From the NCBI RefSeq assembly GCF_001043175.1, contig NZ_CP011494.1, positions 2,604,001 to 2,668,000 on the forward strand: a stretch of 64,000 bases of DNA, written 5' to 3'. Of this stretch, positions 1 to 64,000 are shown piece by piece; the stretch's first letter is position 1; every line of letters starts with the position of its first letter. Position numbers and translations under genes: made by a program. The DNA comes from Marinobacter psychrophilus (GTDB taxonomy: Bacteria; Pseudomonadota; Gammaproteobacteria; Pseudomonadales; Oleiphilaceae). The notes under the pieces were generated by a model. That model was not told the DNA's origin. It did no database searches and saw only the letters and a list, made by a program, of their open reading frames with translations.

Positions 1-935
1 TCGTCGCCCCGGGCGGCAGCCCGCACAACTACACCCTGCGCCCGTCCCAGCGCCGCGCACTGGAGCAGGCCGACGCCATCTTCTGGGTAGGGCCAGAGGT
101 GGAAAGCTTTCTTATTGGCCTGCTGGCCAATAACGAATTCAGCGGCAGAACCCATCAACTGATGGGCCAAACCGACAACCGTAACGAAGAAGCCCCCCAC
201 GCCGACGATGATGAAAGCCGTGAGCACAATGACCATCAACAACACCAGGCTGACGAAGAAAAACACGATGGTCATAGTGACGAAGACAAACACAACGATC
301 ACGCTGACAAAGAAAAACACAGCGAACACAGCGAACACAGCGAACACAGCGAACACAGCGAACACAGCGAACACAGCGACGAGCATGCCCAGGCTGATGA
401 TGAACACAATCACGACCACGGCACGGGTGACGACCCACACATTTGGGTAGATCCACAACAAGCGCTTGAGATGGCCCACTCCATCGCCCAAACGCTGTCA
501 AAACTGGACAGCACCAACGCCCAGGCCATTCAGCAAAATCTGGAAGCGTTTGAACAACGCCTGAATGCCCGCGAAGCCAGCATCCGCGAGCAACTCGAAC
601 CGCTGCAAAACCGGACACTGTTCTCCTACCACAGCGCCTTCACCCGCTTCGCCGAACACTACGGCCTGCAACTGCAAGGCGTACTCACACTGAACCCGGC
701 ACTCAGCCCCGGCGCCAAACACATCGCCGAAGTACAAAACCAGCTAAAACAAGCCGGCAGCGCCTGCCTGCTCACCGAACCCCAGTTCAACACTCAATGG
801 TGGAAAAGCATCACAGAGGGCCTAGACATCACCTTCAGCACCTGGGACCCACTGGCCACAGACATACCCGCCACGCCCGAAGGCTATGAGCAGTTCCAAC
901 AAAGCATCGCCGATGCCGTGCTGAACTGCCGCTAG
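1..935 (+). CDS. znuA: Zinc ABC transporter substrate-binding protein ZnuA (5' end outside window)
   Basis: Periplasmic zinc-binding subunit of the ZnuABC high-affinity uptake system. The open frame already runs at base 3, so the start codon and signal peptide are not visible. Seen: SPHNY near the left edge, DPHIWVDP, and FSYHSAFTRFAEHYGL; in this family these carry the three metal-ligand histidines. Between the first two lies a loop of about 80 residues that is extremely rich in His, Asp and Glu and includes a tandem His-Ser-Glu run. Such loops are typical of ZnuA rather than of the manganese-specific relatives and probably capture or sense zinc. A Cys in GSACLLTEPQF and one at the very end (LNCR) match the C-terminal disulfide known in ZnuA. 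The znuB/znuC partners are not in the window. Confident. Confidence 0.93.
   Translation, partial: VAPGGSPHNYTLRPSQRRALEQADAIFWVGPEVESFLIGLLANNEFSGRTHQLMGQTDNRNEEAPHADDDESREHNDHQQHQADEEKHDGHSDEDKHNDHADKEKHSEHSEHSEHSEHSEHSEHSDEHAQADDEHNHDHGTGDDPHIWVDPQQALEMAHSIAQTLSKLDSTNAQAIQQNLEAFEQRLNAREASIREQLEPLQNRTLFSYHSAFTRFAEHYGLQLQGVLTLNPALSPGAKHIAEVQNQLKQAGSACLLTEPQFNTQWWKSITEGLDITFSTWDPLATDIPATPEGYEQFQQSIADAVLNCR
318..380 (+). repeat. In-frame 9-bp tandem repeat (His-Ser-Glu x7) inside znuA
   Basis: Seven consecutive copies of CACAGCGAA encode His-Ser-Glu; the last copy is CACAGCGAC (His-Ser-Asp). The unit is a multiple of three, so copy-number change lengthens or shortens the metal-binding loop without breaking the frame. 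The copies are almost identical at DNA level, which suggests recent slippage expansion. Confidence 0.95.
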
Positions 936-946
936 GGAGAGGGCCA

Positions 947-1018
947 GGGGAAGGATTTCAAATCCGTCCCCGCTTTGGCTTTGGCTTCGTCCTTCGAGAC
1001 AGATTTCAAATCTGTCCC
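947..1018. repeat. Two dispersed palindromic repeats (GATTTCAAATC family) between znuA and the PLP enzyme
   Basis: Two inverted repeats of about 24 bp lie head to tail at 947-971 and 996-1018. Each has the core GATTTCAAATC flanked by complementary G/C-rich arms. The same family recurs across the window, mostly between genes. The pair may also act as a weak bidirectional transcription end after znuA, but there is no T-run, so that is only a guess. Confidence 0.75.
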
Positions 1019-1066
1019 GAAGGTAAGCTTTATGAGAAACTGCTCCCCCAAAAAGGAGCCTCAGCC

Positions 1067-2260
1067 ATGCCCGACCACAGCCCGTCACCCAATCACCACC
1101 CCGCCACCCGCATCATTCACAACCGGCGCCATCGGGACCAGCAAGGCAGCCCTTACTCGCCGGTATACAACACCACCACCTACCGCTTCGACACAACCGC
1201 CGAGCAGCTGGCCGTGGTAAAAGGTGAAAACGACGGCAACCTCTACACCCGCTGGGGCACCAACCCCACCATCAAAGAGCTGGAACAGGGGCTGGCGCAG
1301 CTGGAATCAGCACAGGCCGGACTGGCGTTTGCCTCCGGCATGGCGGCCATCTCCGCCACCCTATTTGCCCATGGCCGCAACGGCATAGTGTGCGCAGGCG
1401 ATCTGTACGGCGGCACCCAGGAACTGCTGATGAATCATTTCGAGCCCCTGGGCATTCCCTTTACCTTCCTTCTGAACCAACAGCTGGATGAGCTGGAACA
1501 GCACCTGACCAAACCCGGTATGCTGGTGTACTGCGAAACCCCGGCCAACCCAACCATGGCTATACTCGACATCGCCGACCTGGCCCGCCGTGCTCACGCT
1601 AAGGGCGCCTTATTAGCCGTTGATAACACCTTCGCCAGCCCCATCAACCAGCGTCCGCTGGAACTGGGCGCGGACCTGGTCATGCACAGCGCCACAAAAT
1701 ACCTGGCCGGCCACAGCGACTTAACCGCCGGCGCCTTCATGTCCAGCGCAGAACTCGCCAAACCCGTCGCCGCCTGGCGTAAAAGCCTGGGCCAGATACT
1801 GGCACCGGAAATGGCCGCGCTTCTGTCGCGCAGCCTACGAACCCTGCACGTACGAGTCCGCCAGCACAACGAAAACGCCATGGCCGTCGCCATTGCCATG
1901 GAAAAACACCCGAAAGTCAGCCGCGTACTCTACCCCGGTCTGCCAGATTTCCCCGGCCACCAACTCGCCAGGCAACAAATGCACGGCTTCGGCGGTATGC
2001 TCAGTATTGACGTGATCGGTGGCGGCAAAGCGGCAGAAACGGTAGAAGACCACCTGCAAGTGTTTCTGTTGGCCACCAGCCTGGGCGGTGTAGAAAGCCT
2101 GGTCAGCCAGCCAATCGCCACCAGCCACTACCGCCTGACACCCGAAGACCGGGCACAAAGGGGCATCAGTGATGGCTTACTGAGGTTGTCGGTGGGGCTT
2201 GAAGATGCGGGGGATTTGATTGCAGATTTGGAGCAGGCGCTGGACAGTTTGGGGGAGTGA
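1067..2260 (+). CDS. PLP-dependent trans-sulfuration enzyme (cystathionine gamma-synthase/lyase family)
   Basis: Cys/Met metabolism PLP-dependent enzyme, 397 residues, normal family length. The ATG start is preceded by AAAAGGAGCC at good spacing. Seen: the substrate/phosphate region TRWGTNPTIKELEQGLAQLE, the glycine-rich FASGMAAISA, the PLP-stacking region GDLYGGTQELL, and MHSATKYLAGHSDLTAG, whose Lys211 is the expected Schiff-base lysine. The C-terminal half has LGGVESLVSQPIATSHY and LLRLSVGLEDAGDLIADLEQAL, standard for the family. These proteins catalyse gamma-replacement or beta/gamma-elimination on homoserine-derived or cystathionine substrates in the cytoplasm. Motifs alone do not separate cystathionine gamma-synthase (metB) from beta- or gamma-lyase, so no symbol is given. 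It stands alone on the plus strand between palindromic repeats. Confidence 0.9.
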   Translation: MPDHSPSPNHHPATRIIHNRRHRDQQGSPYSPVYNTTTYRFDTTAEQLAVVKGENDGNLYTRWGTNPTIKELEQGLAQLESAQAGLAFASGMAAISATLFAHGRNGIVCAGDLYGGTQELLMNHFEPLGIPFTFLLNQQLDELEQHLTKPGMLVYCETPANPTMAILDIADLARRAHAKGALLAVDNTFASPINQRPLELGADLVMHSATKYLAGHSDLTAGAFMSSAELAKPVAAWRKSLGQILAPEMAALLSRSLRTLHVRVRQHNENAMAVAIAMEKHPKVSRVLYPGLPDFPGHQLARQQMHGFGGMLSIDVIGGGKAAETVEDHLQVFLLATSLGGVESLVSQPIATSHYRLTPEDRAQRGISDGLLRLSVGLEDAGDLIADLEQALDSLGE

Positions 2261-2270
2261 CTGCTCGCCC

Positions 2271-2335
2271 GGGGACGGGTTTCAAATCCGGCCCCTCTAG
2301 ATTTTCCCGGGAACAGACTTGAAATCTGTTCCCGG
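2271..2335. repeat. Two dispersed palindromic repeats downstream of the PLP enzyme
   Basis: Copies at 2271-2295 (GGGTTTCAAATCCGG core) and 2306-2335 (AACAGACTTGAAATCTGTT core, the longer stem). They lie just after the TGA of the PLP enzyme and before the DUF2442 remnant, whose 3' side they abut. Together with that remnant they fill the stretch 2261-2570. Confidence 0.75.
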
Positions 2336-2343
2336 ACGCACTG

Positions 2344-2530
2344 CTAAGCCGCTCTTTTCTTGTTGCGGCGGGTTTGGTCACCAAGGCCAGCCAGGAGCCC
2401 CTTTAACGCTGAAGTCCTCATCCAGTGCGTCCCAATGAATACCATGCACACTCAACTCAAAATCTTGACGGCTCACTGGGTCCGCGTGAAGTAATCTGGA
2501 AACCATGCCAGTGTTGCGCCTATAACGGGT
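2344..2530 (-). pseudogene. Decayed DUF2442 family protein (truncated and frameshifted)
   Basis: Reading leftward from about 2530, the frame gives MVSRLLHADPVSRQDFELSV (ATG at 2506) followed by HGIHWDALDEDFSVKG, which is the signature end of DUF2442 proteins (WxxLDEDISVxGLLAG). At the GGGG run after SVK the frame is lost to an early TGA. Skipping one G restores LLAGLGDQTRRNKKRAA and a proper TAG at 2344. The upstream third of the domain is absent or unrecognisable, and its place is occupied by the 3' flank of the metallo-hydrolase gene. DUF2442 proteins often sit with DUF4160 proteins in toxin-antitoxin-like pairs (family knowledge); no partner is seen here. It is too short to appear as a normal ORF. 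Confidence 0.7.
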
Positions 2531-2570
2531 TGACGAAACTATTCGCGTTTCACGCGTCCCCGCTACTTCG

Positions 2571-4076
2571 CTATTCCGCTATAACAACCTGAGATTTCAC
2601 CTCAGCCTCAAACAGCTTCTTCAACGCCGCCTTAGCACCATCATCACCGTGCACCAGCCGAATTTCCCTGGGCGCATTTGGAATACCCAACACAAAATTC
2701 AGCAAGTCACTCTGCCCCGCGTGGGCGGAGTAACCGCCTACTTGGTGAATGCGCGCGCAGATGGGGTAACGTTTATCATCAAGCTCCACCCAGCCAGCCT
2801 GATCCGGTGTTCCCACGCCGGCGTTGCTGCCGTATTTTAAAATATCCCGACTTGGTGTGCCCGAGGCTTGATAGCCCACGAACAACACATCATTACGAGC
2901 GTCGCCGAGCATCGCTTTCAGGTAATTCACCACCCGGCCACCCGCGCACATACCTGAACCCGCCAACACCACCGCCGGGCGCTTGAAACTGGCCAGGTAC
3001 TCAACCGCCTCAAGATGACTCGCATGACTGTTAATCAGCGTAAGCTGGTCGAAACCCAACGAATGCCGTCCCTGGCTCAGCACTTCCTGGGCTTCCGCGT
3101 CCCACATGGGTTTTAACTTGCGATAAATACGAGTGAACTCTGCCGCCAAAGGCGAATCCACCACAATCTCCAGATTCTGCCATGGCACACCCAGCGCCAC
3201 CGGCTCAGCGCCAAACTCATGAATCAGGCTTTCAATTTCATACAGCAAATCCTGTGTTCGGCCAATACTGAACGCCGGCACAATGACTGTACCGCCGTCA
3301 GCCAGGGCGCTCTGTAACACCTGCTTTAAACGCAAACGTCGTGTAGTGCGGTCTTCGTGGTCCTTATCACCATAGGTGCTTTCAATCACCAACCGATCAG
3401 CACGTTTTGGCGACACCGGTGCCGTCAGCAGCGGCGCGTGGGCAGCACCTAAATCACCACTGAAGACTATGCGCTCATTAACCAGCTCGCCCTGTTCCCC
3501 GACATGCTCGCCTTCGCCTTCTGCACCGTGCGCTCCCTCTTGCCCTACTGCGGTAACATCACATTCCACATACGCCGACCCCAGAATGTGACCTGCCGGT
3601 TGAAAATGAACATCCAAAGAACCACCGGTTTCGTCATCCGCCACAAACACCGAATGCCACTGCCCATAAGGCACCGACACCAAGCGCTGGCGAATAAGCC
3701 CCAGCACCCGTTCAATCAACGCCCTATCCCGCGTGAAGCCAATTTTCAGGGCGTCTTCCAGAATCTCTGGCAACATAATGGCTGAAGGCTCAGTGCAGAT
3801 AATCGGCCCGCTGAAACCCGCCGCCAGCAAATAAGGTATGCGGCCAACGTGGTCTATGTGCACGTGGGTAAGCACCAGGGCACGAATGTGAGCAAGGGGG
3901 AAATCAATAGAAAGGTCAGCAACCGATGACTTGCCGGCGGCGTCTGCGCCCTGGAACAGGCCGCAGTCAATCAGAATACCGGCGGAAGGATGCGATCGGT
4001 CAGAAGGGGTAATGCTCAGCTCGTGGCAAGAGCCGGTAACGCCAGAAACAGCGCCGTGATGGGAAATATTGATCAT
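2571..4076 (-). CDS. MBL-fold / beta-CASP metallo-hydrolase with RNA-specificity domain
   Basis: Metallo-beta-lactamase fold hydrolase of the beta-CASP group (CPSF73/RNase-like). It is 501 residues, with an AAGGAGG ribosome site before the ATG. Seen: the zinc motif HVHIDH at residues 71-76, a further metal region around PAGHILGSAYVE, FSGDLGA, the beta-CASP core with STYGDKDHEDR and VPAFSIGRTQDLLYE, SGMCAGGRVVNYL, and the C-terminal QVGGYSAHAGQSDLL with the last metal histidines. The family cleaves RNA or acts as a related phosphodiesterase; the substrate here is unknown. Between the metal motifs there is a Glu/Gly/His-rich insert (roughly residues 175-205) that looks like a flexible acidic loop. 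It is probably monocistronic. Confidence 0.88.
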   Translation of the reverse strand: MINISHHGAVSGVTGSCHELSITPSDRSHPSAGILIDCGLFQGADAAGKSSVADLSIDFPLAHIRALVLTHVHIDHVGRIPYLLAAGFSGPIICTEPSAIMLPEILEDALKIGFTRDRALIERVLGLIRQRLVSVPYGQWHSVFVADDETGGSLDVHFQPAGHILGSAYVECDVTAVGQEGAHGAEGEGEHVGEQGELVNERIVFSGDLGAAHAPLLTAPVSPKRADRLVIESTYGDKDHEDRTTRRLRLKQVLQSALADGGTVIVPAFSIGRTQDLLYEIESLIHEFGAEPVALGVPWQNLEIVVDSPLAAEFTRIYRKLKPMWDAEAQEVLSQGRHSLGFDQLTLINSHASHLEAVEYLASFKRPAVVLAGSGMCAGGRVVNYLKAMLGDARNDVLFVGYQASGTPSRDILKYGSNAGVGTPDQAGWVELDDKRYPICARIHQVGGYSAHAGQSDLLNFVLGIPNAPREIRLVHGDDGAKAALKKLFEAEVKSQVVIAE

Positions 4077-4144
4077 AACAACCTCCTTGTTGCTAAAAAG
4101 TGAACCAACTCCTGAACGTTAGACGTCAACCTGCAGGGGACAAC

Positions 4145-6097
4145 TCACTTTTCATTTCCAGCCATCGACACAGCTTCGAAATCTGTGTCGATGGTTCTGG
4201 GTATGACCGGCTGCGGATTCAGATTCCACACCAAATCCCCAACGCCCCCATTAGGCGCAAAACCCGTCGGCGCGGCTTTAAGAATAGACAGCACTTCCTC
4301 ACAATCAAACGCCTGACTGGCGTGTTGCAGTTGTTTCACCGTATCCGCTACCTTTGGCCAGGTCATACACACTTCACGGGCCATCATAATACGTGGGTGG
4401 GCAGTGCCTTGCGGATCATCACCAATCAACAGCTCTTCAAATAACTTTTCACCTGGGCGCAGCCCGCTGAACACCAGCTCTATCTCGCCATCTGGCTGCT
4501 CGGCGGTTCTTTCGCGGCGGCCCATCAAATGCATCATCTTACGGGCCAGGTCCGCAATTTTCACCGGCTCGCCCATGTCCAGCACAAACACCTCGCCACC
4601 CTGGCCCATACTACCGGCCTGCAGCACCAGTTGGCTGGCTTCGGGAATGGTCATGAAATAGCGAATAATGTCCGGATGGGTAACCGTCACCGGGCCACCG
4701 CTGCTAATCTGATCCCGGAACAAAGGCACCACAGACCCAGACGAGCCCAGCACGTTACCAAAACGCACCATAGAGAAAACCGTGTCGCTCTGGCGCTGAG
4801 CCAGCCCCTGCAACACCAACTCCGCCATGCGCTTACTGGCGCCCATCACGTTGGTGGGCCTTACCGCTTTATCAGTAGAAATCAGCACAAACAACTCAAC
4901 ACCCGCCGCTACTGCCGCCTCGGCTGTGTGCAACGTGCCAAACACGTTGTTCTGCACACCTTCAATCACATTGTGCTCTACCAGCGGCACATGCTTGTAA
5001 GCCGCCGCGTGATACACCGTTTGCACCCCAAACGAGCGCATCACCGTTTCACAGCGGCGACGATGCACCACACTGCCCAACAGCGGGTGCACACACACAT
5101 TCAAACCTTCCGCAGCGTTAATTTGCTGAAGCTCGCGCTCGATGGCGTATAACGCAAATTCGGACTGCTCAAACAGCACCAGACATTTTGGCTGGTGGCT
5201 GATAATCTGCCGGCACAATTCGGAACCAATCGAACCACCGGCACCGGTCACCATCACCGAACGCCCAAACAGCGACGACGCTACCTGGGCGTTGTCTGAC
5301 CGCACCGGATCGCGCCCCAGCAAGTCTTCAATTTCAAGATCGCGAATATCGTTAATGCGCGCCTGGCCGGCAATCACTTCACAGAACGACGGAACGGTTT
5401 GTACCGGCAAATTCAATTTTTCCAGCTGCGTTAACAATTCACGACGATTTACCTCTATATCCGCATCCACCGCCAACAACAGGCGCTGAACACCGTGGCT
5501 GCTCACAGCCTCTTTCAAGTGGCTCAACGCAAACGCCGGCAAACCCACAACCAGGGTTTTATGATTGGCAGGTATCAAACTGATGAACATAACGGGATGA
5601 TATTCGTCACCCTGCTGAAGCGCTTTAGCCAGCTGAACACCGGTTTTACCGGCCCCCACAATGGCTACGCGCTCCTTGTCGCGCCCAGACGAATATTGAA
5701 CCAGCATGCGCATGCTCATGCGGCTACCGCCAACAAAGATAAACGCCAGCGCAGCATAAATCAGCGGAACGGAACGAGGGACAAACACATGCAAACCGTA
5801 GCTAAGCACCACCAGCAACAAAGCAGAAGCGGCAACGCCGGTGATGATGGTTATGAAGGCCCGGTCGCTCATATAACGAATAACCGCGCGGTATAAGCCA
5901 AGGCGAACAAAAACGCCCAGCGTAAACACCACCGTAAGCAGCGAAATCAGCGCTTGGCCCCTGTTTGGTTCCCACAAGCCCACGTCCAGGCGCAGCGCAA
6001 AAGAGGCCCAAAGCGCGAAAGACAGCGCGATAAAGTCCACCGTTAAGGAAATGACACGCTTTTTGAAACGGGACAATTTAAGGAATGCGTTAAACAT
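4145..6097 (-). CDS. WbpM/FlaA1-like UDP-GlcNAc 4,6-dehydratase (membrane-bound polysaccharide biosynthesis protein)
   Basis: Inner-membrane nucleoside-diphosphate-sugar dehydratase of the WbpM/CapD type, about 650 residues. The frame could open at a TTG at 6130, but the ATG at 6097 (MFNAFLKLSRFKKRV) follows an AAGG and is the likelier start. The N-terminal third has about four hydrophobic membrane segments, then a degenerate CoA-binding-like Rossmann region (VGAGKTGVQLAKAL). The catalytic NAD domain has GAGGSIGSELCRQI near residue 284 and STDKAVRPTNVMGASKR near 400; the latter, SMK-type active site replaces the usual YxxxK. It should make UDP-4-keto-6-deoxy-GlcNAc, the substrate of the neighbouring reductase. 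The last codons (after VIPRTID) lie inside a copy of the dispersed palindrome, so the C-terminus is repeat-derived. Confidence 0.9.
   Translation of the reverse strand: MFNAFLKLSRFKKRVISLTVDFIALSFALWASFALRLDVGLWEPNRGQALISLLTVVFTLGVFVRLGLYRAVIRYMSDRAFITIITGVAASALLLVVLSYGLHVFVPRSVPLIYAALAFIFVGGSRMSMRMLVQYSSGRDKERVAIVGAGKTGVQLAKALQQGDEYHPVMFISLIPANHKTLVVGLPAFALSHLKEAVSSHGVQRLLLAVDADIEVNRRELLTQLEKLNLPVQTVPSFCEVIAGQARINDIRDLEIEDLLGRDPVRSDNAQVASSLFGRSVMVTGAGGSIGSELCRQIISHQPKCLVLFEQSEFALYAIERELQQINAAEGLNVCVHPLLGSVVHRRRCETVMRSFGVQTVYHAAAYKHVPLVEHNVIEGVQNNVFGTLHTAEAAVAAGVELFVLISTDKAVRPTNVMGASKRMAELVLQGLAQRQSDTVFSMVRFGNVLGSSGSVVPLFRDQISSGGPVTVTHPDIIRYFMTIPEASQLVLQAGSMGQGGEVFVLDMGEPVKIADLARKMMHLMGRRERTAEQPDGEIELVFSGLRPGEKLFEELLIGDDPQGTAHPRIMMAREVCMTWPKVADTVKQLQHASQAFDCEEVLSILKAAPTGFAPNGGVGDLVWNLNPQPVIPRTIDTDFEAVSMAGNEK
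4162..4194. repeat. Dispersed palindromic repeat overlapping the 3' end of the WbpM-like gene
   Basis: An inverted repeat with arms CCATCGACACAG and its near-complement around TTCGAAAT. It resembles the window-wide palindrome family but is more diverged. It encodes part of the terminal TIDTDFEAVSMAGNEK of the dehydratase. Confidence 0.6.
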
Positions 6098-6132
6098 AGT
6101 AACCCTTGGTTTTCCTGGCCGATGAACCAAAA

Positions 6133-6690
6133 TTACTCTCGACCCGGAACACGGTCGCCAGTGCCTTTGCCCGATACTGTCATCAAAATATATTTGAAGT
6201 AAGCTGCCACCGTCAGATTCGTCAGCATTTTGGCATCCGTTTCTGCAAGTAGCCCAGGCGTAGACATATCAATATTATTGACCTGCGCCAAACCAGTCAC
6301 GCCCGGCCGAGCGGCTAACACCCCACGCTGTTCCCGCTCCTGAATCAATTTTTCCTGGTTAAAAAGGCAAGGCCGTGGGCCAACGAGGCTCATCTCACCT
6401 TTCAACACATTCCAAAGCTGCGGCAACTCATCCAGCTTAGTACGGCGCAAAAAATGCCCAAATTTGGTGATGGACGAACTGCTCGCCAGGTGACTGGCAA
6501 CCGACGCTGTGTTGACAGACATAGTGCGAAATTTCACCAACGTAAACGGCTTTTTATGCTGCCCTACCCGCTCCTGACGAAAAACCGGTAAGCCGGTGTC
6601 AAACAAACCAATAACGTAAAGAACCAGTAACACCGGAAAACCAAACACCAAGCCCAATAATGAAAACAAAAAGTCCAAAGTACGAATCAC
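6133..6690 (-). CDS. Bacterial sugar transferase (initiating phosphoglycosyl transferase, PglC/WreU type)
   Basis: Monotopic phosphoglycosyl transferase, 185 residues, with one N-terminal hydrophobic hairpin ([24 protein letters not shown]). Conserved motifs are seen in order: [42 protein letters not shown] (the catalytic Asp-Glu is in this stretch in the family) and [12 protein letters not shown]. Such enzymes move a sugar-1-phosphate from UDP-sugar to undecaprenyl phosphate, the first membrane step of repeat-unit assembly. It starts with GTG, 4 bases after the reductase stop, and ends 35 bases before the dehydratase ATG, so the cassette is an operon. With a dehydratase and a 4-reductase beside it, QuiNAc-1-phosphate is the likely cargo, as for WreU of Rhizobium (inference). 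Confidence 0.88.
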
Positions 6691-6694
6691 AAAA

Positions 6695-7639
6695 TCAATC
6701 CTGTTGATTGGGAAAACAACGCTGAAGACCCTGCTTTACAGTCAGCGGCGGAGTCCAGTTTAAACACTTTCGGGTGTGGCTGATATCAACCTGAAGGGAA
6801 CCGAGTAAACGCTGAGCCACAGCTTTTTTTCCCAGCAAGGCGGCACCAAATTGTAGCAAGCCCACAGGAACAGAAATAAGCCGCGAAGGCTTACCCATAG
6901 CCCCCGCAACACCTTGAAGCAATTGAGTTGTCGACAGGTCCTCACCGTCACTCACCAGAAACGTCTCGTTTGCTGCACCGGGGTGATCGATGCAGGTAAT
7001 GATCAAGTCCACTAGATTATCCAGAGCGACAAGCGAGCGCTTGTTATGCACCGCACCAAGTGGCAACGGCAGGCCTTTGCCGACCAACTTGATCATACCG
7101 GCAAAATTGCCTTTTACCCTTGGGCCATACACCAAAGGCGGGCGAATAATAACAACCTCCATACCCGTTTCGGCAGCCAGCTCGCGCAAGCCCACTTCTG
7201 CCTCGTGCTTAGACGTACCGTAAAAGTCTTCGGGTAACGGCGCATCGTATGAAAAAAACGGCTTGCCTAGCGGGGTTTGCTCTCCGTTCACCTTAATAGA
7301 ACTGATAAAAACAAACCGCTTTACACCTGCAGTGGCAGCTCGGCGAGCAAGATTGAGCGTGCCCTCTACGTTCACTTTGCGGAACTCCGCCAGTGGATTC
7401 AGCATCTCATCGTTCATGATATGAGCACGCGCGGCAGCATGAATAACGGCGTCTTTCCCCGCTAGCGCAGTGGCCCATTGTTGGTTGGACTGGAGACTAT
7501 CCATTAAAACGTCCATACCAGCGCCCGTTGACCTCGGCCGCCTGACCAAACACGTCAAGTCAAACCGAGCATCTGTATTTAAAACGTTTGCCAAACATAA
7601 CCCAAGAAAACCGGTGGCCCCCGTTAGTAAAATATTCAC
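6695..7639 (-). CDS. NAD-dependent epimerase/dehydratase, WbpV-like UDP-4-keto-sugar reductase
   Basis: Extended short-chain dehydrogenase of about 314 residues. GTG at 7639 is chosen over an upstream TTG because GGAGA sits 8 bases before it and its GTGA overlaps the stop of the preceding glycosyltransferase by 4 bases. Seen: the NAD motif GATGFLG near the start, SSIKVNGEQT, and the catalytic YGTSKHEAE (YxxxK) in mid-protein, followed by RPPLVYGPRVKGNF. The surroundings (PglC-type transferase and WbpM-like dehydratase directly downstream) match the wbpV-wbpL-wbpM and wreQ-wreU arrangements, where this enzyme reduces UDP-4-keto-6-deoxy-GlcNAc to UDP-QuiNAc. That substrate is inferred from context; a C4-epimerase of UDP-GlcNAc is the alternative. 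Confidence 0.82.
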   Translation of the reverse strand: MNILLTGATGFLGLCLANVLNTDARFDLTCLVRRPRSTGAGMDVLMDSLQSNQQWATALAGKDAVIHAAARAHIMNDEMLNPLAEFRKVNVEGTLNLARRAATAGVKRFVFISSIKVNGEQTPLGKPFFSYDAPLPEDFYGTSKHEAEVGLRELAAETGMEVVIIRPPLVYGPRVKGNFAGMIKLVGKGLPLPLGAVHNKRSLVALDNLVDLIITCIDHPGAANETFLVSDGEDLSTTQLLQGVAGAMGKPSRLISVPVGLLQFGAALLGKKAVAQRLLGSLQVDISHTRKCLNWTPPLTVKQGLQRCFPNQQD

Positions 7640-8883
7640 TGGCAATTCTCCGAAGAAATCTTGAATTGCGTTTTTTTACTCTCGTTTACAAGCGTAACTA
7701 GGTCCTTAGCCATCTCATCCATAATCTCTACACGGGAAAACTGATTAACAAACTCTTGCCTGGGCTTATCTTCAATAAGAAGACTCTCAAAAACCGAAAC
7801 AGCACCGGCGACATCGCATGGAGAAAAAACCGCCGCGTTACTAAGGTTCTCGTTTATGAACCTGGCAGCGTAGCCCGCAACGCCAGCCCATATCGGTTTG
7901 CCCATAGCGCCATACTCAAAAAGCTTGGATGGAAGCACCTTGCGGAAGGCGTCATAATCATTAAGATGTAAGAACAGCACGTCCGCCTGTTGGTAAATCT
8001 GTATCAATTCTGTTCGTTCAACAGGGGACTCTATCGTCACGTTGCTGCAGCCTGCATGGGCAATAGCTTCTTCTAAACGCCGTAAACGCCCGCCACCACC
8101 GATCAGTCGAAATCTAGCCCGGCCTTCTAGCGCCTTCGCTAAGTCAGGAATGATGTTATGCAGCCCCTGCCCTTCGCCCATATTGCCGGCGTAGACCACT
8201 TTAATCAGCGCACCATTCAGTCCCTCAGTACTATTGCCCACACTACTTTTATCAGAGCTAACCTTAGGCGCTACACGCAGAAATTCGTCATCAATGCCGT
8301 TGGTGAAAACGACCTTTGGCACGTTAGGGTACCTAGACTCGAAGTACGGCAAAAATCCAGCCGATACCACATTCAAACGACCTGCCCGCAATATTGCCCA
8401 TCGTTCTACCACGCTGAACACAGGTTTCATTAGCCAAGAAAGCTTGCGAGGCAGAACATCTTTAATCGTATCAACAAAAATATCCCGAATGTCTAAATAC
8501 AGCGGCACCCGGAGCTTGCGAGCAACCCATGCGCCCAATACGGCCGTCATTAGGCGCGAGGAACTGGCAAAAACCAGGTCGTATTCTTTACCTTTAAGAA
8601 ACGCACTCACTTGCTTCGCGTATGCCAAAAAAGCCCGGGATTGATCCACCATGCCGCTCGCATGAGCAGGCAACTTCACACGTTTTACCGTTAATCCATC
8701 ACTTGATTCATTTTCCAGAGCACCCACATTGAAGCCCAAATAGCGATTAGGCAGAGTGGTCACCACGTGAATCTGACTGTTTATGGGCAGGGTCTTCTGC
8801 AACGACTCCACAAATGCTGTGTTACGAAAAGAACCCGCACACAAATCCGGCTGAAAATAAAAACTTAGCAGTAAAACCTTCAA
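7636..8883 (-). CDS. Glycosyltransferase family 4 (WbuB-like)
   Basis: GT-B fold glycosyltransferase, 415 residues, starting at TTG with GGAGC upstream. The N-terminal acceptor domain opens with MKVLLLSFYFQPDLCAGSFR, typical of WbuB-type enzymes, and has LYLDIRDIFVDTIKDVLP. The C-terminal donor domain has VVYAGNMGEGQGLHNIIPDLAKAL, IGGGGRLRRLEEAI and the donor-binding PSKLFEYGAMGKPIWAG. It would add a sugar to the lipid-linked repeat unit on the cytoplasmic face. It overlaps the downstream reductase by 4 bases and is separated from wecB by a 180-base scar. Donor and linkage cannot be read from the sequence. Confidence 0.88.
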   Translation of the reverse strand: MKVLLLSFYFQPDLCAGSFRNTAFVESLQKTLPINSQIHVVTTLPNRYLGFNVGALENESSDGLTVKRVKLPAHASGMVDQSRAFLAYAKQVSAFLKGKEYDLVFASSSRLMTAVLGAWVARKLRVPLYLDIRDIFVDTIKDVLPRKLSWLMKPVFSVVERWAILRAGRLNVVSAGFLPYFESRYPNVPKVVFTNGIDDEFLRVAPKVSSDKSSVGNSTEGLNGALIKVVYAGNMGEGQGLHNIIPDLAKALEGRARFRLIGGGGRLRRLEEAIAHAGCSNVTIESPVERTELIQIYQQADVLFLHLNDYDAFRKVLPSKLFEYGAMGKPIWAGVAGYAARFINENLSNAAVFSPCDVAGAVSVFESLLIEDKPRQEFVNQFSRVEIMDEMAKDLVTLVNESKKTQFKISSENCQ

Positions 8884-8913
8884 TCAGAGCTCCAAGAAAT
8901 TTGGGTGGTGAGT

Positions 8914-9066
8914 TTACACTCCCTTAACGTTATCAATAACTTTTGGGAGTTTTTTGATATGCCAAATAACTGGGGGAGAAAGATCATTCCAATTGCCTTT
9001 AAAACGGGCTGTTTTCCCAAAAAGGATAAAACAGTTGCCATCAATCGTCGCAGGGCAGTAGCGATT
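8914..9066 (-). pseudogene. Short coding remnant after wecB, possibly a heparinase II/III-like N-terminus
   Basis: Directly after the wecB TGA the same frame stays open for about 50 codons. It reads RYCPATIDGNCFILFGKTAR, then FKGNWNDLSPPVIWHIKKLP and a TAA at 8914. The pattern of a Phe-Leu-Gly stretch, then WND, then W, resembles the N-terminus of heparinase II/III-like proteins. Those are often found beside wecB in O-antigen loci (family knowledge, weak match). There is no own start codon. It is probably the stump of a gene lost by deletion between wecB and the GT4 gene. Confidence 0.35.
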
Positions 9067-10200
9067 TCATTGTTGCTTTAAAAACTCAACAATGCGATTG
9101 CATGCCTTGCCATCGCCATAAGGATTATGCGCCTGGGACATACGCTGATGCACCGCCACATCATCTAGAAGTTCCTGAACAGCATCACGGATCACGCTGC
9201 TATCGGTACCCACTAAGCGCACGGTACCAGCTTCTATGGCCTCTGGGCGTTCGGTGCTGCCTCGCATCACCAGCACAGGCTTGCCCAAGCCCGGTGCCTC
9301 CTCCTGTACGCCACCGCTGTCAGTCAGCACTAAGTACGCCCTCTGCATCAGAAAAACGAAAGGTTCATAACCGAGTGGTTCAATCAAGTGGACGTTACAC
9401 AGACCATCGAGCAGGCGTTGAACCGGCTCCCAAACGTTTGGGTTCAAATGCACTGGGTAAATAAAATGGGTTTCGGGATTTTTTTCTGCCAAGTCGCGCA
9501 ATGCTTTACAAATGTTCTCAAAACCAATGCCGAAATTTTCCCGGCGGTGGCCGGTAACAAGCACATATCGCTGGTCAACCACATTAAAATGCAGACCAGC
9601 TGATATCAATGCGGAGTTAATTTGCGCCTGAAGCGCCGGCGTATCCGCTATCTTCTGCACCACCCACTGCAACGCATCAATAACCGTATTACCCGTAACC
9701 AAGATCTTTTCTTCAGCAACGCCCTCAGCAAGCAGCGCATTCTGATTTCGTTCGGTTGGCGCAAAATGCCAGTGAGCCAACCTTCCTGTTAACTGTCTGT
9801 TCGCCTCCTCCGGCCACGGGGAATACAAATCGCCAGTGCGCAGTCCAGCTTCTACATGACCCACAGGGATCTGCTGATAAAACGCCGCCAAAGTACCCGC
9901 GAATGTGGTGGCTGTATCGCCATGCACCAGCACCAACTCCGGCTTGAAATCCAAGAGTACATCTCGCAGCCCAAGCAGCACTTTGCTGGTTACATCGTAA
10001 AGATCTTGCCCGGGCTGCATCACGTTCAAGTCGTAATCCGGTTTCAGGGCAAACAACTCCAGAACCTGATCCAACATTTCCCGATGCTGGGCCGTTACCG
10101 CCACCCTCGCATCAAAATAGGAGTCAGCCTGAAGCGCTTTGACCAGAGGCGCCATTTTTATGGCTTCAGGGCGGGTACCAAAAACGAGTAAAACCTTCAC
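9067..10200 (-). CDS. wecB: UDP-N-acetylglucosamine 2-epimerase (non-hydrolysing)
   Basis: Cytoplasmic epimerase converting UDP-GlcNAc to UDP-ManNAc, 377 residues, usual length. It starts with GTG, and the GTGA overlaps the wecC stop by 4 bases, so the two are translationally coupled. Seen: [17 protein letters not shown] at the N-terminus, [47 protein letters not shown], and [21 protein letters not shown] with STERPEA. These are the substrate- and allosteric-site motifs of the family. With wecC it supplies UDP-ManNAcA for the surface polysaccharide. Confidence 0.95.
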
Positions 10201-11399
10201 GCCTGGACCACTCCGCAGAAGTCCATTACATCGCCCTTCACTTTCAGCTTTTGAAACTCTCTGTGGGCAACCATATATACGACGATGTCTGCACTAGCCG
10301 CAGCATCTTGCCAGGCGGTCAAGCTAATGCTCGCATGCTTCTCCAGATTCGGCTCTACCGCCAAAGGCTGGATATCGCCGGCAACCAACTGTTGAAACAC
10401 CCAAAGCGCAGGTGATTCACGAAGGTCGTCAATATTCGGCTTGAACGCCAACCCCATACAGGCCACTACCGGGACACGCCCATGTTCTTCGCGGAAATCA
10501 GCAACTCTCGCCTTGATCTTTTCAACCACCCACTCGGTTTTACGGGTATTCACCTCTCGCGCGGTGCGAATCAAGCGCGCATCGTCGCCACCTTCATGCA
10601 CGATGAACCACGGATCAACGGCGATACAGTGACCGCCAACCCCGGTGCTCGGCTGAAGAATATTCACTCGCGGATGACGATTGGCCAGACGAATCAGTTC
10701 CCAAACATCAATACCAAACTTATCACTCAGCAACGACAGCTCATTGGCAAAGGCAATGTTCACATCGCGGAAACTGTTTTCTGTTAACTTTGCCATTTCA
10801 GCCGTACGAGCGTCAGCCACTAGCACCTCGCCGGTTACAAAGGTGCGGTAAAACGCTGCCACTTTTTCACTGGCTTCGGAGGTAATACCGCCAACGATGC
10901 GATCATTCTCCACCAGCTCCCGCATGATGTGGCCCGGCAGCACTCGCTCCGGACAATGGGCGATATGAATCGCATCAGTTTCAACGCCACACTCACGTAA
11001 GGTTTCTGCGACCTTCTCCGTAGTGCCAACAGGGCTGGTAGATTCCAGAATCACTAGATCACCGGCTTTTATAACGGAGGCAATTGAACGGGTTGCATTC
11101 AGTACATAGTCAATATTTGGCACAAACCCTTCATGGAACGGAGTGGGAACCGCAACGATAAAAATATCAGCAGCTTCGGGTTCAAGCGATGCTTTTAAAC
11201 GTCCCGAGTTGACTGCTGAGTGGACGAAGGAATCAAGATCTGGTTCAACAATATGAATGTTACCTTGATTAATTGTTTCCACAACTTCTGGTGCTACGTC
11301 TACACCTTGAACCTGATAACCACGATTAGCCAATAATGCTGCCGATGGTAAACCAATATATCCCAAGCCAAGCACGCAAATCTTGATATCTAAAAGCAT
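10197..11399 (-). CDS. wecC: UDP-N-acetyl-D-mannosamine dehydrogenase
   Basis: NAD-dependent UDP-sugar 6-dehydrogenase, 400 residues. It oxidises UDP-ManNAc to UDP-ManNAcA in two steps. Seen: the N-terminal Rossmann motif [32 protein letters not shown], the central [17 protein letters not shown], the catalytic Cys258 in [12 protein letters not shown], and the C-terminal domain with [17 protein letters not shown]. The pairing with wecB supports ManNAc over glucose as substrate. It is the first gene of the G+C-richer cassette; everything to its right up to about 21.5 kb is conspicuously A+T-rich. Confidence 0.94.
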
Positions 11400-11446
11400 T
11401 TAAGTCGTCCAAAAATTAAAGGAATCAAGTGGCGGCCACCCTATTA

Positions 11447-12264
11447 CTAATTAAGCGAAAATAACTTTTTCAAATGCGATAAAGTGGCTAAAATCCTTGT
11501 TGCCAAAAACTTTTTCTCATAGCGCTGATCCCCTAATAGTCGTGAATATTGTTTCAACACATAAAAAATACGCTTTATCTCAGAAATTTTAGAAATCTTA
11601 CTACGTGTGGCTGACCCAAGACGCAAGTAAACATAGTAACAGGCCTCAGGCTCTGCCTTACGAACATGATGAACACGAGGAGAAAGTTGTGTCATGAAAA
11701 GTGCATCCTCACCTTTCGAAAGATTAATATCAAACCTCGTGTTGCCAATCATTTTTCGACTAATCATTTTGGCACATGGCGATGAGAAATATTTCCTAGC
11801 TTTGAACTTTGAGGACTCCACACTACTCAAATTACTATAGGAATTGCCAATATAGTTTTTCTGGCTATGGTTGGCATTATTTTTAAAAAATTGAACGTCT
11901 GTTATTCCGATCACACTTTCACTGGAGACAGACAACAACGACTCAATAAAATTTGAACTCAAAACATCGTCATCGTCAACAAAACAAATATACGACTCTG
12001 AAGAATTTTCAATAAGAAAGTTTCTAGCGTTAGAAACGCCAGGCATATCCAAGTAAAAAAAACATAATTAAAAAAAAAGTCTTGAAGCAAATTTTCAACA
12101 TACTCTCTATATGGACTTTCTTCTCCATTTAAAGCGACATACACAAGAAACTTACTTTTATCTAAACTTTGTTCATTTATCGACTTCAGGCATTTCTCAA
12201 GGTAGCTTCCAGGAGCATGAGTCGGAATTAAAACGGCAACCTCAGATACCCTACCCTCTATCAT
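11447..12264 (-). pseudogene. Glycosyltransferase family 2, interrupted by a one-base homopolymer frameshift
   Basis: Two overlapping reading frames make one GT-A glycosyltransferase of about 272 residues. The 5' part has VAVLIPTHAPGSYLEKCLKS (nucleotide-binding strand) and runs to QDFFFNYVFF. The 3' part has DMPGVSNARNFLIENS and CFVDDDDVLSSNF, the metal-binding DxD region, then KGEDALFMTQLS. The break falls at an A8 run (12055-12062, T8 in the gene): one more base gives a continuous NYVFFYLDMPGVSNARN. An A9 run lies 8 bases further on. Either the gene is broken, or the base count is a sequencing error, or slippage restores the frame. The ATG at 12264 is chosen; a GTG 9 bases upstream is possible. 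Confidence 0.8.
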
Positions 12265-12315
12265 AAATAACACTCAAATTATGCTCACAAATAGTCTATC
12301 GGAAACGAATCAAAG

Positions 12316-13445
12316 TCATAAATTTCGTTTTAAATCATCATACAAACTCATCCAGCTAAGCTGACACTTTGAAAAATTGGGGCCTGGTGAATCTGAATTA
12401 ATCTCAATTAGCTGAGCCAAAGCAATTGGATCATAAGTTTCACAGAGAAGTATTGGAGCGTTCAACCGCTCGGCAATTTCACTAGTTGCAGTTTTGATAC
12501 TATCAGTTGACTTGGGAGCCACAACGTTTATACCTGATGCTAATGCTTCTAATATAACCTGACCTAGAGGCTCATAAGTAGAGGTCATCAGAAAATAATC
12601 TGATGCTTGATAGTAATCCTCGGGTTTTTTTGTAAAACGCTCAAACTGGACCTTATAGTCGACATTCATGTCTGTTGCCAGATTCTTCAAATAGGACTTT
12701 TGACTTCCTTCGCCGACTATGACCAAGTGATATTCGTCCGACAGGCAACCTATCGTTTTAATCGCCAAATCAAAACCTTTTATTTTTTCTAGACGCCCTA
12801 TACACAGCATAACTTTTTTTTGACTTGGCATACCAAGAATTTTTCTTAGCTCTTCCTTTTGATTTTTTCCCACTGGAAAAAATCGATTCGTATCAACACC
12901 AGGAAAGACTTTAATGATCTTCAAAGAAGGCTTTATAGAGTTAATTTGCTCAGCCATTGTCGTACTAAAAACAAAAACTTTTTTTAAAGAAAGTAGCGAG
13001 GCAGTTTCAAGAAAGCAATTAATAGAATACTTCAAAAAATAGAGACCACTCTTCCCTTTATTTTGTGGAGAATCTTGAAAGCGATATACCGCTGGAGCCA
13101 AATAAACTATATTTTTAAAACCCGCCAATTTAGAACAGAGTGTTGTCAAATTACTTCGTGATATGACTAATTCATAATCTTTTTATTTTTCAATTCTCTA
13201 CAAAGTTGGTAACAGGAAATCATTCGCCGAAAAAACCCGTTGGACTGAAACCTTAGAACGTTTGCACCAAAGATTAACTCATGTCTCGCTAAATGCCCAC
13301 TTACAGAATTTGATTGATTTCCAGTTACAATAGTTACGTCATAACCGGACATAATCAACGATTCAGCGATGCCTCTCAAAGAGTTTTCTACACCACCAAT
13401 GGAGGGATAGAATGATGTATTTATTAAAAGAACACTTTTACTCAA
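12316..13445 (-). pseudogene. Glycosyltransferase family 4, interrupted by a one-base homopolymer frameshift
   Basis: The 5' frame (TTG start at 13445 after GAGGGGG) reads MSKSVLLINTSFYPSIGGVE, a GT4 acceptor-domain start, and ends early at KNKKIMN. The other frame continues with DYELVISRSNLTTLCSKLAG and later has KVMLCIGRLEKIKGFDLAIK, LVIVGEGSQKSYL and STYEPLGQVILEALASGINV, the donor-binding E(x7)E region. One extra A in the A5 run near 13183-13187 joins them perfectly. The joined protein would be about 377 residues, a normal GT4 size. It belongs to the A+T-rich glycan core and is probably co-transcribed with its neighbours. Confidence 0.8.
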
Positions 13446-13532
13446 ACCCAGCCCCCTCAACGCGCAAAATTAAAACTCATCAGACGATCATTAGAAACTT
13501 GAAAAACACATTATCAAACTTCTTTCAGAAAC

Positions 13533-14842
13533 TTAAAAATTTATTCGGTTATTTTTACGAAAATAGAATATCGTGATGATCAGTAAAACTATTAGATGAA
13601 ATCTCACTGAACTATAGTCGGCTCGATATACAGATGACACGATTAAGTGCAAGGCAAGAAGACTTGAAACCCAATCTAGTTGAGTCATTTTGATTCTCAA
13701 TGATCGAAAAAGTAAAAAGCTAAAGAGAAAAGTTATTGAGAGGAGCCCTACTAAACCAAGCTCCCAAACATAATCAGAAAATATATTATTCGACGTAATA
13801 TGAACATGTTCGCCATTCGGCAAATTATAACGCCCACCTAATATAGAGAAACTCTTTGGGCCAAACCCAAAAAAACATTAATTATTGAGTAGGTCGTCAA
13901 CCAGACAAAAGGCATTACCCACATATACAAGCGAGCTCCTTTGCTTATATCGAAAGCACCAGAAAATCTTCCAAAAATTAAGTCAGCCCCACCAAGGCTA
14001 ATCAACTTCGCAGTAAAGAAAACAAGTCCTAAAAAAATACAGAGGATAGATAGTAGCGCATAAGAATTAATCTTAAGGCTCAGTATCGAGATAATTGTGT
14101 AGAATGATATCGCTGAAAACAAAATAATAAAGAGATTAAAATACCCTCCCAGTGAGAATGTTAAAAGTAACGGTATAAGGGCGTAAAAAAAGCACACTAA
14201 TATTTTTTTAAAGCCTTCAATCACAAAAAGACTTATCAAAATAAAATCTATCAGCAACGGTGTTAAATAACTAGGCTCCCTAGCAATACCAGTAACTCGA
14301 AAACCAAAAAATGAATCAGGGCTAATTGATAAAGAATGAATATGGCTTCTGGTCTCGAAAGGAAAATTAACCAAACCAAAATATTCAGAAGCAATTTGCC
14401 AATAACAAAAAGATATAAATAGAAAAAGACCTAACCAGTAGTAAAACAACAAATTTTTAGTTTTTTCTATCTCGTGTCCGCGTGAAGAGCCACAAAAAAC
14501 AGTCTCTGAGAAAATCAAACAAAAAAACAAAATTAATATATAACTTGAAAGTCTTCCGATAATTTCATAGAAATAAGTAGTATAATCGAAAAAATTAAAG
14601 TTATAAAAAGTGCCTACTGGCAATCCAAAAGCTAATGACAAAATTATCGGAGTAAAAAATAAGAAAATGTATATTTTGAAGTAATATGACAAGTAGATAA
14701 AAGGCTGAACCAACCTTGAAATTACCCACAAAAAAATTGAAAGGATCAAAAATAAATAGTGCCACTTTGCACCAAAAACCGACACAGATAATGGAACAAA
14801 AAATAGGCAAATTTTTAGAAAAAAATCGTAGTAGTGTTTCAT
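13533..14842 (-). pseudogene. Wzy-like O-antigen polymerase/ligase membrane protein, one-base frameshift
   Basis: The larger 5' frame (ATG 14842) encodes about ten hydrophobic segments and ends abnormally at NVFLGLAQRVSLY. Adding one base to the A7 run at 13869-13875 gives NVFFGFGPKSFSILGGRYNL, continuing into PNGEHVHITSNNIFSDYVWE. The GFGPxSF signature before a periplasmic His-rich segment is typical of Wzy/WaaL-type proteins. The last segments follow (LVGLLSITFLFSFLLF and LIVLLIITIFYF). The joined length is about 436 residues, normal for a polymerase, which would link lipid-borne repeat units in the periplasm. Sequence conservation in this class is very low, so polymerase versus ligase cannot be decided. 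Confidence 0.78.
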
Positions 14843-14911
14843 TCAACTAAAACCATATATATTCTTCGTATTTAAGGAGGGCGGTCTCCAACCCCAAGTG
14901 CAACACTCGGT

Positions 14912-15016
14912 TTAATGAACGCCTGATGGCACTTCCTGGGTACGGTTGATCAGATCCATAAACACTTCCAGCGGTGGTTTGAAGCCTAGCCGCTTTCGAG
15001 GACGAGTGTTGAGCTT
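14912..15016 (-). pseudogene. IS30-family transposase C-terminal remnant
   Basis: A 34-codon stretch ending in TAA reads KLNTRPRKRLGFKPPLEVF then MDLINRTQEVPSGVH. The LNxRPRKxLGFxxPxEVF motif is the characteristic C-terminal end of IS30 transposases. Upstream the frame closes at once, so nothing else of the gene is left. It marks the left edge of the insertion-sequence pile-up and explains why the region beside the Wzy-like gene changes base composition. Confidence 0.7.
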
Positions 15017-15057
15017 CGTCGTCTGTCAAGGTAGTTGGCACCTGATTTATTTAGGCT

Positions 15058-15690
15058 CTAATGAGCCACGCATTGCTCTTTAACATGTTGCTCTTCTGGT
15101 AGTGGATTCAGCCACACGGGTCCGATTGGTTCACAGTTACGGACATCGGTTGACCAACGGCCAGGGTTCTTTGCTTTGGCCCTGAGTAGCGTCATTTTGC
15201 GCCCTGCCAGTATGTCAGCATCCTTACCTTCATGACGGTCTGCCGGCGTCACATAGCGGATCGCGCTGTGACGGTGCTCTTCGTTATACCAGGTTATGAA
15301 CTTCATCACCCAGTCACGCGCCAGCTCAAGGCTCTCAAAGCCTTCTGGCGGGTATTCCGGGCACTGTTTAGTGGTGCCGAACAGCGATTCGATGTAGGCG
15401 TTGTCGTTAGACACACGTGACCGACTGAAGGGCGGTGTCACGCTCAGCTGCTCGAACGTGGCCGGTAACGTGCCGCCTTTCATGGCGCTGCCGTTGTCAG
15501 AATGCACCACCGGGGACTTGTTCACGCAGCCTTGCCGGAGTAGCGCTTTGCGCAGCACAATTTCACTGTTGCCCGCGTTTTCCGCATCGGACACTCCAGC
15601 TCCCACGATTTTGCGACTGTAGATGCCAAGCATGAAGTACAAATAAAAAAATCGACCCCGGACGGTCGTTTTGAGATAGCGGTGATTTGC
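15058..15690 (-). pseudogene. IS3-family transposase ORFB, C-terminal half only
   Basis: The frame is open upstream of the first ATG and reads KTTVRGRFFYLYFMLGIYSRKIVG, so the fragment starts inside the integrase core near 15690. It keeps SPVVHSDNGSAMKGGTL (second catalytic Asp) and SNDNAYIESLFGTTKQCPEY (catalytic Glu) but has lost the first catalytic Asp region. It is related to, yet clearly diverged from, the more complete ORFB just upstream at 15716-16693, so it came from a separate insertion of a similar element. Confidence 0.82.
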
Positions 15691-15715
15691 AACCTAGTTG
15701 TTCAAATAGCTGCAC

Positions 15716-16693
15716 TTAGGCAGCCTGCTTATTGCGCTCAATTTCCTGCAATTTTCCAGGGTTGAGCGATACGGCTCCGGCGACGTCCCAGTTTCGAGTA
15801 TCACCAGACCAACGCCTGGGATTCAGACTCTTTGCTCGTTCATACACCGCTTCACGTTTGGCTAGCAGCTCCGCATCAACACCTTGGTGCCGTTGTGCTG
15901 GCGTCACAAAGTTGATGCCGCTGTGCAGATGCTCCTCGTTATAGGCCTGCTCGAACAACAGCATCCATTCACGCACCGCTGTTAGTGATCTAAAGCCTTT
16001 GGCAGGCCACTTCGGGCAGTACTTCAGCGTTTTGAACAACGACTCTGAGTACGGATTATCGTTGCTCACTCTGGGTCGGCTGTGAGACATCAACATACCC
16101 AGTTCTGACAGCCGCGCTTTCAGCGTGTAGGACGTTATCGGCGCGCTATTATCTGAATGCAGCACCGGTGGGTTTTGCCAACATCTCTCGCGCAACAGAG
16201 CTCGATCTATGAGCTTTTTGGCAAGCTCGCCGGACTCTGCTTCGTGGATTTCCCAAGCCACGATTTTGCAGCTGTAGATGTCCATGATCAGGTACAGATA
16301 CCAGTGCTGGCCGCGCACCTCTGAGGGGCAATAACTGATGTCCCAGCTCCACACCTGGTTCGGGCCAGTGGCCGTAAAGCTGGTATGCTCAGGGACTTTG
16401 CGCGGTGGTTTCATGCGGCCCCGATGATTTAATTGCTGGTGCTTTTTGAGCACTCGGTAGAACGAGGACTCAGACGCAAAGTAAAGTCCTTTGTCAGCCA
16501 GTCGAGGCACGATCTGGGACGGTGGCAAGCTCTGATACTCCCGTTCATTGCAGGTGTCCAGGATGGCCGCTTCTTCAGCGTGAGTGAGCTGGTGTGGCTG
16601 TACAACGCGCTCCGCTTGCGGGCGCTGGTCCTCTGCCACAGTGCCGTTAGCGCATCGCCAGCGCTTCAACGTGCGCTGGCTCAGCTCCATCAA
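15716..16693 (-). CDS. IS3-family transposase ORFB (rve integrase core)
   Basis: DDE transposase of an IS3-type element, about 325 residues from the first ATG. The frame stays open further upstream (RTRLLNDYDEAVASGAARYK), consistent with translation as an ORFA-ORFB fusion by frameshifting. Seen: HTH-like SQRTLKRWR, the HTH_21-like region, PNQVWSWDISYCP (first Asp), PVLHSDNSAPITSY (second Asp) and NDNPYSESLFKTLKYCPKWP (Glu). The catalytic triad is intact. Its ORFA partner carries a nonsense codon, so the element is probably not autonomous. Confidence 0.88.
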   Translation of the reverse strand: MMELSQRTLKRWRCANGTVAEDQRPQAERVVQPHQLTHAEEAAILDTCNEREYQSLPPSQIVPRLADKGLYFASESSFYRVLKKHQQLNHRGRMKPPRKVPEHTSFTATGPNQVWSWDISYCPSEVRGQHWYLYLIMDIYSCKIVAWEIHEAESGELAKKLIDRALLRERCWQNPPVLHSDNSAPITSYTLKARLSELGMLMSHSRPRVSNDNPYSESLFKTLKYCPKWPAKGFRSLTAVREWMLLFEQAYNEEHLHSGINFVTPAQRHQGVDAELLAKREAVYERAKSLNPRRWSGDTRNWDVAGAVSLNPGKLQEIERNKQAA

Positions 16694-16776
16694 ATCGGCT
16701 GCCTTGTACCGCGCCGCGCCACTGGCAACAGCTTCGTCATAGTCGTTTAAAAGCCTTGTACGTTCGGTCAGCGGTG

Positions 16777-17283
16777 TCAGTTGTCCTCGCTGTCCGGGTC
16801 CTCGCCGTACAAGGCTTCGAGCTTTTTTGACAGCACCAACAACGAGGTCGTTTCTGCCAGAACCCGGTCTTTACGGCGAACTTCCGCCTTCAACTTCTTG
16901 ATGGTTTTACGGGCATCGCGCTGCTGTTTCTGAGCGGTTTTCTCTTGCCCTTCTTGAAGACCAGTACCGTGGAGGCCGGCCCCTTTCCAGCGCTGCACCT
17001 GCTCTGGATACAGGCCTTTCTGGCGGCAATACGCACCCAGTTCAGCTTCGGACATAGACGCCGTTTCGATCACGACGGCCAACTTGGCTTCGGGAGACCC
17101 ATCGTCTCCAGCATTACGATAACCCGGCACAGGCCTTCCTTGTTGTCGACACTGTTTTAACCAACTATACAGAGTCACATCCGATATCCCTTCCTCTGCC
17201 GCCACCTGCAACACACTGCGGTTCTACAGAGGTAATAACTTCTTCAACACGGCCGCTTTACGTTCCTCGGAATAACGGCTTCC
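16777..17283 (-). pseudogene. IS3-family transposase ORFA with an early nonsense codon
   Basis: The HTH-containing first ORF of the IS3-type element. Codons upstream of the apparent GTG start read SRYSEERKAAVLKKLLPL, then a TAG at 17224-17226, then NRSVLQVAAEEGISDVTLYS in the same frame. That is the usual N-terminus of these proteins with one stop, probably from a CAG. The rest has a second HTH (MSEAELGAYCRQKGLYPEQV) and a coiled-coil tail rich in Lys, Gln and Arg. The true start is lost at about 17283, where the next remnant begins. An internal GTG could still yield a truncated protein. Confidence 0.78.
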
Positions 17284-17289
17284 TTAAAC

Positions 17290-17861
17290 TGGCGGATTAC
17301 CTTAATACTCCTGTACTTACAGGTATCGTAGAAGCGGATCAAACAATGTTCCGCGAATCATTCAAAGGCCAGCGTAAAATTGCTAAACGGCCTGTTCGCA
17401 AACGTGGCAACGACAACAAAAAAGGCGCCAAGTCGGTGCCTGTTCTGGTGGCTCGCGACCGCAGCGCAGGTGAGGCCGACTTTGTTCTCAAGCACTTCAC
17501 CCTGAAAAATGTCGAGCAGCACCTGCTACCCCTATTAAGCCGAGATATCGTTCTCTATATAGATGCTCATCTGACCTTTGAAACGTTGACCCGAAAGCAC
17601 CATCTCAAGCACAAGGTGCTCAATGCCAGCGCTGGCGAAAGAGTCAAAGCGTCAGTCTTCCACATTCAAGGAGTGAACAACTACCATCTGCGGCTCAAGG
17701 GCTGGATTCAACGTTTTCACGGTGTCGCCACCGAATATCTACCTCACTATCTTGGCTGGTTCCGATGGTTCGATAAGCATTCATCAAAAATAAGTCAACC
17801 TGCTAATTTTATGGCGGATTTTGTGAAGGCAGACAGTTTTCAACATTTAATACGAACATAG
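17290..17861 (+). pseudogene. IS1595-family (ISXO2-like) transposase, N-terminus missing
   Basis: The frame is open before the first ATG and reads LNTPVLTGIVEADQTMFRES, the start of the ISXO2-like DDE domain (GIVEADET in the family). It continues with RKRGNDNKKGAKSVPVLVAR, IVLYIDAHLTFETL and HIQGVNNYHLRLKGWIQRFH, then EYLPHYLGWFRWFD near the end, which is the usual C-terminal motif. The zinc-ribbon/HTH N-terminal portion that IS1595 transposases carry is absent, so it is a 5'-truncated copy. It abuts the IS5 fragment directly. Confidence 0.82.
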
Positions 17862-17863
17862 CC

Positions 17864-18205
17864 GTGCCCACCGATAAGCTTTTGCACGGTAAAGAGCAAC
17901 GAGTCTTCGGGGACGCCGGTTACCTTGGCATTCAAAAGCGGGATGAGTATAAGCACCGCGAGAACGTCTCCTGGTTCATTGCCAAACGGCCAGGTACCCG
18001 GAAGAAGCTGGATGCCGACAAGCTGAAAGCCGAGAAAATCAAAGCCAGTGTTCGCGCCAAGGTCGAGCATCCGTTCCGGTACATCAAGCAGGTCTTCGGC
18101 TGCAACAAAGTGCGCTATCGCGGCTTGGCCAAAAACAACAACCGGCTGCATTTGCTGGCAGTGTTCAGCAACCTGCTTATTGGTGAAAAATACATGCTGG
18201 CGTAG
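17864..18205 (+). pseudogene. IS5-family transposase, C-terminal fragment
   Basis: About 113 codons of an IS5-type DDE transposase. Seen: TDKLLHGKEQRVFGDAGYLG (second catalytic Asp region, DAGY), WFIAKRPGTRKKLD and ASVRAKVEHPFRYIKQVFGC (the YREK-like region with catalytic Glu), then YRGLAKNNNRLHLLAVFSNL. Everything before the second Asp is missing, cut at the boundary with the IS1595 remnant. Its 3' flank holds a strong hairpin and the element's right end. Confidence 0.85.
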
Positions 18206-18214
18206 GGCCAGTGC

Positions 18215-18247
18215 GCCTGTTTTCCGCCAAAATGGCGGGAAACAGGC
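18215..18247. terminator. Strong hairpin downstream of the IS5 transposase
   Basis: Arms GCCTGTTTTCCGCCA and TGGCGGGAAACAGGC, 15 bp with a single G-T type mismatch and an AAA loop. There is an A-run on the right, so the T-run follows on the minus strand. It could stop minus-strand transcription leaving the polysaccharide genes, or simply insulate the IS. Confidence 0.55.
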
Positions 18248-18323
18248 AAAAAACACACAAATAACGGGAAAATAATGTCTGAATCTTCGATTTTTTGCCG
18301 GCTAAAACCAAGATCGACAAAAA

Positions 18324-19397
18324 TCAGCGGTTATTCAGACCTTCCCTAACCTTCACTGGATCATCTTCCCACAAATCAATCACATCAAAACCAATCCGAT
18401 TATAAAAATCGTAAACATCAATTACTTGATCTATCTTATTACGTGAAACATCAGATATCGGAAGCTTAAAAAAAACAACGAACTCGGAATTAAATATCAA
18501 CTTTATATTTATTACAGCCGTAGAAAAGGCTCCGCCGATATATTTAGGTGCAGAACCTTTTCGAAAAAAATGGAGTTCGGCGGGACAATCAAACCGTTGA
18601 ACTTCTACCCCTACAGATTCTATTAAATCTAATTTATTTTTAGCATCATCACGATGTGCGACGTAAACAATTTTAAAGCCTTTTTTTCGTAGATAGTCAA
18701 AGACGCGATTTAAAAAGAGAATCTCAACTTCCATTGAAAAATAGCCGGCTTCACTATATTTTGTTCCAAAGTAATAAAATACGCTATCATCATCCTTGAA
18801 TTCACCAGAAAAAAGGCTACTAGTGTAGTCATTCTTGATAAACAGCTGCTCAGAGCACCCAAGCTTCTCAAAAGGAAACGCAGTACACATAGTTAATCTA
18901 TATGGCACGCCCTTTGCACTGCCTGTCGCAAAACAAAGGAAACCATACAATAAGTTAAGAACATTATATCTAGAAATTTTAAAATTTGGCTTATAAATGC
19001 CCTTTGACAGATATTGATTAAAGATATCCACTATGATGATCCCATCATCAAGAAGATATGCATGTTTTGAGTTTAAGATCTCTAAACAGCGATGCATCCA
19101 CACTGAGCGAAATTCGCCAATAAAAATATTAGGCACACCTCGAATGCTCAACATTCTAATGTACAGAAACATTTCTTTTAAGCTCGTTAAGACTCTATTC
19201 TTAGAAGAATATAACCTAATTATTTTTACGTCACTAAATAATTTCTCAACTTGTCGTAAATGTTGATTATTTACAGATCTACTAGAATCACCATATTTTA
19301 TTACTAGAACATCATCACAGCTCTCCCCAAATCTTTTTCGGGCTGCAGCTGCAGAAATTAGTTGTAATGGCGACTCAGCAAGAAACAAACTTTTCAT
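18324..19397 (-). CDS. Polysialyltransferase-like / GT52-like protein with C-terminus replaced by the IS5 end
   Basis: Protein of 357 residues starting KSLFLAESPLQLISAAAARK, which matches the N-terminus of alpha-2,8-polysialyltransferase-like and GT52 enzymes (ESPLQL). Further signatures of bacterial sialyltransferases appear in order: YLLDDGIIIVDI (D/E-D/E-G motif), KIVYVAHRDDAKN (in place of the His-Pro motif) and YIGGAFSTAVIN (Ser/Thr motif). It probably adds a sugar, possibly sialic-acid-like, to the surface glycan; no sialic acid synthesis genes are seen here. The last codons, EGLNNR and TGA, come from the inverted repeat of the IS5 element, so the native C-terminus is lost. Whether the enzyme still works is unknown. 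The gene is strongly A+T-rich. Confidence 0.65.
   Translation of the reverse strand: MKSLFLAESPLQLISAAAARKRFGESCDDVLVIKYGDSSRSVNNQHLRQVEKLFSDVKIIRLYSSKNRVLTSLKEMFLYIRMLSIRGVPNIFIGEFRSVWMHRCLEILNSKHAYLLDDGIIIVDIFNQYLSKGIYKPNFKISRYNVLNLLYGFLCFATGSAKGVPYRLTMCTAFPFEKLGCSEQLFIKNDYTSSLFSGEFKDDDSVFYYFGTKYSEAGYFSMEVEILFLNRVFDYLRKKGFKIVYVAHRDDAKNKLDLIESVGVEVQRFDCPAELHFFRKGSAPKYIGGAFSTAVINIKLIFNSEFVVFFKLPISDVSRNKIDQVIDVYDFYNRIGFDVIDLWEDDPVKVREGLNNR
18327..18345. mobile_element. Right terminal inverted repeat of the IS5-family element
   Basis: Read on the minus strand the end is GGAAGGTCTGAATAACCGC, which resembles the IS5-group terminus (GGAAGGTGCGAATAAG, family knowledge). The next four plus-strand bases are CTAA, a YTAR-type target. 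The left end of the element is not present. Confidence 0.65.
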
Positions 19398-19408
19398 AAA
19401 TTAGCAAC

Positions 19409-20397
19409 TTAGACATAAGCCGAATTTTTATAAACAACAGCCAAGAGATCTTTTTCCAGATTTTCTCGGCATTTTTTAGCCATAATTAAAAAATTATCCA
19501 ACTTCTCAATTTCTTCCTTGGTAAAATCTGGGATAAAAGGAAGTTCTTTAGCATCTTCCTTTATCTCAATAATACGAGAATTATCAAAACCTACATCGTT
19601 AAGAAGGAACGTAATCTTAGGTGTATTTGATTCAATTGCCAGAAACTTCTTTTTGAGTAAAATTGCATAGGCAACAGCATGGTAGCGACCAGTTACCAGA
19701 GCTTCGGACCTTTCCAACGCCTTCGGAAAAATGTGGCTTTTTAACTTTATACGTGAAAAAAGATACCAGAAAAATCTATATATGAATCTAATAACACTTT
19801 TCGTATCATGAACGTTTGGTTTTCTTGTTAGTCCAATTTTAATATAGCCTACATTTTGAGAACGGACGCATAGCTGCTGAATACTTTTACTTAAACTAGG
19901 GTTTACACTATCAGTTAACAATATTTTTTTCTAAACATTTTATTGTGACAGGGCTTGAGCTCGTAAATCATGGTTAAATCTGGACAATATTTTGAATTTA
20001 CCCCTTTTGATCGGAGGAGGTCTTGGCTATAAGTGTCGCGACACCAAATACTATCGAAGCATTTAATGTTTTCGTAAAAGCTATCGCTATTTTTATAAAT
20101 AGTCGCGTTTATGAGAACCGCCGGGCAATTTCTCTTCTTTGCCAGCATTGGGACTTCTAATAACCAACCAACCCTTTCGCGATCAGCATCGTGGTGTAGC
20201 GTTCCTTCGCCGTTAACGATAATCAAATCTAACGAAGTGGGAAGGTCATTATCCGTTAGCTTTTCCCCAACTGGCCATAAAAAACTTACGTCCATTCCGA
20301 TGCTAGTGAGCAGTTTTCTGAGGTTTTTCATGACTCTTTCACAACCATAATGCATGGTTACGCTAGTATCGTTTATTACCGCCACTTTAAAACTCAT
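19409..20397 (-). pseudogene. Polysaccharide pyruvyl transferase family protein, one-base homopolymer frameshift
   Basis: Two frames join into one protein of about 329 residues. The 5' frame (ATG 20397; a GTG 15 bases upstream is possible) has VAVINDTSVTMHYGCERVMK, LIIVNGEGTLHHDADRE and FDSIWCRDTYSQDLLRSKGV, all typical of PF04230 (WcaK/CsaB-type pyruvyl transferases). It ends at MFRKKYC. One extra base in the T7 run 19924-19930 gives MFRKKILLTDSVNPSLSKSI, continuing to SEALVTGRYHAVAYAILLKK, the other conserved half (GxRxHA region). Such enzymes transfer pyruvate ketals or act as glycosyltransferase relatives in capsule and O-antigen synthesis. Confidence 0.8.
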
Positions 20398-20412
20398 ACT
20401 AAACTCTTCCAC

Positions 20413-20626
20413 TTGTCATACCACTAATTTAAAGTGACTACCGCAGGTCACAACCGCTATTTTATAATGCAGCAGGCTCAATATGAAAAATATAACGCTA
20501 AGCTTCAAAACCAAAAAATAATATTGTGTTATGCTTTTGAACGACATCGCAGGCTTTACTTTAGGCACTATTTAGGCCATTCAAATAATATTTATAAAAT
20601 AAAACTAATTAAAACAATAGTTTTTT
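20413..20626. other. A+T-rich spacer without recognisable features
   Basis: About 210 bases between the pyruvyl transferase start and the decayed GT2. No convincing gene on either strand; a plus-strand open frame here has no ribosome site and no recognisable motif. It could hold a promoter for the pyruvyl transferase, but no clear -35/-10 pair stands out. Confidence 0.4.
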
Positions 20627-21466
20627 TTAAAAAATTCTGCGATCTTCAGAAAACTTATAAAAGATTTTCTGAAAGATATTCATACCTATTGACTTCAGTA
20701 TTTTTTTATAATAAAGAATGTCCTCAAGTTTTCTAGAGTCCATGTATTCACAATCAGCCTGACTCAGCTAGTGGTAGGATGGAACTCCATTGTTAATTAG
20801 AGAAAACCGCTGAATTTTCTTCCGGTAAATCTTGGGAAATGGAACATGCATAACAATAGGTGTGTAAGGAAAAACTCGTCGAAACCCAAAACTCTTTAAT
20901 TGAATTTTATTCTCTTTTTCTGAACTCAAGAATTTCCAATTTATTTATTTCAGAAAATCAACCTTTATAATTCCAACGTCAGCATGTGAACCGCGATAAT
21001 CATTTCTTGAGAATTCATAGACGCTTACTAGATTAACTTCTGGTCTAACCTCTTTCCTAATAAATCTGGGATCAATTTGTAAAATTTTATCATCACGTTC
21101 AAATATACGCCCATACTCCGATAATACGTTATAACTTAGTGGCCTGACTATCTGCATATCGTCCTGCACAAAGAACATGTATCTGTAGCCATTTTTAATG
21201 CAGTAATCGAAAGAACTGCATATTGCTATATAAATTTCCGTGAAATTGGCTATTTCCTTTTATCGAAAGAGAACTGGAAAAAAAATATCTTTCACAACAT
21301 GTTTATTTTTTTGTAGAACTTTAATAGTTTCTTCATCAGAGCTATCGTCATCAAAAATATATAAATTACAATTTGGAGCCATATTAACGAATGAGTCGAT
21401 GCACTTGCCCAAACGGTTGCCTTGATTATAAGAAAATATACATATCGCAAGCTCACTATTGGCCAT
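20627..21466 (-). pseudogene. Glycosyltransferase family 2-like gene with three in-frame stop codons
   Basis: A single frame of 280 codons reads through as one glycosyltransferase. Its parts in order are: MANSELAICIFSYNQGNRLG and CNLYIFDDDSSDEETIKVLQ (GT2 nucleotide-binding start), then TAA at 21260. Next come KEIANFTEIYIAICSSFDYC and YRYMFFVQDDMQIVRPLSYN (DxD-like QDD), and TAA at 20945. Then INWKFLSSEKENKIQL and FPYTPIVMHVPFPKIYRKK, and TAG at 20768, followed by LSQADCEYMDSRKLEDILYY to a final TAA at 20627. No frameshift is needed anywhere. This looks like loss by point mutations only. Confidence 0.68.
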
Positions 21467-21553
21467 TCGAGAAACTCACTAGATTTCTAGTAAATTTAAC
21501 TAAGGAGACTCTTGATAAGTCTCGAATCGTCAACTCTTTGGATCTTTTCCACC

Positions 21554-21781
21554 ATGGATCAGATCATCTTCTCCACAACTGATTAACAGACCAAAAAGCG
21601 CAAAACACTCCGCGAGATCTTGGTAGAACTGATGAACAAACTAAGCCCGCGAGAGCAGCTGGGTAAAAAGGTGTTTTTTCAAGATAATTGGTACGGATTT
21701 TCGCAATACAGAAAATACAGGAAAAACAGCACCGGTATAGAACGAACAATTACGGAATTTTTCACTTTTTGCGGATGTTAA
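21554..21781 (+). pseudogene. Unidentified short coding remnant with one in-frame stop
   Basis: In the 390-base gap between the decayed GT2 and the ABC transporter, a plus-strand frame reads MDQIIFSTTD, TAA, then QTKKRKTLREILVELMNK, LSPREQLGKKVFFQDNWYGF, SQYRKYRKNSTGIER and TITEFFTFCGC. The middle uses host-like codons and the peptide is basic and orderly, so it looks like a former gene rather than a shadow. I do not recognise the family. The rest of the gap (21467-21553 and 21782-21857) shows nothing. Confidence 0.3.
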
Positions 21782-21857
21782 CTTGTGCCGACAAAAATTT
21801 GCGATTCCTCTAATTTTTCATAGAAGTTAAGCTGGCTACTTTTTTATCCTAGATCAA

Positions 21858-23654
21858 TTAGCCATGTTCGGCCATTCGTCGGAAAATCGTGTTTCTTGAG
21901 TCTAGCTCGTTGTATGTGCCCTGATCGGTAATTCGACCGTGACCCATTAGGTAGATGGCGTCACATTGGCGAACGGTTGCAAGGCGGTGGGCAATCATGA
22001 TGATGGTTTTCTTGCCTGAGAAGTCGTGGATCGCGTCCATTATTAGCTTTTCGGTAATACCGTCCAGGGCGCTGGTGGCTTCATCCAACACCAGTACGTC
22101 TGCATCGTGGTAGAGAGCCCGGGCAATGCCTATGCGCTGCTTTTGTCCGCCAGAGAGCTGCACGCCCCGCTCGCCCACCCTTGTATCTAGCCCGTGGGGC
22201 AGCTCAGCCAGCAGTTCGTCCAGATGCGCCATAGTGGCGGCACGGTTTACTTTCTCCTCGTCTACGGCTTCCGGTGGCAAGCCGAAGGCGATGTTTTCAC
22301 GGATGGAGCTGTCTGCCAGGAAAATGGACTGGGGCACAAAGCCCACAGAGTTTTGCCAAGCTCTTACGTTGTCTTTGGTCAGCGGCTGGCCATCAATCAG
22401 GAGGTTACCTTGTTGCGGTTCTATAAGGCCGAGCAGCAAATCGATTGCGGTGGATTTGCCGGAGCCGGACGCCCCTACCAGGCCAATAACGCCATTGGCC
22501 GGTATGGTGATGTCCAGGTTTCTCAGTGCGGGTTCTTCTTTGCCCGGGTAGCTGAAGACTATGTTGTTTAGTCGGACGCTCTTTTTGGGGGTTAGGCGTT
22601 TGGTTGTGGGGGTTGCGGTTTTCGCTGTTTCGAAGATGCTGGCTCTTAGGTCGTCCCTTACCGAGTCAAAGGCGGAGAGGTTTCCCCTGATATTTGAAAG
22701 CCCTGTGTAAATCTGTTGGAAGGCCGGCAGTAGCTTGAAACCAGCCAGGGCATAGACTGAAAGCACGGGAAGTATGGCGCCAAGGTTGCCTTCAAGAGCC
22801 GCCAGTAAATACAGCACTAGAAAGATAACACTGCCGAAGGCGATAAGCTCCATTGCGTATCGTGGCGCTTGGGCCAAAACCATGTTGGTGCCTTGTGCGG
22901 TGGCGAACTTTTCGCAAGCAGTTTGGAAGCGGTCTGTGAAGTCTTTTTGCCGGCCCAAAAGCAGGGCGTCTTTGATACCCCCGAAACCTTCGCCCATGAG
23001 TTTGAAACGCATTTGTTGGGCTTCACTGATGTGGCGGCTATTTCGCATTAGGCGGCGACGTACTGTTTTGTAAAGCAGTGCATAAGCGCCTGCGAATATC
23101 ACCAGGCCGGAGATTGCCACCACAGGGTTGTACAAAAAGATCGCCAGTGCCATGAACAAGGCCATTACCAGCTTGGCATTCATTTGCATCAGCGGGTTGA
23201 TTATTTGGCCGGTAATTCGTTGGGTTTCCTGTGCAATGCGGTTAGTCAGCTGGCTGCTGCTGCCACTGGCGTGAAAAAGCCACGGCTGGTGCATGTAGTG
23301 TTTGAACAGGCGATTGCCCAGTTCGGCCCCCACTCTGGCACCGTACATGGAGAGGCGCCAGATGGTGAACATGGAGATGCAGGCGGCTACCGTGAGTACG
23401 ACCAAAACGCCAATGCCCAGCCAGAACAGGAAGTCGCGCGGGTTTTCCAGGCCGGTGGCGCGGTATACGCCTGCAAGGAAGCTTTCGCCTTCAAGTTGTG
23501 AGATGTCCCCTACCAGTGCCATGAATGGGCCAATGGAGACCACGCCGGCGATCTCGGCGAAGGACATCAGCACCACCAGGAATTGCAGGCGCAGGAGTTT
23601 TTTGCGCTGCTCTTTGGTGAGTAGGGAGTAGAGTTCTTTTAGTTGGCTGAACAT
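21858..23654 (-). CDS. ABC transporter, fused permease and ATPase (PglK/MsbA-type lipid-linked glycan flippase candidate)
   Basis: Half-size ABC exporter, 598 residues, starting with an ATG. The N-terminal half has about six membrane segments (first at LQFLVVLMSFAEIAGVVSIG, whose tone matches PglK-like flippases). The ATPase has Walker A GASGSGKST near residue 390, the Q-loop FVPQSIFLADSSIRENIAFG, signature LSGGQKQR, Walker B VLVLDEATSALD and the H-loop IMIAHRLATV. No Wzx-type flippase is visible in the locus, so this protein is the best candidate for turning the lipid-linked repeat unit to the periplasm, as PglK does in Campylobacter. MsbA itself is usually beside lpxK, which is not here. 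It is intact, unlike the genes just downstream. Confidence 0.85.
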   Translation of the reverse strand: MFSQLKELYSLLTKEQRKKLLRLQFLVVLMSFAEIAGVVSIGPFMALVGDISQLEGESFLAGVYRATGLENPRDFLFWLGIGVLVVLTVAACISMFTIWRLSMYGARVGAELGNRLFKHYMHQPWLFHASGSSSQLTNRIAQETQRITGQIINPLMQMNAKLVMALFMALAIFLYNPVVAISGLVIFAGAYALLYKTVRRRLMRNSRHISEAQQMRFKLMGEGFGGIKDALLLGRQKDFTDRFQTACEKFATAQGTNMVLAQAPRYAMELIAFGSVIFLVLYLLAALEGNLGAILPVLSVYALAGFKLLPAFQQIYTGLSNIRGNLSAFDSVRDDLRASIFETAKTATPTTKRLTPKKSVRLNNIVFSYPGKEEPALRNLDITIPANGVIGLVGASGSGKSTAIDLLLGLIEPQQGNLLIDGQPLTKDNVRAWQNSVGFVPQSIFLADSSIRENIAFGLPPEAVDEEKVNRAATMAHLDELLAELPHGLDTRVGERGVQLSGGQKQRIGIARALYHDADVLVLDEATSALDGITEKLIMDAIHDFSGKKTIIMIAHRLATVRQCDAIYLMGHGRITDQGTYNELDSRNTIFRRMAEHG

Positions 23655-24000
23655 TTTGGCCTTTTGTGTTCGGGGACTTGGTCTAGCTCAGGAGCTTGGC
23701 TTTTCAAACTTGGAAAAAGCCATTTGTAAGCTGGAAACCCACGATTGGTCGCAATCGGTCACTTTCCGTGGAAAACGCTTTTGCAATGTTGGAAATAGGC
23801 CCTATTGGGTTTCCAAAGCTGGAAACAGATTCTACCCGCAAACAACTGAGAAATTTTGGAAATGGATTTTACAAAGACGGAAATATGAAAACCTAAAACA
23901 CTGTTTTTTAAAGGTTTTCTAAAACCGATAAGAGCCTCTTATCATTTAATCATTCGTAGCCTAAGACTTTGCTTTTATTTGACTGAATGTATATGAAGCT
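23655..24000. promoter_or_regulatory. Leader/intergenic region with clustered TGGAAA repeats
   Basis: No gene is convincing in these 346 bases. The hexamer TGGAAA occurs six times on the plus strand (at 23711, 23732, 23769, 23790, 23820 and 23857), with the inverse TTTCCA at 23810. Spacings are 21, 37, 21, 30 and 37 bases. It lies upstream of the ABC flippase in transcription direction, so it may be a promoter/leader or antitermination region. An open frame across it on the plus strand reads as low-quality sequence without motifs. No JUMPstart/ops element (GGCGGTAG) was found. Confidence 0.4.
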
Positions 24001-24783
24001 TCACCGGCCGTCAGTAACCGCCAACTGTTTTTTCAAACTCGCACCAAACTCGGCCATAAACGCGGCAAAAATACCCAGCATCAGACCCAAAACCACGGCC
24101 AATGCGACAATAAGGCTTCGCTTCGGTCCGGTTTCTTGAATACTTTGACGGGCGCTAACAATGACTTCTAAGTTACCCAGGCTTTGCAATGCACTCTCAA
24201 GTTCTGATTTTTCCTGAATTGCGGTAGGAAGTGCTGTTCCGTCACCGCTTGCCTGCGCCATCATAGAGGCAATGACGGCGTTTAATGATTCGATTTGCCG
24301 ATTGATGCTGGCTTGCTCACTTTTCACCAGCTTTTCCTGATGCTGGCTCAGCTTGTCAATCAATGCAGCGTGAACCTTTTCAACGAGCTGTTTCTGCCTG
24401 GCAGTAGTACCGGTTGTAAAACGAATCAGCGCGGTGTCTTTCGTATTTTGAAACGACACGCCAAATGGTAGTTTGCTTTCGTTTTCGGCGTAATACAGCA
24501 CTTGCTGTTCGGGCAGCCAGCGCGCTTCAAGGGTCGCGATAACAGTTTCCGGTGTCTGAATTAACGTTTTGCTGTCTTTTTCCGCTAGCTGCACAAGGCT
24601 GACGTAATCGAACTTTTCGGGTGTGAGCAAAGCATAAGCCAGGCCGCCTAGCGTACATAACAGAAACACCGCATAAAACACCCTGCGCCTGCGGATAAAC
24701 GTTGCGGCCAAATCAACCAAGCTGATTTCGTCTGAATAATCAGGTTGATACGTGTTTATCGGTTGATTACGTCTCTCTTCCAT
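24001..24783 (-). CDS. Wzz-family polysaccharide chain-length determinant / co-polymerase
   Basis: Inner-membrane polysaccharide co-polymerase of 260 residues. Topology is the expected two-helix one: an N-terminal segment after ISLVDLAATFIRRRR (FYAVFLLCTLGGLAYALL), a periplasmic coiled-coil body, and a C-terminal segment (SLIVALAVVLGLMLGIFAAF). The PGPKR-type motif before the last helix appears as TGPKRSLIVALAVVLG. There is no tyrosine-kinase domain. It follows a second Wzz-like gene by about 130 bases and probably forms mixed or alternative rings setting chain length with the polymerase. Confidence 0.85.
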   Translation of the reverse strand: MEERRNQPINTYQPDYSDEISLVDLAATFIRRRRVFYAVFLLCTLGGLAYALLTPEKFDYVSLVQLAEKDSKTLIQTPETVIATLEARWLPEQQVLYYAENESKLPFGVSFQNTKDTALIRFTTGTTARQKQLVEKVHAALIDKLSQHQEKLVKSEQASINRQIESLNAVIASMMAQASGDGTALPTAIQEKSELESALQSLGNLEVIVSARQSIQETGPKRSLIVALAVVLGLMLGIFAAFMAEFGASLKKQLAVTDGR

Positions 24784-24916
24784 TCCACTATTCCCTGTAG
24801 CTGCTTTTCGCGCTTGGGCACGCTACCGCCCTGCCGATGGTGATCAGCATAGAGGTAAAAGATGCCTATACTACAGGGTTTGGCTTGCCGTTTCTGCTAC
24901 AAGAAATTAGCGTTTT

Positions 24917-25852
24917 TCAATCTTTCTTTATAAAGGCGCGTACAAACACAACGAACACGCCCAGCATGCCACCTAGCATCACCGCCAAAACAGCGATTAA
25001 TGCCCGTTTTGGTTCACTTTTCTCTTGCGGGGCAACGGCTGGGTCTACGGTTTTAAACACGTATTCCGGTTGGGCGTTGGCCAGCATGACGGTGCGGGTT
25101 TCGCTTTCGATCAGTTGATAAAACACTTGCTGCATACCGGCGATGTTGGTTTCGCTGAGTTTGCTTTCCAGGTAGGTTATGCGAGCCTCTGAAGTGCCCA
25201 CATCTTCCCGGCGCATGTGCTCGTTGATGTCGGCGATGAGTTGGGTTGCCCACTCTTTTGCCGCAGTCGGCGACAGGCTTTTGATACTGAGGGTGAGCAT
25301 TCCTGTGTCTTTACTTTCGCTCACGCTCAAATGGTTTTCTCTGAATGCTTTTACCAAGTCCCAGTCGGTAGGCGCTTTGCTTTCGCCATCGTCATTTAGC
25401 TGCCATTCGCCAGTGTCTGGGTTATAGAGTTCGCGGTCGTAACGCCACTGCTGGCTTTTCATGTCCCAGCCAATCGCCGCTTTAAGCGGAACTGCTAATT
25501 CGTGTTTGCGGATAAAGTTGCTCAGAAAAGCCCGGGATTGCAGCACTTCCTTGGCGATGGCGGTTTGATTGGAGCCGCCCGAACCCAAGTTGATACCTGC
25601 AAGGCTGGCAAGGCCACCGAGTTGACCGCTCAGACCTTTTGCTCCGCCCCCTTCGTTGGCGGGCGCCACTAAAACATTAGCTTGGTAAATGTCTGGCTTC
25701 GATAACGCAAAAGCTACACCACCAGCTGCAAACACTATGGTAAAGGCGATGATCAGCCATTTTCCGGCCCACAGCGTTGCGAACAACTGGCGCAGGTCTA
25801 TTTCGTCATCGGCGTACTGAGCGGGTTGCTCAATGTGTGCATATTGATTCAT
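24917..25852 (-). CDS. Wzz/FepE-like chain-length determinant
   Basis: Second polysaccharide co-polymerase, 311 residues from the ATG at 25852. That start is chosen because it overlaps the stop of the export gene as TAATG, with GGGGA upstream; a longer frame exists but reads through the export gene's 3' end. Helix one (GKWLIIAFTIVFAAGGVAFAL) follows DEIDLRQLFATLWAG, the Wzz N-terminal motif. The periplasmic part includes LGGLASLAGINLGSGG, and the second helix follows EKSEPKRALIAVLAVMLGG. No kinase domain is present. Confidence 0.88.
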   Translation of the reverse strand: MNQYAHIEQPAQYADDEIDLRQLFATLWAGKWLIIAFTIVFAAGGVAFALSKPDIYQANVLVAPANEGGGAKGLSGQLGGLASLAGINLGSGGSNQTAIAKEVLQSRAFLSNFIRKHELAVPLKAAIGWDMKSQQWRYDRELYNPDTGEWQLNDDGESKAPTDWDLVKAFRENHLSVSESKDTGMLTLSIKSLSPTAAKEWATQLIADINEHMRREDVGTSEARITYLESKLSETNIAGMQQVFYQLIESETRTVMLANAQPEYVFKTVDPAVAPQEKSEPKRALIAVLAVMLGGMLGVFVVFVRAFIKKD

Positions 25853-28449
25853 TACAGATTCCCCACTGCAGCAGCGCCCAGAGCCATCTGATACACAACC
25901 TGGCTGACGTTGGTCCACAGCTCCAGCTGGTTCAGGCGGTCTACATCAATAGGCATGATAACGGTATCACCCGGGTGCAACTGCTGACTGCGACCACCAA
26001 ACCAGGCGCTTTTTTCAGGCAGCATGACCGAACCATCGGCTTTGACCACGTAAACACGGTTTTCGTCCGCTTGGCGGGTTGGGCCGCCGGAACGTTCCAG
26101 ATAGTCGTCTACTGTTAATCCGGCTAGGTGCAGATGGCTGGTGGGAAACTGAACTTCGCCGAATACGCTGACGGCTTGCGGAATGGTGGGTACAGTTAGC
26201 GAGTCGCCGTCTTGCAGGCGGATAGACTGGTAATCGCTGTTTGACAATACGGCCTGCAAATCGATGACCATGCGGCCAACGGGGCGACTGCTTTGTACAT
26301 CGTCAAGAAGGCCTTTTACTTCATCCACGCGTTGAGCGTTCTGGCCGCCAAAGCTATCTCCCTCTAGCTGCACACCCAGAAGGTCGCCCTGCAGGCGCTG
26401 TTCTGCCTCGCGCAGGCGCTGTGCTTCTAATTGGCGTAATTTTTCACGTGTGAATACAGAACCACGGGGAAAGGCGTTGTTGGTAAGCCCGCCGGCACGC
26501 TGAAGCACCGCGCTTAAAGTCTCGCCGTCGCTGAAGGTGTATTCGCCCGGGTAGACCACTTCGCCTTCAAGCGAGATGGTGTGCGTAGCACCAAACAGCG
26601 GTATGGATTTGACCATCAGGCGGTCACGGCTTTGCAGAGCCACGTTTCCCTGGCCGTTCATGGCGTCAGCCAGATCTACGGTTTGAAGGCGGGTTTGCTC
26701 CACGCCATCTGCATTGAGTATGCGGCGGGCCAGTTCTGCTCCCAGCATTAGGGCAGAATCTTTTAAACCACCGGCCATTACGATGGCGTCTTTTACTTTT
26801 CCGGTGGCAGGTAGCGGGTACTCGCCGGGGTATCGTACCGGGCCGCTAATGATCATTGTTTGCTGCGGCGCTTGCGGTGTGGCTTGGGCTTTTAAGAGTT
26901 TTACCACGGGATTGAATAACGCATCGCGACTAAAACGCTGTGGGTCTGTTTGTTCATCAGTTCGGTTTCGTGCCAATTCACCAGATCTGTTTCGCGCCAC
27001 ATCGCTTCCATTGCCCATTTCAGGCTTTTCTAGAAAGCTCTGCTCGAAGTCCCCCTTACTTTCGTCCGCAAACAGCAGTAACTGATCCTTTTCATGCATG
27101 ACCAGATCGGCTGGTCCACCGAGATTGCTTACTGCATTTTTGAGCTGCAGGCTTAGTACGGAAATTTGCTGAGTATCCGGGTTGGTTCTGACTATGGCAG
27201 CGAAGTTGATGTCTGCCATCGGCAATAGGTCTGCGTCCAAATTGCGTATTACGGAGCTCACACGCATGCCCGGAACCCAGGCAAACTTGCCTGTGCGCGT
27301 TGCTGCGCCGGAGATCTCAATGTATTGGCCGGTTACGTTTGCAATGGATGCCACAGACACCCTGTCACCGGCTTTCACTCGCGCCTGTTTACCCGTCGCT
27401 TTGGTCAGGTCTGCTTCCGCGATGATTCGCAAGAACTCCGGATTTGTTCGTTCTATGCGCGTAATTTGCGGGTAGGCCTGAGCCGTTAAGCCTCCGGCGA
27501 GATTAACCAGATCTTGCAAGCTGGTGGCGCCATCAAGTTCATACAGTGCTGGCCGGTATACTTCACCGTCTATACCCACTCGCGGCCCGACGGCGGGGAT
27601 GAAAATAGCGTCGCCCGCTTGCAGGCGTGCATCGCCGCTAGTGTCGCCTTTCAACAGAAGCTCGTAAAGATCGAGGGTGTGAACAACTTTGCCATTGCGC
27701 TTCAGCTGAATATTACGCAGCGAACCGGTATGACGAATGCCGCCCGACACATACAGAGCGGTTATAATGGTAGACAACGAGCTGACACTGAACGAACCAG
27801 GCGTGCGGGCTTCACCTAACACAAACACGCGTACGCTACGCAACTCGCCCAGCGACACGACGGCTTTTACGCCGATGTACTGTTCAGACACCAGCCTGCT
27901 AATTTCATCACGCGCCTGCTGAAAGCTCAGCCCTGCCACGTTAATAGGCCCATGCTCTGGTATGTCAATGGTGCCATCGCGAGAAACCGTGAGAGACCAC
28001 TGGCGGTTATCCTGGCCCCAAAGCTGCACTTTTAGTTCATCGCCAGGCCCTAGTGTGTAGTTGGTGGGCACGGGCACTTCCGTAATCGGCGCAAAGGTGC
28101 TGGGCTTGCCTTCGAACAGTTCGTAGCCAAAGGGCTGTAGGCCGTTGTTCTTTTCGGCGAACGCCTGCTCTTCTTTTGTTGGTTTACGATCGCCTCCGTT
28201 TTCCGTGTTATCGCTTTGGAGCGGTTCAACAACCGATATCGCTTGGCGAACTGTCGATCCATTGGAGCCCGAAGGGCCTTGAACCTGATCGAGATCCACA
28301 CCGTATTGCCGCGCGAGAGCTTCTTGCTGCGCTTTTGGCAATGACTTGAATTGCTGCATTTGCGCAGCTGATATGGATTGCGCGGAAACACACAATGGTG
28401 CTAATAGCGACACCAGGGATAACGAGAGTAAAAGACGCTTTAGGTTCAC
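25852..28449 (-). CDS. Large SLBB-domain polysaccharide export protein (Wza-related)
   Basis: Outer-membrane or periplasmic polysaccharide export protein, about 865 residues. The GTG at 28449 is proposed because it gives a clean signal peptide (NLKRLLLSLSLVSLLAPLCVSA, cut after VSAQ). The longer frame overlaps the Wzi-like gene and adds no plausible leader. The poly-export domain is seen at VPTNYTLGPGDELKVQLWG and DGTIDIPEHGPINVAGLSF. It is followed by repeated SLBB-type units (VRVFVLGEARTPGSFSVSSL, GVEYPGEYTF-like stretches, VVYPGEYTFSDGETLSAVLQ, VSVFGEVQFPTSHLHLAGLT). It is much longer than Wza (about 380) because of the extra SLBB units. It presumably forms the export channel with the Wzz proteins that follow in the same operon. 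Confidence 0.87.
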   Translation of the reverse strand: MNLKRLLLSLSLVSLLAPLCVSAQSISAAQMQQFKSLPKAQQEALARQYGVDLDQVQGPSGSNGSTVRQAISVVEPLQSDNTENGGDRKPTKEEQAFAEKNNGLQPFGYELFEGKPSTFAPITEVPVPTNYTLGPGDELKVQLWGQDNRQWSLTVSRDGTIDIPEHGPINVAGLSFQQARDEISRLVSEQYIGVKAVVSLGELRSVRVFVLGEARTPGSFSVSSLSTIITALYVSGGIRHTGSLRNIQLKRNGKVVHTLDLYELLLKGDTSGDARLQAGDAIFIPAVGPRVGIDGEVYRPALYELDGATSLQDLVNLAGGLTAQAYPQITRIERTNPEFLRIIAEADLTKATGKQARVKAGDRVSVASIANVTGQYIEISGAATRTGKFAWVPGMRVSSVIRNLDADLLPMADINFAAIVRTNPDTQQISVLSLQLKNAVSNLGGPADLVMHEKDQLLLFADESKGDFEQSFLEKPEMGNGSDVARNRSGELARNRTDEQTDPQRFSRDALFNPVVKLLKAQATPQAPQQTMIISGPVRYPGEYPLPATGKVKDAIVMAGGLKDSALMLGAELARRILNADGVEQTRLQTVDLADAMNGQGNVALQSRDRLMVKSIPLFGATHTISLEGEVVYPGEYTFSDGETLSAVLQRAGGLTNNAFPRGSVFTREKLRQLEAQRLREAEQRLQGDLLGVQLEGDSFGGQNAQRVDEVKGLLDDVQSSRPVGRMVIDLQAVLSNSDYQSIRLQDGDSLTVPTIPQAVSVFGEVQFPTSHLHLAGLTVDDYLERSGGPTRQADENRVYVVKADGSVMLPEKSAWFGGRSQQLHPGDTVIMPIDVDRLNQLELWTNVSQVVYQMALGAAAVGNL

Positions 28450-28505
28450 AAAGGGTATCCGGTGAGTGTTAAAAAAACTTGACGTTTTATGTGCTAGAAA
28501 AGACG

Positions 28506-30005
28506 TTAGAACCGGTAGCGCCAGCTTGCGCCAACAGACCATTGCCCGCTTTCATTTTCAGCAGGGTTGACCAGCTGGAGTTTTTTATCGGCGAACTGGG
28601 CGCTTAGGTCTAGCCAGCCATTGAGCAATTCGGTGCCATAGCCAACTTTTGCGATCACTTGTTTGGCGTTTTCTGCGGGAACCATCAGCTTGATATTTTC
28701 ATTAATGACCGGCGTTCGGCTTATTCCATCTTTGTTAAATTCGACAAAGCTCAAGCTGGCCGACAGGTTGCGGCCGTCGTCGAAGAAGTGGAAGCCACCT
28801 AATGTGATCGCTTCGGCATCGCCGCTGAAGCTGGCGCCTAGGGTGCGGCCATAGTAGCGATAGCCACTGTTATAACGGGAATGATCGTAGGTGATGTTAG
28901 GTCGGGCGTCGCCCAGAAAGTCATCGGCCAGGGTGTTGGCATACTCGACAAACCACTGCTGGTCGCCGTTGAATAATTGTGTGGTCCAGTCGCTACCCAA
29001 TAGCCAGGATTTGCGCGCCGGGAAGGCGCCAGCTTCGTCTTCGCCCATCATCTGGCCGTACAGGCCCATAGCCTGACGGCCCAGGGCAAAGCCATAACGA
29101 GCGTCTATGCCGGCAAGTTGATTACCCGGGTCGTTCTCTTCCAGCTGGCCGTTGTCTTTACCGATCAGCGAATTCCAGACGGTAGAGGGGCCTTCGGGCC
29201 GGCCTTCGCCACCAAACATGATGGCGCGGGAAAAGCCGACTTCCAGGCCGTCCAGCGGGCGCAGGTTCAAGCGCATACCAATCAGCTTGGCTTCAGGTAC
29301 GGCGCGTTGTTTTTCGTATTGACCGGCCAGAACCGTGAGCTGCCACGGGCCAATCCAGCTTAGCCAAGAGGTTTCAGGCGCGGACGGGTTTTTACGATTG
29401 AACCACACTGAGGGCGTGGGCCGGGCGTTGTTAGAGAAAATCAGGCTGGACTGCCAGCCCGGCCCCCACCATCTGTCGATGGCGCCTGCACCAAACACCC
29501 AGTTACCGGCGGTTGCGGCTAAATAGGACCCATCGAAACGAGCGTTTTCGTCATCGTCTGGATTGAGCGCATACGTAGGGCTTAAGCCCAGCGCGAATCG
29601 CTCCCCTTGCCACTGCACATTCAGCGTCGCTGCCCCTTGCGCCATAGGACCGCGTTCAAACCCCTGCACCATGGCCACTTCGTTGGTTGCCGATAGTTCA
29701 AACTGTGTGCGAATTCCTGTGGATGCTTGCTGTTCCTGCTCAAACTCAAGATATGCGCGAGCCAGGCCCGTTGCCTCGGAGCTTTTACCAGTAGATTCGG
29801 CCAAGGCGCTGTCTACAGATGCCCACATGATGGGCCAGCTGGTCACCGGGCGATTAAATTGCCCTTGATCTGCCAGTTTTTGTATTGCGAATCGGGCCCG
29901 GGCATCACCTGGCTCTATCCACGGCGCCGCCGCTGCAGAAATCGTGTTCAGGCACGCTACCGCCCCACATACCAGGGCTAAGTGTTTTAAGGTCATGAGC
30001 TTCAT
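28506..30005 (-). CDS. Wzi-like capsule assembly outer-membrane protein
   Basis: Beta-barrel protein of the capsule-assembly Wzi family, about 499 residues from the ATG at 30005 (a second ATG three codons on is equally possible). The signal peptide is MKLMTLKHLALVCGAVACLN ending at AAA. The mature protein starts APWIEPGDARARFAIQKLAD, typical of the family (xGDxxLRxDIQxLxD). The body has alternating strands (e.g. GNWVFGAGAIDRWWGPGWQ, the WWGPG motif of Wzi) and ends WSVGASWRYRF with the C-terminal aromatic of outer-membrane barrels. In Escherichia Wzi anchors capsule at the surface. It heads the export operon (Wzi-like, SLBB, Wzz, Wzz). Confidence 0.85.
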   Translation of the reverse strand: MKLMTLKHLALVCGAVACLNTISAAAAPWIEPGDARARFAIQKLADQGQFNRPVTSWPIMWASVDSALAESTGKSSEATGLARAYLEFEQEQQASTGIRTQFELSATNEVAMVQGFERGPMAQGAATLNVQWQGERFALGLSPTYALNPDDDENARFDGSYLAATAGNWVFGAGAIDRWWGPGWQSSLIFSNNARPTPSVWFNRKNPSAPETSWLSWIGPWQLTVLAGQYEKQRAVPEAKLIGMRLNLRPLDGLEVGFSRAIMFGGEGRPEGPSTVWNSLIGKDNGQLEENDPGNQLAGIDARYGFALGRQAMGLYGQMMGEDEAGAFPARKSWLLGSDWTTQLFNGDQQWFVEYANTLADDFLGDARPNITYDHSRYNSGYRYYGRTLGASFSGDAEAITLGGFHFFDDGRNLSASLSFVEFNKDGISRTPVINENIKLMVPAENAKQVIAKVGYGTELLNGWLDLSAQFADKKLQLVNPAENESGQWSVGASWRYRF

Positions 30006-30356
30006 GTTTTTCAATGCAGGGATACAACTGGCTTTATAAGGAGAGAAACCGAGCCATCCCTGACCGATTTTGGCGCAAGCGCCGGAGAGCGAAGGATGAT
30101 ACGCGTCAAAGAAATATACGCAAGTGGTTAGCAAGCTTGTCAACGTAAAAAAGCGTTAAGAATTGTAATGTTACGTGAAATACCTTGGGGTCAGACCCCA
30201 ACTCAGACCCCAATTCAGCTGAGAAATCGCCGGCACCATGGGAGTTCGGCGTCTACCGGAAAGAGCTCCGCTTCTTTGTGTCTGACCCCAGCTTGAATTT
30301 TTTGATCAGCTGAGGCAGATTATCAGGACTAAAAATAACTTCACAAGGAATGTGAA
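30006..30356. promoter_or_regulatory. Intergenic region upstream of the export operon and the RAYT gene
   Basis: A 351-base divergent gap. It should hold the leftward promoter of the Wzi-like gene and the rightward promoter of the RAYT gene. AAGGAGAGAAAC on the plus strand is not near a gene start. The right half carries GGGGTCAGACCCC-type palindromes. No clear -10/-35 pair was found by eye. Confidence 0.4.
30187..30289. repeat. REP-like palindromes (GGGGTCAGACCCC) on the 5' side of the RAYT gene
   Basis: A full palindrome at 30187-30199 is followed at once by a partial copy (CTCAGACCCCAA, 30202-30213). A half copy, GTCTGACCCC, lies at 30280-30289. The same palindrome recurs after the transposase and after the antitoxin gene, so the transposase sits inside an array of its probable targets. 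Confidence 0.75.
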
Positions 30357-31001
30357 ATGCCCCGCCGACTACGGATTTGTCCGACCGGGATGCCCCAGCA
30401 TGTGATTCAGCAGGGCAATAACCAGCAGATTTGTTTTCAGGATTTGGCCGATCGAGCCACTTACGCCATGTATCTTTCGCGCTACCAGCGCAAGTTCGAG
30501 GTAGATGTTCACGCCTGGGTGCTGATGAACAATCACACACACCTACTGGTTACGCCGAACTCTGACACCGCACTCTCTGACCTCATGAAGGCCGTGGGCC
30601 AGAACTATGCCCATTATTACAACCACAAGCATGAGCGCTCCAGGACTCTGTGGGACGGTCGATTCAAATCTTGCCTGGTGGATACCAAGCAGTATTTTTT
30701 GCAGCGCCAGCGCTATATCGAGCTGAATCCGGTGAAGGCAGGGCTGGTGGCTTATGCCGGCGACTATCAATGGTCCAGTTACAACTGCCACGCTTATGGC
30801 ATGCACTCCAAACTGCACACACCGCACGAGTGTTACCTGAATTTTCAGCCAGATCCCGACAAGCGCTTCATGAGTTACCGGTCGTTTGTTGCCAGCCCTG
30901 CGCCTGAGGGCATGGCGGATCAGATTCACTATGCGGCGATGTCCGGGAAGGCGCTGGGGTCGGAGGAGTTCCAAGCGCGTATGGCCGCCCGGTTTCGCTG
31001 A
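30357..31001 (+). CDS. REP-associated tyrosine transposase (RAYT, Y1/IS200-like)
   Basis: HUH/Y1 nuclease family protein, 214 residues. Seen: the N-terminal PRRLRICPTGMPQHVIQQGN, typical of RAYTs. The HUH metal motif is in WVLMNNHTHLLVTPNSDTAL, and the catalytic tyrosine is expected in FLQRQRYIELNPVKAGLV (RYIELNPVRAGLV is the family hallmark). It then has YQWSSYNCHAYG. RAYTs are single-copy domesticated relatives of IS200/IS605 transposases that nick at REP palindromes. The GGGGTCAGACCCC repeats on both sides are the obvious candidate sites. It starts at an ATG just after a GGAATG-containing stretch. All key residues are present. Confidence 0.9.
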   Translation: MPRRLRICPTGMPQHVIQQGNNQQICFQDLADRATYAMYLSRYQRKFEVDVHAWVLMNNHTHLLVTPNSDTALSDLMKAVGQNYAHYYNHKHERSRTLWDGRFKSCLVDTKQYFLQRQRYIELNPVKAGLVAYAGDYQWSSYNCHAYGMHSKLHTPHECYLNFQPDPDKRFMSYRSFVASPAPEGMADQIHYAAMSGKALGSEEFQARMAARFR

Positions 31002-31004
31002 GCT

Positions 31005-31017
31005 GGGGTCTGACCCC
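31005..31017. repeat. REP-like palindrome directly after the RAYT stop
   Basis: GGGGTCTGACCCC, four bases after the RAYT TGA and 24 bases before the antitoxin ATG. Same family as the copies upstream (central A/T variable). Confidence 0.8.
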
Positions 31018-31040
31018 ACTTTCACTAAGGAGAATACGCC

Positions 31041-31340
31041 ATGACTTCTAACGGTATGCGCCCCATCCACCCCGGGGAAATACTTCGGGAAGAGTATCTA
31101 GAGCCACTGGAAATGAGCGTGAATGCACTTTCCAAGGCACTGCATGTTCCGACAACCCGGATGAATGAAATTGTCCGAGAAAACCGAGGTATCACAGCAG
31201 ACACGGCGATGCGTCTTGCCCGTTACTTCGGAACCAGTGAGCGCTTCTGGCTAAATTTGCAAACTGAGTATGAGCTTCGCAAGGCACAGATCAACAAGGC
31301 GGAGCAAGTGGCGCGGGAGGTTCAGCCTCATGCGGCGTGA
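31041..31340 (+). CDS. higA: HigA-family addiction-module antitoxin (orphan)
   Basis: XRE/HigA antitoxin, 99 residues, with AAGGAG before the ATG. Seen: MRPIHPGEILREEYLEPLEM, the family-typical N-terminus, then the helix-turn-helix VNALSKALHVPTTRMNEIVR, RGITADTAMRLARYFGTSER and FWLNLQTEYELRKA. HigA normally follows its toxin gene higB. Here the position of higB is taken by the RAYT gene, and no RelE-like ORF is seen on either side. It may be a lone regulator, or it may have been moved with the REP/RAYT unit, since GGGGTCTGACCCC borders it on both sides. Confidence 0.88.
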   Translation: MTSNGMRPIHPGEILREEYLEPLEMSVNALSKALHVPTTRMNEIVRENRGITADTAMRLARYFGTSERFWLNLQTEYELRKAQINKAEQVAREVQPHAA

Positions 31341-31347
31341 TCATTTT

Positions 31348-31360
31348 GGGGTCTGACCCC
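31348..31360. repeat. REP-like palindrome between higA and the MerR-type gene
   Basis: GGGGTCTGACCCC, exact copy of the one at 31005. It lies 7 bases after the higA stop and 3 bases from the stop of the convergent MerR-type gene. It is the right boundary of the RAYT-higA unit. Confidence 0.8.
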
Positions 31361-31363
31361 AAT

Positions 31364-31714
31364 TTATAAAACAGCCAGCACCTCTTCCAGCTCCCGAATC
31401 ATCTGCCGTATCAATTGCTTATACTGGGAAATATCGTCTTTCGCTTCCACGCTGGACAGTTGCTGCTTCGCGCCGCCGATGGTGTAGCCCTGATCGTACA
31501 ATAAGCTACGGATCTGGCGGATGGTGATGACGTCGGCGCGTTGATAGTAGCGGCGATTGCCGCGGCGCTTTACCGGGGACAATTGGGGGAATTCCTGTTC
31601 CCAGTAGCGCAATACGTGAGCTTTTACAGCGCACAGCTCTGCTACCTCGCCAATGGCGAAATAGCGTTTGCCCGGAATGACCGGCAGTTCGTTGTTATTG
31701 CTGGGTTCCAACAT
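31364..31714 (-). CDS. MerR-family transcriptional regulator at the end of the pheST-ihfA operon
   Basis: Small MerR-type regulator, 116 residues. The DNA-binding domain is clear: RYFAIGEVAELCAVKAHVLR, YWEQEFPQLSPVKRRGNRRY and YQRADVITIRQIRSLLYDQG. A short coiled-coil tail follows (KQLIRQMIRELEEVLAVL). No cysteines or other effector-binding domain are visible, so it belongs to the short class that is conserved next to ihfA in pseudomonads and relatives. Target and signal are unknown. It is separated from ihfA by a palindrome that may attenuate read-through. Confidence 0.9.
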   Translation of the reverse strand: MLEPSNNNELPVIPGKRYFAIGEVAELCAVKAHVLRYWEQEFPQLSPVKRRGNRRYYQRADVITIRQIRSLLYDQGYTIGGAKQQLSSVEAKDDISQYKQLIRQMIRELEEVLAVL

Positions 31715-31746
31715 ACTTATTGCCCGATTCCAATCTGGCTGTACTA

Positions 31747-31786
31747 GGGATGGACTTCAAGTCTGTCCCCACTTGAAGTCCATCCC
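31747..31786. repeat. Perfect 16-bp inverted repeat between ihfA and the MerR-type gene
   Basis: Arms GGGATGGACTTCAAGT and ACTTGAAGTCCATCCC with an 8-base loop. It is a dimer of the dispersed palindrome family (each arm holds one half unit, and the first arm runs on to CTGTCCCC). There is no T-run, so it is unlikely to be a strong terminator. Confidence 0.75.
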
Positions 31787-31802
31787 CATCTGTAAAGTCC
31801 GG

Positions 31803-32105
31803 TTATTGCTTAGGTTCAACGTAGGCTTCGACTTTTGCCTTGAGTTTCTGGCCGGGGCGGAAGGTGACCACACGGCGGGCGCAGATGGGAATTTCTTCAC
31901 CGGTTTTTGGATTGCGGCCGGGGCGCTCTTTTTTGTCGCGCAGGTCAAAATTGCCGAATCCTGACAATTTCACCTGTTCGTTATGGCTGAGTGCGCCGCG
32001 AACTTCGTCGAAAAAGGCCTCTACCATTTCCTTGGCTTCACGTTTGTTCAGGCCAAGTTCGTCGTATAGGCGCTCGGCCATTTCCGCTTTTGTCAAAGCC
32101 GCCAT
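31803..32105 (-). CDS. ihfA: Integration host factor subunit alpha
   Basis: DNA-bending protein of the HU/IHF family, 100 residues, usual length. Seen: [40 protein letters not shown] and [20 protein letters not shown], where the Pro at the arm tip (GRNPKTG) is the intercalating residue. The alpha identity follows from the N-terminal [17 protein letters not shown] and from its place three bases after pheT, the standard gammaproteobacterial order. Confidence 0.97.
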
Positions 32106-32108
32106 CCG

Positions 32109-34493
32109 TTAACTCCTTAGTGTTGCCCCCAGTTCAGCTTTCAGGGCTTCTATTACGCCGTTAAACAGCCCGTGCACTTCGTCTTCGGTCAGTGTGCGTT
32201 GCGGGTGTTGCCAGAACAAGCTGAGTGCCAAGCTAAGATTGCCTTCGCTCTCACCTTTACCGAGGCTTTCGCCCTGGTATACATCGAATGCACGCAGTGC
32301 GTTTAGGTGCTCGCCGGCGTGGGATGTTGCCACACGCTCGACGTCCGCAAATTTCACGTCGCTTCCGATAATAATAGCCAAATCTCGACGAACTTCTGGG
32401 AATTTTGAAACATCTTTGAAATTAGGCACATAACCGGTAACGATTGGGTTCAAGAATAGCTCAAACATTATAACTGTGCCATTAAGTTCCATATTTTTCT
32501 GCACCTGCGGGTGCAAGGTGCCCAACCACCCTACTGGCTGCCCGTCACGCAGCAATTCGGCGGTCTGACCGGGGTGCAACGCCGGGTGTTTTCCAGCGCG
32601 AAACTCAACTGTAATGCCTAGCAAGCGGAACAGACTTTCCAATTCTCCTTTTACATCAAAGAAGTCGGTATTTCTGCGACCGTTTACCCAGTTTTCAGGA
32701 TTTTGGTTGCCGGTGACGACGCCTGCCAGCATGGGCTGCTGAAGAATGCGTTCGCCATCTTTCACAAACCGCAGGCCACTTTCAAACAGGCGAATGCGTG
32801 GCTGCTGCCGGTTCTGGTTGTGGACCACGGTTTTTAGCAGGCCGCTCCACAGGGTAGTGCGCATGACGGACAGCTCTGCAGAGATCGGATTGGCCAAAGC
32901 GATGCCTTCGTTCTGCGGATCTAACTGTTCCTGCACTTTCGGGTCCACGAAGCTATAGGTAATGGCTTCCTGGTAACCATTGGCGACAAAATAGTTACAG
33001 ATGGCGCTCAGCGGGCGGGTGTCTTCGGCCTTGGGACGCAAGCCCAGTGAACCTGTGGGTTCGGTGACCGGCAAGTTATTATAGCCGTAGATGCGCCCTA
33101 CTTCTTCGATCAGGTCTTCTTCGATGGTAATGTCCGGGCGGAAGCTGGGAGCGCTGACTTTCCAGCCGTTGTCTAACCGCTCTTCTACCGCCAGGCCCAG
33201 GCGGGTAAGGATATCTTCCACTTTGGCGTTTGCGATGGCCAAGCCCAGTACGTCGGCCAGGCGCTTTTCGCGCAATACGATGGAGATCGGCGTTGGCAGA
33301 TGTTCGGTGCTGGTGACGTCTACAATCTCACCGGGCTCACCGCCGACGATACTGATCAACAGCCCGGTGGCGCGTTCCATGGCGTCGCGGGCCAGGTTGT
33401 AGTCTACGCCACGCTCAAAACGGTGACTGGCATCTGTGTGCAATCCGTAATGACGAGCTTTTCCAGCCAGGGTGATCGGGTCGAAATAGGCCGATTCCAG
33501 CACCAGGTCACGGGTTTTCGGGCTAACACCGGAGTGTTCGCCACCCATTACGCCGGCAATGGCGATGGGTTTGCTGTGGTCTGCTATTACCAGAGTCTGT
33601 TCGGTGAGAGTGACTTCCTGACCGTCCAGAAGTACCAGCTTTTCTTCAGGCTTGGCCATGCGCACCACAATGCCACCGTCGATTTCGGCGCGATCAAAAG
33701 CGTGCATGGGCTGGCCTTGCTCCAGCAGAATGTAGTTGGTGACGTCTACTGCAGCGTCTATCGAACGGATGCCGGAGCGACGCAGTTTTTCCTTCAACCA
33801 CAGTGGGCTTTTCGCGGTTAAGTCCACATTGCGCAGAATGCGGCCCAAGTAGCGCGGGCAGCCGGAGGGGGCTTCTACGCGCACATCGGGCACTTCGCTG
33901 TGGGTGGCGGCTACCTTCCGGATAGAAGGCGCGTTCAGCGGCAGGCTGTTAAGTACGCCTACTTCCCGGGCCAGGCCTTTGATGGAGAGGCAGTCAGCGC
34001 GGTTTGGGGTTAGATCTACATCGATAGCAATGTCGTTCAATTGCAGGTAATCGGCAAAAGACGTGCCCACAGGGGCGTCGGCCGGCAACTCCAAGATGCC
34101 ATCGTGGTCATCAGACAGACCCAGTTCGGCGCCCGAACACAGCATGCCGACAGAGGACTGACCGCGGAGTTTGGCTTTTTTAATTTTGAAATCGCCGGGC
34201 AATACAGCGCCCAGTTCGGCGAAGGGTACTTTGATGCCGGCACGCACATTAGGAGCGCCGCAGACCACTTGCACCTGGGTGCTGCCGTTGCTGACCTGGC
34301 ACACTCGCAGTTTGTCTGCATCTGGGTGAGCGTCTACGCTGAGGACTTCGCCAACGATTATGCCGGTAAATTTGCCCGCCACCGATTCGAAGCCGTCGAC
34401 TTCCAGGCCAGCCATGGTGATTTGGTCCATCAACTGCTGGGAGTCCAGAGCCGGGTTAACCCATTCGCGCAGCCACTGTTCACTGAATTTCAT
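32109..34493 (-). CDS. pheT: Phenylalanyl-tRNA synthetase beta subunit
   Basis: 794 residues, normal length. Domains in order: N-terminal MKFSEQWLREWVNPALDSQQ, the tRNA-binding OB domain (GEVLSVDAHPDADKLRVCQV, VVCGAPNVRAGIKVPFAELG), the B3/B4 editing region (DVTNYILLEQGQPMHAFDR, GGEHSGVSPKTRDLVLESAY), B5 (FRPDITIEEDLIEEVGRIYG), the catalytic-like core, and the C-terminal ferredoxin-like anticodon-binding domain (FPEVRRDLAIIIG). It acts as an alpha2-beta2 enzyme with PheS, 90 bases upstream. Confidence 0.98.
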   Translation of the reverse strand: MKFSEQWLREWVNPALDSQQLMDQITMAGLEVDGFESVAGKFTGIIVGEVLSVDAHPDADKLRVCQVSNGSTQVQVVCGAPNVRAGIKVPFAELGAVLPGDFKIKKAKLRGQSSVGMLCSGAELGLSDDHDGILELPADAPVGTSFADYLQLNDIAIDVDLTPNRADCLSIKGLAREVGVLNSLPLNAPSIRKVAATHSEVPDVRVEAPSGCPRYLGRILRNVDLTAKSPLWLKEKLRRSGIRSIDAAVDVTNYILLEQGQPMHAFDRAEIDGGIVVRMAKPEEKLVLLDGQEVTLTEQTLVIADHSKPIAIAGVMGGEHSGVSPKTRDLVLESAYFDPITLAGKARHYGLHTDASHRFERGVDYNLARDAMERATGLLISIVGGEPGEIVDVTSTEHLPTPISIVLREKRLADVLGLAIANAKVEDILTRLGLAVEERLDNGWKVSAPSFRPDITIEEDLIEEVGRIYGYNNLPVTEPTGSLGLRPKAEDTRPLSAICNYFVANGYQEAITYSFVDPKVQEQLDPQNEGIALANPISAELSVMRTTLWSGLLKTVVHNQNRQQPRIRLFESGLRFVKDGERILQQPMLAGVVTGNQNPENWVNGRRNTDFFDVKGELESLFRLLGITVEFRAGKHPALHPGQTAELLRDGQPVGWLGTLHPQVQKNMELNGTVIMFELFLNPIVTGYVPNFKDVSKFPEVRRDLAIIIGSDVKFADVERVATSHAGEHLNALRAFDVYQGESLGKGESEGNLSLALSLFWQHPQRTLTEDEVHGLFNGVIEALKAELGATLRS

Positions 34494-34583
34494 GGTAATC
34501 GCCTTAATCTGTTGCGGTATCGCCTGTTGACTGAAATGCCGTGCCGTTTTTGGCTGGCGTGCCGTCCCGGTTCAAGAGGGTAT

Positions 34584-35612
<1,029 letters not shown>

Positions 35613-35680
35613 TCACCCTTTACGTTTATAAACGGGTGAAATCTATAAAAAGTGAAGTCTATAAACAAACGAAATCCGGA

Positions 35681-35715
35681 AACAAAAATAGGGGAAGAGC
35701 GTGCCCTTCCCCTAT
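35681..35715 (-). terminator. Intrinsic terminator/attenuator between rplT and pheS
   Basis: On the minus strand, arms ATAGGGGAAG and CTTCCCCTAT (10 bp, loop of 8) are followed by TTTTTG. It lies 65 bases after rplT and about 100 bases before pheS. It either ends the thrS-rplT transcript or attenuates pheST, as in Escherichia where pheST has a Phe-dependent attenuator. No convincing leader peptide precedes it. Confidence 0.7.
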
Positions 35716-35782
35716 TAAACGCTGCCAGGCCGTTAATGCTTGGCAGCGGATCGATTCGTGATCGATGATAGAGCTTACGCGA

Positions 35783-36136
35783 TCACAAGGATGCTTTGGC
35801 TTTCTCAACAACCGCAGCAAACGTTTGCTGCTCGTTCATGGCCAGGTCGGCCAGAACTTTACGGTCGATTTCCACGTTGGCCTTTTTCAGGCCAGCGATC
35901 AAACGGCTGTAAGACAAGCCATTGGCACGGGCACCGGCGTTAATACGCGCAATCCACAGTGCGCGGAAGGCGCGCTTGCGGTTACGACGGTCACGGTACG
36001 CATACTGACCTGCTTTAATAACCGCTTGCTTGGCAACGCGGTACACACGACTACGGGCACCGTAGTAACCTTTAGCCTGCTTTAGAATCTTCTTGTGACG
36101 ACGGCGTGCAACCACACCACGTTTAACACGAGCCAT
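35783..36136 (-). CDS. rplT: 50S ribosomal protein L20
   Basis: 117 residues, very basic, the canonical L20 sequence: [40 protein letters not shown] and [20 protein letters not shown]. It binds 23S rRNA early in assembly and in enterobacteria represses translation of the rpmI-rplT message. It follows rpmI by 43 bases. Confidence 0.99.
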
Positions 36137-36179
36137 ACTATAATCCTTCTACCTTAAAAACCGTTGAGGTGCGTGTGCT

Positions 36180-36371
36180 CTAAACTCCGAGCATGCGCTT
36201 TACGGAAGCCACGTCCGACTTTGAGATAAGCTTGGTTCCACGCAGCTGACGCTTACGCTTCGGGCTTTTCTTGGTCAGGATGTGACTGGTGAAGGACGAC
36301 TTGTGTTTGAAGCCGGTGGCAGTTTTCTTAAACCGCTTGGCTGCTCCACTTTTCGTTTTCATTTTCGGCAT
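36180..36371 (-). CDS. rpmI: 50S ribosomal protein L35
   Basis: 63 residues, canonical L35: [40 protein letters not shown] and [20 protein letters not shown]. It starts with ATG after a GGAGTTTTA ribosome site. A G/C-rich hairpin-prone stretch lies in the 97-base gap after infC and could be part of the L20 autoregulatory leader (inference). Confidence 0.98.
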
Positions 36372-36468
36372 TTTTTAAAACTCCGCATTCTGTTTTTTTG
36401 ATACATCGAGTGTAAACCTGAAACGCAAACCCCCCACCTTTGGCAGGGGATGAGCAACAACGAAAGGC

Positions 36469-37011
36469 TTACTTCTTTTTGCGGGGGGCGATAATCATGG
36501 TCATCTGGCGGCCTTCCATTTTCGGACGCATCTCTACAGTTGCCATTTCTTCCATGTCTACTTCAATGCGCTCCATGAGCTTCATACCAATTTCTTGGTG
36601 TGCCATCTCACGGCCACGGAAGCGAACAGTGATTTTGCCGCGGTCCCCGGCTTCAAGGAAACGTATCAGGTTGCGTAGTTTTACCTGATAATCCCCTTCT
36701 TCAGTTCCTGGACGGAACTTAAGCTCTTTGACTTGAGTCTGTCTTTGTTTCTTCTTGGCAACGGCCTTCGCTTTTTTCTCGTCGAAGATCTTCTTGCCAT
36801 AATCCATTATTTTACAGACGATCGGATCGGAATCTGTCACTTGCACCAGATCCAGAGTCGCCTCTTCTGCCATCCTGAGGGCTTCTGCGATTGAAACCAC
36901 ACCCACTTGCTCGCCTTCGGCGTCAATCAGACGGACTTCAGTTGCATCAATGTTCTCATTGATTGGCGCCTTTGGTGTACGCGCACCCCGATTCGTTCTC
37001 TGTTTAATAAT
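36469..37011 (-). CDS. infC: Translation initiation factor IF-3, starting at an ATT codon
   Basis: IF-3 keeps 30S subunits free and proofreads start codons. A conventional-start reading would begin at GTG 36906 and lose about 35 residues. Homologous sequence continues upstream ([40 protein letters not shown]) to two consecutive ATT codons. Starting at the first ATT (37011) gives exactly 180 residues, the usual IF-3 length, with GGAGA five bases upstream; its A is shared with the thrS TAA (TAATT). The next ATT (37008) is a less likely start. A rare AUU start is the known basis of IF-3 autoregulation in Escherichia. C-terminal domain: [20 protein letters not shown]. Confidence 0.95.
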
Positions 37012-38936
37012 TAATTCTCCAACTTGGTTCTGCTCTTGCGCCCAACATCTTCTTGCAGAAGTTGTTCGAACGCTTCGAGCGATAGTGTTCCCAAATCTTC
37101 ACCCTTGCGGGTTCTCACCGCAACGGTGTTGTTCTCGACTTCTTTGTCGCCGACAACCACAAGAAAGGGAACCTTGTTAATTGTGTGCTCGCGGATTTTA
37201 AAGCCGATCTTCTCGTTTCTCAAGTCAGCATTCACCCTAAAGCCCAAAGAATCCCACTTTTTTGCAAGATTCTCGCAATATTCCCGCTGATTATCGGTGA
37301 TATTGAGAATGGCAACCTGTGTTGGGGCTAGCCAACTGGGAAATGCGCCTTCGTATTCTTCAATCAGAATACCGATGAAACGCTCAAACGACCCAAGTAC
37401 CGCACGGTGCAGCATAACCGGCGTTTTGCGTTCGGAGTTATCCGACACATATTGTGCGCCTAAACGGCCCGGCATGCTGAAGTCTACCTGAATGGTCCCG
37501 CATTGCCATACCCGGCCGATGCAGTCTTTCAGGGAAAACTCGATTTTCGGGCCATAAAACGCGCCTTCGCCTGGCAACAGTTCCCATTTCACGCCTTCGC
37601 GGTTCAAAGCCTGTTCCAGAGCGGCTTCGGATTTGTCCCAGACTTCGTCAGAACCCACGCGCTTTTCCGGGCGGGTCGACAATTTATATAAAATCTCGGT
37701 GAAGCCGAAGTCTTTGTAAACTTCGTGCAACAGGTCGATGAATTTCGACACTTCGTTCTGGATGTCGCTTTCTTCACAGAAGATGTGGGCATCGTCTTGG
37801 GTAAAGCCGCGCACGCGCATCAGACCGTGCAATGCACCGGACGCTTCGTTGCGGTGGCAAGAGCCGAATTCCGCCAGGCGCAGGGGCAAATCTTTGTGGC
37901 TTTTCAGGCCTTGGTTGAACACCTGGATGTGGCATGGGCAGTTCATAGGCTTGATGGCAAAGTCGTGTTTTTCCGACTCGGTGGTAAACATGCCCTCTTT
38001 AAACTTGTCCCAGTGGCCGGACTTTTCCCACAGCGAACGGGACACAATCTGAGGCGTCTTGATTTCCTGGTAGCCGTGGCGATGCAGGATATCGCGCATG
38101 TACTGTTCTATTTTCTGATAAATGGTCCAGCCGTCCGGATGCCAGAACACCATACCCGGGGCTTCTTCTTGCATATGGAACAGGTTCAGCTTTTTGCCAA
38201 CTTTGCGGTGGTCGCGCTTTTCGGCTTCTTCGATGCGATGCACATAAGCTTTCAGGTCTTTCTTATTGGCCCAGGCGGTGCCGTAGACACGCTGCAACTG
38301 TTCGTTGTTAGTATCACCACGCCAGAACGCACCGGATACCTTGGTCAGCTTGAAGGCTTTCATTTTGCCGGTGCTGGGCACGTGGGGACCGCGGCACAGG
38401 TCGATGAAATCACCCTGGCGATAAAATGACAGGTCCTCTGCGCCGGGAATGTCTTCAATGATGCGAACCTTGTACTCTTCACCCATGCTGCTGAACAGCT
38501 CTACAGCTTCGCTGCGGGACATAACCGAGCGGGAAACCGGCAAGTCCTGCTTGGCCAGTTCTGCCATGCGTTTTTCAATACCGGCCAGGTCTTCGTTGGT
38601 GAAGGGGCGATCGTATTTGAAATCGTAGTAAAAACCGTCGTCAATCACCGGGCCGATGGTCACCTGGGCTTCCGGGAACAGCTCCTTAACCGCCATAGCC
38701 AGCAGGTGGGCGGTGGAGTGGCGGATAACCTCAAGGCCGTCTTCATCACGCTCGGTGATTATAGCCAGCTGTGCGTCGTTTTCGATCAGGTAGCTGGTGT
38801 CGACAAGCGTTCCGTCGACTTTACCGGCCAGTGCGGCCTTGGCTAGGCCGGCGCCAATGTCGGCGGCCACGTCGTGCACAGTGACAGCTTCGGAAAAACT
38901 TCGGTGACTGCCGTCAGGCAGGGTTACTACGGGCAT
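37011..38936 (-). CDS. thrS: Threonyl-tRNA synthetase
   Basis: 641 residues, ATG preceded by AGGAG. Domains in order: N-terminal TGS ([20 protein letters not shown]), the editing domain ([20 protein letters not shown] and [18 protein letters not shown]), the class II core with [10 protein letters not shown] (zinc Cys), [20 protein letters not shown] (motif 2), [20 protein letters not shown] (motif 3, zinc His), and the C-terminal anticodon-binding domain ([20 protein letters not shown]). It is the first gene of the translation operon. In Escherichia it represses its own leader; no such leader is obvious here. Confidence 0.99.
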
Positions 38937-39089
38937 GGTGTGCTCCTGAGAGTGCTCAGCGGTGATCTATACCAGAGATCACTTGTTTGGATGGCCGCCA
39001 CGATACAAACCGCGGTGCCGAGATTGGTGCGGATTCTAACAGAAAAGAACCCGGCGGGTTAATGGCGGGTTCTGCTTAGGTCGCAGAAA

Positions 39090-39114
39090 GGGGACGGATT
39101 TTAAATCCGCCCCC
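39090..39114. repeat. Dispersed palindromic repeat downstream of the TAXI protein gene
   Basis: Copy with core ACGGATTTTAAATCCG between GGG and CCCC, in the gap between the thrS promoter region and the TAXI gene stop. It is the only feature, besides the presumed thrS promoter, in the 195-base gap. Confidence 0.75.
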
Positions 39115-39131
39115 TACTTGAAGGATTGTGC

Positions 39132-40115
39132 TTACTGCATCAGGCCGGCTTCTTTGTAGTATCTGACGGCACCCGGATGCAGGGGGGCACTTAAGGCATC
39201 TGACACCATTTCTTCTTTGTTCAGATTATGAAAGGCAGGATGCAGGCGTTTGAAGCTGTCAAAGTTTTCAAACACAGCGCGTACCACTTGGTAAACCACA
39301 TCGTCTGGCACGTCTGTAGACGATACAAAAGTGGCTGCAACGCCGAAGGTGGTGACGTCTGCATCGCTACCGCGGTACATGCCACCGGGAATGATGGCTT
39401 TGCGGTAGTAAGGATAGTTGTTGATAAGTTTTTTGGTGGCGCTGTTGTCAACGCTGACTATAACGCTATCGCAGGAAGTGGTGGCTTCCTTTACCGCGCC
39501 TGATGGATGGCCGACGGTGTAGAAGAAGGCGTCGATGTTGCCATCGCACAAAGCCTGGGACTGATCGGCCGCTTTCAGCTCGGCAGCCAAAGCGAATTTG
39601 TCCATTTTCCAGCCCATTTCTTTCATCAGCGTTTCGGCGGTGGCACGCTGCCCGGACTCCGAGTCACCAACTGCGACTCTCTTGCCTTTCAGACCTTCAA
39701 AGGTGGTGATTCCCGAGCTTTTGCTGGCAACAACGGTGAACGGCTCCGGGTGCATGGAGAAAACCGCGCGCAGTTTTTTGTTGGCGCCGTCGCCCTCAAA
39801 CTGGCTGCTGCCGTTGTAAGCGTGAAACTGCCAGTCTGATTGAACGACGGCCAGGTCCAGCTCACCTTGGGCTATGGCGTTCAAGTTGTAGACAGAACCA
39901 CCGGTGCTTTTAACTGAGCAGCGAATGCCGTGGTCTTTACGGTCCATGTTGACCAGGCGGCAAATAGCTCCACCGGCCGGGTAATACACACCGGTAACGC
40001 CACCAGTGCCGATTGTAATGAACCGCTGCTCTTGAGCAGAAACCGTGGCAGAGGCTCCGCCAAGGCTCAGTGCCGCGGTAATCGCCAACACGGAGACTTT
40101 CAGTTTCACCGTCAT
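39132..40115 (-). CDS. TAXI-family TRAP transporter solute-binding protein
   Basis: Periplasmic binding protein of the TAXI (TRAP-associated extracytoplasmic immunogenic) family, 327 residues from the ATG at 40115. That ATG has AAGGA at good spacing; an ATG eight codons upstream is possible. The signal peptide is KLKVSVLAITAALSLGGASA, cut near VSAQ. Mature start: RFITIGTGGVTGVYYPAGGA, the family signature, then GGSVYNLNAIAQGELDLAVV, GLKGKRVAVGDSESGQRATA and DGNIDAFFYTVGHPSGAVKE. The membrane subunits (fused DctQM-like) are not beside it, so it is orphaned in this window. Ligands of the family include glutamate and other organic acids; none can be assigned. Confidence 0.9.
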   Translation of the reverse strand: MTVKLKVSVLAITAALSLGGASATVSAQEQRFITIGTGGVTGVYYPAGGAICRLVNMDRKDHGIRCSVKSTGGSVYNLNAIAQGELDLAVVQSDWQFHAYNGSSQFEGDGANKKLRAVFSMHPEPFTVVASKSSGITTFEGLKGKRVAVGDSESGQRATAETLMKEMGWKMDKFALAAELKAADQSQALCDGNIDAFFYTVGHPSGAVKEATTSCDSVIVSVDNSATKKLINNYPYYRKAIIPGGMYRGSDADVTTFGVAATFVSSTDVPDDVVYQVVRAVFENFDSFKRLHPAFHNLNKEEMVSDALSAPLHPGAVRYYKEAGLMQ

Positions 40116-40260
40116 CTTAGTTGTCCTTTTTACTGTCATGACCCTTAGAGCCCCGCAAACGAGAACATCCAGCTTTTGGCGAGCTATTAAAACATAGTCC
40201 CACCAGCCGGATAAAAGAATCTAACCACTTTAACCAGAAGGGACACCACGCGCCTGAGTA

Positions 40261-40302
40261 AAAAGAAAAAACCGCCCTGTCATGACCTGCCAGGGCGGTT
40301 TA
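40261..40302 (-). terminator. Intrinsic terminator after the RND exporter gene
   Basis: On the minus strand AACCGCCCTG and CAGGGCGGTT pair (10 bp, 12-base loop) and run into TTTTTTC and further T-rich bases. It starts 6 bases after the exporter stop codon. A textbook rho-independent terminator. Confidence 0.9.
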
Positions 40303-40307
40303 CACAG

Positions 40308-42707
40308 CTAGCTTTTAGCGCTTGCAAAGCGGGCTTTCTCGCGCATCTGTTCCGGCTTCAGAAGGAAGTGCGCCAGCGCCGGCAACAGCCAGATAGAGCC
40401 AATCATGTTCCAGATGAACATAAAGAACAGTAGCAAGCCCATATCGGCCTGGAATTTGATGGGTGAGAAAATCCAGGTAACCACACCAAGGCCCAGGGTA
40501 ATGCCGGTGAATATCACCGCCTTACCGGTGGAACGCAGGGTTTCAAAGTAAGCTTCCTGCAAGGATTTACCTTCCAGCAGAAATTTCTCCAGCTTGCTGT
40601 AAATGTAGATACCGTAGTCCACACCTATACCCACACCTAATGCTATCACCGGCAAGGTGGCCACTTTGATGCCGATGCCGCTCAGGGCCATGATGGCTTC
40701 CGCCAGCACAGAGGTAAGCCCCAGCGGAACCACGATGCAAAGCACTGCCCGCCAAGAACGGAAGGTGGCAAAGCACAGCAGGCTGACCACACCATAAACG
40801 AACACCAGCATCCAGTCTTTGGCTTTCGCGATGACGTCGTTGGTGGCCGCTTCTACCCCGGCGTTACCCGCCGCCAGCAGGAAGGTATGGTCTTCGTTAC
40901 TGTTGTTGGCAGCGAAAACTTCCACCGCGTTCACCACGGTTTTCAGGGTTTCGGCTTTGTGATCTTCCAGAAACACCAACGTGGGCGTAAGGCTGCAATC
41001 GGTGTTGATCAAGCCGGATGGCGCGTCACGAATCGAAGCGTTGATGATGGTTTGGTTGCGGGAAATGGCGTACCAGTTCCAGTTACCTTCGTTCAGCGCT
41101 TTGGTGACGACCTTCGACACGTCCGCTAACGAGACGGTGGATTGCACACCTGGGGTGTTTTGTAACTCCCACTGCAAGGTGTCCATGGCTCGCAACACGG
41201 TGTACTGGGTGCACTGTTCGACCGGGGTTTTCACCATAACCACCAGCACGTCAGCACTGGTGGAATAGTTATCGATAATGAAAGCGTTGTCTGTGTTGTA
41301 GCGGGAATCGGCGCGCAGTTCCGGGGCGCCTTGGTCTAAATCCCCTACTTTCAGGTCTTGCTTGAGGTAGACACCAACGCCCAGGCCCAACAGTGCGATC
41401 AGCACAGATATAGGCGCGGCTTTTGGGCTGGCAAACGCTGACAGGCGACGCCATTTTCGATCGGTTTCTTCACCCTGTTTTTGCACTTGGCGAATACCAC
41501 CGGCGGTAATGCCGATGTACGACATAAGCAGCGGGTGCAGAACCAGGTTGGTGATGATCACGATAGCCACGCCCAAGCCTGCGGCTATGGCCAGGTCTTT
41601 GATGACGTCGATATCGATAAACAGCAGCGTTAAGAAGCCGAAGGCATCGGAAATCAGCGCCAGCATGCCGGGAATGTAAAGGCCCCGAAACGCCAGGCGA
41701 GCGGCGTTGAGCGGATCAAAACCGCGAGCAGCTTCTACCGCCATGGCGTTCACCAGCTGCACCCCGTGGCTTATGCCAATGGCAAACACCAGAAACGGCA
41801 CCAGCACCGAATACGGGTCTAACCCGTAACCCAGTATTTTTAGCGCCCCTAACTGCCAGAATACCGCCACAATGGACGTCAGCACCGGCACCAGAGTGCC
41901 GGCGATGCAGCGGGAGTACCAGAACAGTAACAGCGTGGTCAAGGCAATGGTGATGCCGGCAAACCAGGCAATCGCACCAATACCTTCAATCAGGTCGCCG
42001 ACTTTTTTGGCGAAGCCGACGATGTGAATACTAACGTTCGGATTCTGAGCCTGATACTTGTCCCGAATCTTCTCTTCCAGCTCGCGGGAAAAAGCAGCGT
42101 AGTTCAGCGGTTCACCGGTTTGCGGGTCGTTTTCGTAAAGCGGCGCGTACACGATGGTAGAGCGGAAGTTGTCGGATATCAGGCGCCCCACTTCACTTGA
42201 ACGCAATACGTTCTGGCGCAACTGCTCCAGGCTTTCAGCAGAGCTGCCGTCGTAATTATCCGGAATTATGGTGCCGCCCTGGAAGCCCTGCTCGGTGACT
42301 TCTACCCAGCGCACGTTGGGGGTCCATAGGGATTTCAGACCGCTGCGATCAACACCGCTGAGATAGAACACTTCGTCGGTGATCTGGCGCAGAGTTTCCA
42401 TGTACTCTTCGGTAAAAATATCACTGCCGTCTTTTGTAGCCACGGCAATGCGCACGAAGTTACCCAGGTTCTCTAAATCATCCCGGTATTCCAACATGTT
42501 CACAATGTACGGATGCTCTAGGGGAATCATCCGCTCGAAGCTGGCATCGGGCTGAATTTTAACCGCGTTGTAGCCCAGAAATGCGGTCAGCACCGCGAAC
42601 AGAACCAGTATAGTGACGCGGTTGTTGAAAATCAGCCGTTCCAGAAAGGGCTCGGCTTTGGGTGTAGTGAGGTAGTGTTCGCCTCTTGCATGCTTTGGAT
42701 TTGTCAT
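40308..42707 (-). CDS. RND-superfamily (MMPL-like) exporter
   Basis: Inner-membrane RND protein of 799 residues, with two repeats of one helix, a large periplasmic loop and a five-helix bundle. First half: ILVLFAVLTAFLGYNAVKIQ, then FAKKVGDLIEGIGAIAWFAG, DPYSVLVPFLVFAIGISHGV (sterol-sensing-like bundle, FAIGISHGVQ). Second half: APISVLIALLGLGVGVYLKQ, VYGVVSLLCFATFRSWRAVL, VIALGVGIGVDYGIYIYSKL. Acidic/GxxxD features in the fourth helix of each half fit a proton-driven exporter. Its start overlaps the stop of the BNR-repeat gene (ATGA). In pseudomonads and marine relatives such BNR-RND pairs go with DUF1302/DUF1329 proteins and are linked to lipid or hydrophobic-compound traffic; those partners are absent here. 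Confidence 0.87.
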   Translation of the reverse strand: MTNPKHARGEHYLTTPKAEPFLERLIFNNRVTILVLFAVLTAFLGYNAVKIQPDASFERMIPLEHPYIVNMLEYRDDLENLGNFVRIAVATKDGSDIFTEEYMETLRQITDEVFYLSGVDRSGLKSLWTPNVRWVEVTEQGFQGGTIIPDNYDGSSAESLEQLRQNVLRSSEVGRLISDNFRSTIVYAPLYENDPQTGEPLNYAAFSRELEEKIRDKYQAQNPNVSIHIVGFAKKVGDLIEGIGAIAWFAGITIALTTLLLFWYSRCIAGTLVPVLTSIVAVFWQLGALKILGYGLDPYSVLVPFLVFAIGISHGVQLVNAMAVEAARGFDPLNAARLAFRGLYIPGMLALISDAFGFLTLLFIDIDVIKDLAIAAGLGVAIVIITNLVLHPLLMSYIGITAGGIRQVQKQGEETDRKWRRLSAFASPKAAPISVLIALLGLGVGVYLKQDLKVGDLDQGAPELRADSRYNTDNAFIIDNYSTSADVLVVMVKTPVEQCTQYTVLRAMDTLQWELQNTPGVQSTVSLADVSKVVTKALNEGNWNWYAISRNQTIINASIRDAPSGLINTDCSLTPTLVFLEDHKAETLKTVVNAVEVFAANNSNEDHTFLLAAGNAGVEAATNDVIAKAKDWMLVFVYGVVSLLCFATFRSWRAVLCIVVPLGLTSVLAEAIMALSGIGIKVATLPVIALGVGIGVDYGIYIYSKLEKFLLEGKSLQEAYFETLRSTGKAVIFTGITLGLGVVTWIFSPIKFQADMGLLLFFMFIWNMIGSIWLLPALAHFLLKPEQMREKARFASAKS

Positions 42708-43888
42708 TCAACCGCCCCTTGTTCTTCCATACCTGCGTCGCCTTCCACCAGAACTACTCCGCCCTCACCCACCAGCAGCAGACTCTGCGGGCCGTTCACC
42801 ACAACACCCATCAAGCCCAGGCGATCGGCTCGTAGGGTTTCCCTGAACTCGGCATTGGCGCTGTCGCGAATCACCAAGGTGCCGTTGTTCCCCACCAACA
42901 CCAGGCGTTCGCCAGCGCTGGCGCCATCATTCAAGGTGGCGCTAGAGCCCGTTTTTAAGCGTTCCCAACTTAAGCCGTTATCGGTTGTGTGCATCACTGT
43001 GCCACGCAGGCCAAAAGCTAGAGCTTCGCCGCTGTTGCCAGTGCCGGTCACGCCAAACAGCGAGCCTTCGTAACCGCTGTCGCGGCGATCCCAGGTGATG
43101 CCGTTATCTTCAGACACGTGAATTTGCCCGGCTTCGCCAGCAATCACCAGCGCTCCACCACCAATTTTGGTGATGGCATTGAGGTGATATTTATCGGCAT
43201 TGTCCAGTTTTCGCGCCCAGTCCTGCCATTCATTGCCACCATCATCGGTGTGAAAAATCATGCCGTAGGCGCCAATCACAAAGCCGTGGTCTGCATCTTC
43301 AAACCACACGTCCAGAAACGGGTTCACCGGCCCTACCGACAAATCTGCCTGCATGTTTTCGAGGCCAAACACCAAGTCGTCCAGTGCCCATTCCAGATCG
43401 CCGACATCGTCTTCGGCTGCGGTTTCAAGGCGCTGTTCTGTCGCCTCAATTTCCTGCTGTATACCGGCAATCGCCAGATTGGCGGCCTGAATACCTGTCA
43501 TCTGCAGGGCCCAGTTAGACCCGCTATCGCTGCTGTGCAGCACCGCACCACTGTGCCCCACGGCCCAGCCGTGACTGGCCGAGCCAAAATCAACCCCGGT
43601 AAGGGTGACCGACACCGGCACGCTGGCTTGGGTCCACTTTTCGCCGCCGTCATCAGAGTAAATGATGTGGCCGCGTTCGCCGACGGCTACCAAACGCTCG
43701 CTGTCGCCTGCGCGCGCAACATCGTTGAGCAAACTGACCGTGGCCAGTTCGGTGCTGCGAGCGGGTGTTTCCAGTAAGTCAGCGACGGCGAATGCCGTTG
43801 AGGGGGTTAAAACACAAAGCGCGGCCAAGCTGATGGCTGCAGCAAATCCCGGGCAGGCGCAGATGGGACGCCTGTTGCGTATGGCCAT
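42704..43888 (-). CDS. Secreted YCF48/BNR-repeat beta-propeller protein
   Basis: About 394 residues from the ATG at 43888, chosen for its AGGAAAT site and the signal peptide that follows (AIRNRRPICACPGFAAAISL, cut near AFAVA). The body repeats the YCF48/BNR pattern: GHIIYSDDGGEKWTQASVPV, GAVLHSSDSGSNWALQMTGI, GMIFHTDDGGNEWQDWARKL, GQIHVSEDNGITWDRRDSGY and GTVMHTTDNGLSWERLKTGS, each with the SxDxGxxW turn. A short predicted coiled coil interrupts it (IEATEQRLETAAEDDVGDLE). It is probably a periplasmic propeller that assists the RND exporter it overlaps. In plants YCF48 (HCF136) assists photosystem II, but that function does not apply here. Confidence 0.87.
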   Translation of the reverse strand: MAIRNRRPICACPGFAAAISLAALCVLTPSTAFAVADLLETPARSTELATVSLLNDVARAGDSERLVAVGERGHIIYSDDGGEKWTQASVPVSVTLTGVDFGSASHGWAVGHSGAVLHSSDSGSNWALQMTGIQAANLAIAGIQQEIEATEQRLETAAEDDVGDLEWALDDLVFGLENMQADLSVGPVNPFLDVWFEDADHGFVIGAYGMIFHTDDGGNEWQDWARKLDNADKYHLNAITKIGGGALVIAGEAGQIHVSEDNGITWDRRDSGYEGSLFGVTGTGNSGEALAFGLRGTVMHTTDNGLSWERLKTGSSATLNDGASAGERLVLVGNNGTLVIRDSANAEFRETLRADRLGLMGVVVNGPQSLLLVGEGGVVLVEGDAGMEEQGAVE

Positions 43889-44046
43889 TCGATTTCCTAT
43901 TGCTGATGTTGTTGTATTTGGTGTGCGCAAAGCGCCGCAATAGGTTGAGTGTAGTGTATTTCTAGCGAGTTGCTATCGCCCGAAAGTGCGATTTTTATGG
44001 TGAAGCGGGGGATTTGAGGGAAACAGTGGAGACGGACTTGTAAAGC

Positions 44047-44089
44047 GGGGACGGATTTGAAATCCGTCCCCTGGGTGAAATCCGTCCCC
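44047..44089. repeat. Dispersed palindromic repeat plus half copy downstream of pepN
   Basis: A full copy (core GACGGATTTGAAATCCGTC) at 44047-44071 and a half copy (TGAAATCCGTCCCC) at 44076-44089, just after the pepN stop. A further degenerate piece (GAGACGGACTTG) lies some 15 bases before. Confidence 0.85.
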
Positions 44090-44103
44090 TTGTGCTAAAA
44101 CGA

Positions 44104-46764
44104 CTAGTCCGCCAGGCTCTTGTACACTACTTCGTACAGATCCCCGGACAGGTTTTCTTTGTCGCGAATTTGCATTAGCGCTGCTTGCATCTGCTGGCTG
44201 TACTCGGGGGCGAATTTGCGCCAGCGGGTCAGCGGGCTCACGAGCCGCGCGGCAATTTGCGGGTTGCTGTCGTCTAGTTTGCAGACTTGGTCGGCTAGGA
44301 ACTGGTAGCCAGAACCGTCCGGATTGTGGAAGTTCACCAGGTTCTGGCCGGCGAAGGCGCCGATCACCGCGCGGATTTTGTTGGGGTTTTTCCAATCAAA
44401 CGCCGGGTGTTCCAGCAACGCGTGAATGTGTGACAGTTGCCCGGTGCGACGGCTGGCCGCCTGAACCGAGAACCACTGTTCCACTACTTGGGGGTCGTGC
44501 TGAAAGGTCTGGTAAAAATCGTTCAAGGTAGCCGCACGATCGTCGTCGTAACCGGAGTTCACAAACGCCTTCAGGGCGCCCATGCGGTCGGTCATGTTGT
44601 CGGCGTCGCGATACTGACCTAAACCGAGGGAGCGGCCTTCTTCGTCATTAATAAGCAGCAGCCAGGCCAGCGCGGTGTTTCGCAGGCTGCGACGGGCAAC
44701 GGCTTCGGGGCCAAGTTGGTAAGGGCCGCTGTCGATGTTGCGGCGGTAGCAGGCCACCAGTTCGTCGCGCAAGGCAATCGCCAGATGCTTCAACACCCGG
44801 CGGCGGGCACGGTGAATAGCAGGCACGTCGGCGCCATCCGTCAGTTCGGCCAGATAAGCCACCGTCGGCAGCACCAGCATTTTGGCTACCAGCGCCTGAT
44901 CCAGATCGGCATCGCTGATCAAGTGGCGAAAAGCGCCTACCAGGCGAGCATCTACGGTGACGTCTTTTGGCGCGCCAATCATCTGCTGGATAACGTCTAT
45001 GGCCAGGCGCTGGCCCGCGTCCCAGCGGTTGAAGCCGTCTGAGTCGTGGTTCATCAGGAACAGCAGCTGTTCGCGGGTCCACGAATAACTCACCCGCACC
45101 GGTGCTGAAAAGTGCCGCAGCAGGGATGACACCGGGCGTTCGCTGAGGCCGTGAAATTCAAAACTGTGGCTGGCTTCAGTGAGCTCCAGCACGCGCTCTT
45201 GCGGTGCGTCGCCGCTGGCCAACTCATCGGCACTTAATGCCAGCGCCAAAGCCTCACCGCGGCTGCCCAACAGGCCCAGGGCAAAAGGAATGTGCTGAGG
45301 CTGTTTGTCGGTTTGGCCAGGGGTGTCCGGCAGGGTTTGTTTGACGTGCAGGTGATAAACGCCGGCGCTTTCATCGTACTCGTCACTGATCGCCAACTGC
45401 GGCGTACCGGCTTGCTCGTACCATAAGCGGAACTGGCCAAGATCGCGACCTGAAGCGTCTTCCATGGCTTTTACAAAGTCATCTGTGGTGACGGCCTGGC
45501 CGTCGTGGCGTTCAAAGTACAGATCACTGCCTTTGCGGAACAGATCCGGCCCTAGCAGCGTGTGAATCATACGCACCACCTCGGCGCCCTTCACATAAAT
45601 GGTTAAGGTGTAGAAGTTGGTGATTTCCATGTAAGACGCCGGGCGCACCGAGTGGGCCATGGGGCCTGCGTCTTCGGCAAACTGGGCGGTACGCAGCACA
45701 GTGGCACTTTCAATACGTTTGACCGTGGCCGAGCCCATGTCCCCAGAGAACTGGGTGTCGCGGAACACAGTAAAGCCTTCTTTAAGGCTGAGCTGGAACC
45801 AGTCACGGCAGGTAACCCGGTTGCCGGACCAGTTGTGAAAATATTCATGGGCGACAATGGATTCAATGCGTTCGAAAGCCATATCCGTCGCTGTTTCCTG
45901 GCTGGCCAGTACGCACGAGGAGTTGAATATGTTCAAGCCCTTGTTTTCCATAGCGCCCATGTTGAAATCATCAACTGCAACGATCATGAAAATGTCGAGG
46001 TCGTACTCGCGGCCGTAAGTTTGTTCGTCCCAGGCCATGGCGCGTTTCAGGGAGTCCAGCGCGTACTCGCATTTTTCAGAGTTGCGCGGCTCTACGTACA
46101 TGCGCAGGTCTACCTTACGGCCGCTCATAGTGGTGAAGCTGTCCTGCTTTTCCAACAGGTCACCGGCAACCAGAGCAAACAAATAGGCCGGTTTCGGAAA
46201 CGGATCTTCCCAAGTCACGAAGTGGCGGCCATCGCTCAGGTCGCCCTGCTCGACGGGGTTGCCGTTCGACAACAGCACCGGATAGGCGGTTTTATCCGCT
46301 TCGATGCGGGTACTGAAGCGGGCCATCACGTCTGGACGGTCCGGGAAATAAGTGATGCAGCGGAAACCTTCAGCTTCGCACTGGGTACAGAACATGGCAG
46401 CGGATTTGTACAGGCCTTCCAGACGGGTGTTGTTCTGCGGTTCTATCCAGGTGACTACTTGCAGAGTGAAGTGTTGCGGCACCTGGTTAACAGTCAACAG
46501 CTCGTCGCTGACGTTGTAGTTGCTCGGGGCCACAGCCTCACCGTTCAATACCAGACTTTCCAATTTCAGGCTGTCGCCGTGAAGTTGTAGTGGCGCGCCA
46601 GTTTCCTGGTTTTCCTGGCAGTCGGGGTTACGGCGAAAAGCCAAGGTGCTGTGCACCCGTGCGCCGTCTTCGAACAGTTCAAACCGCAGGTCGGCGGTGT
46701 CTACCAGATAGGCGGGCACCTTGTAATCGCTTAGGTAAATGGTTTGCGGCTGATTGCTAGGCAT
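44104..46764 (-). CDS. pepN: Aminopeptidase N (M1 family)
   Basis: Cytoplasmic zinc aminopeptidase, 886 residues, GGGAG before the ATG. Seen: the N-terminal domain with YLSDYKVPAYLVDTADLRFE, the substrate-binding GAMENKG in DDFNMGAMENKGLNIFNSSC, the zinc motif HEYFHNWSGNRVTCRDWFQL (HExxH, with the third ligand Glu in LKEGFTVFRD), and a catalytic Tyr region near ITNFYTLTIYVKGAEVVRM. The long alpha-helical C-terminal domain ends in LYEVVYKSLAD. The length and the GAMENKG/HEYFHNW pair match the proteobacterial PepN type. It overlaps the DUF2797 gene by 8 bases, so the three genes upstream are probably one operon. Confidence 0.97.
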   Translation of the reverse strand: MPSNQPQTIYLSDYKVPAYLVDTADLRFELFEDGARVHSTLAFRRNPDCQENQETGAPLQLHGDSLKLESLVLNGEAVAPSNYNVSDELLTVNQVPQHFTLQVVTWIEPQNNTRLEGLYKSAAMFCTQCEAEGFRCITYFPDRPDVMARFSTRIEADKTAYPVLLSNGNPVEQGDLSDGRHFVTWEDPFPKPAYLFALVAGDLLEKQDSFTTMSGRKVDLRMYVEPRNSEKCEYALDSLKRAMAWDEQTYGREYDLDIFMIVAVDDFNMGAMENKGLNIFNSSCVLASQETATDMAFERIESIVAHEYFHNWSGNRVTCRDWFQLSLKEGFTVFRDTQFSGDMGSATVKRIESATVLRTAQFAEDAGPMAHSVRPASYMEITNFYTLTIYVKGAEVVRMIHTLLGPDLFRKGSDLYFERHDGQAVTTDDFVKAMEDASGRDLGQFRLWYEQAGTPQLAISDEYDESAGVYHLHVKQTLPDTPGQTDKQPQHIPFALGLLGSRGEALALALSADELASGDAPQERVLELTEASHSFEFHGLSERPVSSLLRHFSAPVRVSYSWTREQLLFLMNHDSDGFNRWDAGQRLAIDVIQQMIGAPKDVTVDARLVGAFRHLISDADLDQALVAKMLVLPTVAYLAELTDGADVPAIHRARRRVLKHLAIALRDELVACYRRNIDSGPYQLGPEAVARRSLRNTALAWLLLINDEEGRSLGLGQYRDADNMTDRMGALKAFVNSGYDDDRAATLNDFYQTFQHDPQVVEQWFSVQAASRRTGQLSHIHALLEHPAFDWKNPNKIRAVIGAFAGQNLVNFHNPDGSGYQFLADQVCKLDDSNPQIAARLVSPLTRWRKFAPEYSQQMQAALMQIRDKENLSGDLYEVVYKSLAD

Positions 46765-47638
46765 TGCTGTCTCCCGTGTTCGCCGGTGCGCAGAAGCGGA
46801 CTTGATAACCGGTGTATTTGCGAATGTTGATCACGCCCGTGTCCAGAATCAGGTACTGGCCTTTTACGCCTTGCAGTACGCCAGACACGCGGGGTGTTTT
46901 GTCCAAATTGTGCGATGTTACTTTTTGTGGCCAAACGTCTACCGGGTAGCTTAAACCCAGAGACGGTTCCTGCACCGCGCGGATGCTGTCTGCGCCGTGT
47001 TCTGCGCGTAGGGCATCCAGTTCTTCGGCCACCAGGGCCAGCAGTTTGTCGCGTTCTTCAGCCAGGTTCAGCTCGGTGGTTTCGCCTTTCAACATGGTAC
47101 GCCAATTGGTGCGATCTGCCACGTGGGCTTTGCAGGCTACTTCCACGAAACCGGACAATTGACGGGTGGCAACACGCAACATGGGAATGGCGCCTACTGC
47201 GCCTTGGTCAATCCAGCGAGTAGGAACTTGGGTGCCGCGGGTGATACCGACTTTTAAACCCGACGAATTGGCCAGGTAAACTACATGCTCAACCATGCAG
47301 TTGGCCTGCCCCCACTCGGGTTCGCGGCAAGTGCCCAGGTGAAAATGACACTTTTCCGGGCTCATGATGCAGCTGTCACAAGATGCCAGTTTGCGCATGC
47401 AGGGAAAACAGAAACCTTGGCTGAAGCTTTTTTTGGTGACGCGGTCGCAGTTCATGCAGCGAATAATGCCGTTAAATTCAATACTAATGGGCTGGCCGAT
47501 CAGTTCGTTCAGTGCAACATGATTATCACCCAGGCGCAGTTCGTATTGCACCGGATTGCCGATAGAATGGCCGGCACTGGCGGGCATTTTGCGCAGGCGG
47601 CCACTAACGTCCACCGGATTTACGGGTGCCTGGTTCAA
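46757..47638 (-). CDS. DUF2797 protein with zinc-ribbon-like cysteines
   Basis: 293 residues, starting at TTG whose TTGA overlaps the stop of the YeaC-like gene by 4 bases. The DUF2797 pattern is seen: an N-terminal region with NPVQYELRLGDNHVALNELI, then CMNCDRVTKKSFSQGFCFPC and RKLASCDSCIMSPEKCHFHL with CREPEWGQANCMVEHVVYLA. These Cys/His clusters should bind metal. Then comes a GIY-YIG-like stretch, VYLANSSGLKVGITRGTQVP followed by TRWIDQGA. The function is unknown; nuclease-like folding is inferred only from the GIY-YIG resemblance. It is conserved beside pepN in relatives. Confidence 0.85.
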   Translation of the reverse strand: MNQAPVNPVDVSGRLRKMPASAGHSIGNPVQYELRLGDNHVALNELIGQPISIEFNGIIRCMNCDRVTKKSFSQGFCFPCMRKLASCDSCIMSPEKCHFHLGTCREPEWGQANCMVEHVVYLANSSGLKVGITRGTQVPTRWIDQGAVGAIPMLRVATRQLSGFVEVACKAHVADRTNWRTMLKGETTELNLAEERDKLLALVAEELDALRAEHGADSIRAVQEPSLGLSYPVDVWPQKVTSHNLDKTPRVSGVLQGVKGQYLILDTGVINIRKYTGYQVRFCAPANTGDSNA

Positions 47639-47979
47639 ACCTTTACCTCAGTGTATTGCTCGGAGCCGTCGTCATCGCTGTTGTCATTTAAAGAGCCATT
47701 TGCAGCGTCATTTTTTGCAGCGTTTTTGGCGACTTTTTTCTGCATCCGCACAGTGGGGTCGCAATCGGTACCGGCTTTGGCGCCGCGGTCTATGTAACCC
47801 GTGCGATCTTCTTCCGGCATGTTGTGGGTATTTTCGTAGTGAATCACCGCTTCCAGACTGATGGAGCGTTGCTCACGGCTAACTTTGCGGCCATCGGGCC
47901 ATTTACCCAGTTCAATAGACTGACGCAGGCTGCGGTAGACGTTCGGATCTAACCGTTCAATCAATTCTTCGTAAGTCAT
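47635..47979 (-). CDS. DUF1315 (YeaC-like) protein
   Basis: Small protein of about 114 residues. The ATG at 47979 is chosen because GGAGG lies at the right distance; the longer frame starts 7 codons earlier without support. Seen: MTYEELIERLDPNVYRSLRQ, SIELGKWPDGRKVSREQRSI and LEAVIHYENTHNMPEEDRTG with YIDRG, which is the whole conserved domain. The C-terminal tail is lysine-, asparagine- and aspartate-rich and looks disordered. Function unknown. It is the first gene of the yeaC-like/DUF2797/pepN run and lies back to back with the candidate small RNA promoter. Confidence 0.88.
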   Translation of the reverse strand: MTYEELIERLDPNVYRSLRQSIELGKWPDGRKVSREQRSISLEAVIHYENTHNMPEEDRTGYIDRGAKAGTDCDPTVRMQKKVAKNAAKNDAANGSLNDNSDDDGSEQYTEVKV

Positions 47980-48026
47980 GACACAGACCTCCTGAAACAA
48001 GCTTTAAAAAAGACTATCAATAACCT

Positions 48027-48060
48027 TTGACATATGAGAACGATAACGATTATCATTGCT
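48027..48060 (+). promoter_or_regulatory. Plus-strand promoter overlapped by a Fur-like operator
   Basis: TTGACA (48027-48032) and TATCAT (48051-48056) are 18 bases apart, a good sigma-70 pair. The 19-mer GATAACGATTATCATTGCT at 48042-48060 matches the Fur consensus GATAATGATAATCATTATC at 14 of 19 positions and contains the perfect palindrome GATAA-CGA-TTATC. It covers the spacer and -10, so binding would block transcription. It may also act on the minus-strand promoter of the YeaC-like gene, 60 bases away. Confidence 0.7.
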
Positions 48061-48062
48061 TC

Positions 48063-48159
48063 ACCAAATGGCATCAAGCAACACGGTCGTTCATTTGGCG
48101 TCTCTCTCATCAGAGCTATTACGCTCTCTTAATGCCCCACCTTTTGGTGGGGTTTTTTT
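48063..48159 (+). ncRNA. Candidate Fur-regulated small RNA (about 95 nt)
   Basis: Between the back-to-back 5' end of the YeaC-like gene and the 3' end of the rhomboid gene, a promoter with a Fur-like operator is followed by about 72 bases without an ORF and then a strong intrinsic terminator. There is no ribosome site or start codon that opens a frame of note. The body includes a pyrimidine stretch, GGCGTCTCTCTCATCAGAGC, whose CUCUCUC part could pair with ribosome-binding sites. The layout (Fur box on the -10, about 100 nt, C/G hairpin, seven Ts) is that of RyhB/PrrF/NrrF-type RNAs, which repress iron-using proteins during iron starvation and need Hfq. I cannot claim sequence homology to those by eye. 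The 3' end overlaps the last two bases of the convergent rhomboid gene. Confidence 0.6.
48135..48159 (+). terminator. Intrinsic terminator of the candidate small RNA
   Basis: CCCCACC and GGTGGGG pair around a TTTT loop and are followed by seven Ts. The T-run is only on the plus strand, so this serves a rightward transcript although both neighbouring genes run leftward. That is the best argument for a plus-strand RNA here. Confidence 0.88.
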
Positions 48160-48838
48160 ATGCTTTTCGCCTGCCCGGCGGTGACAAAACTACAGCGACT
48201 ATTAAACCCGCCACAAAACCACCCAGGTGGGCTTCGTTGGCCATATTGCCCATGCCCAACATGTTGGGCAGCGGGGTAAAGCCCAGAACCATCCACGCCA
48301 GGGCGAAAGTGATCAGCGCCGGCGGAAACTGGAATCTGGGCAACCGCCGCTGACTTAGCCAGCAATAGCCCATAATGGCGTAGACCACGCCCGACAGGCC
48401 GCCAAACAGCGGGCCGGTAACCAGGTACTGCAGGCTATTGGACAGCAGGCTGGCCACCAACGCCAACACCAGCAGCCGGGTACGGCCGTCTATAAACTCG
48501 ATCTGACTGCCCAGAAACCACAACATCACCGAATTGAAGATGATGTGGGGCCAGCTAAAGTGCAGGAAGTCTGGCGTAATCAGGCGCCACACCTGCCCTT
48601 TCGACAGGGTATCCAGCAACGCATTCAGACGGTCAGCCAGGCTGAACCATTCGTACTGGCGCGGGTCGATGACCATTAAGCCGGCAGCCAGTTCGTTGCT
48701 GCTCATGGAGGTGAGCCACACCGTAACCACCGCAATCACAATGAGGCTGATTACCACCGGTGCATGACCGGGGGACGGTTGCCAGCGGCCGTTGACGATG
48801 GGAGAACGACGGCCGGGTTTCATCTGTTGATCGTCCAT
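48158..48838 (-). CDS. Rhomboid-family intramembrane serine protease
   Basis: 226 residues with about six membrane segments. Seen: the family L1 region ITPDFLHFSWPHIIFNSVML, the catalytic Ser in GGLSGVVYAIMGYCWLSQR (GxSG), and the catalytic His in NEAHLGGFVAGLIVAVVLSP (AHxxGxxxG). It cuts membrane proteins within the bilayer; its substrate is unknown. Its ATG overlaps the stop of the metallophosphoesterase gene (TAATG), so the two are translationally coupled. Basic C-terminus (PPGRRKA) faces the cytoplasm. Confidence 0.92.
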   Translation of the reverse strand: MDDQQMKPGRRSPIVNGRWQPSPGHAPVVISLIVIAVVTVWLTSMSSNELAAGLMVIDPRQYEWFSLADRLNALLDTLSKGQVWRLITPDFLHFSWPHIIFNSVMLWFLGSQIEFIDGRTRLLVLALVASLLSNSLQYLVTGPLFGGLSGVVYAIMGYCWLSQRRLPRFQFPPALITFALAWMVLGFTPLPNMLGMGNMANEAHLGGFVAGLIVAVVLSPPGRRKA

Positions 48839-49860
48839 TAGCGTGCCAAACTGTCTTCACTGGTGGGGTAATTACGTTGATCAATGTCGTTAGGCCACTG
48901 TACATCTACCCATACGAATTTATCCGCCGACAAGACTCTTTCGCCGTCCATACGATAGGCCGCAAGCTTGCCGTATTTTACTGCACTGAAGTCAACACAG
49001 GCCACATTGGATTTTAGTTGTGACGGTTTGCCGTCCATCCAGTAATGGCCCACAAACACCGGGGGTGCATCCAGCGGATAGCTCAATAGTTGGCGATGTT
49101 CATCCGCCGTTAGCACATGCGCTGCCACGTCTGCGGGCAAGGGGTCGGGTTGGAATACCACGTCGGCGTATGTATGTGGGTTGTCTGCCCAGAACTTGGT
49201 GCGAAAAAACTTGCGTACAAATCCGTCACTGCCGGTAATTGCGACACCTTCCGGCAAACGCAAATCGGTGCCGCGCAACAGGGTGTCCATCACTTCGCCG
49301 GGGAAGGAATCATTCACCGACGAGGCGTGCAGAAAATCTTCAGTGATGCAGCCGTCAGGGTGTTCCTGGCGGAATCGACTAATCAGGCCATTGTCCCAGC
49401 AGGCGTGCACGGCGCGAAAGTGTTCGTCCTCTATAAACAGCGGGATGGTGTAAAACCACGCCAGGAAGTCTTTCCACTCGCCGGGGTGGGCTTCAAACTG
49501 CTGCAGGGTTTCTTTGATCAGGCGGTTGTGGCGGGGTATGTGCTCTCGCAGGAAAGTACGGCCGCTGCCTGGGCGGGCACGGGTACAATAACCCAGAGCA
49601 TTGTACTCGTGGTTGCCCATCACAATGCGGGCTGAGCCACGCTCGACCATGTCGCGCACCAGGTGCAGCGCTTCGCGGATACGCGGGCCACGGTCGATAA
49701 TATCGCCGATAAAGATGGCCTGTCGGCGCTTGTGCTCGTACACGCCTTTCACCTTGGCATAACCCATCCGTTGCAAAAGGCTTTCCAAGGTAAGCGAACA
49801 GCCGTGAATATCGCCAATAATGTCGTAGCCGCGGCAGGGATTGCTGGACGGTGTGGCCAT
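48838..49860 (-). CDS. Metallophosphoesterase (Ser/Thr-phosphatase-like)
   Basis: Calcineurin-like phosphoesterase of about 340 residues; ATG at 49860 chosen over a TTG two codons earlier. The metal-site motifs are all present: YDIIGDIHGCSLTLESLL (GDxHG), FIGDIIDRGPRIREALHLVR (GDxxDRG), ARIVMGNHEYNALGY (GNHE), then HACWDNGLISRFR and VFVGHYWMDG. It resembles ApaH/PrpE-like phosphatases but is longer and lacks a clear substrate signature. It lies between nadK (2 bases upstream) and the rhomboid gene and is part of one operon with them. Confidence 0.9.
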   Translation of the reverse strand: MATPSSNPCRGYDIIGDIHGCSLTLESLLQRMGYAKVKGVYEHKRRQAIFIGDIIDRGPRIREALHLVRDMVERGSARIVMGNHEYNALGYCTRARPGSGRTFLREHIPRHNRLIKETLQQFEAHPGEWKDFLAWFYTIPLFIEDEHFRAVHACWDNGLISRFRQEHPDGCITEDFLHASSVNDSFPGEVMDTLLRGTDLRLPEGVAITGSDGFVRKFFRTKFWADNPHTYADVVFQPDPLPADVAAHVLTADEHRQLLSYPLDAPPVFVGHYWMDGKPSQLKSNVACVDFSAVKYGKLAAYRMDGERVLSADKFVWVDVQWPNDIDQRNYPTSEDSLAR

Positions 49861-49862
49861 GT

Positions 49863-50747
49863 TCAACTCGCTGTTGTGTTGCTAGCCCAGCCAAGTTTAT
49901 CTCGGCAGGTGGCGTAAAAGTTGTGATCAGTTGGGTGAATTAGACGGATTTTGAACGGTTTCTTACTGATGCGAATAATGTCACCCGGCGCGCAGGCAAT
50001 GTTCATCTGGCCGTCAAAACTGACCTGCGGGTAAGCTTCGTTTGTTTCGCCAATCACCAGTTTTATTTCGCTGCGACCGTCCACCACGATAGGGCGGCTG
50101 CTGAGCGTGTGCGGGAACATCGGCACCAACACAATGGCATCCAGCTTGGGGTGCATAATGGGGCCACCGGCGGACAAGGAATAAGCTGTGGAGCCGGTAG
50201 GCGTAGCGACAATAAGGCCATCGGAGCGCTGGGAATACACGAAGTGGCCATCAATAAATAGGTCAAAGGCGATCATGCGGGTGGATTTGCCCGGGTGCAG
50301 TACCACATCGTTCAGCGCCGTGCCAAAGCCCAAAGGTTTGCCGTTCCGCTCTACGTGGCCGTCCAACAGAAAGCGGTGCTCTACAATGTATTCGCCCTTC
50401 AGCACTTTGCTCAGGCGCTCTTCCAGATCGCTGGGGGAGATATCGGTCAAAAAACCCAGACGGCCGCGATTAACGCCCAACAAGGGTATTTTGGACTTGG
50501 CCAGTTCACGGGCAGCACCTAATATGCTGCCGTCGCCACCGACAACAATCACCAAATCACAAATTTCACCTAGCAGCCTTTTACTGGCGACCTGCTGGCC
50601 GTGGCCAGGAAGTATGCTGGCCGTGTCTTCTTCCAGAATTACCTGATAATTGTTGGCGACCAGATATTGTTTGAGCTGGCGCAGGGTTTCAACCACCTTA
50701 ACGCTGCCCATGCGGCCAATAACACCAATGTTGCGGAATTGCTCCAT
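49863..50747 (-). CDS. nadK: NAD kinase
   Basis: ATP-dependent NAD kinase making NADP, 294 residues from the ATG at 50747; the longer frame has no ribosome site, while AGGAAATTCC precedes this ATG. Seen: RNIGVIGRMGSVKVVETLRQ, the GGDGS motif in VIVVGGDGSILGAARELA, GVNRGRLGFLTDISPSDLEE, NDVVLHPGKSTRMIAFDLFI, and PTGSTAYSLSAGGPIMHPKL. All catalytic and NAD-binding motifs are intact. It heads the nadK-phosphoesterase-rhomboid run. Confidence 0.97.
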   Translation of the reverse strand: MEQFRNIGVIGRMGSVKVVETLRQLKQYLVANNYQVILEEDTASILPGHGQQVASKRLLGEICDLVIVVGGDGSILGAARELAKSKIPLLGVNRGRLGFLTDISPSDLEERLSKVLKGEYIVEHRFLLDGHVERNGKPLGFGTALNDVVLHPGKSTRMIAFDLFIDGHFVYSQRSDGLIVATPTGSTAYSLSAGGPIMHPKLDAIVLVPMFPHTLSSRPIVVDGRSEIKLVIGETNEAYPQVSFDGQMNIACAPGDIIRISKKPFKIRLIHPTDHNFYATCRDKLGWASNTTAS

Positions 50748-50887
50748 GGAATTTCCTGTTGTTCTGCCGGGTCGCCATTCTAAAGCTGGCAACCCGCTAG
50801 TACCAGCTTGCAAACTGGCGTCTCGGTATTGGCAGTTTGAGCGTGCCAGTTTGAGAATGCCAGTTTGAGAATGAACAGCAATAAAGA

Positions 50888-50906
50888 ACGGGCGTCGAGC
50901 GCCCGT
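50888..50906 (-). terminator. Probable terminator after the dienoyl-CoA reductase gene
   Basis: Minus strand: ACGGGCG and CGCCCGT pair with a 5-base loop and are followed by TCTTTATT. The T-run is imperfect, so termination may be partial. It lies about 30 bases past the fadH-type stop. Confidence 0.5.
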
Positions 50907-50934
50907 AAAAACGTCTGATACTGAAGCTGGGGCT

Positions 50935-53232
<2,298 letters not shown>

Positions 53233-54318
53233 ATGTTGACAACAAAGACTACCAAGCCCAAACCAGCTTACGCTCTAGGTGACATAAGCGTGCTCTACGC
53301 TGCGGTGCTGTTGCGTGCCGCCGCTGCAGAAGGCGCAGACGCCGCGGGGCTGGCGCATCGGTTTCGGCTAGACGCACAAACCCTGGAGTCGGCCGAGGCA
53401 CGCATCAGCATTCCCCACTACATGCGCTTGGGCCATGCCACCATTACCGAAACCGGCAACCGCGCTCTGGGTTTACGTATGGGGGCGCTGTCACGACCTG
53501 TCGATGCGGGTTTGGCCGGGCTGGCTGGCGAGTGCGCAGCCAGCGCCGGTGTTGGTCTGAGCACACTGATTCGCTATGCACTGCTCACCAGCCAAAACAG
53601 CCGCGGTTTACCCGAGGTACAAAGTGCAGCTCGCAAGGCGGTGTTCTATTCAATCCGCCCCTATAACGACTACAACTGCTTTGTTGTGGATTCGGTTCTG
53701 GCGGCCTGGACCCAGTTTTTACGAACCCTGACCGGCGATTATGGCGTGCTGGAAAAAGTGCAGATTGAGTACCCGTCTCAGGGAATGGACGAGCTGTATG
53801 AAAGCTGGTTCCGCTGCCCGGTGCAGTTCGACGCCGCTGAAAACAGCTTGGTGGTAAAAGCCGACACATGGCAACAAGCCCCGCGCCAAACCCAACCGGC
53901 CATGCACGGCGCAATGGTTCGGCAATGTGAGCAGCAATTACAGCAAGTGCAACGGGGCTGGACGCTCCAACAACAAGTGCAATACTGCTTAACACCGCTG
54001 TTTCAGGGCGAAACCCCGGCTTTGGGCACCGTCGCCGCAAAACTGGGCCTGACACCATGGACCCTGCAAAGGCGACTGGCCGCCGAAGGCATAAAGTATA
54101 AAGATTTAGTCGACAACACCCGCCAGCAACTGGCCGCGGACTACCTGCGCGAAACCCGCCTGTCGCTGGCTGAGGTGTCGTGGCTGTTGGGCTTTGCGAA
54201 TCCAGCGGCTTTTCATAAGGCTTACAAGCGCTGGTTTTCGGTAAGTCCCGGAGAACACCGTAAGTGGCTGGCTGGCCGGGGGCAAGGAAGTCGGGGGCCA
54301 GACCGGGAACAGATTTGA
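53233..54318 (+). CDS. AraC-family transcriptional regulator
   Basis: 361 residues. The N-terminal half is the arabinose-binding-like domain of the OruR/ArgR type (VLLRAAAAEGADAAGLAHRF, RISIPHYMRLGHATITETGN and RALGLRMGALSRPVDAGLAG). The C-terminal AraC DNA-binding domain has two HTHs: LGTVAAKLGLTPWTLQRRLA (first) and LSLAEVSWLLGFANPAAFHK with AYKRWFSVSPGEHRKW (second). Next to a fatty-acid gene, this subtype is often a lipid or hydroxy-acid regulator (inference). The start ATG lacks a strong ribosome site. The last 8-10 residues (RGPDREQI) come from a copy of the dispersed palindrome, so the native C-terminus may be slightly shorter. Confidence 0.9.
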   Translation: MLTTKTTKPKPAYALGDISVLYAAVLLRAAAAEGADAAGLAHRFRLDAQTLESAEARISIPHYMRLGHATITETGNRALGLRMGALSRPVDAGLAGLAGECAASAGVGLSTLIRYALLTSQNSRGLPEVQSAARKAVFYSIRPYNDYNCFVVDSVLAAWTQFLRTLTGDYGVLEKVQIEYPSQGMDELYESWFRCPVQFDAAENSLVVKADTWQQAPRQTQPAMHGAMVRQCEQQLQQVQRGWTLQQQVQYCLTPLFQGETPALGTVAAKLGLTPWTLQRRLAAEGIKYKDLVDNTRQQLAADYLRETRLSLAEVSWLLGFANPAAFHKAYKRWFSVSPGEHRKWLAGRGQGSRGPDREQI

Positions 54319-54345
54319 AATCTGTCCCCATTAAATCCGCCCCTG
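54305..54345. repeat. Dispersed palindromic repeat at the 3' end of the AraC-type gene
   Basis: A full copy (core AACAGATTTGAAATCTGT) at 54305-54329, then a half copy (TTAAATCCGCCCC). The repeat overlaps the last codons and TGA of the AraC-type gene and lies convergent to the ABC ATPase stop. Confidence 0.8.
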
Positions 54346-54362
54346 TGCTTCCCCGTTCGTTA

Positions 54363-55109
54363 TCAGTCTGGATTGGTCGCCAGAATCTTTTTTAGAAAGT
54401 CCTGTGTGCGGGGGTCTTGCGGGTTCGAGAAGATCTCGCTGGGTGGCCCCTGTTCCACAATTCTGCCGCCATCGATAAAAATCACCCGGTCAGCGACATC
54501 TCGGGCAAAGGACATTTCGTGGGTGACCACCATCATGGTCTGGCGTTCCGAAGCCAGTTGTTTCATTAGCCCCAACACTTCTTCCACCCATTCTGGATCA
54601 AGAGATGAGGTGGGCTCATCAAACAGGATGACGTCAGCTCCGGTGGCCATGGCGCGGCCAATACCGACCCGTTGCTGCTGGCCACCGGACATCGAGGCAG
54701 GGTAGGCATCTGCTTTGTCCGCAAGGCCGATACGTTCGAGAATCTCCCGCGCGCGCTGGTAAGCCTTTTCTTTTGGCCACTTGTCGACCACCACCAACCG
54801 TTCAGCAACGTTTTCCAGTGCGGTTTTGTTAGCAAACAAAGCGTAATTTTGAAACACAAAGGCCGTTCGCCGTCGTAGTAAGAGGATTTCCGCCCGGCTT
54901 GCCCGGTTCACATCCACCGTAAGGTCGCCGACGGTGATTTCCCCCGCCGTGGGGTGTTCCAGAAAATTAATACAGCGCAGCAGCGTGGATTTGCCCGTTC
55001 CCGATGGGCCAATAATGACAATAATCTCGCCCTTTTTGATGGTCAGATCAATACCGTCGAGAACAACACTCTTGCCGAAGTGTTTACTGAGAGATTTAAG
55101 TTCAATCAT
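54363..55109 (-). CDS. Polar amino-acid ABC transporter ATP-binding protein
   Basis: ATPase of the GlnQ/HisP type, 248 residues, normal length. Walker [20 protein letters not shown]-loop [20 protein letters not shown], signature [20 protein letters not shown], Walker [22 protein letters not shown]-loop [20 protein letters not shown] and the D-rich [20 protein letters not shown]. Its start overlaps the permease stop by 4 bases. Order: binding protein, permease, ATPase. Confidence 0.95.
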
Positions 55110-55780
55110 CGGCTATAGGCCTTATTCAGGCGAATTTCCAGGTACTTTTGCAATTGTGAGAGTATCTCGACCACGACCCAATACATGACAGCGGCGACGA
55201 TGAATGCCTCAAAATACAGAAAACTGCCAGAGGCTTCTTTCTGGGTCGCCCCCATCAGTTCGGTTACCCCGAGGGTAAACGCCAGCGAAGTAGCCTTGAT
55301 CATGTCGATGAAGTAGTTCATCAGTGTGGGCAAGGCAACCCGGGTGGCTTGAGGCAGGATAATGCGCCGCATCAGTTGGCTATTGGTCATACCAATCGAG
55401 AGTGCGGCCTCGGTCTGGCTGCGATCCACCCCGATGATGGCGGCGCGGATCGATTCCGCCATGTACGCTGAAAAGTGCAGGGTCAGGCCCATGATGGTCG
55501 CGGTGACGCCGTCTATCACGGTTAACACACTGAACAATTGTGGCAGCCCGTAGTAAAACAAAAACAACTGAACCAGCAGCGGCGTACCCCGGAAAAACGA
55601 GATGAACACGATGGTCAGTTGATTGAGTACCGGGATGCCCAGCACCCGCACGACTGCGAACACGCAGGCAAGAATCAATGCCATTACCATGGCAGCCCCC
55701 GCCAGTTGCAGGGTAAGGGGCAGATAGCCAAGCAGAACAGGTACCAGTCCGAGCATGTACTCTACGTTCAGAACGTCCAT
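55106..55780 (-). CDS. Polar amino-acid ABC transporter permease
   Basis: HisMQ-type permease, 224 residues. About five membrane segments; the N-terminal one is [20 protein letters not shown]. Conserved [20 protein letters not shown], then [20 protein letters not shown] and [20 protein letters not shown], which form the EAA loop that contacts the ATPase (ALSxGMTxxQxMRxIILPQA). A single permease suggests a homodimer. It starts 25 bases after the binding-protein stop. Confidence 0.95.
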
Positions 55781-55805
55781 AGGGTGTCCGGCCTTGTGGT
55801 GCCTA

Positions 55806-56561
55806 TCATGGCTGGGTGATATCAGTGCCGAACCATTTTTCGGAAATGGATGCCAGGGTGCCGTTTTCCCGCAGCGCTTTCAGGGCCTGATTGACCTCGT
55901 CTCGCAGAGCTCGCCCTGTTTCTGTGTCTTGGAATGGATAGGCGTTGGTAATTTTTGAGAAGGGTTTACCAGCCAGTGCCAGCGGCAGGGGTTTGTCTTT
56001 GATGATCTGGCTGGCGCTGACCCGATCCATCACAAAGGCATCCACGCGTCCCAAGGCTGTGTCGCGTTCAATATTGCTCTCATAGGTTTTGATGTTGATC
56101 TGATCGGCATAAGGCAGTTCACGCAACAGTGTTTCGAAATTAGAGCCTAGGTTCACTGCAACCGTTTTGCCTTTCAGGTCTTCGACATCTTGAACCTCGG
56201 TGTTGCCTTGCTTGACCACCACTTGGGCACCGTCGTAAACGTAGGGTTCACTGAAAACATAGGCCTGCTGCCGTTCTTCGGTGATGGTGATCTGATTGGC
56301 AACAGTGTCGATACGCCCGGTTCCCAACAGACCAAACAGCCCCGAAAAGCTTGCAGTCTGGAAGATGATCTCGCGCCCCATCTCTTTGCCCAAGGCGTTC
56401 ATGATATCTACCTCAAAGCCTTTGAGTTCGTCTTGTTCCACGAAGGTAAACGGGAAGTATTGCCCAGACATGCCAACTTTTATTGGGTTCTCCTGGGCCA
56501 GCAACTGAGGGCTGACGGTGAGCGATAAAACCATGAGCGTGTTGATTAGCGAAAATTTCAT
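55806..56561 (-). CDS. Polar amino-acid ABC transporter substrate-binding protein
   Basis: Periplasmic solute-binding protein, 251 residues from the ATG at 56561, chosen for CAGGAGA at good spacing; the longer frame adds no leader. Signal peptide: KFSLINTLMVLSLTVSPQLL, cut near LAQE. Mature: NPIKVGMSGQYFPFTFVEQD, ELKGFEVDIMNALGKEMGRE, RIDTVANQITITEERQQAYV, DVEDLKGKTVAVNLGSNFET. The pattern fits the SBP_bac_3 family and most resembles cystine/polar-amino-acid binders (FliY/TcyJ style). Specificity cannot be fixed from sequence alone. Confidence 0.93.
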   Translation of the reverse strand: MKFSLINTLMVLSLTVSPQLLAQENPIKVGMSGQYFPFTFVEQDELKGFEVDIMNALGKEMGREIIFQTASFSGLFGLLGTGRIDTVANQITITEERQQAYVFSEPYVYDGAQVVVKQGNTEVQDVEDLKGKTVAVNLGSNFETLLRELPYADQINIKTYESNIERDTALGRVDAFVMDRVSASQIIKDKPLPLALAGKPFSKITNAYPFQDTETGRALRDEVNQALKALRENGTLASISEKWFGTDITQP

Positions 56562-56682
56562 AGTGTCTCCTGAGCGTTTATGGGCTTTTAAGCCAATGAC
56601 CACCCAGGCCTGAGCTGAATTTGAGTGCCTGGGATCATTTGTCTGTATTTCTGATCACTCATTTCAGAATATTGGGTGAATT

Positions 56683-56772
56683 ATGAAGGTCCGCCAAATC
56701 CAAGAGCCAGGAAGAGTGAACTTGATACCTGGATTAAAAGACGTTTTACGGGACAAACTATACGTTGAATGA
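56683..56772 (+). pseudogene. Very short coding remnant upstream of the small ORFs
   Basis: A 29-codon frame with an ATG reads MKVRQIQEPGRVNLIPGLKD, VLRDKLYVE, then TGA. It looks like the start of a longer, lost gene (an orderly basic peptide), but I do not recognise it. The rest of 56562-56847 should hold the promoter of the ABC operon. Confidence 0.2.
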
Positions 56773-56847
56773 TCGCTCAAAAATAGACGCAGTTAGGTTG
56801 CTGAGCAATCAAGACCTCTTCTTAATGGTCTAATCAAGACTTTCGGC

Positions 56848-57045
56848 ATGATGACAGGGCCACAAGCGGTTACGGCTGAATCCCAGCAGGTGCATGAAGC
56901 TTTTGAAAAATTACAGGAACTGGTGCTGGCTAGCAGTTTCGATAACGATGAGACTGCGGTGGTGTGGCAAGGGATAGATATGGAAAGGTCAACCCGGGAC
57001 AGATTTGAAATCTATCCCCTGATGCCCCGCTCGATCGGTAACTAA
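56848..57045 (+). CDS. Small hypothetical protein, tail derived from a palindromic repeat
   Basis: 65 codons starting MMTGPQAVTAESQQVHEAFE, then KLQELVLASSFDNDETAVVW. The first 45 residues form a plausible acidic helix-rich peptide. After MERSTRD the frame runs through a copy of the dispersed palindrome (RFEIYPLMPRS), so the end is accidental. No ribosome site is obvious and the family is unknown. It may be a truncated gene rather than a real one. Confidence 0.3.
   Translation: MMTGPQAVTAESQQVHEAFEKLQELVLASSFDNDETAVVWQGIDMERSTRDRFEIYPLMPRSIGN
56996..57019. repeat. Dispersed palindromic repeat inside the small ORF
   Basis: Copy with core ACAGATTTGAAATCTAT; one arm base differs from the consensus. 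Confidence 0.7.
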
Positions 57046-57062
57046 AGAATTAGGGAGTCTTT

Positions 57063-57185
57063 GTGAATATCATCAACAATGTGTTTGGGAGGTTCGATGA
57101 GGAGACACCTTCCGCGGCCTCAGCTGAGCAGTCAAAACCTGGTGCCACATCGACACTCAAGAGCGCCAACACAGGTTGGTTTTGA
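57063..57185 (+). CDS. Small hypothetical protein (40 residues)
   Basis: A GTG-started frame preceded by TAGGGAGTCTTT reads MNIINNVFGRFDEETPSAAS, AEQSKPGATSTLKSANTGWF and TGA. The ribosome site and host-like codons make it plausible, but it may be the 5' stump of a longer lost gene: the frame ends where the oppositely oriented acidic ORF begins. Not recognised. Confidence 0.3.
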   Translation: MNIINNVFGRFDEETPSAASAEQSKPGATSTLKSANTGWF

Positions 57186-57194
57186 CAACGGCAA

Positions 57195-57281
57195 TTACAA
57201 CTCTTCCGCATCATTCACGCCGTCATCGTCGTCGTATTCTTCCGCGCGGATTTCAAGCAGTTCTTCTTGGTAGTCGTTCAC
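57195..57281 (-). CDS. Very small acidic protein (28 residues)
   Basis: A GTG-started frame with ATGGAGC about 8 bases upstream reads MNDYQEELLEIRAEEYDDDD, GVNDAEEL and TAA. It is extremely acidic. It could be a genuine small protein; the ordered codons and ribosome site favour this, the length does not. Function unknown. Confidence 0.35.
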   Translation of the reverse strand: MNDYQEELLEIRAEEYDDDDGVNDAEEL

Positions 57282-57370
57282 TTTTATGCTCCATTCTCTG
57301 TTTTTTACAGCATGGGGCGTGATTATTACCGGCTGATGACAGCAAACGGGAGTCAGATTATTGATATGGC

Positions 57371-58199
57371 TCAGAGCGCAGCAGGCTCACCGCCTCGCGC
57401 TTTTCGGTGAATCCATGCAAGGCCCAATAACGACAATCCCAGCCCCATAAACACTGCTACCCGCCAGAAACCTTCAAGACCTGACATGTCTATGAGGAAA
57501 ATTTGTCCCGATCACCACACCCAGCAACGCCATACCGGTTTTATAAACCAGCGCCTGATGACTCTGCGCCGAACTGAGTGGGGAATAGATAATAGCGGCG
57601 ATGGCGAATAGTATGCCGACCACCGAATAAGTGTACAGCTCGCCCTCCCTGATTCCAGACCACAGGACCATATCGCTGCCGTGACAGTAGCGGTAGTGCC
57701 AACCTTCTTCCGCCGCCAGGCGTTGGATAAAGGCCAGATCACTCTCCCTGTGCTGAACGCAGTATTCCCGGGTGTCGCCGCGGCACGTCAGTTGGAACGC
57801 TGCGGCAGGTATTCCGCGTTCCTGCAAAAGCGCGCTGGCAATGGACTCTGTGGTCTGGCCCTGAAAAATACGACTGTTGTACATCAACTCAAGGCGCCAC
57901 AGAGGCGACTGCAGCACGATTTCATAACGGGTTCGGTGATGGCCGTTGTCACCAATGACAAAATCGCTGACTACGCCGGTAAAGCGCCGCAAAGGCTCGT
58001 TATGCTGCCATATCACCAGGTCAACCGATCGTTCCAGAACACTGCCGGGGTCAATGTCAGAATCGGTGCTGGCCAACTGCAGACGACCAAAAAATAGCTG
58101 CGACAAACTTTCTGTTAACTCAAAGCCAACAACCGAGAACACGTCTGAGGGAAGCTCACCAACTTGTGCGGTGAACTGCAGTCCATTTGCCTTGGACAT
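57371..58199 (-). pseudogene. Chimera: VgrG N-terminal half joined to the C-terminal end of a DUF2339 membrane protein
   Basis: The frame starts at an ATG after AAGGATTGAAG. Residues 1 to about 188 are a type VI secretion spike protein (VgrG/Rhs-associated) N-terminus: FTGVVSDFVIGDNGHHRTRY, EIVLQSPLWRLELMYNSRIF, YCVQHRESDLAFIQRLAAEE, GWHYRYCHG. Without a stop it then becomes REGELYTYSVVGILFAIAAI and SHQALVYKTGMALLGVVIG, the penultimate part of DUF2339 proteins. Around 57490 the frame is lost. In another frame it continues as IDMSGLEGFWRVAVFMGLGL, SLLGLAWIHRKARG to TGA at 57371, the DUF2339 end. A deletion therefore fused two unrelated genes and a small indel followed. No other T6SS genes are here. 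Confidence 0.75.
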
Positions 58200-58287
58200 A
58201 TCTTCAATCCTTGGAGATATGTGTTTAGGTGAGGCTAGTCTATTTTGGTTAGGCTGCGCTGACGAGCGTGTCGCAAATCATGCATAT

Positions 58288-58354
58288 GGGGACAGACTTC
58301 AAGTCTGTCCCCGGGAACCAGGTTGGATTTGGGGACGGATTTGAAATCCGTCCC
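58288..58354. repeat. Two dispersed palindromic repeats upstream of the VgrG remnant
   Basis: Copies at 58288-58312 (core GACAGACTTCAAGTCTGTC) and 58331-58354 (core GACGGATTTGAAATCCGTC), plus a half copy (GTCTGTCCCC) to 58375. They are the cleanest pair in the window. Confidence 0.88.
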
Positions 58355-58378
58355 TGGGAAACGACGTCTGTCCCCTAA

Positions 58379-58416
58379 CGAAAAAATCCCAGATTGTTTC
58401 CAATCTGGGATTTTTA
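58379..58416 (-). terminator. Intrinsic terminator downstream of tRNA-Asp
   Basis: AATCCCAGATTG and CAATCTGGGATT form a 12-bp stem with a TTTC loop. It is flanked by A-runs and T-runs on both sides, so it can stop transcription from either strand. It starts five bases past the tRNA 3' end. Confidence 0.88.
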
Positions 58417-58420
58417 AATT

Positions 58421-58497
58421 TGGCGGAGCGGACGGGACTCGAACCCGCGACCCCCGGCGTGACAGGCCGGTATTCTAACCAACTGAACTACCGCTCC
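58421..58497 (-). tRNA. tRNA-Asp (anticodon GTC)
   Basis: Read on the minus strand: GGAGCGGTAGTTCAGTTGGT opens the acceptor and D-arm, the anticodon loop is CCTGTCACG (GTC, + strand 58461-58463), GGTTCGAGTCC is the T-loop, and the acceptor arm pairs GGAGCGG with CCGCTCC, followed by G and an encoded CCA. 77 bases with CCA, no intron. Confidence 0.97.
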
Positions 58498-58645
58498 AAG
58501 CTGAAACCGTGTGTGCAATCTTTTCGGATTGCTCGGTGACAACGAGGGCGAATTATAGAGACACCCCACTTTATGTCAACGGTTTTTATGAATATTTTTT
58601 ATTTTTTGGCATATAAGCTTCTGGCAACGCTGCCACAAAGCCTGC

Positions 58646-60205
58646 TCAATCAGCTTCGGGCCGGGCAACGACCGCCACCGGCAGCGTGAAGTAAAAACGG
58701 GTGCCACCGTCTATCGGGCGCTCAAAACCAATTTCACCACCTTGGGCGTGAATCAGCGATTGACAGGTGGTCAAGCCGATGCCCATGCCTTCGCTTTTGG
58801 TGGTGTAGAACGGCAGGAACAGCTTTTCCTCGGCGTCGTCTTGCAGACCAATGCCATGATCACGCACCTCGATGCGCACGAAGCCCTGTGCGGTGAGTGT
58901 TGCGCTCACCTCCACCGGTACCGCCGAATCAACACTGCGGGTAGCCTCCAGGCCGTTACGGATTAGATTAAGGGCTACCTGCTGAACCTGAATCGGATCT
59001 GCCAGCACGTCGGGCAGGTTTGGGGCCAGAGTCAGCTCTATTCCGCCCTCGTTATTACGCATATCGACTTCCGCGAACTGGCGGGTATCTTCGAGCAAAG
59101 CGGCGATAGCAACAATTTCTTTGCCGGTGGCTGGCTTTTTCATAAACCGGCGGATACGACGAATGATCTCACTGGCTCGGTGCGACTGTGCCTCTACTTT
59201 GTCCATGGTCTGCTGCAGCAGCACTAAATCCGGCTCTGCTTTGCTCACCAGGCGTTTGACCACGCGGGCGTAATTGGTAATAGCGGTCAGCGGCTGGTTC
59301 ACTTCGTGGGCAAAACCTGCGGCCATTTCGCCCATGGTGGTCATGCGCGAGGTATGAGCAAGCTGGTCGCGCTGGTCCTGCACCGTGGCACGGGCTTCTT
59401 CCAGCGCCTGTTCGTTAGCCAATTCTTCGGTAATGTCGCGGAACACTACAACAGCGCCGTGCAACTCGTCAGCATCCTGCTTGGGCGAGGACCGATATTT
59501 TGCGCGAAATGCCGACCGGTCTACGCGCAACATTTGAATATCGCGCTGTGCTTCTGCAATGCCGTGGCGACAGGTGGCTTGAACCGGCAGGGGGTCCTCG
59601 CTATCGCCCATCGCTGCAAAATGCAGATCAAAAAAACATTGGCCAATCAGCTCTGCCACTGGAGCGTTCATAATCTGGCCGGCGGCAGGATTAGCAAATT
59701 CAATAATGCCGTTTTCGTCGAGGCCGTAAATGCCCTCGCTGATGGCATTAAGAATACGAGACTGATCACTTTGTAATTCACGGTTGCGCGCCTGAAGTTC
59801 GCGCTCGAGGCGAATAACCCGGGCGTGGGTTTTTACCCTCGCAATCACTTCTTGTGACTGAAACGGCTTGGAAATGTAGTCGGCGCCACCCAGCGAAAAA
59901 CCTCTTACCTTAGCGCTCAGGTCATCAAGGGCTGACAAGAAAACCACCGCACAGTCGGCGGTGGCCGGGTCAGTTTTCAAGCGACGGCAAACTTCATAGC
60001 CATCCATTTCCGGCATCATAATGTCCAGCAGAATAACTTCTGGCTGATGACAATAGGCCAGTTCCAGCGCTTTCCCGCCTCCGTTGGCGATCAGCAGCCG
60101 ATAGCCTTTGTCTTTCAAAGTCTCATACAGCACTTTCAGGTTCTGGGGATTGTCATCCACTAGCAGAACCGTTACCTCACGGTTGTCGATGACGGTATCA
60201 GTCAT
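58646..60205 (-). CDS. Hybrid sensor histidine kinase: receiver, PAS, HisKA, HATPase
   Basis: 519 residues from the ATG at 60205 (a TTG seven codons upstream is the alternative). The receiver comes first: VTVLLVDDNPQNLKVLYETL, VILLDIMMPEMDGYEVCRRL (phospho-Asp) and GADYISKPFQSQEVIARVKT. A short coiled coil follows, then a PAS domain with ISEGIYGLDENGIIEFANPA, then HisKA with GFAHEVNQPLTAITNYARVV (phospho-His) and the ATPase boxes NLIRNGLEATR, VEVRDHGIGLQDDAEEKLF and GMGIGLTTCQSLIHAQGG. It is soluble: no membrane segment is seen. It lies 45 bases downstream of the FixJ-like regulator gene and is presumably its partner; the receiver-first order is unusual for a kinase. Confidence 0.93.
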   Translation of the reverse strand: MTDTVIDNREVTVLLVDDNPQNLKVLYETLKDKGYRLLIANGGGKALELAYCHQPEVILLDIMMPEMDGYEVCRRLKTDPATADCAVVFLSALDDLSAKVRGFSLGGADYISKPFQSQEVIARVKTHARVIRLERELQARNRELQSDQSRILNAISEGIYGLDENGIIEFANPAAGQIMNAPVAELIGQCFFDLHFAAMGDSEDPLPVQATCRHGIAEAQRDIQMLRVDRSAFRAKYRSSPKQDADELHGAVVVFRDITEELANEQALEEARATVQDQRDQLAHTSRMTTMGEMAAGFAHEVNQPLTAITNYARVVKRLVSKAEPDLVLLQQTMDKVEAQSHRASEIIRRIRRFMKKPATGKEIVAIAALLEDTRQFAEVDMRNNEGGIELTLAPNLPDVLADPIQVQQVALNLIRNGLEATRSVDSAVPVEVSATLTAQGFVRIEVRDHGIGLQDDAEEKLFLPFYTTKSEGMGIGLTTCQSLIHAQGGEIGFERPIDGGTRFYFTLPVAVVARPEAD

Positions 60206-60250
60206 ATGCAAGAAGCCGGTTACCAAAGTAACCGTATGATGCCGTTCGGA

Positions 60251-60877
60251 TCATCGTGGGTCGATAAGGTTCTTTACTGACAGCACCATGCGGACCAAAT
60301 GTGCCAGCGAGTGGGTGCCCATCTTGTGCATCACTCGGGAGCGGTGAATCTCTACCGTGCGTTGACTGATCTCCAGCTCTATGGCAATCACCTTGTTAGC
60401 CTGGCCAGCAATCATGCGATCCATAATTTCGTGTTCGCGAGGGGTCAAGCTTTTTACACGGCGCACAATTTCCTGCTTTTCACCCAGGCTTTTACGCTGC
60501 TGGCGGTCTTGAACCAGGGCGGCTTCGATCTTTTCCAACAGGGCTTCTTCGCGGTAGGGCTTCTGAATGAAGTCTATGGCGCCCTCTTTCATGGCATCTA
60601 CCGCCATGGGAACGTCGCCGTGCCCTGTTACAAAGATAATTGGCAGAATCGAGTGTTTGTCGTTAAGTTTTTTCTGTAGCTCCATGCCATCCATACCCGG
60701 CATGCGGATATCCAGCACTATGCAGCCCGCCATGGCGTCAGAATAGCTTTTCAGAAACGCAGTAGCGCTGTCGTAGGTTTTTACCGGTTTGTCGTCTGAC
60801 TGCAGCAGCAACTCCAGTGAATCGCGCACCGCTTCGTCGTCTTCAACCACGTATACCGTTTGTTGGATGTCCGTCAT
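60251..60877 (-). CDS. FixJ/LuxR-type response regulator
   Basis: 208 residues. Receiver: VYVVEDDEAVRDSLELLLQS, GCIVLDIRMPGMDGMELQKK (phospho-Asp), PIIFVTGHGDVPMAVDAMKE and GAIDFIQKPYREEALLEKIE (Lys of the acidic pocket). A LuxR-type HTH follows: LTPREHEIMDRMIAGQANKV and IAIELEISQRTVEIHRSRVM. The GHGDVPMAVxAMKxGAxDFIxKP string is a FixJ hallmark. It is the response regulator for the histidine kinase next to it. Confidence 0.95.
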   Translation of the reverse strand: MTDIQQTVYVVEDDEAVRDSLELLLQSDDKPVKTYDSATAFLKSYSDAMAGCIVLDIRMPGMDGMELQKKLNDKHSILPIIFVTGHGDVPMAVDAMKEGAIDFIQKPYREEALLEKIEAALVQDRQQRKSLGEKQEIVRRVKSLTPREHEIMDRMIAGQANKVIAIELEISQRTVEIHRSRVMHKMGTHSLAHLVRMVLSVKNLIDPR

Positions 60878-60912
60878 GGCGCTTTAATCTCCTGTCCGTT
60901 TTATAGTGCTGG

Positions 60913-63321
60913 TCAGTGAATGGACGGATCTTTGTTTTCATCCCGACTATGTTCCTGACGCTCGTGTTCACGCATTTTTTCAAACCGTTGCTGGATAATG
61001 CCAAAAACGGTGCCTTTAGGGTACCTGCCTTTGCTATCGGGTGTACCCGCTGGCGTACCCATCAGCATGGCTACAGCTTCCTCCACGTGGCTGACAGCGT
61101 AAACATGGAAGTCACCGGCTTTCACCGCAGCAACCACTTCGCTGTCTAGCATCAGGTTTTGTACGTTGCTGGCCGGCATAATGATTCCCTGGTTGCCGCT
61201 AAGGCCACCCTTAAGCTGGCATGTCGTGAAAAAGCCCTCTATTTTCTCGTTCACTCCACCAATCGGCTGCACTTCGCCAAACTGGTTAATAGAACCGGTA
61301 ATGGCCAAATCCTGCCTGACCGGCAGCTGAGATATAGACGACACCAAAGCACACAACTCTGCTAAGGAGGCACTGTCGCCGTCTACTTCGCCATAATTTT
61401 GCTCAAATGTAAGGCTGGCCGACAGGTGCATCGGGTCGTCTACGGCAAACCGTGACGCCAGCCAGGACGTCAGAATCATCACACCTTTCGAGTGAATGCT
61501 GCCACCCAATTTTACGTCACGCTCAATATCAATGACGTCACCATCACCATAATAACTGCTAGCGGTAATGCGGTTCGACAAACCAAATTCGAAACCGCCG
61601 GTAGAAAGCACTGAAAGCGCATTAACCTGGCCAACGCAGCTGCCGCTCGTAGTCACCAAGGTGGTGCCATCGCGAATGGAGTCGTAAAAATGATCGCGAA
61701 TACGGCTGTTGCGGTAACGGGCGCTCACCAAAGCACGCTCTACGTGCACATCCTGAATCTGTTTGGCCTCGGCTTGGCGCGCCCAGTAGTCTGACTCGCG
61801 CAGCAGGTTTGCGATGTCTGCGGCGTGCAACGACAGGCGATTCTGGTGCTCAGCCATGCGGGCACTTTGTTCAATCACTCGCGCCACGGCTTTATGGGTG
61901 CAGTGCAGCAGTTTTTTCTCGACCACCAGGCTGGCAATAAACTTGGCGTACGCCAGTTGGCTGTCGTCGTTACGATACATTTCGTCTTCGAAATCTGCGG
62001 TCACGCGGAACAGTTCTGAAAACTCGGGATCGTATTCCTGCAGCAGCATCCAGGTTTCACGGTCGCCGAACAGTACGATTTTCACGTCCAGTGGCACCGG
62101 CTCGGGCTCAATGGAGATGGTGCCAGACAGGGTCAGCTCGCGCTCCAGGGAGTTAATCTGGATACAATGAGACTGCAACGCACGCTTGAGGGCGTCCCAA
62201 GCGAACGGCTGCTCCAATACTTTTGTGGCGTCCATCAACAGATAACCGCCGTTGGCGCGATGCAAGCTGCCCGGGCGAATCAGCGAAAAGTCGGTAAACA
62301 CCGTGCCTTTATAGGTAACGTTTTCAACGTAACCGAACAAGTTGTGATAAGTCGGGTTGTCTTCCACCTCTACTGGAATCTCTTTGGTTTTCTGATGTAC
62401 CAGCAGATTCACCAAATAGCGCCGCGGCATTTTCTTATCCAGTGACGCGTAGGCAATCATGGCCTGCTCATCATCGTCATCCAGAAAAATCTCCAGATTC
62501 TCGGACAAATCTTTACGCACGGCTTCAATAAAACCGGCCACTTCTGGCAGGTCTTTGTAACGTTCTTTTAACTCATCAATCTGGTGACCGGTAACGCCTT
62601 CCAGAGTTTCCTGGTTTAGCGCTTGCAGTTTGTCAGCGTATTCCTGCTCCCAGTCGGCCAGTTTGCGCAGGGCGCGGCGCAGGCGTTTTTCGAGATTATT
62701 GACAATTTCTTCGAACTTTTCGCGTTGAGCGTCCGTCAGGGCCTTAAACGACTCGGCGGTATGAGCCTCATCACCACTCATAGCCACTAGCCGATAACCG
62801 CCCGGGGTGCTTATGGTCAAGCTGACTTTTTGACGCTTGGCCTGCTTCGCGACTTTTTCCAGCTCACCATCCTGAAGCGCGGTGTAATCGCTTTTCAACT
62901 TTTCAGCACGTTCCAAAAAACCATCGCTATCGAAGGTTTGCGGAATCACCTTCACCAGCCGGCTCATCAGTTTTTCCATATCGCGTTTTAGCTGCGTGCC
63001 CTGACCGGCCGGCAGTTTCAGCAGCTTTGGCACCCGCGGCTCTTCAAAGTCGGCCACGTAGCACCAATCGTGGGATTTCAGATTGGTGTCTTTATGGTGT
63101 TCCAGGTACCGCAGCATCATGGTGCGCTTACCCAGGCCATTGATACCGACCGCATACACGTTGTAACCACCGTGCGGCATAGCCAGCGCAAATCGCACCG
63201 CTTCCTGAGCACGATTCTGACCCACAATTTCAGCCAGGGGCTCTAGCTGGCGGGTGCTTTTAAATGGCAAATCTTTCAGAACACAGGCTTTATAGAGCTG
63301 ATGCGAAGGCAATGACTTCAA
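60913..63321 (-). CDS. Lon-family AAA+ protease (LonH/YcbZ-like, AsrA-like)
   Basis: 802 residues. It lacks the canonical Lon N-domain; it begins SLPSHQLYKACVLKDLPFKS. Walker A is GINGLGKRTMM near residue 60. A long coiled-coil-rich middle follows (AKRQKVSLTISTPGG, FEEIVNNLEKRLRRALRKLA), then SLHRANGGYLLMDATKVLEQ, VKIVLFGDRETWMLLQEYDP, FRVTADFEDEMYRNDDSQLA. The C-terminal proteolytic domain has the catalytic Ser in VDGDSASLAELCALVSSISQ and Lys in GGVNEKIEGFFTTCQLKGGL. This is the family of E. coli YcbZ and Pseudomonas AsrA, which degrade regulatory or damaged proteins. It is separated by 36 bases from the regulator gene. Confidence 0.9.
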   Translation of the reverse strand: MKSLPSHQLYKACVLKDLPFKSTRQLEPLAEIVGQNRAQEAVRFALAMPHGGYNVYAVGINGLGKRTMMLRYLEHHKDTNLKSHDWCYVADFEEPRVPKLLKLPAGQGTQLKRDMEKLMSRLVKVIPQTFDSDGFLERAEKLKSDYTALQDGELEKVAKQAKRQKVSLTISTPGGYRLVAMSGDEAHTAESFKALTDAQREKFEEIVNNLEKRLRRALRKLADWEQEYADKLQALNQETLEGVTGHQIDELKERYKDLPEVAGFIEAVRKDLSENLEIFLDDDDEQAMIAYASLDKKMPRRYLVNLLVHQKTKEIPVEVEDNPTYHNLFGYVENVTYKGTVFTDFSLIRPGSLHRANGGYLLMDATKVLEQPFAWDALKRALQSHCIQINSLERELTLSGTISIEPEPVPLDVKIVLFGDRETWMLLQEYDPEFSELFRVTADFEDEMYRNDDSQLAYAKFIASLVVEKKLLHCTHKAVARVIEQSARMAEHQNRLSLHAADIANLLRESDYWARQAEAKQIQDVHVERALVSARYRNSRIRDHFYDSIRDGTTLVTTSGSCVGQVNALSVLSTGGFEFGLSNRITASSYYGDGDVIDIERDVKLGGSIHSKGVMILTSWLASRFAVDDPMHLSASLTFEQNYGEVDGDSASLAELCALVSSISQLPVRQDLAITGSINQFGEVQPIGGVNEKIEGFFTTCQLKGGLSGNQGIIMPASNVQNLMLDSEVVAAVKAGDFHVYAVSHVEEAVAMLMGTPAGTPDSKGRYPKGTVFGIIQQRFEKMREHERQEHSRDENKDPSIH

Positions 63322-63437
63322 GGTTTAATCCTGTAACAGTCGGAATACAAAGATGACTTACTGCACACGGCGGCAAGTCTGATTAAATAGTAGAGCTATT
63401 GTACATTTTTTAGAGGCGAGGGGCTGTTGCAAGCCGT

Positions 63438-63968
63438 TTAGATCAGACCGTTATCGAGACTGGCCGCAATGTACAATCCCAACTCTTCGCACTGCTGTTC
63501 AAACTCATCGGCGTAATTGCCGCGGCACAGCAGAGGCTCTTGCACCAGTTTCCAGCGCAGGCCGATGGTAATGCTGTCAATCGCACGGCGGGTGCCAGTA
63601 CCATCATGGCCGGCCCTTATATAAAAGGTAAATGGCAAGCCTTGGGTTTTTTCCAAGCACGGATAATAACAGCGATCGAAAAAATCTTTCAACGCGCCGC
63701 TCATGTAACCCAGATTTTCGGTGGTGCCGAGAATAATAGCGTCGCAAGCCAGAACATCTTCGGGGCCAGCATCCAGCGGAGCAAGAACCGTTACATTAAC
63801 GTTTTCAATATCGTTATGGTTAGCACCAGCGGCGACTGCGTTGCGCAATTTGAGGGTATTTGGCGAGGGAGCGTGGGCAACAATCAATAGCTGTTTGGCG
63901 CAGGGCTGTCCGACTTCTGACGTTTCAGAGTCTGAACCTTTAGAGTCTGACTTTTTAGAGCCTGGCAT
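63438..63968 (-). CDS. Flavodoxin-fold NAD(P)H oxidoreductase
   Basis: About 176 residues from the ATG at 63968, chosen for the GAGG 7 bases upstream; a GTG 12 bases earlier is possible. After a Ser/Asp-rich head with repeated SDSKGSDS-like units and a Cys, the flavodoxin fold starts: QLLIVAHAPSPNTLKLRNAV (FMN phosphate loop, variant) and CDAIILGTTENLGYMSGALK with DFFDRCYYPCLEKTQGLPFT. It is related to NADPH-dependent FMN reductases and WrbA-like proteins; the variant phosphate loop leaves cofactor use uncertain. The substrate is unknown. The promoter lies at the window edge. Confidence 0.82.
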   Translation of the reverse strand: MPGSKKSDSKGSDSETSEVGQPCAKQLLIVAHAPSPNTLKLRNAVAAGANHNDIENVNVTVLAPLDAGPEDVLACDAIILGTTENLGYMSGALKDFFDRCYYPCLEKTQGLPFTFYIRAGHDGTGTRRAIDSITIGLRWKLVQEPLLCRGNYADEFEQQCEELGLYIAASLDNGLI

Positions 63969-64000
63969 AGCCGGCCTCACATTTAGTGCTTGCCAGCGCA

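Follow-up and report, generated by a model that had tools for sequence, protein, structure and literature searches.

A predicted Fur-repressed small RNA of Marinobacter related to Pseudomonas PrrF, with sodB as its best-supported candidate target

Anatomy and conservation of the locus

The locus lies in Marinobacter psychrophilus (assembly GCF_001043175.1), in a window of 64,000 nt that spans positions 2,604,001-2,668,000 of NZ_CP011494.1 and on which all coordinates below are based. Both flanking genes read leftward: a DUF1315 (YeaC-like) gene identified by Pfam at 47635..47979, and a rhomboid protease gene at 48158..48838. The candidate small RNA (sRNA) gene reads rightward, on the opposite strand. 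Its predicted sigma-70 promoter (48027..48056) combines TTGACA (48027-48032), an 18-nt spacer and TATCAT (48051-48056), with matches at 11 of 12 positions; among 37 copies of the locus, TTGACA recurs in 34 and TTGACA-18-TATYAT in 32. The promoter alone is not significant, since a scan over 1.4 kb returned 2 promoter-like sites with 0.9 expected. As a preliminary description of this DNA had reported, a Fur-like box lies over this promoter, where it covers the spacer and the -10 element; the same overlap is found in PrrF. Against GATAATGATTATCATTATC, which we take to be the 19-position Fur-box consensus, the box at 48042-48060 matches 15 positions rather than the 14 first counted, a score reached at two places in the 64 kb (both strands); all 37 copies match at least 15 of the 19 positions. 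Read as the palindrome AACGATAACGATTATCATT at 48039..48057, the element is the best match in the whole genome (3,998,597 bases) to the extended palindrome AATGATAAYNATTATCATT, with 1 mismatch.

With up to 3 mismatches, AATGATAAYNATTATCATT gave 17 strand matches at 11 genomic positions, compared with 2 for the reversed pattern. Surroundings were examined for 8 of the other 10 positions: three are without a clear iron gene, and five adjoin genes that fit iron traffic, namely an ABC transporter with a solute-binding protein (two boxes; iron-type by eye) and, by Pfam, a ferritin-family gene reading as bfr, an ExbB-type gene and an imelysin gene. In this genome, a pair of Fur-like boxes with a spacing of 59 nt occupies the gap between two ABC transporter genes that diverge (L411:2200-2277).

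Judged from the -10 element, the RNA would start at about 48063 and have a body of about 97 nt (48063..48159, plus strand), which folds more stably than any of 200 shuffled sequences (z -3.8). For most species, the expected length is about 87 nt. The predicted fold begins with hairpin 1 (CCAAATG...CATTTGG, 48064..48098), whose loop GGTCGT occupies 48085..48090. It continues with a single-stranded core, TCTCTCTCATCAG (48101..48113), which alignment comparison identifies as the portion common to PrrF-like RNAs, and a small hairpin (AGAGC/GCTCT, 48112..48127). The body closes with an intrinsic terminator (48134..48159), in which a C4/G4 hairpin (48134-48153) is followed by seven Ts up to 48159; as first proposed, this element is usable, by sequence, in the rightward direction only. 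The terminator scan itself found 2 sites with 1.5 expected.

The model was built from 31 of the 37 copies (29 distinct), leaving out the window, its sibling L002, the near-duplicate L019 and the divergent copies L030, L038 and L039. Predicted pairs are kept in 97.4% of alignment cells, compared with 93.8% in shuffled controls, and double changes number 27 versus 8.7; the pairs with a double change (4 versus 3.3) and the pair types (14 versus 13.6) do not exceed the shuffles. Pairing is retained in 99.6% of the cells of alignment A2 for hairpin 1, which hardly varies, and in 90.5% of cells for the small hairpin. The double changes sit in the terminator, where three pairs show compensatory changes, and in one pair of the small hairpin; covariation support thus comes mainly from the terminator.

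The body also contains an ATG at +6 in 33 of 36 copies, with a frame that in most copies is stop-free to the end of the body, as a small protein-coding gene would require. Against such a gene, this ATG opens two different, unrelated frames through a 1-nt indel, stops interrupt its frame in G018, G020 and G036, three copies lack it, and no ribosome site was seen upstream of it in the window sequence. No conserved ORF was found in the body across the 36 copies, in keeping with the ORF-free stretch of about 95 nt originally described, and we consider a coding gene extremely improbable.

Of 37 Marinobacter genomes searched by blastn, that of M. psychrophilus included, 36 contain the locus, and the one without it is 62% complete; 21 genomes from other genera gave no match. 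This distribution marks a real gene. The 37 copies come from these 36 genomes, two of them from G020, and their alignment extends from the promoter and Fur box through the body to the terminator, so that the parts proposed as a unit are indeed kept together in Marinobacter. The two copies in G020 (L040:1954-2041 and L040:2187-2274) stand in tandem, 233 nt apart, reminiscent of prrF1/prrF2. A model built from relatives (R1), from which the window was excluded and which contains no promoter, finds the left-out window at 65.3 bits (48063-48159). R1 also scores at least 67 bits in all 69 loci beside yeaC (L043-L111), many of them from the same genomes as in the model; these loci are filed as Marinobacter except for L080 (a Halomonas MAG) and L108 (an Oleiphilaceae MAG). 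Another Oleiphilaceae MAG, L112, scores 37.9 bits; the locus L041 ends at a contig end. The weak R1 matches (54 at E 0.002 to 1) are nearly all the opposite strand of the same loci. In a set of 390 genomes of the order, R1 recovered every one of the 18 that belong to the window's family, 16 from the genus and 2 from sister genera. A natural (or assembly) deletion is seen in a close relative, Marinobacter gelidimuriae BF04_CF-4 (L042:2956-3020), where promoter, Fur box and the 5' half of the sRNA are gone and the yeaC start codon abuts a 3' remnant of 31.8 bits.

About 60 nt separate the Fur box from the yeaC start codon, and in all 69 loci the sRNA has remained next to yeaC. Both facts would suit an element that serves mainly as operator of the divergent YeaC-like gene, with the rightward RNA as a by-product, and the preliminary description had suggested that the operator might regulate this gene as well. 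Neither idea gains from the comparison: the scanner's leftward -35 sits in an insertion that only the window and its sibling L002 carry, so the leftward promoter is not conserved, whereas body, core and terminator of the RNA are kept base for base, and such RNAs occur also in genomes of families f36, f37 and f38 and in Pseudomonas-type genomes. A predominant operator role is very unlikely in our judgement. We instead regard the locus as a putative Fur-controlled sRNA gene of the RyhB/PrrF type, a reading that was proposed at the outset and is strongly supported by anatomy and conservation.

Complementarity to sodB and other candidate targets

The proposal that a CUCUCUC stretch could pair with ribosome sites is supported for sodB, jointly with the loop of hairpin 1; elsewhere such pairing is suggestive only. 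We used sodB of the Fe-SOD family, with the start fixed by the conserved MAFELP. In the 30 genus genomes, out of 31, that gave a match, the sodB leader reads GAGAGA...GGGAGAACGACCUCAUGGCAUUUGA or near it (GAGAGAAAACGGAGAACGACCUCAUGGCCUUUGA in M. psychrophilus) and is able to base-pair with three elements of the sRNA, namely UCUCUC, the loop GGUCGU and the 5' arm of hairpin 1. The loop is the complement of ACGACC ahead of the sodB start codon; across 35 genomes, ACGAYC and GAGAGA each occur in 34 sodB leaders and GGUYGU in 34 sRNAs. Duplex energies in 30 genomes yield a mean z of -3.93 against shuffled leaders and of -3.90 against shuffled sRNAs, the weakest duplex being that of G025 (-1.8, -2.0). 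Four neighbouring genes served as a control and gave mean z values of -0.66 to +0.39 over 29 to 67 loci (71 loci entered; 67, 66, 29 and 65 scored, rows without a locatable start or sRNA having been dropped). The complementarity across species is thus a direct result of the computation. In its own genome alone, the sodB duplex is not outstanding, as equally low values occur at 4 of the window's 152 start sites and, among relatives, at 16 of 335 ORF starts.

Outside the genus, sodB was scored in 14 of 15 outgroup genomes, G071 being set aside for its differing SOD starts. Values stay low in two sister genera (G222 -2.3, G389 -2.8) and in two of seven f38 genomes (G344 -2.4, G396 -1.9), the other f38 genomes being near zero or above. 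Under the same test, four Pseudomonas-type sodB leaders scored z -0.1 to +1.0, which shows the duplex test to be blunt; because sodB is placed within the PrrF regulon in the accessible part of one source (PMC13104616), a null result elsewhere does not exclude it as a target. On visual inspection, CCUGAUUAGGAGA of the Pseudomonas-type leader fits PrrF UCUCCUCAUCAGG, which is another site, and for this reason the pairing site on sodB seems to have moved between lineages. We regard sodB as the best-supported target, for which conserved complementarity predicts repression; the predicted contact of its leader with GGUCGU and UCUCUC is a new finding of this work.

The wider target search put forward in the preliminary description thus supported sodB (mean z -3.9, 30 genomes) and little else. 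Neither sdhC (mean z +0.4, 31 genomes) nor acnA (z +0.1, 9 genomes) gained support. The ferritin family, bfr included (29 genes in 21 genomes), is not supported either, with z from -2.4 to +1.1, no trend, and the seed present in bfr of G006 and G020 only. For acnB, found in 9 genomes and scored in 8 (G006 was dropped for an unclear start), z was a weak -0.9, driven by G000 (-3.4) and G004 (-2.3). A target role of leuC is suggestive only; its z was likewise -0.9 (9 genomes), and UGAGAGAG precedes the start codon in 8 of the 9. TGRTGRGRGRG, the exact complement of the core, shows no enrichment in the M. psychrophilus genome, with 11 matches versus 9 for the reversed pattern. The looser motif TGAGAGAGN{1,10}ATG gave 97 matches in 9 genomes versus 18 when reversed, an excess that proves no targets because the motif resembles a ribosome site. 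Eight of these 97 matches fall on the opposite strand of the sRNA gene itself, and the genes recurring in 40 hand-picked motif regions are not iron genes (lpxA-like, purA by Pfam, and an aminotransferase by eye).

Several leaders drew attention in their own right. Across 31 genomes, hardly any variation is seen in AGAGAGUGUGAGAGCGCUGUG, the sdhC leader (L242 near 1513; L212-L241). FadH contains an Fe-S cluster, and a FadH-like flavin oxidoreductase gene in the window (Pfam Oxidored_FMN, 50935-53028) has a leader, CCTGATGACGAGGAAGATGC, that pairs with the core at z -2.1 to -3.0; several of the 15 orthologues that were read carry GATGAGGAGA ahead of the start. A gene for a CDGSH iron-binding protein (L341:1004-1243 and L342) carries TTGAGAGAGAATAAT at the same place, among 9 genomes in M. 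psychrophilus and its sibling only.

The layout of the locus and the sodB complementarity suggest how the RNA may act. With iron present, Fur would cover the -10 element and the spacer, as the position of the box implies, and block transcription; when iron is scarce, the RNA would be made and would end at the intrinsic terminator. Its hairpin loop GGUCGU and the single-stranded UCUCUC could in that case bind the sodB mRNA around its translation start, the former at ACGACC between ribosome site and AUG, the latter at GAGAGA just upstream. Such pairing would lower the synthesis of iron superoxide dismutase and so spare iron. Transcription, Fur binding, Hfq use and repression are predictions of this scheme.

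Relationship to PrrF and other known RNAs

At first sight the RNA had been credited with no claimable similarity to known families, a statement that the models do not uphold. The Rfam model of PrrF (RF00444) aligns end to end at 48027-48161 with 32.7 bits (E 0.0044 in 2.5 kb searched), the lowest E-value among the Rfam families listed. In the whole genome, the best PrrF match falls at the locus (E 0.0017), and the next has E 4.2. RF00444 includes the Fur-promoter stretch, which raises the scores of any Fur-controlled RNA with a terminator, and the reverse search was for this reason run with the promoter-free R1. Next after its own family, in 390 genomes, R1 ranks G337, G282, G344 and G320 (E 4e-6 to 1e-4). 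G337, G282, G320 and the lower-ranked G180 are PrrF by Rfam (158-163 bits), and we therefore take their genome family, f20, to be Pseudomonas and its kin. Computed with models in both directions, the relationship between the Marinobacter RNA and PrrF is thus recovered each time. Among the 32 best-scoring R1 loci outside the family, 13 combine a Fur-like box with the core, and the other 19 resemble chance terminators; the overall R1 tally of 140 of the 390 genomes is not a count of homologues.

RNAs of intermediate character, which score 43-66 bits with Rfam PrrF, occur in G344 and other f38 genomes, in G136 (f37) and in G071 (f36). Like the Marinobacter RNA, they have a Fur-like box, the UCUC-UCAUCA core or near it, and a terminator; unlike it, they have retained AGCUAAUCACGG or near it and an additional stem-loop at the 5' side, and several are present in 2 to 5 tandem copies. 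Their shared stretch, CUCUCAUCAAGCUAAUCACGG or near it, consists of the Marinobacter core followed by the second half of PrrF. In one f38 genome, G290, five PrrF-like copies stand in tandem with a spacing of 277 to 302 nt (L167:550-1840).

An iron-starvation sRNA that arose independently and came to resemble PrrF only by convergence of its layout, with a Fur promoter, a short RNA and a terminator rich in GC, would be in keeping with a PrrF score far under the Rfam threshold and with the lift that RF00444 gives to such RNAs. It would also fit the finding of no common gene neighbourhood: in the loci of other groups (L113-L120), R1 has no match at E 1, and none near yeaC. Convergence sits poorly with the ranking of PrrF genes and G344 directly after R1's own family, and with the f38 and f37 RNAs that join the Marinobacter core UCUCUCAUCA to PrrF AGCUAAUCACGG; we judge it unlikely. 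Very probably, the locus encodes a Fur-repressed, trans-acting sRNA of about 97 nt, a homologue of Pseudomonas PrrF that has diverged strongly from it, with sodB as its probable target.

At E 0.001, the Rfam model of PrrF matches 58 of the 390 order genomes, which represent 31 of 142 genera, and none of 14 control genomes; its cut-off is passed in 17 genomes only, all of them f20. The M. psychrophilus genome is not among the 58, and L108 and L112, on the Marinobacter side, have no PrrF match at E 1. The difference between 58 and 17 suggests that the PrrF group extends well beyond the Rfam threshold. We lean, by a little, towards a broader history, in which Pseudomonas PrrF would be one branch of an old, order-wide iron-sparing RNA, and the Marinobacter branch would have lost the first stem-loop and half of the core while its sodB contact moved to the loop GGUCGU and UCUCUC. 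If true, an sRNA would have kept its key target, sodB, while the pairing site changed, and the sodB contact offers a testable case of this. Marinobacter, a common marine genus of habitats where iron is scarce, gains a concrete candidate for its iron-sparing RNA.

RyhB of enterobacteria, a Fur-repressed RNA that spares iron, is alike in principle. Of the three Rfam families proposed for comparison, PrrF came out as the best match, below threshold, and RyhB and NrrF are absent among the 7 Rfam matches up to E 10. The anti-hemB / Burkholderia RNA 7 family (RF02837) reaches 18.9 bits at 48101-48161 (E 0.28, threshold 49.5); its alignment covers mostly the terminator, and the match to the body is unconvincing. 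In the open-licence literature, we found no report of such an sRNA in Marinobacter and nothing on PrrF in Oceanospirillales; the available portion of a review touching on PrrF and Halomonas treats engineered use only. The accessible text of PMC4211561 describes the discovery of PrrF through a Fur box and a terminator, the lack of sequence homology between PrrF and RyhB, and PrrF siblings in nearly all Pseudomonas. ArrF of Azotobacter is given as a PrrF homologue in the corresponding part of PMC2851614.

The Marinobacter RNA resembles PrrF in its Fur box on the promoter, an ACCAA...UUGG hairpin with an AGGUCG-type loop, the core CUC-UCAUCAG, an intrinsic terminator and sodB as a predicted target. 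It differs in its predicted pairing site on sodB and in lacking both the first 5' stem-loop and UAAUCACGG. PrrF has two stem-loops before the core and Marinobacter one, and the Rfam alignment omits about 25 model positions at the missing stem-loop; of the PrrF core CUCCUCAUCAGGCUAAUCACGG, the first part is present as UCUCUCAUCAG and the second, UAAUCACGG, is absent. Because the match of 32.7 bits lies below the PrrF gathering score of 90 bits, the second stem-loop is missing and the M. psychrophilus genome holds one copy (its other PrrF matches have E >4), we call the RNA PrrF-like, not PrrF. Set beside the Pseudomonas RNAs and the intermediates, we read it as a strongly diverged PrrF homologue from which the 5' stem-loop has been lost along with a portion of the core.
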